From Vibrio aerogenes (GTDB taxonomy: Bacteria > Pseudomonadota > Gammaproteobacteria > Enterobacterales > Vibrionaceae), in the NCBI RefSeq assembly GCF_024346755.1, contig NZ_AP024861.1, forward strand, positions 1,240,001-1,304,000: a stretch of DNA of 64,000 nucleotides, given 5' to 3'. Both the position numbers and the translations under genes were made by a program. The notes beneath the pieces are model-generated. The model did no database searches. It was not told where the DNA came from and was given only the letters and a program-made list of their open reading frames with translations. Below, piece by piece: positions 1-64,000 of the stretch (positions within the stretch are counted from its first letter, which is position 1; each line of letters starts with the position of its first letter).

Positions 1-132
1 CAGACCTGAGAGTTGCCCTCTGGCATGTTTGTGTAACCCGGAGCTTCTCTCGACGGGTTTTTCATCACAGATGACAAGAATGAAGGGTTCAGTGGTATCA
101 GACTGAGCCTGGCGCAGTTTTTCTTCGGACAT
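1..132 (-). CDS. AraC-like transcriptional regulator, N-terminal end only (partial)
   Basis: An open frame runs on the minus strand from an ATG at 132 to the window edge, 44 codons without a stop. Its residues include the segment SSGLHKHARGQL, which resembles the cupin-type effector domain at the start of many AraC-family regulators (histidines followed by R-G-Q-L). The gene diverges from the flavoprotein gene at 232, so the 100-bp gap probably holds both promoters. Only the first part is visible, so the DNA-binding domain cannot be checked. The assignment is tentative. Confidence 0.45.
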   Translation of the reverse strand, partial: MSEEKLRQAQSDTTEPFILVICDEKPVERSSGLHKHARGQLSGL

Positions 133-231
133 GGCGTCATCCAGCAATTGATTGGCATGAATAACTTAGTCATGCCGGATTGAAAAAATTATACTCAATT
201 TTTTAGCGTGACAGAAGACAGGAGAACGCTG

Positions 232-855
232 ATGGAACAAGATCATACGACGCTTAACGATGCAGATCTGGACTTACTCTATGATCCGCCCCCGGAACAT
301 ATTCAGCAGGGCGTGATGTCTGAACTGATTTCCTTCCATATTGACTACCTTGCCAGGGCGACATTTTTTTGTCTCGCAACCGGACGGGAAAACGGGTTGG
401 ATGCCTCTCCCCGCGGTGGTCCGCCGGGTTTTGTAAAAGTGTTGGATAACAAGACTATCGCCTTCGCTGACTGGCCGGGAAACAACCGGATTGAGTCGAT
501 GCGTAATCTGGTCCATGACAACAGGGTCGGCATGTTGTTTCTGTTCCCCGGTCTGATGGTGTTTATGCGCATTAACGGCCATGCCCGTTGTACCAGCGAT
601 GAGACCATTTGCCGTCAGTGTGCTGAAGGTCATCAGGTGCCTAAAACGGTCACTATTATTGATGTGCGGGAGGTATTTTTCCATTGCGGCAGAGCAGTGA
701 GCCGTGCCCGGTTATGGCAAACCTCATCTCATATTGAACGCAGCAGTGTACCCAGTCCGGGCCAAATGCGTGCGGCCATGACTCAGCAGGGGCCTGAAGT
801 CGCAGAGAAAATTGACGAGACATATCATCAGCAAATGAACCAACAACTATACTGA
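232..855 (+). CDS. Pyridoxamine 5'-phosphate oxidase-family FMN-binding protein
   Basis: A 207-residue protein of the split-barrel flavin-binding fold. Residues near 50-110 carry the family pattern: a catalytic-looking stretch with DASPRGGPPG, then LDNKTIAFADWPGNNRIESMRNL, a block characteristic of the MSMEG_1061-like branch of pyridoxamine-phosphate-oxidase-like proteins. Members bind FMN or F420 and reduce or oxidise small molecules; the substrate here is unknown. I chose the ATG at 232 because GGAG lies seven bases upstream, whereas the earlier GTG at 208 has no ribosome site. It is divergent from the AraC-like gene. Confidence 0.75.
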   Translation: MEQDHTTLNDADLDLLYDPPPEHIQQGVMSELISFHIDYLARATFFCLATGRENGLDASPRGGPPGFVKVLDNKTIAFADWPGNNRIESMRNLVHDNRVGMLFLFPGLMVFMRINGHARCTSDETICRQCAEGHQVPKTVTIIDVREVFFHCGRAVSRARLWQTSSHIERSSVPSPGQMRAAMTQQGPEVAEKIDETYHQQMNQQLY

Positions 856-899
856 CCTCAGGATGCAGGGTGAACTGTTGTATCAGGATGACCGTTTTG

Positions 900-951
900 T
901 TGAAAGGCGCATTACTGTTGTTGAATGACATGTTAGTATAGCGCCTTTCAA
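900..951. repeat. 11-bp inverted repeat upstream of rlmF
   Basis: TTGAAAGGCGC at 900-910 is perfectly complementary to 941-951, with a 30-base loop. It lies between the flavoprotein stop and the rlmF start. There is no T-run after it, so a simple terminator is unlikely. It could be an operator or leader structure for rlmF. Confidence 0.5.
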
Positions 952-974
952 CTGCCCCACATTATACGAGTCAC

Positions 975-2018
975 ATGAGTCAAAAAACAAAACCGGCTAA
1001 ATCTGCAGCACCTGCGATATCGACTTCAGAGACGAAGGTTGTCAAGCTCTGCTCCAAAGGATTGCATCCGCGCAACAAACATCAGGGACGTTATGATTTT
1101 CCGGCGTTGGTGAAAGCTCTGCCCGAACTGAAAAAGCATGTGACTGTGAATCCGAAAGGTGAACAGACCGTAAACTTTTCTGATCCTCTGGCGGTGAAGT
1201 TACTGAATAAAGCGCTGCTGAGCTGCCATTATCAGGTCACGATGTGGGATATTCCTCAGGGATATCTTTGCCCGCCGATTCCGGGCCGGGCGGATTATAT
1301 TCACCGGGCGGCTGAATTACTGAAAAAAGACCAGCCGGGTCTGGACATGGGTCAGATCAGGGCGCTGGATATTGGTGTCGGTGCGAACTGTATTTATCCA
1401 ATCATTGGTGTGTGTGACTATGGCTGGCACTATGTTGCCAGTGATGTTGATCCGGTCTCGGTAAAAAATGCCCGTCGAATTGCTGAAAGTAATCCGGTGC
1501 TGAAGGGGAAGATTGCATGTCGGTTACAGAAAAACAGCCGGAATCTGTTCAAAGAGATCATCCAGCCGGGTGAGTGCTATCATATGACGACCTGTAATCC
1601 GCCGTTTCACAAGTCATTGCAGGAAGCTATGCAGGGAACCCGGCGAAAACTGAATAACCTGAAACAGAACCGGACAAAACGGGGTCAGACCGGGGAGAAG
1701 AAGCACCATCAATACCCCGCTCAGTCCTCACTTAATTTTGGTGGTCAGAAAGCAGAGCTTTGGTGTCCGGGCGGTGAAGCTGCTTTTATTAAAAATATGG
1801 CGCTGGAAAGCCGTGAGTTTGCGTCACAGGTTCTGTGGTTTACCACATTGATTTCGAAAAAAGAGAATGTACGCTGGATGCAAAAACAACTGACAAAGGC
1901 GGGCGCGCAGGAGATACAGATCGTCGGGATGAGCCAGGGGCAGAAGACCAGCCGGTTTATGGCCTGGACGTTTCAGACCGCAGCGCAACGTCAACAATGG
2001 CGCACGCGCAAACAATAG
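975..2018 (+). CDS. rlmF: 23S rRNA (adenine(1618)-N6)-methyltransferase RlmF
   Basis: A 347-residue protein matching the RlmF (YbiN) family, which methylates N6 of A1618 in 23S rRNA using S-adenosylmethionine. Seen in the sequence: a basic N-terminus, the family start [13 protein letters not shown] near residue 32, a SAM-binding motif [13 protein letters not shown] near 130, and the catalytic NPPFH motif (D/N-P-P-F/Y class) near 208. The lysine/arginine-rich insert around 225-245 suits rRNA binding. The ATG at 975 gives the normal length. No partner gene is adjacent. Confidence 0.95.
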
Positions 2019-2129
2019 TCAGGCGGATTCACAGGTCAGCACCAGTTTGCAGCGCGCTGGTATTTACCGGATGTTTATCGTGTATATCCTGACTATTTTT
2101 CCTCACGACTTTACCGGTTGCTTTGATCT

Positions 2130-2876
2130 TTATTGTCCGGCTAAAACCTGATTCATTTTCAGTTGTTGTTCAATTTGAGTGACTACACGCTCCGACTTGT
2201 GTGGCAAAATTTCCGGCCTTAATCCAATCATCTGAATGTGGCATTGATAACTGTCACAGTAAAACATATCGGGAGATCCGCCCAGCGGATAACCACCAAT
2301 CTTGCGGAACAGGGCAGCACAGCCTTTTTCTGTCCGGGCAAATGTTATCCCTTCCGCCTGATGAAGAATCCGGGACAGTGCATTAATTCCCAGGCTTAAC
2401 CGGGCGCCACAGCCGAGTTTACGTCCGGTATTTTTGACAGACATTCCGCCGATATAAGCCAGTGGTTTTTTTCTGTGACGGAGGGTTTGAAGATGTGAGT
2501 GAATAGTGTGTAAGTGACTGAGATAAAGTTGCTGATGAGGGAAGGTCACTCCACCAAACTCAATCATACGCTCTGCCGATGGAAACGCTTCTGCCTGTTG
2601 GAAGAAAAACATTCGCACACAGCCGAGCATCTCGCCTGAACTCTTCTTTCTGCCAATTAAGTGCCAGGCTTCTTTGTCTTTTTGCAGATAATCCGCTTTG
2701 TTTTCTGACTGAGATATCATGCCTTCTTCAGTGTAAACCTGTTGTCGTAACTGGCGGACCGCTGTGATCAACTGCTCATAGGCTGTGGTGTTGACCTGGG
2801 TGTGCGTAAAAAATTCTGCTGCCTGGTGTGCGGAAGGGGCTAAAAGTTGTAATTCAAAATCCCGTTGACTCATCAT
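2130..2876 (-). CDS. GNAT-fold N-acyl amino acid synthase-like protein (FeeM-like)
   Basis: A 248-residue protein. The segment AVRQLRQQVYTEEGM near residues 40-55 matches the LR-x-Q-V-Y start of autoinducer-synthase-like and FeeM-like acyltransferases, followed by a charged stretch and CVRMFF as the core strand. AYIGGMSVKNTGRKLGCGARL near 141-160 resembles an acyl-CoA/ACP-binding segment. These enzymes transfer acyl groups from acyl-ACP to an amino acid or similar acceptor; the substrate is not predictable. It converges with rlmF and is probably monocistronic. Either of the two adjacent ATG codons could be the start. Moderate confidence in the fold, low in the reaction. Confidence 0.55.
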   Translation of the reverse strand: MMSQRDFELQLLAPSAHQAAEFFTHTQVNTTAYEQLITAVRQLRQQVYTEEGMISQSENKADYLQKDKEAWHLIGRKKSSGEMLGCVRMFFFQQAEAFPSAERMIEFGGVTFPHQQLYLSHLHTIHSHLQTLRHRKKPLAYIGGMSVKNTGRKLGCGARLSLGINALSRILHQAEGITFARTEKGCAALFRKIGGYPLGGSPDMFYCDSYQCHIQMIGLRPEILPHKSERVVTQIEQQLKMNQVLAGQ

Positions 2877-3375
2877 TCATACCTGCTTTCGGATCTTATT
2901 CAAGAAAGAAACCAGTATGAATATGCCATTGATTTAATGCAATTATATTAATATGTTCGAATCACCCACTGCTGAGAGCGTGGTACATTTGACCAGCAAA
3001 ATGGCATTGCAGCCCACAGCAAAGCTATTACAGTTGCCCGGAATCATGTTCTGTATTGGATATCAGGTGTGGCTGCACGGGCCGGGGTGGCATCTATACA
3101 TGACTCAGAAATGCTACACAAGATGTATCAGAAGGTTGAATAGATTCACCAAAAGCCTGTTAAAATAGACGATGTCGATAAAGCGACTCACTGACATTAT
3201 TCAGAAGCTCGTCATGATGAAGGTGAAACAGGACGAATTGATATCTGCCAGTCATGGTAATGTTTGATTCGGTATGTATTCCCACAGAGGACTGTGGGAA
3301 CAAGGGTTACGCGACGAGGTCAGAGGCTGACCGCAGCAAATCACACGGTGTATTCAATGATAAGAGAGTATAGAT
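2877..3375. other. Gene-poor stretch with one perfect hairpin
   Basis: No convincing coding region. The only clear structure is a hairpin at 3279-3300, a 9-bp perfect stem (TTCCCACAG with CTGTGGGAA) and a 4-base loop. It lies 75 bases before the DUF1415 gene and could be a 5' leader structure. It lacks the T-run of a terminator on either strand. Confidence 0.5.
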
Positions 3376-3924
3376 ATGGCAATGTCTAAAGCTGAACTGG
3401 AGACCAGACAATGGTTAAACGATGTTGTTATTGGCCTGAACCTGTGTCCTTTTGCTCATAAACCAAATAAAAACAACCAAATCAAGGTGGCTGTTTCTGC
3501 AGCGACATCGGAAGAGCAATTGCTGGAGTTTATATTACTCGAACTCAGGGAGCTGGACAGCAAAATGCCTGAAGAGCTGGAAACCACTCTGGTCGTTGTG
3601 ACCGGTATGCTGGCAGATTTTATGGATTATAACTTCTTTTTAGACTGGGTCGATGCCTTGCTCAAGCAGGAAGACTATGAAGGTATTTACCAGATCGCGA
3701 GTTTTCATCCAGACTACTGCTTTGGTGGCACTGAACCGGAAGATGCCGGGAACTTAACCAATCGTTCACCCTATCCGACAATCCACTTGATACGCGAAGC
3801 GTCGATGGAAAAAGTGCTGAAACATTACCCGAATCCGGAAGCCATTCCCGATAACAACGTAGCCAGAGTAGAAGCTTTGACAGACAAGGAAAAAACCAGG
3901 CTGTTTCCTTATCTTATTCTCTGA
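3376..3924 (+). CDS. DUF1415 family protein
   Basis: A 182-residue protein beginning TRQWLNDVVIGLNLCPFA, the hallmark start of the DUF1415 family, with the conserved cysteine-proline near residue 28, a central FLDWVDALL segment, and the family's QIASFHPDYCFGG region near residue 110. The function of the family is not known to me; it is common in gammaproteobacteria. Two in-frame ATGs (3376, 3382) are possible starts. It stands alone, with long non-coding stretches on both sides. Confidence 0.85.
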   Translation: MAMSKAELETRQWLNDVVIGLNLCPFAHKPNKNNQIKVAVSAATSEEQLLEFILLELRELDSKMPEELETTLVVVTGMLADFMDYNFFLDWVDALLKQEDYEGIYQIASFHPDYCFGGTEPEDAGNLTNRSPYPTIHLIREASMEKVLKHYPNPEAIPDNNVARVEALTDKEKTRLFPYLIL

Positions 3925-4474
3925 ACTTATTCTCTGAACTCAGGTGATTCCTGTCATTGTTTGTGTATGACATCGGGTGTGGCATCCGTATGACGTTTTG
4001 AGTTTTGGGTTAGGATGCATGTCCTCGTTGGTCATGCGGCACTTGGTATCAACGGATTTATGCAGTTAATCATGAATTCAGGCTGTATTATCCGCTATCT
4101 GGAATTCGATCAGTCTCCGGAATGAAATGCTGATATGGTTGCGGAGAAATCGTAGGGATTTATGAATATGTAACTAATTGAATTAAAATGCAATCATATT
4201 GAAGGTTGACAAAAGTATCCTGCCTGGCAACCAGATTCTCTGAAATGAAAGTTTAGTTAAAAATTTTACCCGTGCGGACGACATGTCTGGTTCGCGTTAT
4301 TTTAATGCGGTGACGTCCAGGTTGATGATTTCTTTAGCGTCTGTTTTTGTTCCGCGAAATATGGCGCTGTTGATACGCTGAATTGTGACCCATTCATCCC
4401 GAAGGCCCGTTTTACATATCTCACACTATTGACCAAACTATCTATAAGGCCCGAAAACAGATGGGAGACTGGGT
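3925..4474. other. Non-coding stretch before the subtilase gene
   Basis: About 550 bases without a supportable gene. A short direct duplication of CTTATTCTCTGAA occurs at the DUF1415 stop. The remainder presumably holds the protease promoter, but I see no clear -35/-10 pair or known operator. Confidence 0.4.
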
Positions 4475-6832
4475 ATGCGTCAAGTTAAGTATCTTATGCT
4501 GCAATGGAAAATGATATTGCAATGGAAGCATTGGCTGTGGATTTTGCTTCTTCCCCTGGCAACAAATGCACTCGCTCATAAACATAAGAATGAGGTAACA
4601 GAGCTTCGCCCCGGAACGGTGATCTACCAAATTGATGCGAATGCTTCTCCGGATGATCTTAAAGGGCTCAATGCGCTGTTAAAAAGCCAGGGGCTTGTTT
4701 CAGAGCGGACACTGGAAGGGAGCCAGATAGTCATCGCAACTTTTGAGCACCATGGCCGGGAAAAAGCCATTGCTAAGATTATCGATAAGAGTGGCTACGT
4801 TGCCTTTGCTGAGCCTGACTATATTGTGCAGCCCACATTACAGCCAAACGACACTTTTTTTTCTTACCAATGGCACCACAATAATGTGAACAGTCCGCAG
4901 GCGTGGGACATCACAACCGGAAGTAACGCTGTATTAGTGGGGGTGTGTGATACAGGCTTTGATGTGAATCATCCGGATTTAGGGCCTAACCTGAGGACAG
5001 ATCTGGCTTATAACGCCAATGATGGTTCCGACTATATTTATGACGCCAACGGTCATGGAACAGGGAGTGCAGGGACATTAGGTGCTGTTGGGAATAACGG
5101 TATCGGTGTTGCTGGTGCGAACTGGAACGTGGATATTATTCCTGTCCGGATTGCGATTAGTGATCAGAACAGCTCTGCCTACATTTCGACCATGGCTGCA
5201 TGTATCGAGTATGCTGCTGACAATGGTGCCCGGGTGGTCAATCTCAGTTACGGTGGTATCCAGTATGAAACCATAGATGCAGCTGCTCAGTACTTACGTT
5301 CAAAAAATGGTTTGTTGTTTATGTCAGCGGGTAACAGCGGAGAGGAACATGATACCTATCCGGATTTTACCAGCTTTATTGGTGTCGGGGCGACCGATCG
5401 TAATGACAACCGGGCCAGTTTCTCAAGCTGGGGGACTTATGTTGATATCACCGCGCCTGGTGTGGATATCGCGACCACCTATCCGGACAATCAGTATGTT
5501 TACTACAGCGGAACCTCATTTTCTTCTCCATTAACTGCTGGGATTGCGGCGTTAATGGTTGCAGCCAACCCAGCCATTACACCGGCAGAAATTGAGACCG
5601 GGCTATTCGCGACTGCGGCAGATATCGGTGCACCAGGTGATGATAATGTGTATGGCCATGGCCTCGTCGATGCCTACGCTGCCGTGATGTATGCGACGAA
5701 CCTGAATCAGTTAGTTGCACCTGTGGCTGATATTGTGGTCAGCAGCAACTCTGTGCCATTTGGTAGCTCTGTTAACTTTGACGCTTCCGGTTCAACAGAC
5801 GGCGATGGTTCGATTGTCTCATACCTGTGGAATTTTGGTGATGGCACAACGTCAGCCAGCGTGATGGCAACGCATACTTATGCTCAGGCTGGCAGCTATC
5901 AGGTGAGCTTAACCGTGACCGATAACGATGGTTTAACTGATGCGGCCGTGACCACTATTCAGGTGACGAACGCGCTCCCCACGCCAGTACTTCAGATTAA
6001 CAACCCGGCTGACAGCTATAACATAGGTGAAAGCATCTTCTTTGTGGGTTCAAACTCAACGGATTCAGATGGCACCATCGTGAGCTACTTATGGGAGTTT
6101 GGTAATGGTGATACCAGTTCTTTATCCGATCCAGAGTACGCTTTCGCATCGGCAGGGACTTACACCGTGACGTTGACAGTGACGGATAATGCCGGTTCAC
6201 CCAATAGTACCGATGTGATGGTGACTGTGGTTGATCCGTCTGCCCTGAATGTACCCGGTGGATTAGCGGCGAGTGTTGACGGGCTGGCGGTGACATTAAC
6301 GTGGCAGGACAACAACACCAATGAGGCAGAGTATGTGGTTGAGCGGGGCGTGAAATATCGTGGCAGAATTCGTTTTGAAACTGTTGCGGAGCTGCCGGCC
6401 GATTCCACAAGCTATGTTGATACGGTGCCGGACACCGGAGATTTCAGGTATCGGGTGATTGCAAGAAACTCTGGCGACGAAGCCATATCTGAGACCATTA
6501 CTGTCACAGTCGATTCAAATACGAATCCAGAGCCTGAACCTGGCGGTTTAGCGGCACCAGATAATCTTGCTGTTACCCCAAGTGGTGTGAATATCAGTCT
6601 GAGCTGGTCGGATAATTCTGATGATGAGCTGGGTTTCTATATTGAACGCGGTTTGAAGGTCAAAGGGCAAATAGAATTTGCACTCATCGGGCAGGTTGGC
6701 GCGAATGATACCAGTTTTACAGATAGCGGGTTTAGCGCATTACCAGGTGGTAACTACTCATATCGTGTTCAGGCCTATAAATCAGGAGAGGTATCCGGCT
6801 ACAGTAATACCGTAGAAATTCGCAAGAAATAG
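4475..6832 (+). CDS. Secreted subtilisin-like serine protease (S8) with PKD and Fn3-like domains
   Basis: A 785-residue exported protease. Residues 20-34 form a hydrophobic signal segment ending ALA. An inhibitor-like propeptide follows (about 40-120). The S8 catalytic domain spans about 130-405 with Asp159 (CDTGFD), His194 (GHGTG), oxyanion Asn287 (SAGN) and Ser348 (SGTSFSSP). Two PKD domains (about 410-500 and 503-590, each with SDGDG-like and FGDG/FGNG motifs) and two fibronectin-III-like domains (about 595-785) follow. Both Fn3-like domains share an unusual ERG(V/L)K-x-(R/K)G insert. A degradative exoenzyme is the likely role. GGGAG upstream supports the start at 4475. It ends just outside the genomic island. 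Confidence 0.92.
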   Translation: MRQVKYLMLQWKMILQWKHWLWILLLPLATNALAHKHKNEVTELRPGTVIYQIDANASPDDLKGLNALLKSQGLVSERTLEGSQIVIATFEHHGREKAIAKIIDKSGYVAFAEPDYIVQPTLQPNDTFFSYQWHHNNVNSPQAWDITTGSNAVLVGVCDTGFDVNHPDLGPNLRTDLAYNANDGSDYIYDANGHGTGSAGTLGAVGNNGIGVAGANWNVDIIPVRIAISDQNSSAYISTMAACIEYAADNGARVVNLSYGGIQYETIDAAAQYLRSKNGLLFMSAGNSGEEHDTYPDFTSFIGVGATDRNDNRASFSSWGTYVDITAPGVDIATTYPDNQYVYYSGTSFSSPLTAGIAALMVAANPAITPAEIETGLFATAADIGAPGDDNVYGHGLVDAYAAVMYATNLNQLVAPVADIVVSSNSVPFGSSVNFDASGSTDGDGSIVSYLWNFGDGTTSASVMATHTYAQAGSYQVSLTVTDNDGLTDAAVTTIQVTNALPTPVLQINNPADSYNIGESIFFVGSNSTDSDGTIVSYLWEFGNGDTSSLSDPEYAFASAGTYTVTLTVTDNAGSPNSTDVMVTVVDPSALNVPGGLAASVDGLAVTLTWQDNNTNEAEYVVERGVKYRGRIRFETVAELPADSTSYVDTVPDTGDFRYRVIARNSGDEAISETITVTVDSNTNPEPEPGGLAAPDNLAVTPSGVNISLSWSDNSDDELGFYIERGLKVKGQIEFALIGQVGANDTSFTDSGFSALPGGNYSYRVQAYKSGEVSGYSNTVEIRKK

Positions 6833-6860
6833 TGATTAATAAGCAGAGAGAAAACAAAAA

Positions 6861-6886
6861 GGGCCAACCCGTGAGGGTCGGCCCTT
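6861..6886 (-). terminator. Rho-independent terminator at the distal end of the island
   Basis: GGGCCAACCC and GGGTCGGCCC pair around a GTGA loop and are followed on the minus strand by TTTTTG. It lies directly beside the left att repeat, the same arrangement as the terminator beside the ssrA 3' end at 17.3 kb. I infer that it was the original ssrA terminator before the island displaced it by 10.4 kb. It may now also stop the protease transcript. Confidence 0.75.
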
Positions 6887-6887
6887 T

Positions 6888-6902
6888 CCAAACGTTTGGT
6901 GG
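6888..6902. other. Island attachment repeat, distal copy
   Basis: CCAAACGTTTGGTGG occurs here and again at 17333-17347 in the tail of ssrA. The match continues beyond the core with GCTGGCG, offset by one base. It marks the end of the island opposite the integrase. Confidence 0.85.
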
Positions 6903-7055
6903 GCTGGCGTCATCTGAAGTTTGATTCTAATGCTTTGATTTTTAAAGATAAAGGTGTGATGAAAAATAGTTTTGGGTAACTGATTGGGTACTAAAATTTA
7001 TTATCGAAAAGTGTGACGCCAATCTGATTTGATGACGATTTTAAAGAGCATCACT

Positions 7056-7637
7056 TCACATGGGTAAGTATCCCCAGTCTTCGTAGCTTTTTCGCTTAGT
7101 TCTCTTCACAGACGTTCCTTTATTCTTTCTTTTGATAACTCTTTTCATTTTTCGGCAAAGAAGTTGAAATTGCTTCTCTACATACTCCTCATCTCTCAGT
7201 TTAGCCACTGAAGCTACTGACCAGCCTTTTAGAGTGAATTTTCTTACACGCTTAACACCGTTCTGCTCATAAAGCTCGGCTGACATTGGTGGCTCATATC
7301 CCCAATATTCTAGGAATCTCATTGTCGATTTGTCGGAATATCCTTCATTCTCACGATATTTAACTATTCTATGTACTTGTTTGAGATAGAGTGCGTGTTT
7401 GGTTGCCCTACGCTTTTCAAGTGAATTTTCAAAGTAACGTTCTATACAGTCATCGATGATGGCGGATAAATTCTCGTTTTTCCCGAGTTCATTTTCATTG
7501 AATCCCATTCTAAGTCCTATAGTACGGAGCTTATTTATAGATTCTTGATTAAGGTGGTACTTCTTTGTAACCAATCCAGACTCTTTCCTCCTATTGGTTA
7601 CATAACGCTGTCTAACTGCATCATCTGAATCACTCAT
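7056..7637 (-). CDS. Unknown basic island protein, possibly DNA-binding
   Basis: I do not recognise this 193-residue protein. Residues 20-70 (KKYHLNQESINKLRTIG, then an acidic linker and LSAIIDDCIERYF) have the strand-helix-helix pattern of ribbon-helix-helix regulators. The C-terminal third is very basic (KRVIKRKNKG and more). WGY occurs twice, near residues 111 and 188, in similar surroundings, hinting at an internal duplication. It is divergent from alpA, and the 226-bp gap holds three palindromes that could be its operators. A repressor or plasmid-copy-type regulator is plausible but unproven. Confidence 0.5.
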   Translation of the reverse strand: MSDSDDAVRQRYVTNRRKESGLVTKKYHLNQESINKLRTIGLRMGFNENELGKNENLSAIIDDCIERYFENSLEKRRATKHALYLKQVHRIVKYRENEGYSDKSTMRFLEYWGYEPPMSAELYEQNGVKRVRKFTLKGWSVASVAKLRDEEYVEKQFQLLCRKMKRVIKRKNKGTSVKRTKRKSYEDWGYLPM

Positions 7638-7703
7638 TATTTCCTACTCTGTTAGCTCAGTTTCCTTGTCAGAAAATTATAGATAAACGTCAATTATAAA
7701 TAT

Positions 7704-7799
7704 GTGAGGCTCACTAAAAAATCAATTCAAGTTCATGAATTTATTGTACTAAATTTCATTTTATACATTGTGAGGCTCACGGTTTTTTGTGAGCCTCAC
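7704..7799. promoter_or_regulatory. Three copies of an 11-bp palindrome between divergent island genes
   Basis: GTGAGGCTCAC occurs at 7704-7714 and 7770-7780, and its complement-centre form GTGAGCCTCAC at 7789-7799. Each is a perfect palindrome around one central base. The last two start 19 bp apart, close to two helical turns, on either side of a T-run. They lie between the leftward basic protein gene and alpA, so they are probably operators for one of those products. Confidence 0.7.
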
Positions 7800-7863
7800 T
7801 TAGTGAAAAAATGAGTGTTAAGCTTATACACGTCCCAAAGGTAATGAGTGAAAGAGGTAGAAG

Positions 7864-8100
7864 ATGCTGAGTGAAAGGTATTTAAAAATAGAGGAAGTTG
7901 TGAAAGTAACTTCTTATAGTCGTGCTCAGATATATCGACTAATGAAATCAGGAGAGTTTCCGAGTTCGTATAGATTATCGAAGAATCGAGTTGCATGGAA
8001 AGAAACAGAAATACGCAATTGGTCAGAAAACAGAAAGAGCACAACTCTAATGGTTGAGTTAGACCGCTCTCAGAAACTATTGAAAGAGGTTTGGGGATAA
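7864..8100 (+). CDS. AlpA-family transcriptional regulator / excisionase-like protein
   Basis: A 78-residue MerR-like winged-helix protein. YLKIEEVVKVTSYSRAQIYRLMKSGEFPSSYRLS is the typical AlpA pattern: helix-turn-helix at residues 6-28, wing at 30-45, then the WKETEI motif. AlpA proteins in P4-like elements activate integrase transcription or help excision. The stop overlaps the next start by one base (TAATG), so the two genes are translationally coupled. The upstream palindromes could regulate it. Confidence 0.85.
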   Translation: MLSERYLKIEEVVKVTSYSRAQIYRLMKSGEFPSSYRLSKNRVAWKETEIRNWSENRKSTTLMVELDRSQKLLKEVWG

Positions 8101-8945
8101 TGGTAAGTGTGATTGATCTTCCTAGCTACAGTCTTGATGAATGTAGCTGGCTATCCAGTGAACATGATGCGTATGAAGAGAATGATTATCGGATCGCATT
8201 GTTACGCGAGTTGGCTGATGAAGTGTATCTAAACAGAGGAAGACGTTATTCGACCGGAGATTTACATGAGTTGGCGGACAAACTAGAAGCGTGTAACGAG
8301 GAGATCATTGCGTGCAAAAGCTTGGCATGTAAGAAGTGCAATCGAAAATTCAAGATCGAAAGAGTGAACGATATCGTCTCTGCGATGAAGCTAGAACAGG
8401 AGCATGGGTTAGAATTTGAGTACGGTATCTACACCATATTGCAATACTCTCGCTCTGTGAGTGCATATGCTTTTATTGATTATGATGTACCTAAAGATAA
8501 AGACCGTATCCGAAAAATTCTCTCAAGATGTGGAGTGATTGGTCCTGTAGTTGGGTCTTTTGAACTTGATTTTCATGAAAAACCTCAAAGATGGTTGACG
8601 CATTACCATCTCCTAATACGCCAAACAGGGAATGAAGACGCTATCAGTGAACTCAAGAGTCGTGTACAGAAATTACATCCTATAAACATAAAGAAAAATA
8701 GGTGTGCTAGACCATTTATGGAGCAAAAGTTAAGTGATGCACACGAGCAACTCAGTTACATCCATAAATTAACAAGTTTTGAAGTTAGAGACTACAAGAC
8801 TCTTTTTGGTAAGAAAAGAACTCATAAGCACCGACTTAATAAATTGATGTTTTGTGAGTCTCTTTGCTGGCTAGATGGGCTAGATAGAAGAACCTTGCCT
8901 TTTCAATGGCATGCAAGAGCGTGGCTAAAGCAGTCCAAAGTGTAA
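8100..8945 (+). CDS. Island protein with HUH-endonuclease-like motifs (YagK/YfjJ or inovirus Gp2-like)
   Basis: A 281-residue protein if the ATG at 8100, which overlaps the alpA stop, is used; a TTG at 8091 is also in frame. After a helical N-terminus, Cys-x-x-Cys lies near 77-80. LTHYHLL at about 166-172 places two histidines around one aromatic residue, as in the HUH motif of rolling-circle replication proteins, and YIHK at about 220-223 fits the Y-x-x-K catalytic pattern. The context and the HYHLL block resemble the YagK/YfjJ family, found beside alpA in E. coli cryptic prophages, and inovirus Gp2. I infer a replication or nicking role for the excised island. The large aromatic residue between the histidines is atypical. 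Confidence 0.55.
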   Translation: MVSVIDLPSYSLDECSWLSSEHDAYEENDYRIALLRELADEVYLNRGRRYSTGDLHELADKLEACNEEIIACKSLACKKCNRKFKIERVNDIVSAMKLEQEHGLEFEYGIYTILQYSRSVSAYAFIDYDVPKDKDRIRKILSRCGVIGPVVGSFELDFHEKPQRWLTHYHLLIRQTGNEDAISELKSRVQKLHPINIKKNRCARPFMEQKLSDAHEQLSYIHKLTSFEVRDYKTLFGKKRTHKHRLNKLMFCESLCWLDGLDRRTLPFQWHARAWLKQSKV

Positions 8946-8969
8946 TTAATACAAACGGCAGATTAGCCC

Positions 8970-8991
8970 AAGTTATCTAAATGGATAACTT
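8970..8991 (+). terminator. Hairpin after the HUH-like gene
   Basis: AAGTTATC at 8970-8977 pairs with GATAACTT at 8984-8991 around a 6-base loop, 25 bases after the upstream stop. A short T-run follows at about 9001-9005. It is a weak terminator candidate for the alpA operon. The remainder of the gap to 9187 shows nothing clear. Confidence 0.4.
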
Positions 8992-9187
8992 AAATTAGCA
9001 CTTTTAAGGAACATCCACTTCAACACTAGTCATCTTTTCATGACGAGTAAGTGAAGAAGAATTCAGGACACTCTCTTAAAATCATCTTCCACTAGCACAA
9101 ATCGGCTTAACCACGAATATCATTATATAATCGAGAGGCAGCACTTAACTGACACCAAATATCTTATTACGCTCTTATGGCTAATTG

Positions 9188-9511
9188 CTATAGTTGAAAC
9201 CTCGTAAGACAGAACCAATCATTGTCCGATAAACATTGATATAACCCAGTCTGCCAAGAGTTTTTATTATTAGCTCTATGACTTACTGCCGTTTCCCTCA
9301 AGAAGCTACGTAATTCTTCTCCACCACTGACTTCGTATACTCGACGCATCATAAACTCCATTCCAGCAAGCTCTTCTGCTGCGTGAGAAGCATATAGTTT
9401 TGCGAGCTTAAATGTTTCAAAATGATGCTCAATTCTGGTTTGAGTTAGGGGCTCACAAGCGTTTTCTGGATCAATAAAAAACTCGATATTGACGGGAATC
9501 CTTGTGTCCAC
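9188..9511 (-). pseudogene. 3' fragment of the HNH nuclease gene, separated by the IS
   Basis: The frame here codes for the last 105 or so residues (from TRIPVNIEFFI to the stop) of the HNH protein whose 5' part lies at 11172-11696. GTGGAC on the minus strand occurs at both IS borders in the same frame, so removing the IS plus one copy restores one uninterrupted frame of about 280 residues. An ATG at 9538 inside the IS could start translation of this fragment as a 116-residue chimera. It contains no catalytic motif, only helical segments. Confidence 0.75.
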
Positions 9512-9549
9512 GGTGTTTTTCAAGATAGTTGTCATCATCTGCTTAATAT

Positions 9550-10650
9550 TTAAGCTGCTTTTTCTTCGTCAATTTCTGGTGTTTTGTCCGGGTTTAATTC
9601 AACCTTACCAACTGGCTCACAGTTCCTGATATTTCCTGACCAGCGCGCTGGATTCGCCTCTCGGTGTAACATCAAGACCTGTTTGCGGTTTTCTAAAATC
9701 TGTTTGTCTTTTCCATGATGACGCTCATCTGGCGTCACGTAATTGAGCGCACTGTGTTTGTGCTCCGTGTTATACCACTGAACGAATCGCTCTACCCATT
9801 CTCTGGCATCGTTCAGACTTCTAAATCCATTTGATGGCCATTGCGGGATATATTTCAACGTCCGGAACAGCGATTCCACATAAGGGTTATCATTACTCAC
9901 CCGCGGACGGCTGTAAGAAGAGAGCACGCCAAGCTCTTCCATTTTTGCTTTCAGTGTCAGGGACTTCATCGGGCTGCCGTTATCTGAGTGCAGGACCAAC
10001 GCCTGTTGAAAACATTTTTCCCGGAACACTGTCCGTTGCAATAATTCTGACGCCAACTCACCACATTCGGTTTCATGCACCTCATAACCCACGATTTTCC
10101 GGCTGTAAATATCTTCAATCAGATACAGGTAGTAAAACTGACCACGTACCGTTGAAGGCAGATAGGTGATATCCCAGGTGTGGACCTGATTTGGCTGTGT
10201 CGCAGTATAACTCGTTGGTTTTACAACTTTTTGTCGGCTCTTCTGGCGACCTCTCCCGGTCAGCTGTCCTGCTGCTTTTAAGACCCGGTAAAAACTCGAT
10301 TCACTGGCAATATATTCTCCTTTATCCAACAAGGCCGGAACAATCTGCGCGGGCGGCAGACTGGCATATTCTGCAGTATTACAGATGTCGATAATCGCCC
10401 TTCGTTCCTGCTCTGAAAGCTTGTTGACCGGCGCCGGTCTCAATGCCTGTGGTCTTTGATCGGCCTGAACCTTTCCACCCTGATACCAGCGGCGGTAAGT
10501 CCGTAAATCAATCTGCGCTTCATCACAGGCTCTGATTAACCGGCAACCACTCTGGCAGGCTTCATGGATCAGTGCTATGAGACTTTTCCTGTCTTCGGTT
10601 GAGGTCAGTCGTCCCCGGGATCTTCCCCGTAAAAGGCTCTGAGCTTTTTT
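9550..10650 (-). CDS. IS3-family transposase OrfB (made by -1 frameshift from OrfA)
   Basis: This is the catalytic half of the transposase. The frame is open from the slippery site at about 10650 to the stop at 9550, with no ATG near its beginning. The rve integrase core carries the DDE triad: first Asp in TWDITYLP, second in LHSDNG, Glu in YVESLFRTLK. An HTH_21-like region precedes it. The product is expected as a fused OrfAB of about 519 residues. The shorter ORF starting at a TTG (10443) misses about 65 upstream codons that are clearly part of the frame. Confidence 0.85.
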   Translation of the reverse strand, partial: KKAQSLLRGRSRGRLTSTEDRKSLIALIHEACQSGCRLIRACDEAQIDLRTYRRWYQGGKVQADQRPQALRPAPVNKLSEQERRAIIDICNTAEYASLPPAQIVPALLDKGEYIASESSFYRVLKAAGQLTGRGRQKSRQKVVKPTSYTATQPNQVHTWDITYLPSTVRGQFYYLYLIEDIYSRKIVGYEVHETECGELASELLQRTVFREKCFQQALVLHSDNGSPMKSLTLKAKMEELGVLSSYSRPRVSNDNPYVESLFRTLKYIPQWPSNGFRSLNDAREWVERFVQWYNTEHKHSALNYVTPDERHHGKDKQILENRKQVLMLHREANPARWSGNIRNCEPVGKVELNPDKTPEIDEEKAA

Positions 10651-11108
10651 CTCAGCACCAGTAAAGCTGCAGTTTCAGCGAGTGCTTTTTCTTTATGTCG
10701 CAGCTCTTTTTTCAGGGCTTTGATTTCCTGTTTATCGGCCTTTGCCTGTTTTTTCGCTTCCGCTTCCCTTTCTTTAGCCGACATAAAGCCCTGCATACAT
10801 TCACTGCGCCACTGATGAACCTGCTCAGGGTACAGGCCTTTTTCACGGCAGTACTGACTGAGCTCTGCTTCAGTCATAGAAAGGGTGTCGGCAACAACGG
10901 CCAGTTTGGTTTGTGCGGACCATTGTGAAGATGAAGTATGACTGTCTGGCAAAACGACTCCTGATTCTCTGAATGCTTTTCGCCAATTGTACAGGGTTGC
11001 TTCACAAATCCCTTCTTCTTTTGCCAGTTGAGCGACAGAAAGTGAATGTGGGGGTAACATTTTTTTCAGGATCGCTTCTTTTCTTTCTGGTGAATAGCGG
11101 GTCATCAT
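10605..11108 (-). CDS. IS3-family transposase OrfA
   Basis: A 167-residue DNA-binding subunit. The helix-turn-helix (SVAQLAKEEGICEATLYNWRK, about residues 23-44) recognises the IS ends; a second HTH-like region and a long charged coiled coil (about 110-150) follow, as in IS3 OrfA leucine-zipper regions. The A-AAA-AAG heptamer at 10650-10644 is in the zero frame (AAA AAG) and is the classic -1 frameshift signal. Slippage leads directly into the open orfB frame. Confidence 0.85.
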   Translation of the reverse strand: MMTRYSPERKEAILKKMLPPHSLSVAQLAKEEGICEATLYNWRKAFRESGVVLPDSHTSSSQWSAQTKLAVVADTLSMTEAELSQYCREKGLYPEQVHQWRSECMQGFMSAKEREAEAKKQAKADKQEIKALKKELRHKEKALAETAALLVLRKKLRAFYGEDPGDD

Positions 11109-11171
11109 TCCTCTTTAACCTCCCCTATGACTGGTTAATTTTTAACAGTGGCAACTATTCTGACAGAGGGG

Positions 11172-11696
11172 GTCCACAAGCTTAGCTTTCAACCAAGAAA
11201 ATCCTTCCACATCATCATAATATGGATGAAGAGTCTCTTCATGCGCATACCTTGGAATACCTTCGCTTTTTGTTTTATTGCAATCCTGACAAGCGGGTAT
11301 TAGGTTTAGTGGGGAAACAACAAGAGTCGGATAATGTGCTTTCGGTAAATGGTGATCCAAAGTAGAAACGGTTCTTTGTGAACAAAGAGGGCACTTACCA
11401 AAGAGGGGTAACGACATTAGTTTGTCATAGTATTCACGGCCAGGAGCTAGCTTTTTGGCCATCCTGTTTGTATATACTTTTTTCATCTCATCGGTAGTGA
11501 CTCCGTTGGACATATTACTTGGTTGCATTGTGTGAAGCATCGCTTCGCCAACTTTGCTATCAAACTCACGTGAGGCATCATGTATTTCTTGTTTACATGC
11601 TTCAAGACGTTGTTTTAAGCCTTGATCCTTAATTCGCTCAATACACTTTTCAAATACGGCAATAGTGTCATCTAAAGGTTTCTCAAGCCTCCTCAT
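11172..11696 (-). pseudogene. HNH endonuclease gene, 5' part, truncated by the IS (PtuB-like)
   Basis: This 5' part codes for 175 native residues, then reads nine residues into the IS before a stop. The treble-clef HNH is complete: Cys102-x-x-Cys105, LDHH at 113-116, and NLIPAC-x-DCN at 131-140. The N-terminus is helical. It is the third gene of the operon, 12 bases after the AAA ATPase, an arrangement like the ptuA-ptuB pair of Septu. Loss of the last 105 residues may or may not abolish function, since the active site is retained. Confidence 0.75.
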
Positions 11697-11708
11697 CTTT
11701 AATCTCTC

Positions 11709-13226
11709 TTAGTTAAATCGTGTTCTTAGAATTCCCTTTGCTTCCACGCCAAGCTGGCCTCCGAAACTATCTAGAGCTTCTTCGTAGCTGCCGTATTGTT
11801 CAGCAGCTTCATTGAGAAGACTGTGGAAACCTGACGCTGTATGTTCTAAGCCAAATACTTCCCTTGTTAATGTCCCAACATTTTCACCGAATGATTCCAT
11901 TTCCAGTCTTTCAGCTTTAGCAATTCTGCCATTTCTCCACAGTCTCCAAGCACAACTCCACGGAACTTCTTGAAGGACTACTGGAGAATGTGTAGCAATT
12001 ATTGAAACTGCATTTCGGTTGACAAGTAGATCGGACAATGAGCGGATAAACGCAGAGAGCAAAGGTGGATGAAGATGGGCCTCTGGTTCATCTAAAAAAA
12101 CTAAGCTCTTTTCTTCGATCGTTTCTACCAATCGAGTTATTGTTAACAATACTATCTTGTGGCCAGAGCTTAAGTTTTTAAAAACTCTACCAGCTATGTC
12201 TTTAAACTCATCTTCGTTTTGAAATCTAAGAATTGCAGAGACATCTATGCTCATAAACACAGGATCTGACTCGAGCTTTTTTATGGCACTTTTCCAGCGT
12301 TCAATTTTGTTTCCTGCTTTACACGCTAGAACACTCTTCAAAAATTCATTTTTCAGAATTATTGGACTCTTAGGGGGAGGAGGACTTTCGTTAGCTTTAC
12401 GCACGCGTTTTAGTCCTACATAAGAAAACTGGATTCCGGATGATTTATCTTTTCGTTCCGGTAGTGGTTCCGTTTCATCAAAAGCACTAAAAGTTACAGA
12501 AACAACGTTTGAAAACAGTTCACCATTTAAAAATTCATCTAAGGATGAAAATGTCCCAACTTTGTTGGTTTTAGCATTTTCATCAATAATGGAGCTGATC
12601 ATGTTATTGATTAAGTGAGTTTTACCGACGCCATTTCGACCTATCAATACATGTATATTTGTAGGAGGGTTGCTTTCTGGTTTTACATCAAAGGTCAACT
12701 CTAACGCTTCTGTATTATCAGACTTTTGTTTGGGAGCATTGTATTTAAAAGAGTATGCTGAGAGCCTTGCTCCACCGTTTGCCAACCTTCGAAATTGCCC
12801 TTTGATCGAGGTCACACTAACAGAGCGTAGAAGAGAAACACTAGTTACTCTTTCTTTCATTGCTATTTCAAAACTATCTTCACTTAATGCAATGTCATTC
12901 AATGCGTTGAGTATTATTGAGCGTTTTTCTTCACCTAGTTTGTTCAGTTCGTCATAATAGCTATCATCTTGGCCCAAAGAAAAAAAACTGTTATCCAGGT
13001 CGCTAAATTTGTTTGGAAGATCTGGTCGACGTTGATCTTTAACCATGTCAACTTGGCCAACTTTAGTGGAGCCTATTTTATGATGCTCTAGATTGTTGTC
13101 TACATAAGCTATTGCATAAACAGTAGAAAACTCAAACCAATCATCCCAGTTATCCTCATAAAGATATACAGTATCACGTTGTAGAGCAGGTAAAGAGCTC
13201 GAACTGGGTACTATGATAAAGTCCAT
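11709..13226 (-). CDS. ABC-type AAA ATPase, PtuA/RecF-like, middle gene of a putative defence operon
   Basis: A 505-residue ATPase of the AAA_21/SMC-like class. Walker A GRNGVGKT is at 196-203, the ABC signature NLSSGHK at about 351-357, Walker B LVFLDEPEAHLHP at 375-387 and the H-loop ATHSPVVLQE at 411-420. The N-terminal 190 residues are an unrecognised domain. I see no TOPRIM nuclease, so it is not a GajA/OLD-type enzyme. It starts 9 bases after the GHKL gene stops and ends 12 bases before the HNH gene, which indicates one transcript. ATPase plus HNH recalls Septu; the GHKL-nuclease partner does not belong to the classical pair. Confidence 0.8.
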   Translation of the reverse strand: MDFIIVPSSSSLPALQRDTVYLYEDNWDDWFEFSTVYAIAYVDNNLEHHKIGSTKVGQVDMVKDQRRPDLPNKFSDLDNSFFSLGQDDSYYDELNKLGEEKRSIILNALNDIALSEDSFEIAMKERVTSVSLLRSVSVTSIKGQFRRLANGGARLSAYSFKYNAPKQKSDNTEALELTFDVKPESNPPTNIHVLIGRNGVGKTHLINNMISSIIDENAKTNKVGTFSSLDEFLNGELFSNVVSVTFSAFDETEPLPERKDKSSGIQFSYVGLKRVRKANESPPPPKSPIILKNEFLKSVLACKAGNKIERWKSAIKKLESDPVFMSIDVSAILRFQNEDEFKDIAGRVFKNLSSGHKIVLLTITRLVETIEEKSLVFLDEPEAHLHPPLLSAFIRSLSDLLVNRNAVSIIATHSPVVLQEVPWSCAWRLWRNGRIAKAERLEMESFGENVGTLTREVFGLEHTASGFHSLLNEAAEQYGSYEEALDSFGGQLGVEAKGILRTRFN

Positions 13227-13235
13227 TGTTTTGTC

Positions 13236-15206
13236 CTATGCGCTTTTTTCTTGTAGATCTGTTACGAGATCTTCGGTACTTTCCTGCGACAAGTCATCTA
13301 ATTTGATGTTGAGGCGATCTAAAAGATAATTATTTGACAAATCGAACTCGTCAAAAATAGTGTACCAATCCTTGACATAACATTTAATTTTGTCGTCGTA
13401 AGTAACAAGGCCAAATTCAGCTTTATCTTTTAAGTTGTTCATTCTTTGTTTAATTTGAAAGTCATCCTTTGATATTTTTCTTCCAATTAGTATGATTTCA
13501 AAAAACATTTTTGAACTTGCAAAAGAAGGGTGCTTCGCAATTATTTCACAATAGTCATCTACTTGCTGGAGGTGCTTTTTATTTAATGATACGCCAGGTC
13601 TCTTTATTTCAACGATTACGCATTTGTATACATGCTCTCCTTTGCCGTTGAAAGCAGGGACTTTTCTTGCTAAAAATAAATCTACTTGACGGTTTACTCC
13701 TTCAACAACTAGACCATTTTCGATATCGGTATCAGAGATTATATCTATGTCTTTGACTTTATCTCTTAGATTTTTGGCAATTGAAGTAAAAGAATCTTCT
13801 TCTGCTCCTAAAGTCGTATATTGGGGACCAAATAACCATGTATTGCTTTCGATAATCTTTTGCAAGTCAGGGGTTTCAAGCACTTCTGAGAATCTACAAT
13901 CCATTACCTCTCTAAGTTGATGGATTGCTTGTTGTCTTCTTTGTAGTATTTCAATAGTACTGACAATATTCTCAAACGTAGTTTTTTTAAGCTGTTGTGC
14001 TAATTTGTTAATACTCTGTGTGTTTAAGTCTAATACACCATCAAGAACTTCTAGTATTGTGTCGTTTTCATTTGATACCAATACTTTATCTAACAGTCTA
14101 ATAAGAACCTTAGCAGGTTTTGCACTTAGTCTGTTAAATACTTGAGGATCGGCAAGATATATATCTTTGATTACTTTCTTAGTGTTTGATTTTCGCCACT
14201 CAGCGTATTCTTCATCTACACCAGAATATATAGGGAAATAGCCTTTGTTATCGAATCGTTCGATTTCTTCATCAACAAATTTTCTTAAATAATCGCTATA
14301 TATTTCTCTCTGAAATGCAGTCATTTTCTCTAAGAGAGATCTGATGATTTTATTGTTTTTCTGAGCCTCAGGATCTAAATCTAGTAATTCAGGTTCATAA
14401 CTTTCAAACCATGGTGAAAACGCATAAGCACTCGTATAAAAGGAAACTTTATTATTTGACTTGCTTAGGTATTTTGAAACTATCCGGTTACCATCTTCAA
14501 CTAGGTAGTTGTGAGATTTTTCAGAGCTTGGTTTATCATCCCAACGCAAAACAGATATGTTGAAGTCCACACTGTTGATGGAAACAGTTTTACGATGTAG
14601 TTCATGTTTTGGTATTTCGATGGTTCTACCATTCAGTAAGATTTTACGATCTGTATTGAGAGCTAAGTACCAACCGAATTCCTTACTTAACTTTGAAGAC
14701 AGTTCCTGTTCTAAAGGTATTTTTTTGTTAAATTGTGAAAGAACGACACATGTTCCTGAGACATAGTTAGTTAAAGCTGGGTGCTGATCATTTTTGTCTA
14801 GATAGGTACCATCATAATCTCTGATAGAGTCAGCTTTAATACTAATCTTTGCATCATAGTTGTTTTTTTTGGTGTACCAACATGCAGAGCCACACATCAC
14901 ATGGAAAGCTAAGCGTCCTTTCCCTTGTGATCCATGCTTATCGTCATTGTTCTTTTTTGTAGATTCATTGAATTTTTCGAAACTACTCTCAAGACTTTCT
15001 AGATCAATACCATCTCCATCATCTTGTATCTCGATGAAATCCAATCCATCCATATCGTTGTAATGGGTGTTTACTTCTAATGTGCGAGCATTGGCATCAA
15101 AACCATTCCAAACTAGCTCGAAAATGGCGTTGACTGGTTCAAAATTTTTGAAGTGTTTTTTGACACCAATATCTGTAATAGCAGCAGTACCATGAAAAGA
15201 TTGCAC
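13236..15206 (-). CDS. GHKL ATPase (Hsp90/MORC-like) fused to a Shedu-like PD-(D/E)XK nuclease
   Basis: A 656-residue protein, first gene of the three-gene operon. The N-terminal GHKL ATPase shows the N-box around Asn34 and Asp37 (ELVWNGFDANA, with the catalytic-type Glu30), the G1 motif DDGDGI at 62-67, and G2 GSQGKG at 92-97. A helical middle domain follows to about 440. The C-terminus resembles the DUF4263/Shedu nuclease: SNTWLFG near 454, QVDLF with Asp509, VEIKRP with Glu533 and Lys535, and Gln548 in HLQQVDDY, the D...E-x-K...Q pattern. I infer that ATP-dependent conformational change gates DNA cleavage. It could also have been called a sensor-histidine-kinase-like protein, but it lacks any H-box. 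Confidence 0.75.
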   Translation of the reverse strand: MQSFHGTAAITDIGVKKHFKNFEPVNAIFELVWNGFDANARTLEVNTHYNDMDGLDFIEIQDDGDGIDLESLESSFEKFNESTKKNNDDKHGSQGKGRLAFHVMCGSACWYTKKNNYDAKISIKADSIRDYDGTYLDKNDQHPALTNYVSGTCVVLSQFNKKIPLEQELSSKLSKEFGWYLALNTDRKILLNGRTIEIPKHELHRKTVSINSVDFNISVLRWDDKPSSEKSHNYLVEDGNRIVSKYLSKSNNKVSFYTSAYAFSPWFESYEPELLDLDPEAQKNNKIIRSLLEKMTAFQREIYSDYLRKFVDEEIERFDNKGYFPIYSGVDEEYAEWRKSNTKKVIKDIYLADPQVFNRLSAKPAKVLIRLLDKVLVSNENDTILEVLDGVLDLNTQSINKLAQQLKKTTFENIVSTIEILQRRQQAIHQLREVMDCRFSEVLETPDLQKIIESNTWLFGPQYTTLGAEEDSFTSIAKNLRDKVKDIDIISDTDIENGLVVEGVNRQVDLFLARKVPAFNGKGEHVYKCVIVEIKRPGVSLNKKHLQQVDDYCEIIAKHPSFASSKMFFEIILIGRKISKDDFQIKQRMNNLKDKAEFGLVTYDDKIKCYVKDWYTIFDEFDLSNNYLLDRLNIKLDDLSQESTEDLVTDLQEKSA

Positions 15207-15931
15207 CGACGTTTCCTCTGATTGTACTTATTATCTTTGTATCATATGTAACAGAGTTATTTTGTCACTTATCTGTAGACGATGGAAACAAAATTACCTT
15301 ACAGAATCTTGATTTAGATCTCATTTTTGGAATGTTCACATTTTGTGAAATGTTGTTTGAGATTTATATAAAAACCTTGTGTTTTTTAGTTGGATAGGCT
15401 TTTAATATTGTTATTAAAGTAGGGAGGCGTTAATCAAAAATTTAACAAAGGTTTTCAGTAACTAAAAGCCGTTGTGTTCATATTGGAGTAACGCTGTTTA
15501 ACGGTAGTCTTAAGATAAACGAAAGAGCTAAAACTACTAAGCTATTCGGCGGCTATATCACTTCGCACAACAACTTTCCCTTACAAGTAAGCTAAAAATA
15601 TTGTGCTAGCTTGTGTTTGTGGCTACATGGAACTCAGTTAATTTAATTCATTTTTCGTTAGAATTTGCGTAGTTCTTTCATGAGTTCTCATATTAAATGC
15701 TTTGTTGAAATGTCCAATAATTATCGGTACTACTGTAAGAGTTACTTAAGTATAACTTTAAGCTTGGTAGAGGTCTCACTACCTACTTTGGTACATTTCA
15801 CTTAAGAGACAATGTGAGACATTGAAAATTGCAAACTTCATTTAGCTCTTTGATTCTGGTTGTTATTGTTCATCAAGGCGTATGTTGAGGTTTAATGTCT
15901 GTTTATTTGTTACATTTAGGTGAACTATTAC
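15207..15931. other. AT-rich non-coding stretch between the operon and the integrase
   Basis: About 725 bases with no frame I can support. It must hold the promoter of the leftward GHKL-AAA-HNH operon. The end near 15810 contains an imperfect palindrome around AATGTGAGACATT. I see no tRNA, CRISPR repeat or clear small RNA. A non-coding RNA partner is possible but unsupported. Confidence 0.4.
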
Positions 15932-17155
15932 TCATGCCACAATTGCCAATGGCACCTTTGTGCTCGATGCGTTAACAATATGCGTACTCCACCAATCCAT
16001 TAGCTCTCTTCTGCGTTCAAGGTAGTCTGTGCGGCTATATGCGCGATGTGTATCGCTACCGATAAGGTGAGCAAGAGAAGCTTCAATTAAAAAGTAGTCG
16101 TGTCCAGCTTCATTTAGCGTTGAGCTAGCGATGGATCGAAGCCCATGAGAAACCAATCGACCACCAAACCCCATACGCTTGAGAGCCATATTAGCTGTTT
16201 GGCTATGCATTGGTTTTTTAGGATCTTTTATTGATGGAAAAACATATTCACTATTTACTTTCATTGAATCCATTATGCTTAACAGGCGGATAACCTCTTC
16301 TGTCAAAGGCACTCGGTGTTCTTTGCGTTTTTTCATTCTTTCTGAAGGTATTGTCCAAACTCGATTATCTAAATCGAATTCTGACCATTTAGCTCCAGCT
16401 GCTTCATTGGGTCTGGTCATGGTGTGTAGTTGAAACTTGATTAGGCATCGTGTAGAACGCTTAATACTCGCTTCAGCTAGTGTAGTCATTAATTCCGGTA
16501 ATTCTTGTGGTTCTAGTGCTTTCATGTGCTGTTTCTGAGGCTTTTTAAAAGCAGCTAAGATGTTGCTTATTGGATTTGCCTCAATTAGTCCGCTGTGCAT
16601 AGCGTAAATCATGACTTCATTTAGTCGTTGAGATAATCGTTTCAGGGTTTCTAAAGAGCCTTTAGCCTCTACCACCTTTAGTGTTTTGATCACAGACTGA
16701 GCCGTAATCATAGAGATAGGTTGTGAGCTCAAAGATGGAAAAACATGCAACTCAAATGAGCGCCAGATATCCTTTGCGTAATCTTCAGTTACTTCTGATT
16801 TCTTTTGTTCCATCCACTGCTGTGACACATTGAAAAGCGTGTGCTGATGTATAGCCTCGGTTTTTTCCTTCTCTGCTTGTTTGTGGAGCTTTGGGTCAAT
16901 GTCTAGTGCTACTAGCTCACGGTGGCCTTCTGCTATTTTTCGCGCATTAGCTATCGATAGTTCTGGGTATTTGCCTAAGGTCATATTGCTGCGTTTTCCC
17001 GTAGCAGGACTCTTGTATACGAAACGCCAAGACTTAGTTCCATTTGGCATTATTCTAAGCTGAAGTCCTTTCCCATCACTGGCGATTGTCTCTTTGCCTG
17101 CGGGTTTAAGGCTTTTTACTTTTTTGTCTGTCAGTGGAACTACACGTCTTCCCAT
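15932..17155 (-). CDS. Tyrosine recombinase, P4-like integrase of the island
   Basis: A 407-residue integrase with the DUF4102 arm-binding N-terminus (LTDKKVKSLKP, then ASDGKGLQLRI), a SAM-like core-binding domain (about 105-200), and the catalytic domain with Arg in MTRPNEAAGAKW (about 243), HGLRS (about 338) and the nucleophile Tyr in THRAYSRTDYLERRRELM (about 370-376). It is located 187 bp from the 3' end of ssrA and would catalyse insertion and excision between the two 15-bp repeats. Its own start is followed upstream only by the att region, so expression may respond to AlpA. Confidence 0.93.
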   Translation of the reverse strand: MGRRVVPLTDKKVKSLKPAGKETIASDGKGLQLRIMPNGTKSWRFVYKSPATGKRSNMTLGKYPELSIANARKIAEGHRELVALDIDPKLHKQAEKEKTEAIHQHTLFNVSQQWMEQKKSEVTEDYAKDIWRSFELHVFPSLSSQPISMITAQSVIKTLKVVEAKGSLETLKRLSQRLNEVMIYAMHSGLIEANPISNILAAFKKPQKQHMKALEPQELPELMTTLAEASIKRSTRCLIKFQLHTMTRPNEAAGAKWSEFDLDNRVWTIPSERMKKRKEHRVPLTEEVIRLLSIMDSMKVNSEYVFPSIKDPKKPMHSQTANMALKRMGFGGRLVSHGLRSIASSTLNEAGHDYFLIEASLAHLIGSDTHRAYSRTDYLERRRELMDWWSTHIVNASSTKVPLAIVA

Positions 17156-17305
17156 TATTTCACCTATTTAGTACCCAAAGTATCTTGGGTGAGAGTATAG
17201 GGTAAATGGTTGGGTACTAAAAATGTGAGCAGATATGAGATGGAGTGAGACAGTATAAGACACTATTTCATTCTAAGTGTCTGAATTTTATTTGTTTTGG
17301 ATACA

Positions 17306-17334
17306 AAAAAGGCCACCCGAAGGTGGCCTTTCCC
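17306..17334 (-). terminator. ssrA terminator supplied by the island
   Basis: On the minus strand AAAGGCCACC, a TTCG loop and GGTGGCC are followed by TTTTTTG, directly after the tmRNA CCA end. It replaces the displaced native terminator now at 6861-6886; both share the position and a similar design but differ in stem sequence. Confidence 0.85.
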
Positions 17335-17347
17335 AAACGTTTGGTGG
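17333..17347. other. Island attachment repeat, ssrA-proximal copy
   Basis: CCAAACGTTTGGTGG identical to 6888-6902. It overlaps the last six bases of tmRNA, including CCA, so integration leaves tmRNA intact. Confidence 0.85.
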
Positions 17348-17708
17348 AGCTGGCGGGAGTTGAACCCGCGTCCGAAAACCATCCATCTTTGGCGCTACAT
17401 GCTTAGTCGATCTTTAATTTCGCTACCCACCTGCGAACCGACACGCGAATGAATAACTAACCTGAATTAGATCTCACGCTTCATCTCTCAGGTGGGAGAA
17501 TCCACGCCAGCTTGATTGGGTTTGACCTTCCTGATTCCCCGTCCTACAAGCGGAGGCTAGGGAGGAAGGGCTCTGAGCAGGTTATTAAGCTGCTAGTGCG
17601 TAGTTTTCGTCGTTTGCGACTATTTTTTTGCGGTTTGTTAACGAGGCCTACCGCACCTCGGCATGCTCCTCAGACTGCAGTATTCCCGTCGAATCCTGAA
17701 TCAGCCCC
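17342..17708 (-). ncRNA. ssrA: tmRNA (transfer-messenger RNA)
   Basis: A 367-base gene reading leftward. The 5' end GGGGCTGATTCAGGATTCGA (17708 downward) and the 3' end with T-arm GGGTTCAACTCCC, then AGCTCCACCA, form the tRNA-like half. The tag reading frame at 17617-17585 encodes ANDENYALAA followed by TAA, the gammaproteobacterial degradation tag. tmRNA rescues stalled ribosomes with SmpB, whose gene is 1.3 kb away. The 3' end overlaps the island att site. Confidence 0.97.
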
Positions 17709-17722
17709 AGAGTTGAAGACGC

Positions 17723-17750
17723 ATAGTACCAGAATTGTGATTGCTGTCCA
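17723..17750 (-). promoter_or_regulatory. Sigma-70 promoter of ssrA
   Basis: On the minus strand TGGACA (17750-17745) and TACTAT (17728-17723) are 16 bases apart. Transcription would begin about 7 bases before the mature 5' end at 17708, leaving a short leader for RNase P removal. Confidence 0.65.
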
Positions 17751-17901
17751 GTGTTGGTGTGTTAACTGGTTAAGTTTAATTCGTTTTTCTGCTGTATCAG
17801 TCAGATTAATTGCTTTTGCACCCGCCAGGCAAGCTCCTAAACTTAATTTGTACCTATCGTATCCGGCGTTGCGGATATTGGGGGGGAAAGGAGAGGGTTT
17901 T

Positions 17902-18879
17902 ATGAAATCATCTGATTGTATATGTTGTTATCAATCTCCTGATGGATGGGAGTGCGATCAGGAAGCCGGTGAGTCAGGTTTGTGCTACTGGCATGATCCA
18001 AATATTAATAAAAGCAAAGATAACGTGAAAGAGAAAGTGGAGGCCTGGGCAGCATCAGGCCGGCCTTTAGATGGATTTCAGTTGGCAAGAACAAAACTTC
18101 GTGACATTAATTTAGTCAATCATGGCAGTAAGGACGGGTTTAAGTGCCGGGATGCCGATTTCTATCGTGCAGACCTGAGTGAAGCGCACTGTTTCGGGCT
18201 CGATTTACGTGGGTCTTCATTAATGAAATCGAAGCTGATGGACGCAAACCTTCATTGTGCCAAAATTGAAAACTGCAACTTGCTTGGCGCGGATTTAACC
18301 CGTGCAAAACTTGAGAATGTGGACTGGGGACGTTATCTGAAACAGGAAAAGGCGGCGTTCGAGAGCATGAAACAGAAGGACAGAAGCCGAACGGCCAGCT
18401 TGCTTCAGGAAGCTGAAGAAGTTTGCCGGAATATCCGCAAGCAGTGTGAAAAACAGGGGTTGTTTGAAAAAGCCGGGCTGTTTTTTAAGAAAGAGATGCG
18501 TTTGCGACGGTATCAAATGCCTTGTCTGAGCCTGAAGCGGTTCATTTCAAAGATTGTTGATTTGTTTTGTGGTTACGGTGAGGAACCATTGCGGGTGGTG
18601 TTTTTCTCTATCTTTATGATTCTTAGTTGCGCGGTGATTTACTTCGTGTTGGATACTACTTCTGACAGCCCGTTATATGCCGGGACAGAAGGGTGGTTGT
18701 TTTATCTGTTAGAGTTTATGAATGCCATCTATTTTAGTGTGGTGACTTTTACGACTTTGGGCTATGGAGATATCTCTCCGGTTGGGGTTGCCCGTTTTGT
18801 TGCCGCAGGTGAAGCCTTTATCGGCAGCTTTATGATGGCGTTGTTTGTGGTGGTTTTTGTGAAGAAAATGACCCGCTAA
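17902..18879 (+). CDS. Pentapeptide-repeat protein with a two-TM potassium-channel domain
   Basis: A 325-residue membrane protein. The N-terminus has a cysteine cluster (CICC at 6-9, Cys18, then CYWHD at 28-32) that could bind zinc. Pentapeptide-like A(D/N)Lxx repeats span about 57-140, a charged helix about 150-205, one membrane helix at 232-250, and a pore region with the selectivity filter TTLGYGD at 284-290 followed by a last helix to 320. The domain order suggests a cytoplasmic sensor on an ion channel. I start at the ATG at 17902 because of AAAGGAG upstream; the longer frame would run antisense through ssrA. Confidence 0.85.
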   Translation: MKSSDCICCYQSPDGWECDQEAGESGLCYWHDPNINKSKDNVKEKVEAWAASGRPLDGFQLARTKLRDINLVNHGSKDGFKCRDADFYRADLSEAHCFGLDLRGSSLMKSKLMDANLHCAKIENCNLLGADLTRAKLENVDWGRYLKQEKAAFESMKQKDRSRTASLLQEAEEVCRNIRKQCEKQGLFEKAGLFFKKEMRLRRYQMPCLSLKRFISKIVDLFCGYGEEPLRVVFFSIFMILSCAVIYFVLDTTSDSPLYAGTEGWLFYLLEFMNAIYFSVVTFTTLGYGDISPVGVARFVAAGEAFIGSFMMALFVVVFVKKMTR

Positions 18880-18900
18880 TTTCTGGATTTCAGACAAAAC

Positions 18901-18935
18901 AATACACCAGAATCAGAAACTGACACTGGTGTATT
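18901..18935 (-). terminator. Terminator between convergent channel gene and smpB
   Basis: AATACACCAG at 18901-18910 pairs perfectly with CTGGTGTATT at 18926-18935 around a 15-base loop. On the minus strand it is followed by GTTTTG, so it most likely ends smpB transcription. Confidence 0.6.
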
Positions 18936-18968
18936 GATAAGAACCAATTGACGGGTGATAAAAGCGGG

Positions 18969-19454
18969 TTAACGTAGTCCGCTTTTCATCACACGTGACT
19001 TTTCGCGCTGCCAGTCGCGTTCTTTCACATCAGCCCGCTTATCATGGAGCTTTTTACCTTTCGCAACGCCAATTTTCAGCTTTGCCCATGAACGGGACCA
19101 ATACAGTGACAGTGCTGTCAGCGTCATGCCTTCACGGTTCACCCGGCCAAACAGATTGTCCAGTTCCCGGCGTGACATCAGTAATTTTCTGACGCGTGTC
19201 GGGTCAGCGACAACATGTGTTGAAGCCTGTTGCAGTGGGGTGATAGACATGCCGGAAATATACGCTTCTCCGTCACGCAAAAAGACATAACTCTCTGCAA
19301 TGTTTGCTTTTCCCTGGCGAAGTGCTTTCACTTCCCAGCCCTGTAGAGCCAGACCTGCTTCAATTTCATCTTCGATGAAATATTCATGTCTTGCTCTTTT
19401 ATTCAGAGCAATCGTGTTGCTCCCTGATTTTGTGTTTGATTTTTTCTTAGCCAT
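18969..19454 (-). CDS. smpB: SsrA-binding protein SmpB
   Basis: A 161-residue protein, the obligate partner of tmRNA in trans-translation. It shows the family core [29 protein letters not shown], the OB-fold segment [12 protein letters not shown], and a basic tail ending in the [15 protein letters not shown] block, whose C-terminal helix enters the mRNA channel. The gene is leftward, as ssrA is, separated from it by the channel gene. Length is normal for the family. Confidence 0.97.
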
Positions 19455-19589
19455 AGTGGGCGTATTATACGGATTGGTTTTTACTTAGGAAATCCTTTTA
19501 TTTGCGTTAGACCGGAATAAAAGTAAAATTAACCCCAATCAATTCAATAGCTGGCATGTCATGTCCGCAGATTGAGCACAGGAGCTTCA

Positions 19590-20021
19590 ATGAAACAAGT
19601 AAGTCGCTCAGCTTTAGTCTCTTTCAGTGCTGAGCAGATGTTTAATTTAGTCAATGATGTCACACGTTATCCGGAGTTTTTGCCCGGTTGTTCTGGTGCG
19701 AAAGTGATAGAAGCGACCGAAGAATCAATGGTGGCTTCAGTCGATGTTGCAAAAGCGGGTATCCGTAAAACTTTTACGACATCCAATCAAATGAGATATG
19801 GCGAGTTTATTTTGCTGGATTTAGTCGAAGGTCCGTTTAAAACGTTACGGGGTGCGTGGCATTTTACACCATTAGATGAGTTGGCCTGTAAAGTTGAGCT
19901 GAAACTTGAGTTCGAATTTTCCAGCAAGATGATTGAAATGGCTTTTGGCCGTATTTTTCATGAATTAACCAATAATATGGTGAATGCATTCACGCATCGG
20001 GCAAAGCAGGTGTATGTATGA
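19590..20021 (+). CDS. ratA: RatA / Coq10-like START-domain protein
   Basis: A 143-residue polyketide-cyclase/START-fold protein. The hallmark [14 protein letters not shown] near residues 22-35 and [15 protein letters not shown] near 75-90 define the RatA/Coq10 family, which binds hydrophobic ligands such as ubiquinone; E. coli RatA has also been reported to block 70S association. AGGAG precedes the ATG at 19590, so I reject the earlier TTG at 19572. The stop overlaps the rnfH start (ATGA), a conserved ratA-ratB pair. Confidence 0.93.
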
Positions 20022-20371
20022 CAGAAGCAGCACCGGGAATGATTCATGTTGAGGTTGTTTATGCGCTGCCACATAAGCAATGGGTGATTGCTCTTGTTGT
20101 CGATCAGACAACAACGGTTGAAGAGATTATTCGTCAGTCAGGTATTTTGGCAGCCTGTCCTGAAATTGATTTAGGCAAAAATAAAGTGGGTGTGTTCAGC
20201 AGAAATGTGAAACTGGATGCGACGGTCCGTGATCAGGACCGAATCGAGATTTATCGCCCGCTCATCGCTGATCCGAAAGAAATACGCCGCAAACGTGCTG
20301 AACAGGCAAAAGCATCGGGACATGCTGACCCCGTGACTGGTGGTAAACCAAACCAGCTCAGAAAGCGCTAA
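20018..20371 (+). CDS. rnfH: RnfH family protein (RatB, UPF0125)
   Basis: A 117-residue ubiquitin-like fold protein with [13 protein letters not shown] at the start and [24 protein letters not shown] at about 80-103, both diagnostic of the RnfH family. The function is not well established; some members lie in rnf operons. It is translationally coupled to ratA by a 4-base overlap. Confidence 0.93.
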
Positions 20372-20493
20372 TACGAATCATATTCAATTCTTAAGGCGTG
20401 TTTGTCTTTCATCGCTGTTCCTGCAGGAGGCTATGGAAGATAAACATGCCCTGTGGTCTTGGTATAACAATTTGTATTGAAACAGTCACAGAT

Positions 20494-20521
20494 AAAAAAG
20501 TCCGTATAGACGGACTTTTTG
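20494..20521. terminator. Bidirectional terminator between rnfH and bamE
   Basis: AAAAAAGTCCGT, loop ATAG, ACGGACTTTTT: an A-run and a T-run flank the stem, so it can stop both the rightward rnfH and leftward bamE transcripts. Confidence 0.85.
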
Positions 20522-20554
20522 CAGGTTGTTTAAATTGAAGTCAGGCCCGGAGAA

Positions 20555-20917
20555 TCAGTGCAGCCCTTCAAAGAAATTATCACCATTTGAAAAATCGCCC
20601 GCAATTTTTATTAAGCCGCCATCTTTATCAAAATCGACAATCAGGTTTTTCTGAACGGGATCCTGATGACCTGTGACATGGTGATAAATGTAATACCATG
20701 TATCCGGATAACCACTTTCAACCAGCATCGGTGAACCGAGAACATAACGAACCTGTTCTTTCGTCATACCAAACTTCAGACGGTTGACAGCTTGCTGTTC
20801 GACATAATTTCCCTGATTAATATCAATCCGGTAAACAAGCATATCGGAGATGGATGAACAACCGGCTAATAATGAAACTGCCAGCGGTAAAGTCAAAAGG
20901 CTCTTTTTAAAATGCAT
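20555..20917 (-). CDS. bamE: Outer-membrane assembly lipoprotein BamE
   Basis: A 120-residue lipoprotein. The signal peptide ends in the lipobox LLAGC, with Cys20 as the lipidated residue. The SmpA/OmlA domain follows with the diagnostic [19 protein letters not shown] and WYYIYH. BamE is a subunit of the BAM complex that inserts beta-barrel proteins in the outer membrane. It follows recN in the same direction, as in other Vibrio, with a repeat-bearing gap between. Confidence 0.95.
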
Positions 20918-21100
20918 AGGTTGCTAACTTATAAACTTATCTATATTTCAACAGGAGTGATAATAACAAGCTCAGGGCAGAAGTAAAAGAATCTCTGCGG
21001 TCTGAGCTTATTGTGACTGCGATTTTTAAGTTTGGTTGCACTTATCTCAAAAGATGTCTTTGTTTATGTGCGCCAGCTAACGAATTTCTCTGTTTATGAC

Positions 21101-21177
21101 TATCTGTCCGTAATAACCTATCTATCCGTAATACGTAATCATTATCTATCCGTAACACGTAATCACTATCTGTTCAC
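21101..21177. repeat. Tandem 24-bp repeats between recN and bamE
   Basis: Two near-identical 24-base units (21119-21142 and 21143-21166) sharing TATCTATCCGTAA and CGTAATCA, preceded by a shortened 18-base unit at 21101 and followed by a partial one. No coding role is visible; they lie in the bamE upstream region. Confidence 0.7.
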
Positions 21178-21199
21178 AAAAAATAGCTGGCGGGTAAGT

Positions 21200-22864
21200 T
21201 CAGGCTGCAATCAGAAGTTCTTTTGCATTGGCCAGCGTGGTTTCTGTAATCTGGCTGCCGCCGAGCAAACGGGCAAGTTCTTCGATACGCTGATGATGGT
21301 CGAGCGTCATCATCTGTGTTTCTGTCTTCCCGGCTTTACTCTGTTTGGCAACGAATAGCTGCTGATGACCACATCCGGCGACTTGTGGCAGGTGAGTCAC
21401 ACAAAGTACCTGGGTGGATTGCCCTAACTGGCGCAGCATTTTGCCGACAACAGCTGCCGTTGGTCCGCTGATACCTACATCGACTTCATCAAAAATCAGG
21501 CTCGGTGTTTCTACTTTTTGAGCCGTGATGACCTGAATTGCGAGTGAGATCCGGGAAAGTTCACCACCTGATGCAACTTTTGATATCGGCTGAAGTGGCT
21601 GGCCGGGGTTGGTGGAAACTTCAAATGTCACATGATCAAAACCAAGTGGTGATGGATGGTTTTCATCATAGCTGACCTCAATATGAAAACGGGCTTTTTC
21701 CATACTGAGTTCATGCATACTTTGGCTGATAAGTTTATCCAGCTCTTTTGCATACCGGCTGCGTGACTGATGAAGCTTTTCTGCCTGAGCAGCAAACAAT
21801 TGGTATTGCTGACTGACGGCTGTTTCAATTTCCTGAAGCCTTTCATCAGAGCAGTCAAGCTGCTCGCGTTGCTGCAACAGTTCCTGATGATGCAGATAAA
21901 GCGCTTCCGGAGAGACATGATGTTTCCGCGCCAGTGACATGACTTTGGAGTAACGTTCTTCTATGTAAGCAAGTTGGGCTGGATCTACATCTATATTGTC
22001 CAGGTATTGCCGGAGCTCACTGTTCATCTCTTCCAGCTGAATCATCGCTTCTGCCAGCATTGCGGGAAGCTGTGTCAGCTTTTCATCCAGCTCTGAGAGC
22101 TGGATTAAATTGTGGTTGACACTTTGCAGCAGACTGACAGCGTTAGCTTCATCGCTCTCATACAAACAATCTATTGCCTGCTGGCAGTGTGTCACGAGTT
22201 CGCCGCTGTTGGTTAAACGTTTGTGCTCCAGTTCCAGCTCTGTAAATTCTTCTTCACCCAGCGCCAGCTCATCCAGTTCTTTGATTTGATAATCGAGCAG
22301 TTGTAACTGAGCCTGGTTCTGCTGTGTATTTGCTTTTAACTGCTCCAGCTCATTTTTAGCCTGACGCCAGTTCTGATACGTTGTCCGGGTCTTTTTCAGA
22401 CGGTCATGATGCCCGGCGTACTGGTCCAGCATCATCAGTTGGTGTTCATTTTTCATCAGGTGCTGATGGGCGTGTTGACCGTGGATGTTGATGAGATACT
22501 GACCCAGAGTTTTCAGCTGGGACACAGGCACCGGGTTGCCGTTAATAAAAGCGCGGGAGCGACCTTCTTTAGTGACAGTCCGCCGGAGAATACATTCGTT
22601 GTTGTCCAGCAGGTCATTATCTTCCAGCCAGCGGGTTGCATGAATATTGTTATCGAGAATGAAAGCCGCACTGACATCAGCTTTATCTTCTCCGGGACGG
22701 ACCATCCCGGCTTCTGCACGGCCACCAAGACATAATCCAAGCGCATCGATTGCGATCGATTTACCAGCGCCTGTTTCACCGGTGATGGTCGTCATCCCCT
22801 GAGACAGTTCCAGTTGTAACGATTTAACAATAGCAAAGTTATTTACACTTAAATGAGCCAGCAT
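21200..22864 (-). CDS. recN: DNA repair protein RecN
   Basis: A 554-residue SMC-like ATPase acting in double-strand break repair. The N-terminal [13 protein letters not shown] and Walker A GETGAGKS lie near 30-37, two coiled-coil arms at about 150-230 and 270-350, the signature [13 protein letters not shown] near 425, and Walker [13 protein letters not shown] near 455. The ATG at 22864 gives the standard length; the upstream in-frame TTG at 22888 lies against the LexA box. Strong SOS control is expected. Confidence 0.97.
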
Positions 22865-22888
22865 CTTCACACCTGTATATTTTACCAA

Positions 22889-22930
22889 TACTGTATAAAG
22901 AGACAGTATATACTGTTTCTTTATACAGTA
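22889..22930 (-). promoter_or_regulatory. Two tandem LexA boxes upstream of recN
   Basis: CTGT-N8-ACAG occurs at 22891-22906 and again at 22913-22928, each flanked by TA on both sides (TACTGT...ACAGTA). The centres are 22 bp apart. The closer box ends 25 bases before the recN start. Double boxes are known for recN in E. coli, so tight SOS repression is likely. Confidence 0.92.
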
Positions 22931-22974
22931 AAGTGATGTGGTGTATTAATTTTAATCAATGCAGTGGCTATTGT

Positions 22975-23859
22975 TCAGAACAGCTTACTGGACCAGCCGA
23001 GTTTTTTACGTAATACATGGTAATAATTATAGTTTTCCGGATGGATCAGATGCAGTGTCTGTGGGCTTCTGAATATATGGACTTCATCGCCGGGAGAGAC
23101 CGGCAAAGAGACCTGACCATCACAGCTGATTTCCTGTGTTCCCCGGTTATCCGGAGACACCTGAAGTTTGATATGGCTGTGACTGTCTACAACCAAAGGT
23201 CTTGCTGACAAAGTATGCGGGAACATAGGAACCAGTGAAATTGCACTCAGGCCGGGAGACATAATCGGTCCGCCGCCAGACAATGAATAAGCCGTTGAGC
23301 CGGTTGGCGTTGAGACGATCAGGCCGTCTGAGCGTTGAGAGAAAGCCAGCAAGTTATCGATATGAACTTCGAATTCAATCATGTGTGCAATCTTGCCGGG
23401 ATGAAGGACTGCTTCATTCAGGGCTGAATTTCTGCTTTTTACCTGTCCGTGGCGGTGAATTTCAGTTTCAAGTAAAAAGCGATGTTCTTCGATATATTTT
23501 CCTTCTAACACTTCGAGCAGCCGGTCATGAAAATCATCCGGGCTGAGGTCGGTCAGGAATCCGAGATTGCCCCGGTTCACACCAATGACCCTGATATCGA
23601 ACCTCGATAAAACGCGGGCTGCGCCCAGCATATTTCCATCGCCGCCGACCACGATGGCCAGATCGGCCTGTTCGCCGAGTTTGACCAGCGGCCTGAAACA
23701 AGGTTGCGGAATATCGGCGAGAATTGACTGAAGTCGATCGTCAATGAAAACTGAATATCCCAGCTCTGTCAGCCACTGATACAGCTCGCGGTGTGTCTGA
23801 ATTGCAACCTGATCACGGGGTTTACCAACGATAGCAATCACATTGAACGATTTTTTCAT
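22975..23859 (-). CDS. nadK: NAD kinase
   Basis: A 294-residue enzyme that phosphorylates NAD to NADP. Motifs seen: the [13 protein letters not shown] nucleotide/diphosphate motif near 73-85, [11 protein letters not shown] near 104, and the [23 protein letters not shown] block near 167-190. Length and start match the family. It is divergent from grpE and upstream of recN, a common gamma-proteobacterial order. Confidence 0.97.
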
Positions 23860-23880
23860 AATGTTTCCATACGAATTAGG

Positions 23881-23909
23881 CTTGAATCGGAAATCTTCAT
23901 CCCCATAAT
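23881..23909 (+). promoter_or_regulatory. Sigma-32 heat-shock promoter of grpE
   Basis: CTTGAAT (23881-23887), a 13-base spacer and CCCCATAAT (23901-23909) closely match the sigma-32 consensus CTTGAAA-N11-16-CCCCATnT. The grpE start is 85 bases downstream. Confidence 0.88.
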
Positions 23910-23993
23910 AAAGGCAAGTTATACTTTTGTACGAATTTTTAATGTATTGAATGTGTATGCATCAATACAGGATCATGAAACTCTGGAGATATC

Positions 23994-24608
23994 ATGAGCA
24001 ACGAAGAGAATAAAGTCAAAGAAGAAGATTTGCAGCAGGAGTCGGTAGCGCAGGATCAGACCGAGGCTGAAGTCGTCGGTGGTGAAGCTGATATCGAGTG
24101 GAACGAGAGCGAAGCACCAGAGGCTGAAGAGCAGGAATCTAAAATCGCTCAGCTTGAAGCCGCGCTTCTTGCCAGTGAAACGAAAGTCAAAGAGCAACAG
24201 GATGCGGTTCTGCGTTCAAAAGCAGAAGTTGAAAACATGCGTCGCCGCACTGAGCAGGAAATTGACAAAGCACGTAAATATGCATTGGGTCGTTTCGCTG
24301 AAGAGTTGTTACCGGTGGTTGATAATCTGGAGCGTGCAATTCAGGCTGCAGATGCTGAGCATGAAGTGGTCAAACCACTGCTTGAGGGGATTGAGCTGAC
24401 TTACAAGACTTTTGTGGACACAATTGGGAAATTTGGGCTGAAGCCGATTAATCCGGAAGGCGAACAGTTTAACCCTGAACTGCATCAGGCGATGTCTATT
24501 CAGGAAAGTGCCGACCACGAACCAAACACTGTCATGTTTGTGATGCAAAAAGGCTATGAGTTGAATGGCCGGGTGATTCGTCCGGCGATGGTGATGGTTT
24601 CCAAGTAG
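23994..24608 (+). CDS. grpE: Nucleotide exchange factor GrpE
   Basis: A 204-residue co-chaperone that releases ADP from DnaK. The N-terminus is acidic and disordered (E/D/Q-rich, residues 1-45); the long dimerisation coiled coil spans about 45-110 with [19 protein letters not shown], and the beta domain ends with [10 protein letters not shown] and [20 protein letters not shown]. dnaK lies 3.7 kb downstream, separated by the TRAP genes. Confidence 0.97.
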
Positions 24609-24612
24609 CACG

Positions 24613-24731
24613 GTTTTCAGGCAGCTATTGTTTTCAGGCAGACATAGTTTTCAGGTAGACATGGCTTCAAGGTAAACATAGTTTTCAGGTAAACATAGTT
24701 TCAAGGTAAACATAGTTTCAAGGTAAACATA
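24613..24731. repeat. 17-bp minisatellite, seven units, directly after grpE
   Basis: Seven consecutive 17-base units with pattern GTTTTCAGGTAAACATA and variants (GTTTCAAGG, GGCAGACATA) start five bases after the grpE stop. An eighth unit begins and breaks off. The last two units are identical, which suggests recent expansion. The unit is not a multiple of three and no frame is maintained. Confidence 0.9.
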
Positions 24732-24768
24732 GCTTCTGAGTCGTGTGACCAGACTGCATTTATTGATA

Positions 24769-24803
24769 AAAAGCCTCAGCTCATGATGAACTGAGGCTTT
24801 TTT
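24769..24803. terminator. Bidirectional terminator after grpE
   Basis: AAAAAGCCTCAG and CTGAGGCTTTTTTG form an 8-bp stem around an 11-base loop, with an A-run before and a T-run after. It separates grpE from the convergent TRAP permease gene. Confidence 0.88.
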
Positions 24804-24867
24804 GTCTGTCATTGTTTTAATCCAACGAATTACGGTTTTAAGCCGACTGTTTTAAGCCATGACCGCT

Positions 24868-26760
24868 TTAAACCATGACCGCAGTGCGGTTCTTTCGCCA
24901 TTCGTAAATGACCCAGCACAGAATCACACCCATACTGATAATTCTGTATGGATTGGCGAGCAGCAAGGTTGCGACTGCCAGCGCCAGAAAGAATAATTGC
25001 TGAATTTTTGACAGTCGGTTGAACAGGTAGCCTTCGATACCTCCGGCAAAAGCAACAATTAACGCGATACAGGCGAGGATCGATTCAATGAAGGCAAACA
25101 CAGATTCCTGCTGCGTCCAGATTAATCCTGAAAAAGCCATCATGGCCGGAATTAAAAAGAACCCCTGAGCCAGTTTAAATGCCTGAACCGCTGAGCGCAT
25201 CGGAGAAGCATTGGCAATACCAGCTCCTGCAAAGGCTGCCAGTGCAATCGGTGGGGTAACATTTGAAGTCTGGGACAGCCAGAAGACAATCATATGTGCG
25301 GTTAGCATCGGTATGCCCAAGTCCATCAGTGCGGGCACAGCCATCACAGATAAGACAATATAAGCAGCGGTCACGGGCAGTCCCATGCCAAGAATGACAG
25401 CAGCAATGGCAATAAACAGAAGTGCTGACCACAGATGACCACCGGAGAGCGAGGTCAGGAACTGGGTAAATTGCAGGCCGATGCCAGTTTGACCAACAAC
25501 ACCGACAACAATACCAGCCGTGGCACAGGCGATCGAAATTGGCAGCGCCAGAATGGCACCTTCCCGCATTCCCTCAATAACCTGACTGAACTGAATACGG
25601 GAGTTTTTTCCCGCCATGGCAGCTATCAGAACGGCCACACACCCGGCAATACCGACGAGAATCGGGGAATAGCTCATAATCAGCAGGATAGTGATCAACA
25701 CCAGAGGTAACAGGAAGTGCCAGCCTTGCCTGATGATTTTACCGATTTTTTCTGTTTCGCTCATTCCCTGCAGGTTGAGCTTGCAGGCCATCAGGTGGAC
25801 ATATAAGAGTGTACAGCCGAAGTACAGAATTGCCGGGGCAATCGACACCAGAATAATTTCGCTGTATGGAATACCGGTGAACTGAGCCATTACAAAGGCA
25901 CCGGCTCCCATCACGGGTGGCATGATTTGCCCGCCTGTCGAGGCGGCGGCTTCAATCCCGGCTGCCTGTTCAGCCCGGTAGCCGAGTTTTTTCATCATTG
26001 GGATGGTCAGGGAACCCGTCGTGACTGTGTTGGCAATTGCGGAGCCAGAAATCGACCCCAGAGCTGCGGAAGCCAGCACACTGGCTTTCGCCGGACCACC
26101 TCTGGATTTGCCTGCAATTGCAAACGCACTGTCGATAAAGAACTGTCCTGCTCCGGTGACCTGTAAAAAAGCCCCGAAAAGCACAAAGATAAAAACGACA
26201 CCAGCGGCAATTGCCAAAGGTGCGCCAAAGACACCATTGGTGGAATAGATATGGAAACGCACCATTTCTTCCAGCGAAAAGCCTTTACTGGCGATTGAGC
26301 CCGGCAAGGCATCACCAAACAGGGCATAAGCCAGAAAAATCACCGCCACAGCCACCATCACCATGCCGACACAGCGCCGGGTTGCTTCAAGCAGCAGTAC
26401 CATCATCAATACACCAGCAATTTGATCGGGTATTTGCAGCCCGTCAAGCAGGAAGCTGATGTCGTCGTAATCGAACGTGATAATCTGGCTGGCAGCCCAG
26501 CAGGTGGCGCAGACCAGTAAAATATCAATCCCTCTGGCAATAAAATACCTGAGTGGCGGATGACCGGGTCTTGCCAGCGGGAAAGCCAGAAAAATCAGTA
26601 CCAGTACCCAGCTCAGATGGGCCGGACGGAATAGGGTGGCGGAGAGACTGGCAGTAATACCCTGCCAGATCTGAAAAATGGTCAGCATTACAGCAATCGT
26701 ACTCACAATGTATGTGAGCAGGTTTGCCATTTTCTCCTGAGCTGAAGTGATTTGAGTCAT
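24868..26760 (-). CDS. TAXI-type TRAP transporter, fused permease (DctMQ-like, DUF3394)
   Basis: A 630-residue integral membrane protein with about 16 or more hydrophobic segments. It fuses the small (DctQ-like) and large (DctM-like) subunits. Visible family marks: GSISGSAIANTVTTGSLTIPMMKKLGY near residue 240, EAAASTGGQIMPPVMGAGAFVMAQ near 270, and SQTSNVTPPIALAAFAGAGIA near 495. TRAP systems use ion gradients to import organic acids; the ligand is unknown. It lies downstream of the binding-protein gene (gap about 108 bp) on the same strand. Confidence 0.93.
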   Translation of the reverse strand: MTQITSAQEKMANLLTYIVSTIAVMLTIFQIWQGITASLSATLFRPAHLSWVLVLIFLAFPLARPGHPPLRYFIARGIDILLVCATCWAASQIITFDYDDISFLLDGLQIPDQIAGVLMMVLLLEATRRCVGMVMVAVAVIFLAYALFGDALPGSIASKGFSLEEMVRFHIYSTNGVFGAPLAIAAGVVFIFVLFGAFLQVTGAGQFFIDSAFAIAGKSRGGPAKASVLASAALGSISGSAIANTVTTGSLTIPMMKKLGYRAEQAAGIEAAASTGGQIMPPVMGAGAFVMAQFTGIPYSEIILVSIAPAILYFGCTLLYVHLMACKLNLQGMSETEKIGKIIRQGWHFLLPLVLITILLIMSYSPILVGIAGCVAVLIAAMAGKNSRIQFSQVIEGMREGAILALPISIACATAGIVVGVVGQTGIGLQFTQFLTSLSGGHLWSALLFIAIAAVILGMGLPVTAAYIVLSVMAVPALMDLGIPMLTAHMIVFWLSQTSNVTPPIALAAFAGAGIANASPMRSAVQAFKLAQGFFLIPAMMAFSGLIWTQQESVFAFIESILACIALIVAFAGGIEGYLFNRLSKIQQLFFLALAVATLLLANPYRIISMGVILCWVIYEWRKNRTAVMV

Positions 26761-26868
26761 AAGAAGTATTCTCTCTTCATTGAAAAACGGAGCAACTCAC
26801 GGCAACACCTGATTGGGTATTGCCGCAGTTGTCGATTGTATGAATCTCCAAAGGGGAGAGATGAACGC

Positions 26869-27798
26869 TTACTGGTGATGTTCTTTGTAGTATTGTTGTG
26901 CGCCGGGATGAAGCGGAACGCCGCTGAGACGGGTCATATTGTCAATGGTCATAAACTTAGCGACGCCAATAGCCTGACGAATTTTATCGATATTTTCGAA
27001 GGCAATTTTGGTGAGTTGATAAGCCAGTTTTTTATCCATGGCTTTATTCACAACCAGCACGTTCCAGACTGCCGGTGCAGTAAATGCCGGTACATTTTTA
27101 TAGCTGTCCTGAGGCGCTTTTAATGGCTGGTAGGATGGGTTTGCTGCCTGAATTTTTTTCAGATCCTGATCAGAGAAAGATAAAATCCGGATATTGCGGG
27201 TGAGTGCCAGCTCGGTGATAGCACCGACTCCCAGACTACCGACAATCACACCCGCATCAATCTGGCCATTCGCAATTGCGCTGGTGGTGGCAGTGTAGTT
27301 CAGTGATTGTGAACGGATATCGCTTTCTGAAATACCCAGTGCATTGAGAATATTGACTGAACTGACCCGGGTACCGGATCCCGGGGCACCTAAAGAAACT
27401 TTCTTTCCTTTTAAGTCTTCAATGGTGTGGATGTCCGAATCAGCCGGAACAATAAACTGAACCACATTCGGATAAAGTGCAAACAGAACTTCTGTTGGCA
27501 TTTGACGCGGGAAAGGCTTATTGCCGTCCCAGGCTTTTTGCGCCACATTCCCCATGGCAATGCCCACAAGTTGTTTTTTTGTGGCAACCTTGATGATGTT
27601 TTCGACAGAAGCGGCGGTAACCTCTGCCCGCATATTGAAATCCGGAATGTTGTCACTCCAGATTTTTGCCAGTGTGCCGCCCAGCGGGTAATAAGTACCA
27701 CTCTGGCTTCCTGTGCCAATGGTATAATTGGCTGCAACTGCCGGGATTGCCATACCCAGCCCCAGTATGAAAAATATTTTTTTTACGGCCTTGTACAT
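26869..27798 (-). CDS. TAXI-family TRAP transporter solute-binding protein
   Basis: A 309-residue periplasmic protein with signal peptide (KKIFFILGLGMAIPAVAA). The TAXI start YTIGTGSQSGTYYPLGGTLA at about 23-42 and the region LKGKKVSLGAPGSGTRV near 135 are diagnostic. It captures the solute and hands it to the fused permease encoded next. I use the ATG at 27798, preceded by AGGGAG; the frame continues another 11 codons upstream without a ribosome site. Confidence 0.93.
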   Translation of the reverse strand: MYKAVKKIFFILGLGMAIPAVAANYTIGTGSQSGTYYPLGGTLAKIWSDNIPDFNMRAEVTAASVENIIKVATKKQLVGIAMGNVAQKAWDGNKPFPRQMPTEVLFALYPNVVQFIVPADSDIHTIEDLKGKKVSLGAPGSGTRVSSVNILNALGISESDIRSQSLNYTATTSAIANGQIDAGVIVGSLGVGAITELALTRNIRILSFSDQDLKKIQAANPSYQPLKAPQDSYKNVPAFTAPAVWNVLVVNKAMDKKLAYQLTKIAFENIDKIRQAIGVAKFMTIDNMTRLSGVPLHPGAQQYYKEHHQ

Positions 27799-28139
27799 AA
27801 GATACTCCCTGGTTCCTTGATGATCATTCACCGCTCTGAGATGACCCGGTCTGTGCGTGTATTCACACCACTGAATGAAACGATTTCCGGAGGTGTGGAG
27901 CAGGTTACCCTGTGTTTCAGTCGTTTGGTTACCGGGTTGAACAGTGAATGAGTTAAGTTTTAACTCTATGATTTATATGGTTTATTTTTGTGAGGAGATT
28001 CATTATAGTCGCTGTAGCCGTAAATGACCAGCATTAGAAAGTTTCGAAAAGATGTGAATTGACAATATGAGATCTGGTTAAAAAACATGCGCGAAAAATG
28101 ACAGAGATTCATTGAATAACGATTTTTTTTATTTTTTCC

Positions 28140-28167
28140 CTTGAAAAGGTTTTTTCCGCCCTTATCT
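28140..28167 (+). promoter_or_regulatory. Sigma-32 promoter of dnaK
   Basis: CTTGAAA at 28140-28146, a 12-base spacer and CCCTTATCT at 28159-28167 fit a heat-shock promoter 119 bases before dnaK. The rest of the 27799-28285 gap is AT-rich and carries no gene; the TRAP promoter must also be here, on the other strand. Confidence 0.8.
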
Positions 28168-28285
28168 ATGGGGCATAGAGAAAGCAACTTCGCTTTTAGT
28201 AGCAGAACAGGTTGAAATCCTGTTCTTTGTCCCCATATTTCGGGATATTGCAAAACGACAACAGAATTTATTCGGAGATAGCCTG

Positions 28286-30202
28286 ATGGGTAAAATCATT
28301 GGTATTGACTTAGGTACTACAAACTCTTGTGTTGCTGTACTGGATGGTGATGCACCGCGCGTTATTGAAAACGCTGAAGGTGAACGTACAACGCCTTCTG
28401 TAATTGCGTATACAGACGGTGAAACACTGGTTGGACAACCTGCAAAACGTCAAGCGGTCACCAACCCTGAAAATACGCTATTTGCAATTAAGCGTCTTAT
28501 TGGTCGTCGTTTTGAGGACGAAGAAGTTCAGCGTGATATTTCAATCATGCCTTACAAAATTACGAAAGCCGATAACGGTGATGCGTGGGTTGAAGTCAGA
28601 GGTGACAAGCTGGCTGCACCGCAGGTTTCTGCTGAAGTTCTTAAGAAAATGAAGAAGACAGCAGAAGACTTTTTAGGTGAAGAAGTAACAGGTGCCGTGA
28701 TTACTGTTCCTGCTTATTTCAACGACGCACAACGTCAGGCAACAAAAGATGCTGGCCGAATTGCAGGCCTTGAAGTTAAACGTATCATCAACGAACCAAC
28801 AGCAGCAGCTCTGGCTTACGGTCTGGACAAAAACGGCGGTGACCGTGTGATTGCTGTTTATGACCTTGGTGGTGGTACATTCGATATCTCAATCATCGAA
28901 ATTGATGATGTAGACGGTGAAAAAACGTTCGAGGTACTGGCAACTAATGGTGATACGCACTTAGGTGGTGAGGACTTCGATAACCGGATGATCAATTATC
29001 TGGTAGATGAGTTTAATAAAGAACAGGGCATTAACCTGAAAAATGACCCGCTTGCGATGCAGCGTCTGAAAGAAGCAGCAGAGAAAGCGAAAATTGAACT
29101 CTCTTCTGCGCAGCAGACTGACGTCAATCTGCCATATATTACGGCCGATGCGACTGGTCCTAAGCACATGAACATTAAAGTGACCCGTGCAAAACTGGAA
29201 TCATTGGTAGAAGATCTGGTTCAGCGTTCACTGGAGCCAATGAAAGTGGCACTGGCTGATTCGGATTTGTCGATCAACGATGTGACTGATGTCATTCTGG
29301 TTGGTGGTCAGACACGTATGCCAATGGTTCAGCAAAAAGTGGCTGAGTTCTTTGGTAAAGAAGCACGTAAAGACGTGAACCCTGATGAAGCTGTTGCTGT
29401 TGGTGCTGCGGTTCAGGGTGGTGTTCTTGCTGGTGATGTGAAAGACGTACTGCTGTTAGACGTTACACCACTGTCTCTTGGTATTGAAACCATGGGTGGT
29501 GTGATGACCAAACTGATTGAGAAAAACACAACGATTCCAACCAAAGCGAATCAGGTTTTCTCAACTGCTGAAGATAATCAGAATGCGGTCACGATTCACG
29601 TACTGCAGGGTGAACGTAAACAAGCGACTTATAACAAGTCTCTGGGTCAGTTCAACCTTGAAGGTATTCAGCCAGCACCACGTGGCATGCCGCAAATTGA
29701 AGTCACATTTGACCTTGATGCTGATGGTATTCTGCATGTTTCTGCAAAAGATAAGCAGACAGGCAAAGAACAGAACATCACAATTCAGGCTTCTGGTGGT
29801 CTGAGTGATGAAGACATCGAAAAAATGGTTCAGGAAGCGGAAGCAAACAAAGAAGCGGATAAGAAGTTTGAAGAATTAGCTTCTGCCCGTAACCAGGCTG
29901 ACCAGATGGTTCACGCGACGCGTAAACAAGTCGAAGAAGCTGGTGATGCACTTCCTGCGGATGAAAAAGAGAAAATTGAAGCGGCAATCAGTGAAGTTGA
30001 AACTGCGAAGCGCGGTGAAGACAAAGCAGAAATTGATGCAAAAATTCAGGCGTTGATGACAGCTTCTCAAAAACTGATGGAAATTGCACAGCAAAAAGCT
30101 CAGGCACAACAGGCTGCTGCAGGTGGCGAAGAACAGCCACAATCTGCTGATGATGACGTCGTTGATGCTGAGTTTGAAGAAGTGAACGATGAGAAAAAAT
30201 AA
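28286..30202 (+). CDS. dnaK: Molecular chaperone DnaK (Hsp70)
   Basis: A 638-residue Hsp70. The nucleotide-binding domain starts [13 protein letters not shown] and carries the [18 protein letters not shown] phosphate motif near 195; the linker [19 protein letters not shown] lies near 388; the substrate-binding domain and acidic tail end in [17 protein letters not shown], the EEVD-like bacterial terminus. It works with GrpE and DnaJ encoded on either side. Codon use looks optimised, as expected for a highly expressed gene. Confidence 0.99.
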
Positions 30203-30251
30203 TCGGTGAACCCATAGTTCACGGATAATTTTCAGACCTTTTTCTGGGATG

Positions 30252-30284
30252 ATGCGGGCGTTTGGGGGGACTCTGACGCCCGTA
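30252..30284 (+). terminator. Hairpin between dnaK and dnaJ
   Basis: CGGGCGT and ACGCCCG pair around a G-rich 15-base loop, about 50 bases after the dnaK stop. The following T content is weak, so it may attenuate rather than end the transcript, lowering dnaJ relative to dnaK. Confidence 0.5.
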
Positions 30285-30424
30285 TGTTTGTAACTTATTT
30301 GTCGATTTAGGTCATGTTTTATCGGGTTGGTTCAAGATAGCAACTGATGTGGAATATGAGCTATATCGATACATCCTTCAGACGGCAGATAAGTCGTTTG
30401 TTGTAATAATTGGTGACAAAGAGC

Positions 30425-31564
30425 ATGTCAAAACGTGATTTTTACGAAGTGTTGGGCGTGAGCCGTGATGCTTCAGAGCGCGATGTAAAAAAAGCCTACA
30501 AGCGTCTGGCGATGAAGTACCATCCGGATCGGAATCCGGACGATGATAGTGCAGCCGAAAAGTTCAAAGAAGTAAAAGAAGCGTATGAGGTGTTAACTGA
30601 TCCTCAGAAAAAAGCAGCTTATGACCAGTACGGCCACGCAGCGTTCGAACAGGGCGGTGGCGGTGGCGGCTTTGGTGGTGGCAGCGCCGACTTTGGCGAT
30701 ATTTTTGGTGATGTGTTTGGTGATATCTTTGGTGGTGGCCGTCGTGGTGGCGGACAGGCCAGAGCACAGCGCGGTGCCGATCTTCGTTACAACATGGAAC
30801 TGACACTGGAAGAAGCGGTGCGTGGCTGCTCGCGGGAAATCGAAGTCCCGACTCTGGTTCATTGTGATAGCTGTAACGGAACCGGAGCGAGGAAAGGCAC
30901 ATCTGCTGAAACCTGTTCAACCTGTCATGGACATGGTCAGGTTCAGATGCGTCAGGGCTTCTTTGCGGTACAGCAAACCTGCCCGACCTGTCATGGTAAA
31001 GGTAAAATCATCAAAGACCCTTGTCGTGAATGTCATGGTCAGGGACGGAAGCAGAAGAGTAAAACCCTCAATGTGAAGATCCCGGCTGGTGTGGATACCG
31101 GTGATCGTATTCGCTTGTCTGGAGAAGGTGAAGCCGGAGAAATGGGCGCACCAGCAGGTGATTTATACGTTCAGGTTCATGTGAAAGAACACCATATCTT
31201 CGAACGGGAAGGTAATAATCTTTATTGTGAAGTACCGGTTAGCTTTAGTATGGCTGCTCTGGGCGGTGAAGTGGAAGTCCCGACGCTGGACGGTCGGGTG
31301 AATCTTAAAGTTCCTGAAGAAACCCAAACTGGCAGAATGTTCCGGATGCGCGGAAAAGGCGTGAAAGGTGTCCGGGGTGGTGGTATCGGTGACTTGATTG
31401 TCAGACTGGTTGTGGAAACTCCTGTGAATCTGAGCGCTCATCAGAAAGAGTTGTTACGTGAATTTGAAGATTCCTGTGGTGGCGAAGCCGCAAGTAAACA
31501 CAAGCCGAAGTCTGAAGGCTTTTTCAGCGGTGTGAAGAAATTCTTCGATGATTTAACCAGTTAG
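30425..31564 (+). CDS. dnaJ: Co-chaperone DnaJ (Hsp40)
   Basis: A 379-residue type I Hsp40. The J-domain has the HPD motif (YHPDRNPDD, about 34), then a Gly/Phe-rich region (75-120), a zinc-finger domain with four CxxCxGxG-type repeats (about 146-200: [32 protein letters not shown]), and C-terminal substrate domains. The ATG at 30425 gives the canonical start [10 protein letters not shown]; an upstream TTG at 30410 is rejected. Confidence 0.98.
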
Positions 31565-31615
31565 ACGACACAGTTTATTCCATAAGACACTGTTTATTCC
31601 ATAAAATGACCAGAA

Positions 31616-31641
31616 AGATCTGCTCCGGCAGATCTTTTTTT
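31616..31641 (+). terminator. Rho-independent terminator of dnaJ
   Basis: AGATCTGC, loop TCCG, GCAGATCT, then seven T. An 8-bp perfect stem about 50 bases after the stop. Confidence 0.93.
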
Positions 31642-31783
31642 ATGCTTGTCTCATTTTTACCGGCAGGAAACGCCGGTAAATTCTGGTGTCTGTTTTAAGA
31701 GCCTCGCACAATCTCATACTTTCTTCATTCTTTTTTGAATTCACACCACTTTACAATACTCCCGGATAAGCAAGGAGTATGTT

Positions 31784-32308
31784 ATGAACAAGACATCGGT
31801 ATCATGTGGCTTTTCTTTGCTGGAAGTCATGCTGACGATCATATTATTCAGTGTGCTGCTTGCGATTGCGGTGCCACAGTATCATATCCGGATCATGACA
31901 GAAGAGATAAAGAATGCAGCCAGTGAAACAGAAGGGATTATTTTACATGCGAAATCTTTAGCACTCTCTGCCGGCGAACCGCTATGGCTGGATATTCTCA
32001 GGACAGAAACAGCTGATCAATCCCCCCGGTGGCGTGTGATTCTGCATCATAACCGGCATTTTTTACCACAGGATGTTATTCAGGAAGTGTCCGGGGACTT
32101 TTATCCGGATGTTGTGTTAAGTTCCGGGTTAATCACACCACAAATCAGAATTGATCATTTGACAGGCCGGCCTGAGGCCAATGGTTCTCTTCAGCTTTTT
32201 CTGCGTCGGTCCCCGGAAAAAATAGTGAAAATATTGATTTCATATGGTGCTGGCCGGGTGCGGACTTGTAGTGCCGGGGAGGCTTATTATGGTTTTCCTG
32301 CGTGTTAA
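31784..32308 (+). CDS. Minor type IV pilin, FimT/GspH-like
   Basis: A 174-residue prepilin. The class III signal CGFSLLEVMLTIILFSVLLAIAVP has the glycine cleavage site before Phe and Glu at +5, followed by the hydrophobic stem helix. The rest fits the FimT/GspH globular head. AAGGAG upstream of the ATG at 31784 is clear. It is the first gene of a four-gene minor pilin operon and overlaps pilW by 20 bases. Minor pilins prime type IV pilus assembly; FimT homologs can bind DNA during competence. Confidence 0.88.
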   Translation: MNKTSVSCGFSLLEVMLTIILFSVLLAIAVPQYHIRIMTEEIKNAASETEGIILHAKSLALSAGEPLWLDILRTETADQSPRWRVILHHNRHFLPQDVIQEVSGDFYPDVVLSSGLITPQIRIDHLTGRPEANGSLQLFLRRSPEKIVKILISYGAGRVRTCSAGEAYYGFPAC

Positions 32309-32924
32309 ACCCCACACCGGAATGACATTACCTGAAATGATTGTGACTCTTTTTCTCAGTAGTCTGCTGATTTTATCACTGGCTCAAATTGTATCGACTC
32401 AGCTGGTGAATACGCAGCGTTTGAACCGGCGGATTTATCTGCAGCGCCAGTTGCTGACCGTGATTCAGATGATCCGCAATGATATGCGGCGGGCCGGATA
32501 CAACATGAATACTGGCCACAGTGCTGTATTTCGGCAGGGAAACCATGTGATTTCACTCTCTTTAAGCGCTGATCAGATGGGGTATGTGTACCGGCTTTCC
32601 CCGGCTGGGCCGGGACAATTCAGGCAAGTCGTATTTAAGTTATCTGAATCAGAGCATGTTGCGCGGCTGTTGCTATGCGAGAAGTCTGCTGCAATCCCCC
32701 TGACAATGGCTGAAGCTGCACAGTCTGACCGGCAGTCTCCCTGCTTCTCTGTTTTTGACTCTGAGCAGATCCGGGTTGATGAATTCCATGTTTCAACAAC
32801 GCAGACGGTACGCGGGAAAACAACTTCCCGGCAGGTTTCTGTGGTGCTGGGAGTCTCCTTAATCGATATGCCATCAATGCATGAATCAGTGCATTTTTCG
32901 CTGACAGAGAGGAACGCATTGTGA
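32289..32924 (+). CDS. Minor pilin PilW-like
   Basis: A 211-residue prepilin. HTGMTLPEMIVTLFLSSLLILSLAQ gives the prepilin peptidase site after Gly, with Glu at +5. The ATG at 32289 (GGGGAGG upstream) is preferred over 32244, which would put the gene deep inside the preceding one and lengthen the leader. The head domain follows the PilW pattern (NDMRRAGYNMN). It overlaps the next gene by four bases (GTGA). Confidence 0.85.
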   Translation: MVFLRVKPHTGMTLPEMIVTLFLSSLLILSLAQIVSTQLVNTQRLNRRIYLQRQLLTVIQMIRNDMRRAGYNMNTGHSAVFRQGNHVISLSLSADQMGYVYRLSPAGPGQFRQVVFKLSESEHVARLLLCEKSAAIPLTMAEAAQSDRQSPCFSVFDSEQIRVDEFHVSTTQTVRGKTTSRQVSVVLGVSLIDMPSMHESVHFSLTERNAL

Positions 32925-34168
32925 AAGAAACGATGATTCACGGGACAGTGCCGGTGAAAGCGGCTGGTTTTGTGACCTTACTGGTTGTGATAGCAATGAT
33001 GACAATAGCTGTGGCGCTGATCCGGCAGCCTTATCTGCGGATTCAGCAGCAGAGTGCGGAGGTGAGTCATGAAATTCACCGCGCTCAGTCTTTCTGGCGA
33101 GCTGAAGGTGTTCTGGAATGCTTATGGTGGCAGGTAGTCAAATATCATGGATTGATCACTGATCGTCAATCATGCCTTGAAACCGGAGAAACTTTGACAA
33201 TATCAGGTCAGCGTGTCCGTTCAATCCGGGTACAGAATCAGGACGTGACACTTGAGCAACAATACCGGCTGCCACTGCCCACATCTGTTGGTGTCATGAA
33301 AACATCGGCCAGGCTGATACTGACACAGCCAGCGCGGTTTATGCCGGATCCCGGAGAAAAAGTAACAGACAATCTCTGGTCGTGTGTGGTCCTGCGCTAC
33401 AGGCTGAGTTTTCAGGCGCCTTCTGTGACAACCTATCACCCCAGTTCACTGGCACAAAAACCTTACCGTGATTTTCCTGACTCAGGCGGGCAGCTTTGTC
33501 AGGAAAGTCACCGGACTCTGGCTATGAATGCTTCAAATACCCGGCTGGATTTTCTGCATGATCCGGCCATCGCGCCTTTCCGGGATTTATTTGGTCTGCC
33601 GCGGACCGAATGGCGCAAGGTTGCACAGAAGAGCCATCATCTCCCTGTAGCGTATCCGGCTGTCTGGTATGCTCACTGTGCCCGGCAGATAATACATGAG
33701 ATTCAGCAGGGACATTTGATTGTCTGGGTTGAAGGCGGATGCATCTTATCAGACGAAGATATCTTTCTGATCAATCAGGCTATCCGGATGAAGTTTGCTG
33801 AAGATGGCATTATTCTGGTTGTCCGTGACGGGGCTATCGGGGTGAGTAGTGACCGGAGTTTTCGCGGCGCAGTCATTCAGCTGCTGACGCCATCTCATCA
33901 GTCTGAGAAGTTCTCAGGATGGACGGTCAGTCCGCTATATCAAGCGTTGTTGCCGGTGATATCCCGATATGATATTCCGATTGATCAACTCAGTTATTTT
34001 CAATCCGGTCGTTTTTTCCCGTTGGGAGGTCTGTATCTGGCAACACCGGGCCGGTATGCAGTGATCAATGGTGCGCTGGATACCCGTTATGATCGTGATT
34101 TGATTCTCAGGGCCTCAGATCTTATCAAACCCGTCGCCTGGGTACCAGGGAGCTGGTATGTGGAATAA
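32921..34168 (+). CDS. PilX-like minor pilin / pilus assembly protein
   Basis: A 415-residue protein starting with GTG. The hydrophobic segment AAGFVTLLVVIAMMTIAVALI and the following QQQSAEVSHEIHRAQSFWRAEGVLEC resemble PilX N-termini, including the conserved region just after the stem. No Glu at +5 is present, as in other PilX/GspK-like tip subunits. It is longer than typical PilX (about 200), so the C-terminal 200 residues are an extra domain of unknown role. It overlaps the genes on both sides. Confidence 0.7.
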   Translation: MKETMIHGTVPVKAAGFVTLLVVIAMMTIAVALIRQPYLRIQQQSAEVSHEIHRAQSFWRAEGVLECLWWQVVKYHGLITDRQSCLETGETLTISGQRVRSIRVQNQDVTLEQQYRLPLPTSVGVMKTSARLILTQPARFMPDPGEKVTDNLWSCVVLRYRLSFQAPSVTTYHPSSLAQKPYRDFPDSGGQLCQESHRTLAMNASNTRLDFLHDPAIAPFRDLFGLPRTEWRKVAQKSHHLPVAYPAVWYAHCARQIIHEIQQGHLIVWVEGGCILSDEDIFLINQAIRMKFAEDGIILVVRDGAIGVSSDRSFRGAVIQLLTPSHQSEKFSGWTVSPLYQALLPVISRYDIPIDQLSYFQSGRFFPLGGLYLATPGRYAVINGALDTRYDRDLILRASDLIKPVAWVPGSWYVE

Positions 34169-34517
34169 GCGGTTCGGGTTCGGAGTGATTGAGGTTATGG
34201 TGGCTTTGTTGATCACCAGTGTTGGTATTATCGGTATTTTTCAGGTTCAGCAACTGATTATTTTTCAGGAAGAGGAAATCAGCCACATGACCGAAGCTCT
34301 GACGCTCGCCCGGACACGCCTGGCGGAAATTTATGCAGCCCGGTCACCAACCAGAATGGATCACAATGAAATACAGAATCACCTGTATCAGGTCACTGTC
34401 TCCGAACAACAGGTTGAGCATATGGATGGTCTCTGGCTGGTGCTTGTCACCGTTTCTTGGGATGATCTGCGTGGGGGTACACATCAACTGAGTCTTTCAA
34501 GCCAGATTGTGCATTGA
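34158..34517 (+). CDS. Minor pilin PilV-like
   Basis: A 119-residue prepilin with RFGFGVIEVMVALLITSVGIIGIFQVQQL: cleavage after Gly, Glu at +5 and the PilV-type V-A-L-L-I stem. It overlaps the PilX-like gene by 11 bases and closes the operon. A major pilin gene (pilE-like) is not visible after it. In V. cholerae a comparable minor pilin cluster also follows dnaJ, as I recall. Confidence 0.85.
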   Translation: MWNKRFGFGVIEVMVALLITSVGIIGIFQVQQLIIFQEEEISHMTEALTLARTRLAEIYAARSPTRMDHNEIQNHLYQVTVSEQQVEHMDGLWLVLVTVSWDDLRGGTHQLSLSSQIVH

Positions 34518-34582
34518 CCTTTCGTGTGTATTTTTGCCGCAATTCGTACCCGAAAGATCAACACGCTCTGGTGAGTGCAGGA

Positions 34583-35431
34583 TCAGCAATCAGAAAATAA
34601 ATATTTTGCGTGAAATTCAATATGCTGGTCAATAAAGCTCTGAATAAAGTAATAGCTGTGATCGTAACCGGGATGACTCCGGTAGTTAAAATCAGTGTGC
34701 TGTTTATTGATAACGGCCAGTAAATCCTGAGGTCTGAGCTGCTCTTCAAGGAAGGGATCGGCTTCGCCCTGATCAATCAGTACCGGGAGCGTACAGGTTC
34801 GGGTTTTGAATAATTCAACCGTATCATACTCTTGCCACAGGCCCCGGTTTTCACCGAGATAAGCACGAAATGCTTTTTGTCCCCACGGGCACGCCCCCGG
34901 ATGACATATCGGGCTGAATGCAGAAATTGAACGATAGCTGTCACTGTGTTTTATGCCGATGGTCATTGCACCATGTCCGCCCATACTATGGCCTGAGATT
35001 GAACGGACAGATGTGACCGGGAAATGAGTTTCTATGAGTTCAGGGAGCTCTTTTACAACATAGGAATACATCGAATAGTGTTGATCCCACGGCAGGCGAA
35101 TCGCATCCAGATAAAATCCGGCACCCAGTCCCAAATCATATCCGCCTTCCGGATCATCAGGGACACTTTCACCCCGTGGGCTGGTGTCTGGTGCAACGAT
35201 CGCAATGCCACACTCTGCCGCTTTTTTAAATGCACCGGCTTTTTGCATAAAATTTTCATCGCTGCAGGTCAGGCCGGAAAGCCAGTACAATACCGGGACC
35301 GGGTTTTGCTCTGATGCACCGGGTGGTAAAAAAATCGCAAAACGCATCGTACAGTTCAGCGTTGTGGATACGTGGGTATATTGTTTATGCCATCCGCCAA
35401 AAACCTTTGACTGGCTGACTTGTTCTAACAT
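34583..35431 (-). CDS. fghA: S-formylglutathione hydrolase
   Basis: A 282-residue esterase-D type alpha/beta hydrolase that completes glutathione-dependent formaldehyde oxidation, giving formate and glutathione. It shows VLYWLSGLTCSDENF, DTSPRG, and the nucleophile elbow SGHSMGGHGA with catalytic Ser, then DQGEADPF and HPGYDHSYYF (Asp and His). AAGGAG is just upstream of the ATG at 35431; the longer frame begins 18 codons earlier without support. It lies 85 bp downstream of frmA on the same strand. Confidence 0.95.
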   Translation of the reverse strand: MLEQVSQSKVFGGWHKQYTHVSTTLNCTMRFAIFLPPGASEQNPVPVLYWLSGLTCSDENFMQKAGAFKKAAECGIAIVAPDTSPRGESVPDDPEGGYDLGLGAGFYLDAIRLPWDQHYSMYSYVVKELPELIETHFPVTSVRSISGHSMGGHGAMTIGIKHSDSYRSISAFSPICHPGACPWGQKAFRAYLGENRGLWQEYDTVELFKTRTCTLPVLIDQGEADPFLEEQLRPQDLLAVINKQHTDFNYRSHPGYDHSYYFIQSFIDQHIEFHAKYLFSDC

Positions 35432-35516
35432 TGTCACTCCTTGTGTCCTGCTGCCTGTTGAGGCAACAGAACAAACTAAACGCATAAAAAGTTTCTGGTG
35501 TGAGAAACCCGGACTG

Positions 35517-36671
<1,155 letters not shown>

Positions 36672-36768
36672 TTATTTTTTTACAGCGTAGAAATGAGTAT
36701 AGTTCTTTTCTTATATTTGATAATGGCGTAAAAAAGATAATAACTTTTACAATTTGGTAATAATGACA

Positions 36769-37671
36769 ATGGCAAACTGGGAAGGTGTCGCTGAGTTTAT
36801 TGCAGTGGCTGAAGCTGAAAGTTTTACGTTGGCAGCGACAAGACTGTCAACATCGGTGGCGAATATCAGCCGCAGAGTGGCTGCGCTGGAATCTCGGCTG
36901 GCTGTCAGGTTGCTGTTACGAACCACCCGGCAGGTATCGCTGACAGAAGCGGGGCAACTGTACTATCAGCAGTGTAAGCCATTGCTGGAGGGGCTGGAGC
37001 AGGCCGAAATGAATGTGACAAGTATGCAGCAAAACCCGGCAGGACGTCTTCGGGTGACAGTGCCGGTCACTTATGGCGAAAGAATCATTGCTCCGATCAT
37101 GCAGGATTTTCTGGAACAATATCCGCAGCTTGAACTTGAACTGAATCTGACCAATCAACGGCTGGATTTGATTGAGCAGGGGATTGATCTGGCGATCAGG
37201 CTGGGGGTTTTAGCTGATTCCAGCCTGAAAGCCCGGAAATTATGTTCCCGGAAGCTCTATGTCTGTGCCAGCCCGGTCTATCTGGAAAAGTATGGTGCGC
37301 CCCACACTCTCAAAGAGCTGTCAGGGCATCAGTGTCTGCTTGGTACCAATGATTACTGGCGGTTTAAAGAGAATCATACAATCAGGTCGCCGGGGATTCA
37401 CGGGACTTTACGTTGTAACAGTGGGGTCGTATTGCTGAGTGCAGCACTTCGGGGAATGGGACTGATCCAGTTGCCGGATTATTATGTATCATCTGCTTTG
37501 GCATCTGGTGAGCTGATTGAAGTGTTAAGCCGTTACCGGGATGATCGTGAAGGGGTTTGGGCACTTTATCCGCAGAATCGCTTTTTATCACCGAAAGTCC
37601 GGTTGTTGATTGATTACTTATATCGTTGTTTATCCCCGGGTGACCTCAAGATGCATGTTCAGGTTGATTGA
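36769..37671 (+). CDS. LysR-family regulator, probably of frmA-fghA
   Basis: A 300-residue LTTR. The winged helix-turn-helix (EFIAVAEAESFTLAATRLSTSVANISRRVAALESRL) covers residues 7-45, followed by an effector-binding domain. The start MANWEGVAEFIAVAE is typical of the LysR genes that sit divergent to glutathione-dependent formaldehyde dehydrogenase. An ATG at 36763 is equally possible. The 112-bp gap to frmA should hold the shared operator. The inducer is inferred to be a formaldehyde or glutathione adduct. Confidence 0.85.
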   Translation: MANWEGVAEFIAVAEAESFTLAATRLSTSVANISRRVAALESRLAVRLLLRTTRQVSLTEAGQLYYQQCKPLLEGLEQAEMNVTSMQQNPAGRLRVTVPVTYGERIIAPIMQDFLEQYPQLELELNLTNQRLDLIEQGIDLAIRLGVLADSSLKARKLCSRKLYVCASPVYLEKYGAPHTLKELSGHQCLLGTNDYWRFKENHTIRSPGIHGTLRCNSGVVLLSAALRGMGLIQLPDYYVSSALASGELIEVLSRYRDDREGVWALYPQNRFLSPKVRLLIDYLYRCLSPGDLKMHVQVD

Positions 37672-37676
37672 GTATA

Positions 37677-38222
37677 ATGGTGACTGGATCACGAAGAGGA
37701 AGAGTCTCAGTTTTGGAACAGGAACACGCTGTATTTTCTGCACAGGACGAACACTATATGCGTCGTGCAATTGAGCTGGCTGCTTTGGCTGAAAAAGAAG
37801 GGGAAGTACCGGTTGGTGCCGTGTTGGTCAAACAAGGCCAGATCATCGCAGAAGGCTGGAATCAGTCTGTGGGATCTCACGATGCGACTGCTCATGCTGA
37901 AATTCAGGTGTTGAGAAAAGCAGGTACAGTGCTGGAAAACTACCGTCTCACGGGAACAACATTGTATGTCACTCTGGAGCCCTGTCCGATGTGTGCCGGC
38001 GCTTTATTGCACAGCCGTGTACAGCGCATTGTGTATGGTGCTTCAGACCTGAAGACCGGTGCAGCCGGCACCGTGATGAATTTATTTGAAGGTCAGGGCG
38101 TCTATCATTACGCCGTGATTGAAAAAGGGTTACTTGAATCAGACTGCCGACAACAATTACAGCAGTTTTTTAAGCGCCGGCGAAAAGAGATTAAAGCCAG
38201 TAAGAAACATCACGGCGGATAA
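37677..38222 (+). CDS. tadA: tRNA adenosine(34) deaminase TadA
   Basis: A deaminase that converts A34 to inosine in tRNA-Arg(ACG). The zinc site is visible: HAEIQ (His and catalytic Glu) and PCPMCAGA (two Cys). The N-terminal helix DEHYMRRAIELAALAEKEGEVPVGAVLV is typical. The start is uncertain: the ATG at 37677 has a poor ribosome site, whereas a TTG at 37713 has AGGAAGAG upstream and would give 169 residues, close to the usual length. It follows the LysR gene within 6 bases. Confidence 0.93.
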   Translation: MVTGSRRGRVSVLEQEHAVFSAQDEHYMRRAIELAALAEKEGEVPVGAVLVKQGQIIAEGWNQSVGSHDATAHAEIQVLRKAGTVLENYRLTGTTLYVTLEPCPMCAGALLHSRVQRIVYGASDLKTGAAGTVMNLFEGQGVYHYAVIEKGLLESDCRQQLQQFFKRRRKEIKASKKHHGG

Positions 38223-38632
38223 AGGCCGGATAACGAACGATATTTCTGAAAGCCGGTATTTTTTGTTGTTGTCAGGAGCTGAGATGAAAACCCCGTTAAG
38301 TACATCACTCAGGATGAAAGATGGCTAATGTATGTCCGGTGCCGGGTGAAAATTTTCGCTTTGTTATTCGCCAGCTTACGTTTACGTCGCACTGTGGATG
38401 TGATTCTCCACAGATGTTTTGATTGTACCCTTCTTTTTAGCATAAACAGAATCCTCCTGTGTTCCTTTATCTCAATAAGACAGAAACATTTTTATCTGGG
38501 TTTATTGTTAACATGTTTTATGACCGGAAGATGAATCCGGAATGCCGGACTCATCTCTTATTTATGGCCTTTCAGGGAAGAAATCAAGAGCCAGTTGGTG
38601 ACACTTTTCTGTTATTCTGTCTTTGCCGGATT
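38223..38632. other. Non-coding gap between tadA and mltF
   Basis: About 410 bases separating convergent genes. No supportable frame or RNA. A perfect 8-bp hairpin (CACCGGAA, GTGA, TTCCGGTG) lies just right of it at 38642-38661, inside the last mltF codons. Confidence 0.4.
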
Positions 38633-40378
38633 TTACGGCTTCACCGGAAGTGATTCCGGTGTCTCTGACTCAGGTTGTTTTTTTTCAGTGATCTGTGGCG
38701 CTTGTTGGTTTGACGGAGCTGAATCTGCCCGTGCTTCAGCGCTGATTTTCTGTGTGGTTGCTGATGTGTCTGAGATCGTTTTTTCTGTATCAGAATGCGT
38801 TGTCTCCGGTGACGCTTGTTCAACGATCGTTTCTTTTTTCACACCATCATCCACCTGCTGTTCATCCACAGGACGAGCCTGTACAGGCGATCCGGGAATC
38901 ACCACCAAATCATCCATTTCTGTTTCTGTCCCATTCTCATGCGCTGTGACGCCATTTGAATCCAAATGACCGATGAGGCTCTGGTAGTAACGGCGGATGT
39001 TTTCGACATAGGTCAACGCTTCATTGCCGCGGGCATAGCCGTAGCGTGTCTGGCTGAAATATTTTCTTTTTCTCAGCAGAGGCAGTCTGTCTTTGACATC
39101 TCCCCATGCATCCGGGTCACCGCCCTGAGAGCGTGTCAGGCGCCGGGCATCCATCACGTGTCCGAATCCCATATTATATGAAGCCAGTGCAAACCATATT
39201 TTCTCATGCGCAGGAATCGAATCCGGAATCCGGCTGACGAGTTTTCGCAAATATTTTACGCCCCCTTTAATGGATTGTTCAGCGTTGAGACGGTTCTTAA
39301 TACCGACGGCTTTGGCTGTTGGCAGCGTCAGCATCATCATGCCACGTACTCCCGTTGGAGATTTTGCCTTCGGATTCCAGTGAGATTCCTGATAAGCCAG
39401 TGCAGCGACCAGACGCCAGTCAAACTCTTCCGCGTATTGTTTAAACAGCGGAGACCATTTGGGCAGACGGTCATCAATGGCCCTGAGAAATGCCCGTGTA
39501 TCCACATAATCAAAAGTGCCAACATGACCGATGTATTTTTCTTCCAGTGAAGAAATCAGTCCGGCCTGTTTTTGTTGACCGAAAAATTCGATCATCAGTG
39601 CATACAGACTTTCATCGTCCGAGCGACGGATAAACCATGAAACGGGCTGGTCGTCAGTAATTTCAAATGCGGTGGCCAGTTCAGGATAAATCCGTTGTGC
39701 AAGAGATATTTCGATCGAATCGGCGATGGTAAATGCCAGCGAACCTTCCGAAACCTGTTTTAATAAATCATGAATATCTGAGTTTGTTTCAACCTGATAA
39801 CGCAAATCCGGGTATTTATTCTTCAGATGAATCAGGGTTTGCTCAAAGTGGGAATCTTCGACCACACTCAGCAGGTATTTTTGTGGTTCAGAGGATTGTG
39901 GATCATTCTGCTTGCGGATGATTTGTTTGATATTGCGTGGTTTCCACTGTCCCTGACGATAAACGACCTGCTGGCTGACATAATAATAAACCGGACCTGG
40001 TCTGAATTGACTGATCCGTTCTTTAGTCTGGCTCTGGCCTGCGGCAATGATATCAATTTCACCCCGTTTCAGAGCCGGAAACAGTGATGAAATCCGGTAA
40101 ACGGGCTTCACCTCGAGTTTGACCCCCAGTTCACTGGCAAACTCCCGTACCAGCTCGTAATCGAGTCCCGAAGGGCCGTCTGGACCGATAAAATAGGACA
40201 AACCATTATTGACGGTTCCAACGCGAAGCACGCCTCTTTGTTTGATTTGATCCAATTCACTTTTGGGTTTTGAATCGATCTGACAGCCACTCAACAGGGC
40301 AACACAGGAAAACCACAGAATGAGTAACTGAGTTGTATGGCGGAAAAAACGGGTCATGTACGGCTTGTCTTTTTTCAT
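38633..40378 (-). CDS. mltF: Membrane-bound lytic murein transglycosylase F
   Basis: A 581-residue outer-membrane lipoprotein enzyme that cleaves peptidoglycan. The signal ends in the lipobox LLSGC. Residues 45-270 form an SBP_bac_3-like domain (GTVNNGLSYFIGPDGPSGLDYELV); the SLT domain begins near 300 with AALAYQESHWNP (catalytic Glu) and continues with GVRGMMMLT and SYNMGFGHV. The last 110 or so residues are a Glu/Thr/Ser/Pro-rich tail absent from E. coli MltF. Starts at 40378 or 40357 are both possible. It is divergent from purL. Confidence 0.93.
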   Translation of the reverse strand: MKKDKPYMTRFFRHTTQLLILWFSCVALLSGCQIDSKPKSELDQIKQRGVLRVGTVNNGLSYFIGPDGPSGLDYELVREFASELGVKLEVKPVYRISSLFPALKRGEIDIIAAGQSQTKERISQFRPGPVYYYVSQQVVYRQGQWKPRNIKQIIRKQNDPQSSEPQKYLLSVVEDSHFEQTLIHLKNKYPDLRYQVETNSDIHDLLKQVSEGSLAFTIADSIEISLAQRIYPELATAFEITDDQPVSWFIRRSDDESLYALMIEFFGQQKQAGLISSLEEKYIGHVGTFDYVDTRAFLRAIDDRLPKWSPLFKQYAEEFDWRLVAALAYQESHWNPKAKSPTGVRGMMMLTLPTAKAVGIKNRLNAEQSIKGGVKYLRKLVSRIPDSIPAHEKIWFALASYNMGFGHVMDARRLTRSQGGDPDAWGDVKDRLPLLRKRKYFSQTRYGYARGNEALTYVENIRRYYQSLIGHLDSNGVTAHENGTETEMDDLVVIPGSPVQARPVDEQQVDDGVKKETIVEQASPETTHSDTEKTISDTSATTQKISAEARADSAPSNQQAPQITEKKQPESETPESLPVKP

Positions 40379-40542
40379 GAAATATATCTTTAAGCATTTA
40401 GTCCTTTATATCAGAGCTCCGGTGAATGGCAACTTTTGATTGTCCGAAACTCAGGTTAAACCGGCTGAGTCACAAAATAACCTTGATTTGTGTGCAGACA
40501 ATCCGCAAACGGCGGCCTGAATACGCCAACTGTAAAAAAATG

Positions 40543-40558
40543 GCGCAAACGGTTGCGT
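40543..40558 (+). promoter_or_regulatory. PurR operator upstream of purL
   Basis: GCGCAAACGGTTGCGT matches the PurR consensus ACGCAAACGTTTGCGT at 14 of 16 positions. It lies 144 bases before the purL start, so purine repression is expected. The 40379-40701 gap also holds the mltF promoter. Confidence 0.88.
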
Positions 40559-40701
40559 TGGTTGTTACATCACAGAACTAATTCATTTATAATGCGCTCG
40601 CATCACAGAGGTGAAATTGGTGTAAATTGAGTGAGATTTGATTCAACTTTCTGAATTTATTCCAATTTTATACTCAACCAACTGCAACGAGACTTAAGCA
40701 T

Positions 40702-43700
40702 ATGAGAATTTTCCGCGGTTCCCCGGCACTTTCTGAATTTCGGGTAAATAAGCTTCTTGAACAATGTCGTGAACATGATTTACCTGTCACCGGTATTTAT
40801 GCTGAATTTATGCACTTTGCTGATCTGACGGCTGAACCGGATGCTCAGGATGTTGAAAAGTTAGAAAAACTGTTGACCTATGGTCCGACGATTGAAGAAC
40901 ATCAGCCTGAAGGGCTGCTGCTTCTTGTCACGCCCCGTCCCGGAACAATTTCTCCCTGGTCTTCCAAGTCGACTGATATTGCGCATAACTGTGGACTGAA
41001 CAAAGTGAAGCGTCTTGAACGCGGCACCGCCTATTATGTCGAATCTTCATCTGAGCTGAGCGAGGCCCAGGTGAATCTGGTGAAAGGATTGATTCATGAC
41101 CGGATGATGGAAATAGTCTGTTTCGAGATGAATCAGGCCGCTTCACTGTTTACTGTCGCCGATCCTGCACCGATGACACCGGTCGATATTCTGGGCGGTG
41201 GCCGTCAGGCGCTGGAAGCTGCAAATACAGCACTGGGGCTGGCTTTGGCAGAAGATGAGATAGATTATCTGGTTGAGAGTTTTACCCGCCTGGGCCGGAA
41301 TCCGAATGATATCGAACTGATGATGTTTGCACAGGCAAACTCGGAGCACTGCCGTCATAAAATATTCAATGCGGACTGGACAATCGACGGTGTTCGTCAG
41401 GATAAATCATTGTTTAAGATGATTAAAAATACCTTTGAAACCACCCCTGATTATGTCCTGTCAGCTTACAAAGATAATGCGGCTGTCATGACAGGCTCTC
41501 CGGCGGGTCGTTTCTTCCCTGACGCGACAGATAAGCAATATCGCTATCATGTCGAAGATGCCCATATTCTGATGAAAGTGGAAACACACAATCACCCAAC
41601 CGCGATTTCTCCGTGGCCGGGGGCATCAACCGGAAGCGGTGGTGAAATCCGTGATGAAGGTGCTACGGGGATTGGGGGAAAACCCAAAGCCGGGCTGGTT
41701 GGTTTTACCGTATCGAACCTGCGCATTCCTCATTTTGAACAGCCATGGGAAACCGACTTTGGTAAACCGGGCCGGATTGTCAATGCGCTGGATATTATGC
41801 TGGAAGGCCCGTTAGGCGGCGCAGCATTTAACAATGAATTCGGTCGTCCGAATCTGCTGGGTTATTTCCGGACTTATGAAGAGAAAGTTCATTCTCATGC
41901 CGGTGAAGAGGTGCGTGGTTATCACAAGCCGATCATGATTGCCGGGGGAATGGGAAATATCCGGGAAGAGCATATCCAGAAAGGCGAGATTCCTGTGGGT
42001 GCCAAACTGATCGTGCTGGGTGGTCCGGCGATGAATATCGGTTTGGGCGGTGGTGCGGCATCTTCTATGGCTTCCGGACAATCTGCAGAAGATTTGGACT
42101 TCGCATCTGTACAGCGTGAGAACCCTGAAATGGAACGTCGTTGTCAGGAAGTGATTGACCGCTGCTGGCAGCTCGGTGAAGACAATCCGATTGCGTTTAT
42201 TCACGATGTCGGTGCGGGTGGTATTTCGAATGCCTTGCCTGAACTGGTAAACGATGGAGACCGCGGTGGTCGTTTTCAGCTGCGTGATGTTCCCAATGAT
42301 GAGCCGGGCATGAGTCCGCTTGAAATCTGGTGTAATGAATCGCAGGAGCGTTACGTTCTGGCCGTTGCTGAGGAAAATATGGCAACGTTTGATGCCATCT
42401 GTCAGCGTGAGCGGGCGCCTTATGCGGTTGTTGGTGAAGCAACGCAGGAACATCACCTGACGCTGGATGACTCGCATTTTGACAATACGCCAATTGATAT
42501 GCCAATGGATATTCTGCTCGGTAAGCCGCCGAAAATGCACCGGGACGCAACCACGCTGAAAGTGAATGGCGTTGAACTTGATCGCCGTGGCATTGAATTG
42601 AATGAAGCAGTTGACCGCGTGCTGCGTTTGCCAGCGGTTGCAGAAAAAACATTCTTGATCACCATTGGTGACCGGACGGTGACGGGACTGGTTGCCCGTG
42701 ACCAGATGGTTGGTCCCTGGCAGGTGCCGGTGGCAAACTGTGCTGTGACCGCTGCCAGTTTTGATACCTATCACGGTGAAGCGATGTCAATGGGTGAAAG
42801 AACACCTGTCGCATTGCTTGATTTTGCTGCTTCTGCCCGGTTAGCGGTGGCAGAATCGATTACCAATATTGCAGCCACGGATATCGGTGATCTGAAACGG
42901 ATTAAGCTATCGGCAAACTGGATGTCACCGGCAGGTCATCCGGGTGAAGATGCGGGTTTGTATGAAGCAGTGAAAGCTGTGGGCGAAGAACTATGTCCGG
43001 CACTTGGCCTGACAATTCCTGTGGGTAAAGACTCCATGTCGATGAAGACCCGTTGGGACGATCAGGGCGAACAAAAAGAAGTGACTTCACCATTGTCACT
43101 GGTGATTACGGCATTTGCGCGTGTTGATGATATCCGCAAAACAGTGACACCTCAGCTCCGGACAGATATGGGTGAAACCAGCCTGATTGTCATTGACCTT
43201 GGTCAGGGGCAGAATCGTCTTGGTGCGACGGCGCTGGCACAGGTTTATAAACAATTAGGTGATAAACCGGCCGATGTAGACAGTGCTGAACAGCTGAAAG
43301 GTTTCTTTAATGCAATCCAGATGCTGGTGCGTGAGGATCGTTTGGTTGCCTATCATGATAAAGGCGATGGCGGCTTGTTTGTCACGCTGGCTGAAATGGC
43401 ATTTGCCGGACATTGTGGTTTGGATGTTGATATTGCCGCTTTGGGTGAAGATTCACTGGCTGCGTTATTTAATGAAGAGCTGGGTGCAGTGATTCAGGTT
43501 CGCGATGAGGACATGGATTCGGTACTCGTTGCACTGGCTGCCAATGGTCTGGGGGATTGCGCACATGTGATCGGGCAGGTGGAAGCTTCAGACCAACTGG
43601 TCATTCGTCAGGGTGAAACGACGTTGTTGTCGCGGTCACGAACTGAATTACGGACGATCTGGGCTGAAACAACCTATCAGATGCAGGCACTGAGAGATAA

Positions 43701-44595
43701 TCCTGAATGTGCCGGACAGGAATTTGAAGCGAAGAAAAATGATGCCGATCCGGGACTGAATGTCAGCCTGAGTTTTGATGTTCACGAAGATATTGCAGCG
43801 CCTTACATTGCCAAAGGCGCTCAACCGCAGGTTGCTGTATTGCGCGAACAGGGTGTGAACTCGCATGTTGAAATGGCTGCCGCTTTTGATCGGGCTGGAT
43901 TTGACGCCGTTGACGTGCATATGAGTGATATCTTATCCGGCCGGACTGTGCTGGATGGTTTCGATGGTTTGGTTGCCTGTGGCGGATTCTCATACGGGGA
44001 TGTACTGGGAGCGGGTGAAGGCTGGGCCAAATCTATTCTGTTTAATGAAGAGGCCAGAGCGCAGTTTGCCGCTTTCTTCCAGCGGCAGAGCACATTTTCT
44101 CTCGGGGTTTGTAACGGCTGTCAGATGTTATCAAATCTGAAAGAGATGATACCGGGCGCTGATTTGTGGCCACGTTTTGTGCGAAACGAATCAGAGCGTT
44201 TTGAAGCGCGTTTCAGTCTGGTTGAAGTTCAGCCGTCTGATTCCGTCTTCTTCAGCGGAATGGCTGGCTCCCGTATGCCGATTGCTGTTTCTCATGGAGA
44301 AGGCCGGGTGGAAGTCAGAGATACAGCGCATTTAGATGCGATTGAACAATCAGGAATTGTAGCGGTGCGTTATGTTGATAATCTTGGCAAGCCGACACAA
44401 CAATATCCGAATAACCCGAATGGCTCACCAAATGCGGTGACAGGTCTGACGACGACAGATGGCAGAGTGACGATTATGATGCCTCACCCGGAACGTGTTT
44501 TCCGTACGGTCGCTAACTCGTGGCATCCGGATGACTGGGGTGAAAATAGTGGCTGGATGCGAATGTTCCGTAATGCCCGCAAGCACATTGGTTAA
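40702..44595 (+). CDS. purL: Phosphoribosylformylglycinamidine synthase (FGAM synthase)
   Basis: A 1297-residue single-chain enzyme of purine synthesis that converts FGAR, glutamine and ATP to FGAM. It has the N-terminal PurS-like part, two AIRS-related ATP domains (for example [33 protein letters not shown] near 290-325), and a C-terminal class I glutamine amidotransferase with the nucleophile in [12 protein letters not shown] (about 1135) and HPERVFR at the end. Length is normal. It is alone, controlled by the PurR box. Confidence 0.98.
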
Positions 44596-44629
44596 TCCGA
44601 ACGGTTGATTCATCTCTGTGACATCGGCA

Positions 44630-44661
44630 AATCCCCCGCCACAGAAGGTGGGGGATTTTTT
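44630..44661 (+). terminator. Rho-independent terminator of purL
   Basis: AATCCCCCGCC, loop ACAGAA, GGTGGGGGATT, then a T-run. A strong 11-bp stem (with one G-T pair) 35 bases after the purL stop. Confidence 0.95.
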
Positions 44662-44876
44662 GTGTCCCTTCTTTTTTTGAAACGTCTTTTTGAAAATTTT
44701 GACAGAAAGAATTGTAGCCGGTATATTTATATGCAATTTATTGATTATTTGTTAATCAAGTTGAATATCTGATATCTGTTCGCTGCAACATACACCTGAT
44801 TTATACCTGAGTTTCATTTTTCTTCTGGTTGTTGAGGGAGCAGATCTCTTCTCTCCGAAACAAAGGTTATTCTTCC

Positions 44877-46988
44877 ATGTATAAAACAAAAGCGTTTGTA
44901 TTTCTTCCCGGACTGCTGGCTGCTTCGGTTCTTTTGGCTGTCAGCCCTTATTCCGTAGCAGCTGAATCATACTTTGGTGTTTCACCTGATGGGACAACAA
45001 TGGGTGATATCACGCCGCAGGTGCCGGTTCTGGCATATGATGACCAGCATGTTGTGCTGAGCTGGCACAAACCGGCTGATTATGAAAAGATTGTCGATTA
45101 TAAAGTATATAAGAATGGCAAGATGATTGGCTTAGCCAGTCAGAACAATCAGGATCATTCGCCTGCCGTTGAGTATATCAATGCCTTTTTCAAAGCAGAC
45201 AAAGAGAAGTTTCATCAACGACCGGTCTATCTGAACTTTAAAGTGGAAAACCTGACGCCGGAGACGCGCTATCAGTTCCGTATTCGTGCGGTTTATGCGG
45301 ATGGTTCTGAATCTTCATTCAGTAAAGCTCTGAGTTTTACGACAGCCCCGGCTTTTGGTAAGGTCGTTAACGTCATGGATTATGGTGCGGTGGGTGATGG
45401 TTCAACTGTCAATACACAAGCGATTCAGAAAGCCATTGATGACTGCGCTCAGGGCTCTGCCAGTGCTTACGGTTGTAAAGTGGTGATTCCTGCTTCCGGC
45501 GCCAATAACAGTCATCCGGTTTTTGTTTCCGGTGCACTTTTCCTCAAAAGTAATATGACGCTGGAAATTCAGGACGGGGCGACCTTAAAAGGTTCAGCCC
45601 GTGCCGAAGATTATCCGTTGAGTCAGGGATATCAGTTATACAGCTACCGGACCAACCCAACGGATTCGCGTCGTCCGCCTTCTTTACTCAATACGTTAAC
45701 CAAAGATCACCGCAATGGTTCTGTGAATGAGCAGAAAGGATATGATGCCCGCAGACATCAGTTTGAAAATATCCGGATAACCGGTGGTGGTGTTTTGGAC
45801 GGCAATGGCTGGCAGCATTCCGCGAAAGGAACGGCTGATGAAGCAGGCAATACGTTGACTTATTATCAGGAGGGCAGCCGTAAGAAAGTCTTTTCCTACG
45901 GCATTCTGGCAGATAACCAGATGCTTTCTGCATGGCATGAGCGTGATTCTGGCTGGAAAACCAGAAAAGATCTCTACAAGCTGGTGGAAAAATCTTATGG
46001 TGGCTTTAACGGCCAGACCAGTAAAGATTTATATGCAAACCGCCGCTCTAGTCTGGCAACACTCCGCGGAGTCACCCGTGTTTATGTGGGTGATCTGAAA
46101 ATTCTGAATCCTGCTTACCACACGATTATGTTCCTGGAGAGCGAGGATATTACATTCGCCTATAATCACGTTGAAACCTATGACATCAACAATGCCGATG
46201 GGGTTGAGTTTGGCAATAGTGCCAATGCGTTCGTCTTCAGTAACTTTATGAATACCGGGGATGATGTGGTGAACTTTGCCGCAGGTCAGGGGGCTGATTA
46301 TGAGGAAGGTTATTCAGACGCCAAACCGGTCGAGAAAATCTGGATATATAATAACTATCTGCGTGAAGGCCATGGTGCGATTGCGATTGGCAGCCATACC
46401 GGTGCATGGATTCAGGACTTGCTGGCTGAAGATAATGTTCTGTTCCTGACCAATTATGGGCTGAGAATGAAAAGCACCACCGCGACGGGTGGTGGCGCAC
46501 GCCGGATTGTTTTCCGGGATAATGCCATGAAAGATATTGGCACACACAACCACTACACAATGAATGGGGTGAGTATAAAAAATCATGGTCAGATTGGTAG
46601 TCCGTTCGTCATGACACTGAAGTATGCCATGGGGGATAATGTATTTAAGGACGCCCGTCAGCCTGCGCAGTTCAAACATATCCGGATTAGCAATAATACG
46701 CTGGATAATGTGTCTGCAAAAAGTGGTGCGCCTTTGATTCTGGTGGACGGATTCGATGGTTCAAAGCAGGATGCGGCTTATCCCGGGAGTTTTCATGAAG
46801 ACGTGATAGTTTCAAATCTCAAAGCGAAACATGTGGTCGCGACTCAAATTGATCATCTCAGGGATGCAACATTTAAAGATGTGACCGTGACCGACTGGGA
46901 TAGTAAGCATAAATATCTGTGGAATATCAGTCATTCTCAGAATCTTCATTTTAAAAACGTCAAGCCAACCCATAAAGATGTCGAGTAA
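44877..46988 (+). CDS. Secreted glycoside hydrolase family 28 pectinase (exo-polygalacturonase-like)
   Basis: A 703-residue exported protein. The signal peptide ends near SVAA (about residue 31). An Fn3-like domain spans about 45-160. The right-handed beta-helix follows from VVNVMDYGAVGDG, with GH28 catalytic blocks: NNADGVEF, NTGDDVVNF (paired Asp), GHGAIAIGS and LRMKS. It should hydrolyse polygalacturonate or oligogalacturonides in the periplasm or medium, suggesting use of plant or algal pectin. The ATG at 44877 starts the signal peptide; the frame extends 16 codons upstream. No other pectin genes are adjacent. Confidence 0.92.
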   Translation: MYKTKAFVFLPGLLAASVLLAVSPYSVAAESYFGVSPDGTTMGDITPQVPVLAYDDQHVVLSWHKPADYEKIVDYKVYKNGKMIGLASQNNQDHSPAVEYINAFFKADKEKFHQRPVYLNFKVENLTPETRYQFRIRAVYADGSESSFSKALSFTTAPAFGKVVNVMDYGAVGDGSTVNTQAIQKAIDDCAQGSASAYGCKVVIPASGANNSHPVFVSGALFLKSNMTLEIQDGATLKGSARAEDYPLSQGYQLYSYRTNPTDSRRPPSLLNTLTKDHRNGSVNEQKGYDARRHQFENIRITGGGVLDGNGWQHSAKGTADEAGNTLTYYQEGSRKKVFSYGILADNQMLSAWHERDSGWKTRKDLYKLVEKSYGGFNGQTSKDLYANRRSSLATLRGVTRVYVGDLKILNPAYHTIMFLESEDITFAYNHVETYDINNADGVEFGNSANAFVFSNFMNTGDDVVNFAAGQGADYEEGYSDAKPVEKIWIYNNYLREGHGAIAIGSHTGAWIQDLLAEDNVLFLTNYGLRMKSTTATGGGARRIVFRDNAMKDIGTHNHYTMNGVSIKNHGQIGSPFVMTLKYAMGDNVFKDARQPAQFKHIRISNNTLDNVSAKSGAPLILVDGFDGSKQDAAYPGSFHEDVIVSNLKAKHVVATQIDHLRDATFKDVTVTDWDSKHKYLWNISHSQNLHFKNVKPTHKDVE

Positions 46989-46998
46989 CTGACAGGTT

Positions 46999-47040
46999 CA
47001 GAAAAGCTGCTGAATATTCAACAGCTTTTCTGTTTTATTT
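46999..47040 (+). terminator. Terminator after the pectinase gene
   Basis: CAGAAAAGCTG pairs with CAGCTTTTCTG around a 12-base loop and runs into TTTTATTTTT. Confidence 0.9.
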
Positions 47041-47104
47041 TTACATTATCCGTATGCATATTCACCAGGTTCAACATTACCAGAGTCAACAGACCCTGCA
47101 GGCG

Positions 47105-47296
47105 TTAGCGGAATTGCCCTGCTTCAGGTAAAAAATCAAATCCGGCAGAAGCAAGACGTGCGATGAGTGCTTCTTTATCGACTTCGTAGAAAGCGGCCAG
47201 CTGGTCAAGATCACCATTAAAATCGTCACGTAACTTTGTATTCACCAGGCTGAACAGCAGCACCGGATCCATCGTCGCGAATTTGGTCAGGTTCAT
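47105..47296 (-). CDS. DUF4250 family small protein
   Basis: A 63-residue protein with MDPVLLFSLVNTKLRDDFNGDLDQLAAFYEVD, the DUF4250 pattern. A helical fold is expected; the function is unknown. Its start overlaps the yaeP stop by one base, so the two are cotranscribed. Confidence 0.85.
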   Translation of the reverse strand: MNLTKFATMDPVLLFSLVNTKLRDDFNGDLDQLAAFYEVDKEALIARLASAGFDFLPEAGQFR

Positions 47297-47502
47297 TATT
47301 TATCCTCATGATCTGAGATGAGCAGGTTAGCGGCAGCAAATGCGGCTTTTTCTTTCACACTTTCAGGCAGTGCGTCATCGGAAGCGATATCGTTCAGCGT
47401 GCGGACAGCACAGCTGATTGCCTGAGGAACATAAGCCTGATCACCACTACCAATTTGTGCGTACAACCCTTTAATCAGGTCACAACATTCGTAAACTTTC
47501 AT
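47296..47502 (-). CDS. yaeP: YaeP family protein (UPF0253)
   Basis: A 68-residue protein resembling E. coli YaeP along its length: [23 protein letters not shown], then [13 protein letters not shown]. The function is unknown. Good ribosome site absent or weak, but length and overlap with the DUF4250 gene agree with the usual arrangement. Confidence 0.88.
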
Positions 47503-47687
47503 TGCTCATACCTTTGAAATGATAACTGCTCTCAATAGTACATGCCCGGACAGGTAAACTCAAAAGTTCAGCGCAGCACAGTTGTGAAAGCACAAATTAT
47601 TTTGCGGATGACATTTCCGCCGGACATGATATTTTATTATTTTGGTTGCATAAAAGAACAACCTTGAGCCGGATAAAAGGAATCATC

Positions 47688-48626
47688 ATGGCAGCGAGAG
47701 GAATAAAAAAGATCGGTTATGATTGTGTATGTGCTTACATCCTGTTTTTTTTATTCGCCTGTACATCCGTTTCGCCTGAATCACACCGGTCTGACAAGGT
47801 CACGCTCAATCCCTCTGAAAACCATCAGGTGTCTTATCAGGTGTCTCATCAGGTATCGTTAAGCAGTCAGGATAGGCAGCTGGCAGCGAATAAGCGTCTG
47901 GTGTATGACATGTGGCGGACACTGGTGGATGCGCATGATGCCCGGACGGCAAGACAGTACCTGAACCGGGATTTTATCCAGCATAATCCGGTCATTGACA
48001 CAGGGCGCAGAGCCACACTGTCTTTTTTTTCGGCTTTAGGCCAGCCCCGGCCCGTATTACCCAGAGTGAAAGCAGAGCTGATTGCCATTGTTGCTGAAAA
48101 AGATTTAGTTGCATTGGTGCAGGCAGACCGGCAGCTATATCCACACCCATATACGACCACCTGGTTTGATTTATACCGGATAAAAAATAACCGGATTGTT
48201 GAGCATTGGGACCATGGAAAATTGCCTATGGGGATGATGCCGGCAGCTTATACTCCGGTGAAAGAAAATTTGGAACCTGAAAAAGTTTTAGAGAGTGAAG
48301 ACCGGCAGCTGGCTGCCAATAAGCAGCGGATCTTTGCACAGTGGGGTCACGGGAATAATCCGGCATACTTTGCGAAAAACTGCATCCGCCACACGCCGGT
48401 ACCGTTGCATCATACTGCTGTGTCGGAGACAACATTCAGACCATTCGTCAACATGATTGCGGAAGGCAATTTGGTGGTGATGGCGACAAAAGCCACTTAT
48501 GAAGACGGGAAAGATAACCCTTACACCACAACCTGGTTTGAAATGTTTCGTCTCTCTGAAGGGAAGGTGACCGAATATTGGAATACAGCCAGACTGCCGG
48601 TGTTGCCGGTAGCGAACAGGCCCTGA
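47688..48626 (+). CDS. Lipoprotein with two tandem SnoaL/NTF2-like domains
   Basis: A 312-residue exported protein. The N-terminal hydrophobic segment ends in LFACTSV, a lipobox-like site. Two copies of a SnoaL-like alpha+beta domain follow (about residues 62-190 and 205-310). Both start DRQLAANK, contain H-x-P motifs, and share NPYTTTWF or HPYTTTWF, F(D/E)(L/M)(Y/F)R, and EHWD or EYWN near the end: an internal duplication. Related single-domain proteins include small epimerases and cyclases. The substrate is unknown. AAAAGGA upstream supports the ATG at 47688 over the TTG at 47646. Confidence 0.75.
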   Translation: MAARGIKKIGYDCVCAYILFFLFACTSVSPESHRSDKVTLNPSENHQVSYQVSHQVSLSSQDRQLAANKRLVYDMWRTLVDAHDARTARQYLNRDFIQHNPVIDTGRRATLSFFSALGQPRPVLPRVKAELIAIVAEKDLVALVQADRQLYPHPYTTTWFDLYRIKNNRIVEHWDHGKLPMGMMPAAYTPVKENLEPEKVLESEDRQLAANKQRIFAQWGHGNNPAYFAKNCIRHTPVPLHHTAVSETTFRPFVNMIAEGNLVVMATKATYEDGKDNPYTTTWFEMFRLSEGKVTEYWNTARLPVLPVANRP

Positions 48627-48672
48627 TTCCGTGAGCAGTATAGCGAATTCACGCTGAAAGCCGAACGCATAC

Positions 48673-48701
48673 AAAAAAGGGGATGGTGATTACCATCCCC
48701 T
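48673..48701 (-). terminator. Terminator of proS
   Basis: On the minus strand GGGGATGGT, loop, ACCATCCCC, then TTTTTTG. It closes the leftward proS transcript and faces the end of the lipoprotein gene. Confidence 0.93.
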
Positions 48702-48730
48702 GAGCATTGAGCTGCAAACAGAAATACCGG

Positions 48731-50452
48731 TTATGCCTGACTCAGTTGCTGTTGAATAAACGCAACAACATCGTCGATAGCCACAGGTGATTTTTCTCCG
48801 CTACGGCGGTTTTTATATTCGAAGTTGCCTTCGTCCATGCTGCGATCACCAATGATAATCGTATGAGGAACACCAATCAGCTCCATATCAGAGAACATCA
48901 CGCCCGGACGTTCTTTACGATCATCAAACAATACATCAACACCCAGTGCTTTCAGTTCGCTGTAAAGCTTTTCAGCAGCCTGCTGAACCCGTTCAGATTT
49001 GTGCATGTTCATTGGTACGATGGCCACTTCAAATGGTGCAATCGCATCGGGCCAGATAATACCGTACTTGTCGTTGTTCTGTTCAATGGCTGCGGCAACC
49101 ACACGGGTACAACCAATACCATAACAGCCCATTTCCATCACAACGCTTTTACCGTCCGGCCCAAGTACCGTGGCTTTCATGGATTCAGAATAATTTTTGC
49201 CCAGCTGGAAGATATGGCCAACTTCAATACCGCGTTTGAGCAGCAGCGTGCCTTTTCCACATGGGCTTGGATCACCTTCAGTCACATTACGCAGATCTTC
49301 AGTCTGACCCAGCGCAACATCCCGGCCCCAGTTGATCCCGAAGTAATGCTTACCATCAATATTGGCACCGGCACCGAAGTCACTCATGACAGCAACGCTA
49401 CGGTCAACAATGAACGGCACTTTGAGGTTGACGGGTCCTAAAGAGCCCGGACCTGCGCCAATCAGTGCACGAATTTCTTCTTCACCGGCAAATTCCAGCG
49501 GCGCAGCGACTTGAGGCAGATTTTCTGCTTTCACTTCGTTGAGTTCATGATCACCACGGATAATTAAAGCAATCAGCGGAGATTCAGATTCATCAGAAGC
49601 TTTGACAAACAGTGTTTTCACGGTTTTCTCAATCGCCAGATCAAACTGTTCAACCAGTTCGGCAATGGTTTTGGCATCCGGTGTATCAACCAGTGTCATT
49701 TCCTGCGTTGGTGCAGCCCGGTCTGTCGCAGGCGCCAGTGCTTCTGCTTTTTCGATATTGGCTGCGTAATCGGATTCTGTTGAGAAGGCGATCAGGTCTT
49801 CGCCGCTTTCGGCCAGTACATGGAACTCCTGAGAACCACTGCCACCAATGGCTCCGGAGTCAGCCAGTACCGGACGGAAATCCAGCCCCATCCGGGAGAA
49901 AATATTACAGTAAGCAGTATGCATGTCCTGATAAGTTGCTTCGAGGCTTTCCCGGTCAATATGGAAAGAGTAAGCATCTTTCATGATGAATTCACGGGAA
50001 CGCATCACACCAAAACGCGGACGAACTTCATCACGGAATTTGGTTTGAATCTGGTACAGGTTCAGCGGTAGCTGCTTATAGGATTTGACCTCATTGCGTA
50101 CCATGTCTGTGATAACTTCTTCATGCGTCGGTCCCAGTACAAACGGTCGATCATGGCGGTCAGCAATCCGTAGCAGTTCCGGGCCGAATTTGTCCCAGCG
50201 ACCGGTTTCGTGCCACAGTTCAGAGGGTTGAACCACGGGCATCAGTGTTTCAACTGCGCCGGCATTGTTCATTTCTTCCCGGACAATATTTTCGACTTTT
50301 TGCAACACACGCAGGCCGGTTGGCAGCCAGGTATACAGCCCTGAAGCCAGTTTACGAATCATACCGGCCCGTAACATGAGCTGGTGACTAACGATTTCTG
50401 CGTCGTTTGGCGTCTCCTTCAGCGTTGAAAGAAGGTATTTACTGGTACGCAT
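48731..50452 (-). CDS. proS: Prolyl-tRNA synthetase (bacterial type, with editing domain)
   Basis: A 573-residue class II synthetase. It has motif 2 ([28 protein letters not shown], about 137-165), an INS/YbaK-like editing domain (about 225-385) that removes Ala from tRNA-Pro, motif 3 ([17 protein letters not shown], about 440) and the HGTP anticodon-binding domain at the C-terminus. Length and start are canonical. Confidence 0.98.
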
Positions 50453-50576
50453 TTATGGTATCCGTTCATCAGGTTAGACATGGTTTACCCGTTGAGATAA
50501 CGGGATAAACGTTCAAATAAGCCGTCAATAATAGCAGCCATTGTGCTTTGTCAAAAGTACTCTGTGGTGAAATAGT

Positions 50577-51296
50577 TCAGGGATGATTTTGTGATGGGGT
50601 CACCGGCGTTATGGATGTGACGGTGATGACATTCTGCTGCACGGTAAACCGGACGTTCATTTCAAACAGATGAACCGCATATTCTTTCTCATCTGTTTTG
50701 CCTTTTTTGTAGGCCGGGCGCGGGTCTTGCGCCAGCACTTCCTGAATGACAGACCGCAGATGTTGCCCGTCAGGATGTGAGGAAAGACAGCGGCGGGCCG
50801 GTTCAGAAAAACAGACTTCTGACAGCTGTGGTGCTTCGTTTGCGTAGCCGCCAGCAGCGGATGGTATCGCATCTGAGTACGGCAGGTAAGGTTTGATATC
50901 AATCACGGGCGTGCCATGCACGATATCGACATTCCCCAGCTCGATGAAGATCTGCTGTCCTTGTTGTGTGATGCCTTTGAATTCAACCGCTGACATGCCG
51001 ATACTGTTCGGGCGGAACGTTGACCGGGAAGCAAACACACCGATTCTTTCGTTGCCGCCGAGGCGGGGGGGACGAACCGTTGGTTTCCATCCGGCAGACT
51101 GATTCTGGTCGAACAAAAACAGTACCCACAGGTGGCTGAACTGTGCCAGACCGCGGACAGCCTCCGGGCAGTTTGCTTCTCCCAGCAGTTCGATCCGGGC
51201 TGTCGCAGAGGGCACCAGTTTCGGTTGTCTGGGAACGGCAAATTTTTCTTTATACGGACTGTGAATACGGCCGATGATTTCAGGCGAGCCACTCAT
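50577..51296 (-). CDS. trmO: tRNA (N6-threonylcarbamoyladenosine(37)-N6)-methyltransferase TrmO
   Basis: A 239-residue SAM-dependent enzyme (formerly TsaA/YaeB) that methylates t6A37 in tRNA-Thr. It shows IGRIHSPYKEKFAVPRQP at the start, FSHLWVLFLF, RPPRLGGNERIGVFASRSTFRPNSIGMS and DVVHGTPVIDIKPYLPYSD-like blocks, all family hallmarks. It starts 3 bases after the yaiI-like gene stops, so the three genes 52060 to 50577 form one operon. Confidence 0.95.
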   Translation of the reverse strand: MSGSPEIIGRIHSPYKEKFAVPRQPKLVPSATARIELLGEANCPEAVRGLAQFSHLWVLFLFDQNQSAGWKPTVRPPRLGGNERIGVFASRSTFRPNSIGMSAVEFKGITQQGQQIFIELGNVDIVHGTPVIDIKPYLPYSDAIPSAAGGYANEAPQLSEVCFSEPARRCLSSHPDGQHLRSVIQEVLAQDPRPAYKKGKTDEKEYAVHLFEMNVRFTVQQNVITVTSITPVTPSQNHP

Positions 51297-51299
51297 ATT

Positions 51300-51770
51300 T
51301 CAGTCCCGGTTGGTTGGTTGACGGGCAGCGTGACGTGCCAGAATCCGGTCAAAATGGCTGGCAAATTCGCGGCGGTCAGTCTGAGATAACGCTGCCGGTC
51401 CACCGGTTTGTACGCCGCTGGCACGCATGGTTTCCATAAAATCGCGGATATTGAGCCGGGACCTGATATTGTCCTGAGTAAACAGCTCACCACGGGGGCT
51501 CAGTGCCATCGCCTGTTTTTCCAGTACTTCACTGGCCAGCGGAATATCTGATGTAATCACCAGATCACCGGCCTCAACCCGACGGACGATTTCATTATCC
51601 GCAATATCAAATCCTGCCTGTACCTGCATAAAGTGCAGATTATTCCGCCGGGGCAGGGGAATGACATGGTTTGCCACAAAGGTAAAGGTTAAACCGGTTC
51701 GTTCTGCGGCCCGGACAATCACTTCACGAATGACTTTCGGACAGGCATCGGCATCAATCCAGATATTCAA
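51300..51770 (-). CDS. YaiI/YqxD family protein (UPF0178)
   Basis: A 156-residue protein with [15 protein letters not shown] at the start, [18 protein letters not shown] and the C-terminal [11 protein letters not shown], typical of UPF0178. The two Asp in WIDADACP and TSDIPLA resemble the metal-binding acidic pattern of PIN/NYN-like nucleases, but the function is not established. It overlaps the upstream gene by four bases. Confidence 0.92.
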
Positions 51771-52060
51771 TCGTCTGTCTCCTGCGTGGTTGCTTTGGTT
51801 TCTAATATGGCTAAACGGTGGGCCAGTTCAGCAACCTGTTTTTCCAGTTGCTCAATTCGTTCTTTATCTGACAGGGTTTTGACCTGAACTTTGGGAACCC
51901 GCTGGGTTGATTTCCAGCTTTTGATTGTGGCAATAATGGCCGGAATCGGTACTTTGGTTGTCAACCGGCTTTTGACCAGCGCAACCGTTGGCTCTTTACC
52001 TTCTTTGATCAGCGCTTCAATCACAGCTGTCAGTTCTTGTGAGATATCTTTCGTTTGCAT
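51767..52060 (-). CDS. Small coiled-coil protein, possible DNA-binding regulator
   Basis: A 97-residue protein I cannot name. Residues 1-50 ([25 protein letters not shown], then [14 protein letters not shown]) resemble a helix-turn-helix of the KfrA N-terminal type; residues 62-88 form a heptad coiled coil ([23 protein letters not shown]). It probably dimerises. Its start codon lies directly against a MITE-like element, so its original upstream region has been replaced. It is the first gene of an operon with yaiI-like and trmO. Confidence 0.6.
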
Positions 52061-52246
52061 TTATACCAATTCCATTAATTGTATAATCTGGTACCAGTCC
52101 GGGTAATTTTCTGATCTGGACATATCTGGTTCAGCAAACCGCTCAAGCCCTCCCTGGGCGCTTAAACAAGGGCATCCATGCCCTTGTATGTTTGCTCCAC
52201 CAGACACATCCAGATAATCAGTGAATTAGTGTGATTAATGGTATTA
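52061..52246. mobile_element. MITE-like element with long imperfect inverted repeats
   Basis: The stretch folds back on itself. Outer ends share TACCA and ATTAAT blocks; inner arms at about 52109-52139 and 52190-52221 match with few differences (CTGAT, CTGGA, TCTGGT, AGCAAAC). At the centre lies a perfect 10-bp palindromic stem, ACAAGGGCAT with ATGCCCTTGT (52166-52187). It has no coding capacity. The design is that of a non-autonomous element, and I expect other copies in the genome. The rest of the gap to 52356 holds an imperfect hairpin near 52309-52343 ending the DUF3549 gene. Confidence 0.6.
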
Positions 52247-52356
52247 TTCATCCCCGTTGAGATCTTTTCTGATCAGATATTTCTGTCATTCTCCATTCCG
52301 GGCAGAATGGCTATTGTATGCGCTGAAGCTGGCAAACAATAGCCCTGACAGGAGTT

Positions 52357-53397
52357 TTAACTGTTTTTGGTGCTGTGCTGCAGAGCTGTGATTGCAGCTT
52401 CCAGCTCAGCAGAAGCCGTGGAATGAAGCAGTGGCAGCAGAATAATCCGCAGCTCAGGCAGCATGACTAAATCAGCAAACAGCTGATTAAACAGTGACTG
52501 TTCACCTGTCTGCGCCAGACGGATCAAAAACTGTTCTGCCAGCTTTTCACCGGCTAATACTGACCAACAGCGCCCTGCGATTGCAATCAATATTTCCCGG
52601 TGACATAGATCAGCTTTAGCCAGTACAGTGTGAATGATTCCGGACAGCTGATTCTCCGGAGAACCGGCCAAAGCACGGATATAAGCAGAAAGCAGGAATA
52701 TGTCTGGCTCCGGTTGACGGGCTTCTTCTTCTGCCTGTGCCAGCAGACGGTCAGCTAACCGGGATTGCAGCGGCGTATGTTCCAGTGCGCCCAGTAAGGC
52801 GTAACGGGGTTGTGCCGGTAAATGATTCAGTGATTTGATCAGATGCACCGCATTTTGCTCTTTGCCCAACCGGGCACAGATATCGGTGATTCCCTGAAGT
52901 CCCACGCTTTGCCATTGATCCCATTCCTGTTCACCCTTGAAATAGCTCTGGGCATGTTCGTAGTACTGGCTGGCTGGCAGATCCAGCATTGCCCGAACCT
53001 GACTGTGGAAGAGTGCCATTTTGTCTTCCGGTGGCTTAAAAGTGTATGGGTTGTTCGCCAGTTTTTCCTGTTGCGCCTCAGTCAGCGACTGATTGAGCCG
53101 GGTCCCCATTGCTTCAAGAATATAGCGGATGAACTGACCCACATCGGCTGGTTTCATCAGTCCACGTTCATCGAGTTCGAAGTTCAGAAACCAGATCCAC
53201 GGTTGTTTCAGTTCATTCCAGTAAGTGATGGCAAATCTGGCCTGGCGTTGCAGCGGGTAAGGCCAGGGGCGTTGTCCGCGTTCGATTTGTTCGAATTCAG
53301 ATTGAGGAATGGGCTGGATACGGCGGCCAAGTTCAGTGATTTGAAATTCACACTGGCTCTGTTTCAGTAAATCAGTCAGGGTCTGTATTGTGTCCAT
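52357..53397 (-). CDS. DUF3549 family protein
   Basis: A 346-residue protein starting MDTIQTLTDLLKQSQCEFQITELGRRI, with WPYPLQRQARFAI and PWIWFLNFELDERGLM, the pattern of the DUF3549 family found in Vibrio and relatives. HEAT-like helices follow in the C-terminal half (repeated A-L-L-A/H-T-P patterns). The function is unknown. I use the ATG at 53397, although the frame is open 20 codons further and neither start has a strong ribosome site. It is divergent from yqcC. Confidence 0.85.
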   Translation of the reverse strand: MDTIQTLTDLLKQSQCEFQITELGRRIQPIPQSEFEQIERGQRPWPYPLQRQARFAITYWNELKQPWIWFLNFELDERGLMKPADVGQFIRYILEAMGTRLNQSLTEAQQEKLANNPYTFKPPEDKMALFHSQVRAMLDLPASQYYEHAQSYFKGEQEWDQWQSVGLQGITDICARLGKEQNAVHLIKSLNHLPAQPRYALLGALEHTPLQSRLADRLLAQAEEEARQPEPDIFLLSAYIRALAGSPENQLSGIIHTVLAKADLCHREILIAIAGRCWSVLAGEKLAEQFLIRLAQTGEQSLFNQLFADLVMLPELRIILLPLLHSTASAELEAAITALQHSTKNS

Positions 53398-53480
53398 GAT
53401 TGCGTTGAATATTGACGAATGCTCCTCAATAAATGGTATCCTGTGCGCCGTTTTCAAGTCCGGACAGAGAATATTGTTTT

Positions 53481-53801
53481 ATGCACATGCAATCTTCGAT
53501 CGTATCATTACTTGTTGAGCTGGAAGCGCTGCTCAAACAACAAGCGCTGTGGCAGTCTCAGGTCCCTTCTGCGCAGGCATTATCAAGTACGCAGCCATTT
53601 GCGCTTGATACATTAGCGCCGCATGAGTGGTTGCAGTGGATTTTTCTGCCAGAGATGCAACGGCGCATGAGCGATGGTATAGCCTTGCCGCAAGGGTTTG
53701 AGATGTCGCCTTATTTTTCTCAGGCATGGCAGGAAGAACCACAGCGGCAGGCGTTGATTAACCTGATCCAACGGATTGAACAGGAGTGCAACCATGCTTG
53801 A
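53481..53801 (+). CDS. yqcC: YqcC family protein
   Basis: A 106-residue helical protein. LLVELEALLKQQALWQSQ at the start, PFALDTLAPHEWLQWIFLPEMQRRM in the middle and LINLIQRIEQ at the end match YqcC. The function is unknown. In many gammaproteobacteria yqcC precedes truC, as here, and the two overlap by eight bases. Confidence 0.9.
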   Translation: MHMQSSIVSLLVELEALLKQQALWQSQVPSAQALSSTQPFALDTLAPHEWLQWIFLPEMQRRMSDGIALPQGFEMSPYFSQAWQEEPQRQALINLIQRIEQECNHA

Positions 53802-54558
53802 GATTCTGTATCAGGATGATTATCTGGTCGCTGTGAATAAACCCGCCGGGATGCTGGTGCACCGCTCGTGGCTGGATAAGCATGAAACGCTGTTTGTGAT
53901 GCAGACCCTGCGCGATCAGATTGGTCAGCATGTTTTTCCGCTGCACCGGCTGGATCGCCCGACATCCGGCGTATTGTTGTTTGGTTTATCCAGTGAAGTC
54001 GCCGCGAAAGCAGCGCCGCTGTTTGCCGGACATGAGATTGAAAAAACTTACCATGCCATTGTGCGGGGCTGGATAGAACAACCGGACGTGCTGGATTACC
54101 CGCTCAAAGAAGAACAGGACAAAATTGCAGATAAATTTGCCAGTAAAGATAAAGAGGCTCAGCCAGCCGTGACGGCTTATCGTCCTGTGGCAAAAGTGGA
54201 AGTGCCGTATTCCACCGGGCGTTTCCCAACCAGCCGTTACTGCCTGCTGGAAATGAAACCTAAAACCGGGCGCAAACATCAGCTCCGTCGTCATATGCAT
54301 CATTTGAGTCATCCGATGATTGGTGATACCACGCATGGTGATGGCCGTCATAATCGTTTGTTCAGGGAGCACTACGATTGTCACCGGCTGCTGCTGCATG
54401 CTTCGTCACTTCAGTTTGTTCATCCTTTAACGGGGGAAGATTTATGTATCCATGCGCCGTTAGATGATGTCTGGCTGCGTTTGATGCAGACATTTGGCTG
54501 GGATACCGTGCTGAATTCTGATGATTCAGCCTCCTCAGAAAAGAAACGCTGTTCTTAA
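53794..54558 (+). CDS. truC: tRNA pseudouridine(65) synthase TruC
   Basis: A 254-residue RluA-family enzyme. The catalytic motif HRLDRPTSGVLLFGLS (Asp nucleophile) is near residue 51; the RluA pattern continues with EKTYHAIVRGW and KTGRKHQLRRHMHHLSHPMIGDT. It forms pseudouridine 65 in tRNA-Ile and tRNA-Asp. The ATG at 53794 lies inside the end of yqcC; the frame opens six codons earlier. Confidence 0.95.
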   Translation: MLEILYQDDYLVAVNKPAGMLVHRSWLDKHETLFVMQTLRDQIGQHVFPLHRLDRPTSGVLLFGLSSEVAAKAAPLFAGHEIEKTYHAIVRGWIEQPDVLDYPLKEEQDKIADKFASKDKEAQPAVTAYRPVAKVEVPYSTGRFPTSRYCLLEMKPKTGRKHQLRRHMHHLSHPMIGDTTHGDGRHNRLFREHYDCHRLLLHASSLQFVHPLTGEDLCIHAPLDDVWLRLMQTFGWDTVLNSDDSASSEKKRCS

Positions 54559-54683
54559 TTGTACAACTGATATTTTTATTTCTGAATACCGTCTTACCCC
54601 GGAGCATGTTTCTGAAATGAATATGCTCTCTGCCCGCCTGTAACTCATTCATTAACAAAGAGATCTGTGCCACAAGTTTGCCG

Positions 54684-54738
54684 GGCAAGATCTTGCTCAG
54701 CGGGCAACTTCTTGCTCGCGCCTGAGCAAGATCTTGCC
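54684..54738. repeat. 17-bp perfect inverted repeat upstream of the T6SS cassette
   Basis: GGCAAGATCTTGCTCAG (54684-54700) is exactly complementary to 54722-54738. Each arm contains the 12-bp palindrome GCAAGATCTTGC. The 21-base spacer holds a third, degenerate copy (GGGCAACTTCTTGCTC). It lies in the 54559-55012 gap, which carries no gene. It may act as truC terminator, operator or recombination remnant. Confidence 0.75.
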
Positions 54739-55012
54739 TGTATTTATAGTCCTGTCAGTTCAATGGGTTGATATTAATGTATATGCATTCGTGGCATGAA
54801 TAATGCCTTGGGATTTTATAGATTTATCTGTTTGGTAGATATTCTGATGGTGGGAAGAAGGTCTTGGGTGACATGTCTTTTTTGCCTGAATGCAGGATTG
54901 GCATCGTGATTTCCAGAGAGGATATCGCTTGGTTTTCTTTCACAGAATCTCTGTCTGAATTCAGATGTTTTCCGGATTTTTCTGTTAAAAAATAATAAAG
55001 CAGGTACAGAAC

Positions 55013-57079
55013 ATGAGAACGTTGAACTTTCGGCTGGCTATTGATGGGGTGAATGATGAAACGCTGGTCGTGCGCGAATTTCAGGGGAATGAATTTATCT
55101 CTGATGGGATGGATGAAAACGGTCAAACCGTTTTTGGCTACCGGTATCAAATCGCACTGGCAAGCAGAAACAGCGGGTTATCCGCAGAGCAAATCGTTGA
55201 CAGTAAGGCGCTGTTGGAAGTTATCCGCAATGGGCAGGTTGTGAGTCAGGTGCACGGGATTATCCGTAATCTGACCAAAGGTGATACCGGGTTTAACCAT
55301 ACGTTTTATACCGTCACACTTGTCCCTTCACTTGAACGTCTTTCATTGCGTCATAACAGCCGGATTTTCCAGCAGCAAGATGCACAGGTGATTTTGACCA
55401 CACTGCTCGACGAAATGGGGATTACGGATTATGCCTTTTCTGTCCGGCGCACATTAGCGCAGCGGGAGTTCTGTGTGCAATACCGGGAGACGGATGCCGC
55501 TTTTTTCCATCGTCTGGCCGCCGAAGAAGGACTGATGTATTTCTTTGTGCATGAAGACACCAAACACACGCTGGTGATCACCGATAACCCGGAAGGTTTT
55601 GTCAAGCCAGGGTTGAGCGTGCCATACAATGTGGTCTCTGGTGGTGCCGGTGAAATACCGTATATTTCCGGGATGAATGCGTGCCGGCAAACAGAAGTCA
55701 GTGCCATCGTTCATCAGGATTACAGTTTTAAAAAACCAGATTACAGTTTTGTTCAGCAGCTGGATGGCAAAGAGATGGACTACCAGCTGCAAACTTATGA
55801 GCACTTTGATTATCCCGGACGCTACAAAGATGATACCAACGGCAAAGCATTTACGCAGATTCGGCTGGAATTTTTAAGGCGGGAAGCGAATACGGTGACT
55901 GGCACCAGTGATGAAAGCCGAATTCAGTCTGGCTGCCGGTTTGAGGTGAAAGAGCATCTTGATGAGGTGATGAACCGTCTGTGGCTGACGGTTGCTGTGA
56001 CTCATCAGGGTAGTCAGCCGCAGGCACTGGAAGAGGAGGGCAGCAGTGGTGCGACGACATACAGTAATCAGTTCAAACTGATTCCCGGTGATTTGGTCTG
56101 GCGGGCCAGGCCGCAGCCAAAGCCTCAGGTGGATGGCCCCTGTATGGCGAAAGTGGTTGGGCCGGCCGGTGAAGAAATTTACTGCGATGAACATGGCCGG
56201 GTGAAACTGCATTTCCCGTGGGATAGGGAAAGCAATATGGATGATAAAAGCTCCTGCTGGGTGCGGGTGTCTCAAGGCTGGGCCGGCGGACAATACGGCA
56301 TGATGGCTATTCCGCGCATTGGTCATGAGGTGATTGTCTCATTCCTCAACGGGGATCCGGATCAGCCGATTGTCACCGGGAGAACTTATCACGCATCGAA
56401 TACGCCGCCTTATACCTTGCCGGAAGCCAAAACCAAAACCGTGTGGCGGAGTGATAGTCATCAGGGAGAGGGGTTCAACGAATTCAGTTTTGAAGATCAG
56501 GCCAATCAGGAACTGGTTTACCTGCATGCACAGAAAGACCAGAAAATCAAAGTCTTGCATGATAAAAATCAGGAAGTTGATCACGATGAAACGCATCAGA
56601 TTGGTCATGATCATCAGCTGACGATTGGCAATGACCGGACCAAGAATGTCGGCAATAACGAATCATCCACGATTAAAGTCAATCAGACGCATCAGGTCGG
56701 GCAGGATCGTCAGGTCAATGTCGGGCAGGATGAAACGCATTATGTAAAAAGAAATCAGGTCTGGACGGTGGATGGCAAACAAGATGTTACCGTCAGTAAA
56801 GAACAGACGATTACCGTGAAAGAAAATCAGACCGAGACTTTCCAGAAAAATCAGACGGTTTCTGTGACAAAAGATCAAATGCAAATCGTCAGCGGTACAT
56901 TGACTCATCAAACCACCGGCGCTGTGATTCATACCTCGGATACAAGCATTACGCTGCAATGCGGGAATAGTAGTGTTGAAATGACGCCCGACTGTATCAC
57001 GCTGCAAACCGGCGCATCGTCAATCAAACTGGACAGCACCGGGATTTATCAGAACGGCACCAAAATCAAACTGAATTAG
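55013..57079 (+). CDS. vgrG: Type VI secretion spike protein VgrG
   Basis: A 688-residue VgrG (TssI). The gp27-like region covers about 1-370, with FQQQDAQVILTTLLDEMGI and EFCVQYRETDAAFFHRLAAEEGLMYFF; the gp5-like OB fold follows with CDEHGRVKLHFPWD and CWVRVSQGWAGGQYGMMAIPRIGHEVIVSFLNGDPDQPIVTGR. The needle beyond about 520 is made of short beta repeats rich in QTHQVGQD, KNQTVSV and similar units, ending LDSTGIYQNGTKIKLN. No effector domain is fused. It begins a vgrG/unknown/Rhs operon; no structural T6SS genes are in view, so this is an auxiliary cluster. Confidence 0.96.
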   Translation: MRTLNFRLAIDGVNDETLVVREFQGNEFISDGMDENGQTVFGYRYQIALASRNSGLSAEQIVDSKALLEVIRNGQVVSQVHGIIRNLTKGDTGFNHTFYTVTLVPSLERLSLRHNSRIFQQQDAQVILTTLLDEMGITDYAFSVRRTLAQREFCVQYRETDAAFFHRLAAEEGLMYFFVHEDTKHTLVITDNPEGFVKPGLSVPYNVVSGGAGEIPYISGMNACRQTEVSAIVHQDYSFKKPDYSFVQQLDGKEMDYQLQTYEHFDYPGRYKDDTNGKAFTQIRLEFLRREANTVTGTSDESRIQSGCRFEVKEHLDEVMNRLWLTVAVTHQGSQPQALEEEGSSGATTYSNQFKLIPGDLVWRARPQPKPQVDGPCMAKVVGPAGEEIYCDEHGRVKLHFPWDRESNMDDKSSCWVRVSQGWAGGQYGMMAIPRIGHEVIVSFLNGDPDQPIVTGRTYHASNTPPYTLPEAKTKTVWRSDSHQGEGFNEFSFEDQANQELVYLHAQKDQKIKVLHDKNQEVDHDETHQIGHDHQLTIGNDRTKNVGNNESSTIKVNQTHQVGQDRQVNVGQDETHYVKRNQVWTVDGKQDVTVSKEQTITVKENQTETFQKNQTVSVTKDQMQIVSGTLTHQTTGAVIHTSDTSITLQCGNSSVEMTPDCITLQTGASSIKLDSTGIYQNGTKIKLN

Positions 57080-57090
57080 AGAGGTGCCGG

Positions 57091-58425
57091 ATGTCTCAGT
57101 TAGTACAACAAAAAATCAGTGAGCTGGATCGGGCACTGACTGAATTCACAATGCACCCTGGTGCGCGAATTTTATTGCTCCATGCGACGGATAACGATTT
57201 TAAGGTGGCGTATCACTTTTTATCGATGCGGGCGGAATACAAAATCGAGTCGGCTGATGTGATTGTCTTGGCAGATGCACCGTTTACCACTGCACACCAA
57301 TTTGCTGATCAGGCGGTGGTTGCTTTATGCCAGGCTTATGATCGCCTCAAGCCGCTGTTACCCATCAAGGACCCTGAAGCTGATTTACCGGACTGGCAGC
57401 CTGAGTTTATTGCAGATGAGTCTGAAACCGGTGTCCAGCGTCTGGAAAGGCTGACGCAGGAAATGGTTCGCCTGTATGGGGATTACTTCGATAAACTGGT
57501 GTTATTTCTGATACCGCCGACAGTGATGAATACACAAGAATGGCGCTCGTTCATCACTCAGATAAGCGGGATGACAGACAATAAAATCCGTTTCGGTGTG
57601 ATTGAGAACCTCACCCCGTTTGAGCCGGTGCAACAAGCGTTGCAGCTACCCGAAACTCAGATTGTCCTTTACAGCTTTCAGGGGCAAAGCTTCGACATGA
57701 TGCTGGGTGTGTTAGATGAGCTGGAACATCAGGATGAGCTGGTGGATTACCGCCGTTATCTGACCCAAACCTTTCAGTACCAGTCTGAGCAGGCACCGGA
57801 AAAAGCACTGAATGCGGCACAGTCCGCATTACAAATTGCGCAGCAACAGCAACTCAAAGAAGCACAGGTGGTTGCCCTGACGGCGATGTATGCCACGTCT
57901 GTCAGCCTGAAAGATTATCAGCAGGCACAACATCTGACCCGACAGGCATTAGCCGTGGCCCAAACCGTGACCACAGAAGAACTTCCGGCCCGGAATCAGC
58001 TGGAAGCGATGGCTTATACCAATCTGGCAACGGCTGAGTTTCTCGGGCGTCGTTATGATTTGGCCGCCGACAGTTATCAGGCCGCTGCATGTTTATTTCA
58101 GCATCAGGAAAACTGGATGATGACGTATGAAAACCTGCGGATGCGGGTACTTTGTCTGACCCGGCTGGAACATTTTGACAAGGCCTGGGCATCCGGTGGT
58201 GACGCACTGGTTGCGGTTTATCAGACACCGGAAGCATTGTGGCAGAACGGAACACTTGCCTATTTCGGCAAGAACATGCTGCATCTCTGCCCATGGCAGG
58301 AAAAAGCGGAACAGACTGTATTTGAAGCACATATGGCAGACCTGCTGGGAGAGCCATGGCAACAACTGACCGATGCCGTTGAGATGCCGGACCTGCCACC
58401 ACAACAAGAAGGGAGTATCGCCTGA
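57091..58425 (+). CDS. TPR-like protein between vgrG and rhs, candidate effector adaptor
   Basis: A 444-residue protein without a named family that I recognise. The N-terminal 215 residues have an alpha/beta pattern (ARILLLHATDND, VIVLADAPF, KLVLFLIPPTV, IRFGVIENLTPF). Residues about 235-400 look like tetratricopeptide-type helical repeats (EKALNAAQSALQIAQQQQLKEAQVVAL, QLEAMAYTNLATAEFLGRRYDLAADSYQAA). It starts 11 bases after vgrG and overlaps the rhs start by one base. Genes in this position often encode adaptors that load an effector on VgrG; it is not an EagR (DUF1795) or DUF4123 chaperone by motif. Confidence 0.6.
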   Translation: MSQLVQQKISELDRALTEFTMHPGARILLLHATDNDFKVAYHFLSMRAEYKIESADVIVLADAPFTTAHQFADQAVVALCQAYDRLKPLLPIKDPEADLPDWQPEFIADESETGVQRLERLTQEMVRLYGDYFDKLVLFLIPPTVMNTQEWRSFITQISGMTDNKIRFGVIENLTPFEPVQQALQLPETQIVLYSFQGQSFDMMLGVLDELEHQDELVDYRRYLTQTFQYQSEQAPEKALNAAQSALQIAQQQQLKEAQVVALTAMYATSVSLKDYQQAQHLTRQALAVAQTVTTEELPARNQLEAMAYTNLATAEFLGRRYDLAADSYQAAACLFQHQENWMMTYENLRMRVLCLTRLEHFDKAWASGGDALVAVYQTPEALWQNGTLAYFGKNMLHLCPWQEKAEQTVFEAHMADLLGEPWQQLTDAVEMPDLPPQQEGSIA

Positions 58426-61400
58426 TGGAAACCCTCAATCACCTCACGCCGGAACAACTTGAGTCGCAGGCAAAGCAATTTTTAAATGAACAGCTGAAGC
58501 AGCAGTTACAAAACAAGAGCCAACCGGTACATGAAGCGTTATTTAATCCTGTCTATCATCAGGCATTTGCTCAGGCTTTTGTCAGTGCCAGTCTGAAAAA
58601 AGCGGGAGAGCAGATCGTCTCAGAACCTTTGCAGCGTTATCTTTCCCGGAGTGTATTAGCGCCGCAGGTACAGCAATTTAACGCAAAAGTGGCTGCAGAT
58701 TTGGCGGCTGAGGCACAAACGCCGGTACAACTGGCGCAACAACTTCTGGCACCGGATGTGCTGGCAATTGATGAAGATGACCCGAAACTGGCGGCCCCTG
58801 AAGCGTCAGGGGCTGATGTTGCTGAAGCTGCGTCGTCTGCGGTGACGGAAGACAATCAAACTGTCTCTGCCGCAGAATCACAAAATCAAACGACGGCTGA
58901 ATCTGGTTCACCGGCAGGTGAGTCGTCGTCTGACACTCCATCTGCCGAAGCTTCATCTGCTGAAATAAGGCAAAAGGAAGCGGCTTCTGCATCTGATACG
59001 ACATCTGTTTCGTCGAAAACGACATCTGTGGCTGATGAGTCTGCTCAAACAGAAAAGACGGCTCAGACGCAACATCAGGCTCAGTCGCAAAATACAACGG
59101 GGAGTACGGCGACACAGACAAGCAGTGCAACGACGGTTGAAGAGACCACAGCCCCGGTATCAGCCCCGGAAAGCATACCATTGACTGAAGCTTCGGCTGT
59201 GCCGGAGAACCGTGGTCAGATGATCAATCAGATTAAATCGGGAGAAGCAGAGACCGGCAGCCCGTTGGCCAATCAGGCGCTTGCGGCGCTTGGTGGTGCA
59301 ATGCAGGGACTGGAAAACGCTGGCTCTGCATTGGGGAAAGTGACCGGTGCGCTCGGGCTGGCTTCGGCGGGCAGCCCCAGTGTCAAACACTTTGACCCGG
59401 TGATAGGCGTGGATGTTCATCTGCTCGACTGCCCGCAACCGACACCAATTCCGGCACCTTATATTGCCATGGTGTTTGATACCGCGGAGTATATGGCGGA
59501 GGCGGCGCAAGTGTGTACTGCGGTTGGAATGGATGGCCTTGGCAAAGTTGCCGGGATGCTGGGGGGCTCTGTTTATGTGAATCAGTTTCACAAGGGTATG
59601 GCATCAAGTGAAATGAAGAACATGCCGCATGCCCCGTGGCACAACCCAGGAACCTTTAATGAAGGGGAAATTTTTATGGGTTCTTCTTCGGTGCTGACCG
59701 AAGGTGAACCGTTCAGCTACAAGGCGTTGCCGGGATTGGATTGCAGTATGGTTGGCATTCCGACACCGGGACGGGGAGATAAACCCAAGAAAACGCTCGC
59801 GATGGTGCTGCCAACCAGTATGCAATTACCATTACCCCAACCTGCGCCGGTGATTGTGGGTGGCGCACCGACGATCTCTATGACGGCACTGGCGATGAAA
59901 GGGGTGATGAAAGGTGCCGGGGCGATTGGTAAAAAAGTCGCCAAAAAAGCCAGTGGCGCAGGAGAAAAACTGGGCTCAGCGATTAAAAAATGGCAGACAG
60001 ACAGCGGGGTCTGGAAACGCATCAGTAAAAAATGTCATAACGCCGCAGATAAAGTCTTCGATCAAAAACTGCTGAAGAAATGTGACAATTTCCGCGAAGG
60101 CGTACACAACGCGATTTGCACCCTGACGGGTCACCCCATTGATGTGATTGCCGGTTATGTGACAACGGAACAGCAAACGGATATTTCACTGCCTGGCCCG
60201 TTGCCATTGGTCTGGCAACGCTGCTATTACTCTGACAGCAGCTATCAGGGGCAGTTGGGTTACGGTTGGCACCACAGTTATGATTATGCATTACTGGATA
60301 AAGATGACTCCGACTACCTGTTTGTGCAGATGCCGGATGGCCGGGCCAGCGGCACGCTGCGGCCAAAACCCGGTCAACCCAGCCTGATGCCGGATATCCG
60401 GATGCATTTATGTGTTGATAAGCAAGGGATGCATTACCTTCAGGATTATGACGGCACGCAATATCACTTTGGTCATGGTTCATTCCGCCACGAAGCGTTT
60501 CCTCACGAAAAAGCATATCCTCACGAAAAAGTAACGGGTCGCCGTTATCCTCTATCCTGTATTCGGGATAGTCACGACAATCAGATTCGCTTTTGTTACG
60601 ACGAGCATCAGGGACATCTGTACGCGATCTTCGACAGTGCTGGCCGGCGGCTGAATGTTTCCACCGATCAATATGGCCGGATTACCGGGATTGGTCTGGA
60701 TGATGGCCGCAACTCACATCCACTGGTCAGTTATGTATATCAGGATCTGGACTTGGTTCAGGTCCTGGACGCGAAACATCAGCCGTTCAGTTATCAGTAT
60801 CAGAATCACCTGCTGGTCAAAGAAACTAACCGGGTTGGTACTTCGTATCATTTCCGCTGGGATGATGTCAGTAAGGGCGTGAAAGCCCGCGCGACCGCCA
60901 CATGGGGACGAAGTGAATCTTACCCGGAACCCTTTTATGTGCGCGAGTTACACTACGATGATGCGCAGCGTATTACCACGGTGACTGATGGCCGGGAAAC
61001 TAACATTGTTTATCATTGGCACCCGACTCTGCCGGTGGTGAGTCAGGAAGTGGATCCGCTGGGTCACAGCGTCAGCTATACCTTTGATGATTACCATAAT
61101 CTGGTCTGCACCACTGATGCAATGGGTTATCGCAACGAATCTGAATATGATATTGCGAACCGTTTGATGGCTGAAACGGATGCCAAAGGCAATAAGACAG
61201 AATATATCTATCCGGAGCCGGGAGATGATGCGTTGATTGATGGGCGGGTCAATGAAATCCGGCAGGGAGAGCATGTCACCTTTTTCAGTTATAACGACAA
61301 GGGAGACCTCATCTGCCGAAAAAGTGACAGTGAATGGATTGAACTGGCATACCATCCAACCGGGCAATTGCAGTCAGCAGTGAATAAAATGGCGGATGTG

Positions 61401-63767
61401 CAGTTATTGCATTATGTCTATAACGAACATGGCTTACTGCACACTGAATATGACAGCGATAACCAGCCCACTCATTATGAATATAACCTCAATGGACTGG
61501 TGACAAAAGTCAGCAGTGTTTGTTTTGGTGAAACGCAGCTGGAATATGATGCCTGTGGCAATCTGACTGAGCGCCGGCACCAGAGCATGGCTGCAGAGCT
61601 GTTTACCTATAATGCCGAAGGGCAGGTGACGGGGTATCAGGATGCCAGTGGTGCAGTAACGCAACTCGATTATCAGGGGTTACCATTTCTCTGCCTTCGC
61701 ACTCATGCCGATGGCCATGAACTGCGTTATGAATACGACAGTGAGCTGAACCTGACGGCGCTGGTGAATGAAAACCGCGAGCGTTACGAGCTGGATTATG
61801 ATGAGAAAGAGCGGCTGATTCAGGAAAGGGCGTTCGATGGCAGTACCGTCAGTTATCAGTATGCGCCGAATGATTTTCTGACCCGGCGTCAGGAAGGTGA
61901 ACTGGGCTGGCAGCAGCACATCCGTGACCCGCTGGGCCGGCTGGAAAAAATACTCTATCAGGACGGCGACAGCAGTCAGTTCAGTTACGATAAACAGGGA
62001 AGATTGACAGAAGCCAGTAATAGCCAGCATACCACTCAGTTTGAGTATAACGACCAGCATCAGCTTACAGCCCAGATTCAGGATGGTCAGCGGATAGCGT
62101 ATGACACTCAGCCAACCCATCACCGCCTGACGCTGCCAAATGGTCAGAACCTGACTTATCACATTGGTGCAGGACATAAACTCAGCCATATCAGTGTTGA
62201 TGAAAAAGTGCTGTCCCGCTATGAATATGATGCGAAAGGGTTTGAAGTAAAACAAAACCTTGGGGCGATGACACTGTTGCAGTCATACGATCCTTATGGT
62301 CGTTTGATTGAACAGCGGGGCGAAGTGGCGCATCAGCCACAGGCGATTACCCGGCGTGGTTATGCTTACGATAAAGCGGGGCGGGTGGCGCAGATCCAGC
62401 GCCAGTTCGGTGGATTGCAAACCTTTACGTATGACAACCGGGGGCGGTTGCAGAAAACGATCACCGGCGGACAGCATCAGAACTACCGGTTTGATGCGGC
62501 GGGTAACTTGCTACATGATGATCTGACTGGGGCAGAAAAGGGCCGTCAACCGGTTTATACATTACATTTCAACAGCGGCAAAACCGATGGTGCGGAGTTG
62601 TCGCATGTCCGTCATAATCAGCTCCGCCGTAACGGAGAGCGTCGCTGTAAATATGATGAATACGGCAACCGGATTCTCGAATCCTATGGTAACGGCACGT
62701 CGCAGACCCACTATTTTTACAATACGCAAAATCAACTGACCGTGTTGCAGAAAACCGTCGCGACGCACACTACGTTGGTGATGAATTTCACCTATGATGC
62801 GCTGGGACGGCGCTGTGCGAAATTCGTCACTGAGTATCACAAGAATCAGCCCGTCCGGCAAACCCGAACCAGTTTCTTGTGGGACGGCGATGTATTGCTG
62901 GCTGAGCAGCAGACACAAGTCAATCTGTTACAGGGTGAAGAACTTCCGCCGGTTTCATTTAAGCAACCGGATGTGGTGTATATCCACCGACCCAACAGCT
63001 TTGAACCCCTGATGCAGCTCCGTCCACCCGCAGCAGAGGATATCCCTGAGGATGATATTCTTCCGCCGCCACAGTTCAGTGTCTATTATTATCTCAACGA
63101 CCATCTGGGGACACCGCAGGAGTTGCTGGATAAACGGGGCAATATTGTCTGGCAGGCACTCACCAGCCCGTACGGTACTCTGGTGAAGCTGAAGGAAAAT
63201 AAGATCTCCAACCCAATTCGTCTGCCCGGTCAGTATGCCGATGAAGAGTCCGGGTTGCACTACAACCGGTTCCGATATTATCATCCACAGGACGGTTGTT
63301 ATCTGAACAGAGACCCGATTGGTTTGTTGGGTGGATTGAATCTGTATGATTACCCACGGGACCCGGTGAACTGGGGGGACCCGCTGGGGTTGAGTAGTAA
63401 TACATGCAGTGGTGTTAAAGGAGCTTTAGAACCCGAAGTTCAAGAATTTATTGAAGAATTTAAGAAGCGTTATCCTGATCGAGCGTATCAGTCCGGTCAT
63501 TATCGCACTCATTCCGACGGCCGTGAGTTAGAAATAGATTTTGAAACAGATAACGCTATAGTTGAGATTAAAGCTGGTAAAGGAAAGGGGCTTACAAGAC
63601 AGACGAAAGATAGACTTGATTCCGCAGTAAATCCTAGTGGTAAAGTTGTCATAGGACTTGCGTTTAGCAAAAAAGGAATTTCACCACATGCTGTTGAGAG
63701 TATAGAAAAAGTTGGTGGTTTGGGTAGCGGTAGTATGTCGGATGTTTTAGATTTAATTGCACCATAG
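58425..63767 (+). CDS. PAAR-like / Rhs polymorphic toxin with C-terminal nuclease
   Basis: A 1780-residue T6SS effector. Residues 1-115 are helical; about 130-265 are a Ser/Thr/Glu/Ala-rich linker; about 315-480 form a PAAR-like domain (PIPAPYIAMVF, NEGEIFMGSS, GGAPTIS). From about 565 a DUF6531 segment and many YD repeats build the Rhs shell. The core ends DPIGLLGGLNLYDYP...DPLGL near 1651, the self-cleavage type boundary. The last 125 residues are a variable toxin: Asp1705 (IDF), Glu1714 and Lys1716 (VEIKAGKGKG) fit a PD-(D/E)XK nuclease. From about 63400 the DNA becomes AT-rich, which suggests tip exchange. Confidence 0.9.
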   Translation: METLNHLTPEQLESQAKQFLNEQLKQQLQNKSQPVHEALFNPVYHQAFAQAFVSASLKKAGEQIVSEPLQRYLSRSVLAPQVQQFNAKVAADLAAEAQTPVQLAQQLLAPDVLAIDEDDPKLAAPEASGADVAEAASSAVTEDNQTVSAAESQNQTTAESGSPAGESSSDTPSAEASSAEIRQKEAASASDTTSVSSKTTSVADESAQTEKTAQTQHQAQSQNTTGSTATQTSSATTVEETTAPVSAPESIPLTEASAVPENRGQMINQIKSGEAETGSPLANQALAALGGAMQGLENAGSALGKVTGALGLASAGSPSVKHFDPVIGVDVHLLDCPQPTPIPAPYIAMVFDTAEYMAEAAQVCTAVGMDGLGKVAGMLGGSVYVNQFHKGMASSEMKNMPHAPWHNPGTFNEGEIFMGSSSVLTEGEPFSYKALPGLDCSMVGIPTPGRGDKPKKTLAMVLPTSMQLPLPQPAPVIVGGAPTISMTALAMKGVMKGAGAIGKKVAKKASGAGEKLGSAIKKWQTDSGVWKRISKKCHNAADKVFDQKLLKKCDNFREGVHNAICTLTGHPIDVIAGYVTTEQQTDISLPGPLPLVWQRCYYSDSSYQGQLGYGWHHSYDYALLDKDDSDYLFVQMPDGRASGTLRPKPGQPSLMPDIRMHLCVDKQGMHYLQDYDGTQYHFGHGSFRHEAFPHEKAYPHEKVTGRRYPLSCIRDSHDNQIRFCYDEHQGHLYAIFDSAGRRLNVSTDQYGRITGIGLDDGRNSHPLVSYVYQDLDLVQVLDAKHQPFSYQYQNHLLVKETNRVGTSYHFRWDDVSKGVKARATATWGRSESYPEPFYVRELHYDDAQRITTVTDGRETNIVYHWHPTLPVVSQEVDPLGHSVSYTFDDYHNLVCTTDAMGYRNESEYDIANRLMAETDAKGNKTEYIYPEPGDDALIDGRVNEIRQGEHVTFFSYNDKGDLICRKSDSEWIELAYHPTGQLQSAVNKMADVQLLHYVYNEHGLLHTEYDSDNQPTHYEYNLNGLVTKVSSVCFGETQLEYDACGNLTERRHQSMAAELFTYNAEGQVTGYQDASGAVTQLDYQGLPFLCLRTHADGHELRYEYDSELNLTALVNENRERYELDYDEKERLIQERAFDGSTVSYQYAPNDFLTRRQEGELGWQQHIRDPLGRLEKILYQDGDSSQFSYDKQGRLTEASNSQHTTQFEYNDQHQLTAQIQDGQRIAYDTQPTHHRLTLPNGQNLTYHIGAGHKLSHISVDEKVLSRYEYDAKGFEVKQNLGAMTLLQSYDPYGRLIEQRGEVAHQPQAITRRGYAYDKAGRVAQIQRQFGGLQTFTYDNRGRLQKTITGGQHQNYRFDAAGNLLHDDLTGAEKGRQPVYTLHFNSGKTDGAELSHVRHNQLRRNGERRCKYDEYGNRILESYGNGTSQTHYFYNTQNQLTVLQKTVATHTTLVMNFTYDALGRRCAKFVTEYHKNQPVRQTRTSFLWDGDVLLAEQQTQVNLLQGEELPPVSFKQPDVVYIHRPNSFEPLMQLRPPAAEDIPEDDILPPPQFSVYYYLNDHLGTPQELLDKRGNIVWQALTSPYGTLVKLKENKISNPIRLPGQYADEESGLHYNRFRYYHPQDGCYLNRDPIGLLGGLNLYDYPRDPVNWGDPLGLSSNTCSGVKGALEPEVQEFIEEFKKRYPDRAYQSGHYRTHSDGRELEIDFETDNAIVEIKAGKGKGLTRQTKDRLDSAVNPSGKVVIGLAFSKKGISPHAVESIEKVGGLGSGSMSDVLDLIAP

Positions 63768-63778
63768 AAGGAATGCTG

Positions 63779-64000
63779 ATGAAAGATGTATTTTATTTTT
63801 CTAAACAACCAATTGAGTTATTGAGTATTAAACAAAATTTACAAGATTATTATAATGACATATTGCTAAATGAGGATCAGGATGCTCTTCAGATTAAGAT
63901 TAATAAAGAAGAAATGATACAAATTGTATCTCTTAATGTTACAACTGAATTTGGCGATCCTGAAGATTGCGATGTTATAGAAGCTACAGGTGTGAAATCG
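63779..64000 (+). CDS. Putative immunity protein of the Rhs nuclease (partial, cut by window end)
   Basis: An open frame of 74 codons starts at the ATG at 63779, 11 bases after the rhs stop, with AGAAGGA upstream, and runs off the window. It begins MKDVFYFSKQPIELLS and is acidic (EDQD, DPEDCD). No family is recognised. Position and AT-rich composition, both shared with the toxin tip, support an immunity role by inference. Confidence 0.7.
   Translation, partial: MKDVFYFSKQPIELLSIKQNLQDYYNDILLNEDQDALQIKINKEEMIQIVSLNVTTEFGDPEDCDVIEATGVKS

What the first reader, a model, noticed from the sequence alone, without database searches (positions are those of the whole stretch)
11172..15206. Three-gene GHKL-nuclease / AAA ATPase / HNH operon, a possible undescribed anti-phage system
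Seen: one operon (gaps of 9 and 12 bases) on an ssrA-integrated island, encoding a protein with GHKL ATPase motifs plus a D...E-x-K nuclease-like tail, an ABC-type ATPase, and an HNH nuclease. Known: ATPase+HNH is the Septu (PtuAB) layout; DUF4263 nucleases define Shedu; MORC/Hsp90-like ATPases occur in bacterial defence. Inferred: the combination joins parts of two defence systems and adds a GHKL gate. I know no named system with this set. Two nucleases and two ATPases in one module would be unusual.
Basis: partly seen in the sequence, partly recalled or inferred. Interest (0 to 1): 0.88.

Follow-up and report, generated by a model that had tools for sequence, protein, structure and literature searches.

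The report
GHKL-nuclease gene ahead of Septu pair
A Vibrio genomic island carries a gene that looks like a known DNA-cutting anti-phage protein (GHKL ATPase plus nuclease-like tail) packed closely ahead of a Septu-type ATPase–HNH pair whose last gene is broken by an insertion element; both halves resemble known phage defences, and their joining is rare.

Summary

The three genes are not an obligate set. Of 34 distinct GHKL alleles examined only the window/V. sagamiensis one has the pair within reach, and most pairs lack a GHKL gene. Most likely: two separately working defence modules in one transcription unit. A coupled system (GHKL sensor, PtuAB effector) is not excluded. Nothing here tests function.

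The parts
13236..15206 (-). GHKL ATPase with helical middle region and C-terminal D...ExK nuclease-like tail; paraMORC3 / VcSduA-type layout
   Evidence: (E30, N34, D62/G64/G66, G92/G95/G97, G151/T152 and D509, E533, K535 invariant in 43 rows; assignment to GHKL motifs I-IV is mine)
11709..13226 (-). PtuA-type AAA/ABC ATPase (PDC-M01A; lambda Ea59-like)
11172..11696 (-). 5' part (about 175 codons) of the PtuB-type HNH nuclease gene (PDC-M01B); keeps the HNH core, loses the C-terminal helical part; the open frame runs on into the insertion to 11142
9189..9511 (-). detached 3' part of the HNH gene
   Evidence: 97.5% to V. sagamiensis L001 14030-14352
9512..11171 (-). IS3-type insertion element (OrfB 9550-10443, OrfA 10605-11108) flanked by GTCCAC; exact ends by inspection
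15207..15743 (-). leader upstream of the GHKL gene, part of the block shared with V. sagamiensis; probable promoter region (inferred)
   Evidence: promoter-like site 15268-15241; sites in the region not more than in shuffles
15932..17155 (-). tyrosine integrase of the island
   Evidence: PF00589 E 9.3e-28, PF13356 E 3.1e-24
17342..17708 (-). ssrA (tmRNA), the integration site
6854..6909 (+). imperfect repeat of the ssrA 3' end, the far attachment site
   Evidence: 48 of 57 columns identical
7864..8100 (+). AlpA-type regulator of the island
   Evidence: PF05930 E 6.1e-17

Best explanation
A mobile defence cassette in which two known, normally separate modules share one transcription unit. (1) A single-gene paraMORC3/VcSduA-type protein: a GHKL ATPase dimer that closes on DNA when it binds ATP and directs its C-terminal PD-(D/E)xK-like nuclease at phage DNA, without killing the cell. 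(2) A Septu-type PtuAB pair (PDC-M01, the group of lambda Ea59/Ea31): a PtuA ATPase assembly keeps the PtuB HNH nuclease inactive until infection disturbs it, and PtuB then cuts DNA. In this strain module 2 is probably dead, because the insertion removes about residues 176-280 of PtuB; module 1 is intact and upstream. Shown here: genes, order, truncation, family and fold matches, site. Inferred from relatives or recalled: co-transcription, DNA clamping, nuclease activity, PtuB gating, anti-phage action, independence of the two modules.
Against: The three genes are spaced like one translated unit (9 and 12 bases) and are shared with V. sagamiensis as a 4.57-kb block at 98.4%. Relatives named V. 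parahaemolyticus exist for all three (95, 96, 91%; arrangement not seen). Relatives of all three share the contig length 32,894. Another GHKL family precedes such a pair in two Agrobacterium plasmids. The nuclease fold of the GHKL tail was not confirmed and Pfam SduA_C does not match it.
Confidence: 0.6

Rival explanations
1. One coupled three-gene system: the GHKL-nuclease is sensor and first cutter, and PtuAB is its effector or amplifier, comparable to retron-Septu, where an RT-msDNA unit gates PtuAB.
For: 9-base gap and shared block; a GHKL protein 9 or 57-58 bases upstream of the pair in two GHKL families that are alike only over the GHKL part; the shared contig length 32,894, whose three proteins the trees place apart from the Vibrio set, so that 'three together' needs two changes in each tree; other large upstream partners in single loci: nSTAND-like in L038, 34 bases, type I R subunits in L019 and L026. 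Retron-Septu precedent: PMC8565338 and PMC12948488 (passages).
Against: 33 of 34 GHKL alleles, and 62 of about 66 distinct ATPase places, lack the partner in the flank read. Close ATPases stand without it: E. coli L075/L076 (71% DNA identity), G741 (74% protein), G263 (76% over residues 122-504, N-terminus missing). Upstream ORFs are varied: 16 of the 66 places have one of at least 120 aa ending within 120 bases, among them three repressor-like ones (by eye) and some probably not genes. Order on a 32,894-base contig was not seen.
Confidence: 0.25
2. Chance neighbours in a defence island, already decaying; no selected link, and no remaining function of the pair here.
For: HNH broken by an insertion; the joining is rare.
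Against: The three-gene block is intact and 98.4% identical in V. sagamiensis, leader included; the GHKL and ATPase frames are open and full-length here.
Confidence: 0.1
3. The GHKL protein is a restriction enzyme of the BbrUII/HgiDII type that has lost its methyltransferase.
For: NCBIfam BbrUII matches residues 29-288 at E 4.4e-16; nine of 43 relatives weakly match a PADLOC REase_II profile; the 2008 paper links related GHKL proteins to R-M operons (passages).
Against: 58.6 bits against a cut-off of 550, best stretch in the N-terminal half; no methyltransferase family among the nine island proteins scanned.
Confidence: 0.05

Closest known systems
VcSduA (Shedu type I-D, V. cholerae VSP-II WASA); paraMORC3 layout
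   Same: N-terminal GHKL ATPase, C-terminal ExK nuclease-type tail, single gene, carried on a Vibrio island (PMC12137116, section 12)
   Different: Direct homology not tested (its sequence was not fetched); Pfam SduA_C does not match the window protein; here it leads a close-packed operon with a Septu pair
Septu type I / PADLOC PDC-M01 (PtuAB)
   Same: PtuA-type ATPase followed by PtuB-type HNH; PtuB fold
   Different: Extra upstream GHKL gene; PtuB broken in this strain; sequence match to solved PtuB weak (E 0.35)
Phage lambda Ea59-Ea31
   Same: Ea59 39.2% identical to the ATPase over 99% of it; Ea31 is the HNH neighbour; both fall in the same PADLOC families
   Different: Two genes in a phage; no GHKL gene in the flank read
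Retron-Septu (Septu type II)
   Same: PtuAB with a third gene upstream
   Different: The upstream gene there is a reverse transcriptase; here a GHKL-nuclease; Rfam at gathering scores finds only tmRNA in the window

Membership tests
Septu (PtuAB) | PtuA-family ATPase | tested here: met
   PtuA1 E 1.5e-192, PDC-M01A E 4.9e-206; retron PtuA chains, best E 8.1e-9
Septu (PtuAB) | PtuB-family HNH nuclease directly downstream | tested here: met
Septu (PtuAB) | complete PtuB in this locus | tested here: not met
   gene cut after about codon 175
Septu (PtuAB) | anti-phage activity; gated PtuA-PtuB complex | not testable with these tools
   needs experiment
Septu type II / retron | reverse transcriptase and ncRNA upstream | tested here: not met
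   upstream neighbours are the GHKL gene and an integrase; Rfam gathering search finds tmRNA only
paraMORC3 | GHKL ATPase of MORC type | tested here: met
paraMORC3 | C-terminal restriction-enzyme-fold domain with E-D-ExK | tested here: inconclusive
   D509, E533, K535 invariant; HSDR_N_2 weak in 18 of 43; low model confidence around 370-530 and listed fold matches do not test the tail
Shedu type I-D (VcSduA) | GHKL N-terminal domain | tested here: met
Shedu type I-D (VcSduA) | SduA_C / DUF4263 nuclease domain | tested here: inconclusive
   PADLOC SduA E 3.8e-4 in the window protein, 31 of 43 relatives at E<=0.01; Pfam PF14082 not listed; profile comparison with one Shedu protein not significant
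Shedu type I-D (VcSduA) | homology to VcSduA itself | not tested
   VcSduA sequence was not fetched
BbrUII/HgiDII restriction enzymes | match above cut-off and a methyltransferase partner | tested here: not met
   58.6 of 550 bits; no methyltransferase among nine island proteins

The most novel reading that the evidence does not exclude
The Ea59/Ea31-type PtuAB pair is a plug-in effector that is repeatedly placed behind different DNA-surveillance proteins: a paraMORC3 GHKL-nuclease (Vibrio; perhaps the 32,894-base contig), another GHKL family (Agrobacterium), an nSTAND-like NTPase (Janthinobacterium), a type I restriction R subunit (two genomes). The window shows the GHKL form, a GHKL-gated Septu analogous to retron-gated Septu.
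Probability: 0.2. Interest if true: 0.7.

Novelty: new variant of a known kind. Interest (0 to 1): 0.42.

Why it matters
If the halves are coupled, it would show a second way, besides a retron, to gate PtuAB, and would offer a frame for lambda's Ea59/Ea31 pair, for which the one search made (listing only, no paper opened) brought no title about its function. If they are not coupled, it is still a compact natural cassette stacking a GHKL-nuclease and a Septu module, useful for testing additive defence. I call it a variant because the arrangement was not found described; the parts are new members of known kinds.

Tried and rejected
Viral-contig scans with the single ATPase and GHKL proteins found nothing; with alignments they gave 12 GHKL loci and 40 ATPase loci, later 11 loci of the Agrobacterium GHKL family and 10 HNH loci, none with a GHKL gene and the ATPase together. 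A DNA search of plasmids for the operon found nothing. Shared contig lengths of 4,311 (GHKL-ATPase) and 3,323 (GHKL-HNH) fit chance (0.87 shared GHKL-ATPase lengths expected); only 32,894 is used. The Agrobacterium GHKL protein aligns with ours only over the GHKL/S5 part (probability 90%, profile columns 35-281). Promoter-like sites (17 against 14.5 in shuffles) and terminator-like sites (2 against 2.8) do not stand out. Literature: PDC-M01 is in two papers; passages of one were read, and it treats PDC-M01 calls that coincide with Septu as duplicates. No paper describing GHKL plus Septu as one system came up in searches; one search was too loose to tell (15,149 papers). Only open-licence PMC papers are held. 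Papers: section 12 and passages of PMC12137116; passages of PMC2292703, PMC8565338, PMC11811056, PMC12948488; the rest listings.

Limits and dropped rows: genome-search loci reach 1.5 kb beyond the match, and viral loci L068 and L069 about 0.65 and 1.0 kb downstream; some ATPase loci have little room upstream (L050, L088, L107, L085, L105). Absence holds only for that reach. The 34 GHKL alleles (E<1e-40, 44 loci) and 69 ATPase places (E<1e-60, 75 loci) are grouped by the last 150 residues; I merged repeat fetches of the window and V. sagamiensis to get 66. L026 is below that ATPase cut. 11 of the 90 plasmid records with an ATPase match were opened; 79 were not. Homolog tables show the best 120 of 582 (GHKL), of 7,911 (ATPase) and of 688 (HNH). 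In one search one of the 120 GHKL lengths (3,223) slipped in copying; it is in neither other list.

Full report
What is there. Three minus-strand ORFs are as described: GHKL 13236-15206, ATPase 11709-13226, HNH 11142-11696, with gaps of 9 and 12 bases. They lie in a roughly 10.5-kb island between ssrA (17342-17708) and an imperfect copy of the ssrA 3' end at 6854-6909, with a tyrosine integrase and an AlpA regulator. The genome appears to be a Vibrio: G765, whose operon equals that of V. sagamiensis L001, is listed as 'same genus'. The HNH gene is cut after about codon 175: the match to the V. sagamiensis gene runs to 11172 and resumes at 9511, with GTCCAC at both edges and two transposase ORFs between. 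Residues C102/C105, D114/H115, N131, C136/C139 and H157, invariant in all 28 rows, are left; the C-terminal helical part (model) is lost.

The same block elsewhere. V. sagamiensis (L001) has GHKL, ATPase and an intact 280-aa HNH. The block 15743-11172 is 98.4% identical and there starts about 50 bases behind ssrA (tmRNA 9035-9421, block from 9470), with no ORF of 100 aa or more between ssrA and the GHKL gene. Relatives named V. parahaemolyticus are 95%, 96% and 91% identical to the three proteins; their arrangement was not seen.

Are the three a set? Among 44 GHKL loci, 34 distinct alleles, only the window/V. sagamiensis allele has ATPase and HNH in reach. Among 75 ATPase loci at E<1e-60 (69 distinct by the script, 66 after merging repeat fetches), the paraMORC3-type gene is beside it only in the window and V. 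sagamiensis, and the other GHKL family in two Agrobacterium plasmids; 62 of the 69 have the HNH at E<1e-20. Loci fetched later added no further case. In 227 genomes of the genus the ATPase (E<=1e-40) is in 12 and the GHKL (E<=1e-20) in 12; three have both (G000, G765, G713), adjacent in two. In 295 genomes of the order: ATPase 14, GHKL 8, both in one, the window's. In 398 genomes of the phylum the ATPase is in 4 at E<=1e-60; in 369 of the class the GHKL is in 4 at E<=1e-40, the three others without the pair in 1.5 kb. Two family searches (89 and 2 genomes) gave two ATPase loci and one GHKL locus, none joined.

Signs of repeated joining. Of 119, 120 and 120 longest-contig lengths copied for GHKL, ATPase and HNH relatives, ATPase and HNH share 26 (a positive control; 1.0 expected), GHKL and ATPase share 2 (0.87 expected; a shared one above 10 kb arose in 2.7% of jittered lists), and all three share 32,894; no triple above 10 kb arose in 20,000 jittered lists. 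The three proteins are 68, 71 and 58% identical to the window/V. sagamiensis ones and come from the same source (lgn). That they lie on one contig, and in what order, is inferred. Trees of each gene place them apart from the Vibrio set, so 'three together' needs two changes in each (the GHKL tree is a quick one; the V. parahaemolyticus rows were labelled as triple without their order having been seen). Two Agrobacterium plasmids put a GHKL protein 57-58 bases upstream of a 52-53% identical ATPase with its HNH; that GHKL family is alike only over the GHKL/S5 part and lacks the pair on a Ti and two other plasmids, on a V. fluvialis plasmid, where it directly follows a Shedu gene, and in 11 viral contigs. 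A Janthinobacterium plasmid has an nSTAND-like protein 34 bases upstream; in two genomes a type I R subunit ends next to the ATPase (L019, L026). Against a general rule: 50 of 66 places have no ORF of 120 aa or more ending within 120 bases upstream, and the 16 that do are varied.

Reading. The parsimonious account is two defence modules in one transcription unit on a mobile block, the second disabled here. The observations above leave a coupled GHKL-Septu system open at about one in four, and the wider plug-in idea at about one in five. Anti-phage function and co-transcription were not and could not be tested here.

Noticed in passing
L030:2655-7378, L035:2837-7378: Agrobacterium plasmids: a GHKL protein with a VEFKRPG stretch in its tail, 57-58 bases upstream of a PDC-M01 ATPase-HNH pair; same layout with a different GHKL family.
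   Followed up: partly
L038:1895-7417: Janthinobacterium plasmid: nSTAND-like 1,023-aa protein 34 bases upstream of the PDC-M01 pair.
   Followed up: partly
L019:3-1448, L026:712-2208: Type I restriction R subunit (T1R_D3-like) ending next to the PDC-M01-type ATPase.
   Followed up: partly
L124:2622-6016: V. fluvialis plasmid: a Shedu gene (SduA_C) overlaps the start of an Agrobacterium-type GHKL gene, behind type I R-M genes.
   Followed up: no
NZ_CP104294.1, NZ_CP068597.1, NZ_CP082339.1, MW057783.1: Records of 48.4-48.5 kb named as plasmids of Stenotrophomonas, Paenibacillus and Salmonella, and a Campylobacter phage, carry an Ea59 match like lambda's; possibly lambda control DNA.
   Followed up: no
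L001:9035-9421: ARAGORN reads an unusual tmRNA tag (ANDNYYGSDALAA) in V. sagamiensis, against ANDENYALAA in the window.
   Followed up: no
window 4475-6832: Subtilase with PKD domains just outside the far end of the island.
   Followed up: no
window 7056-7637 and 8091-8945: Two island ORFs without a PHROGs family or a significant Pfam family.
   Followed up: partly
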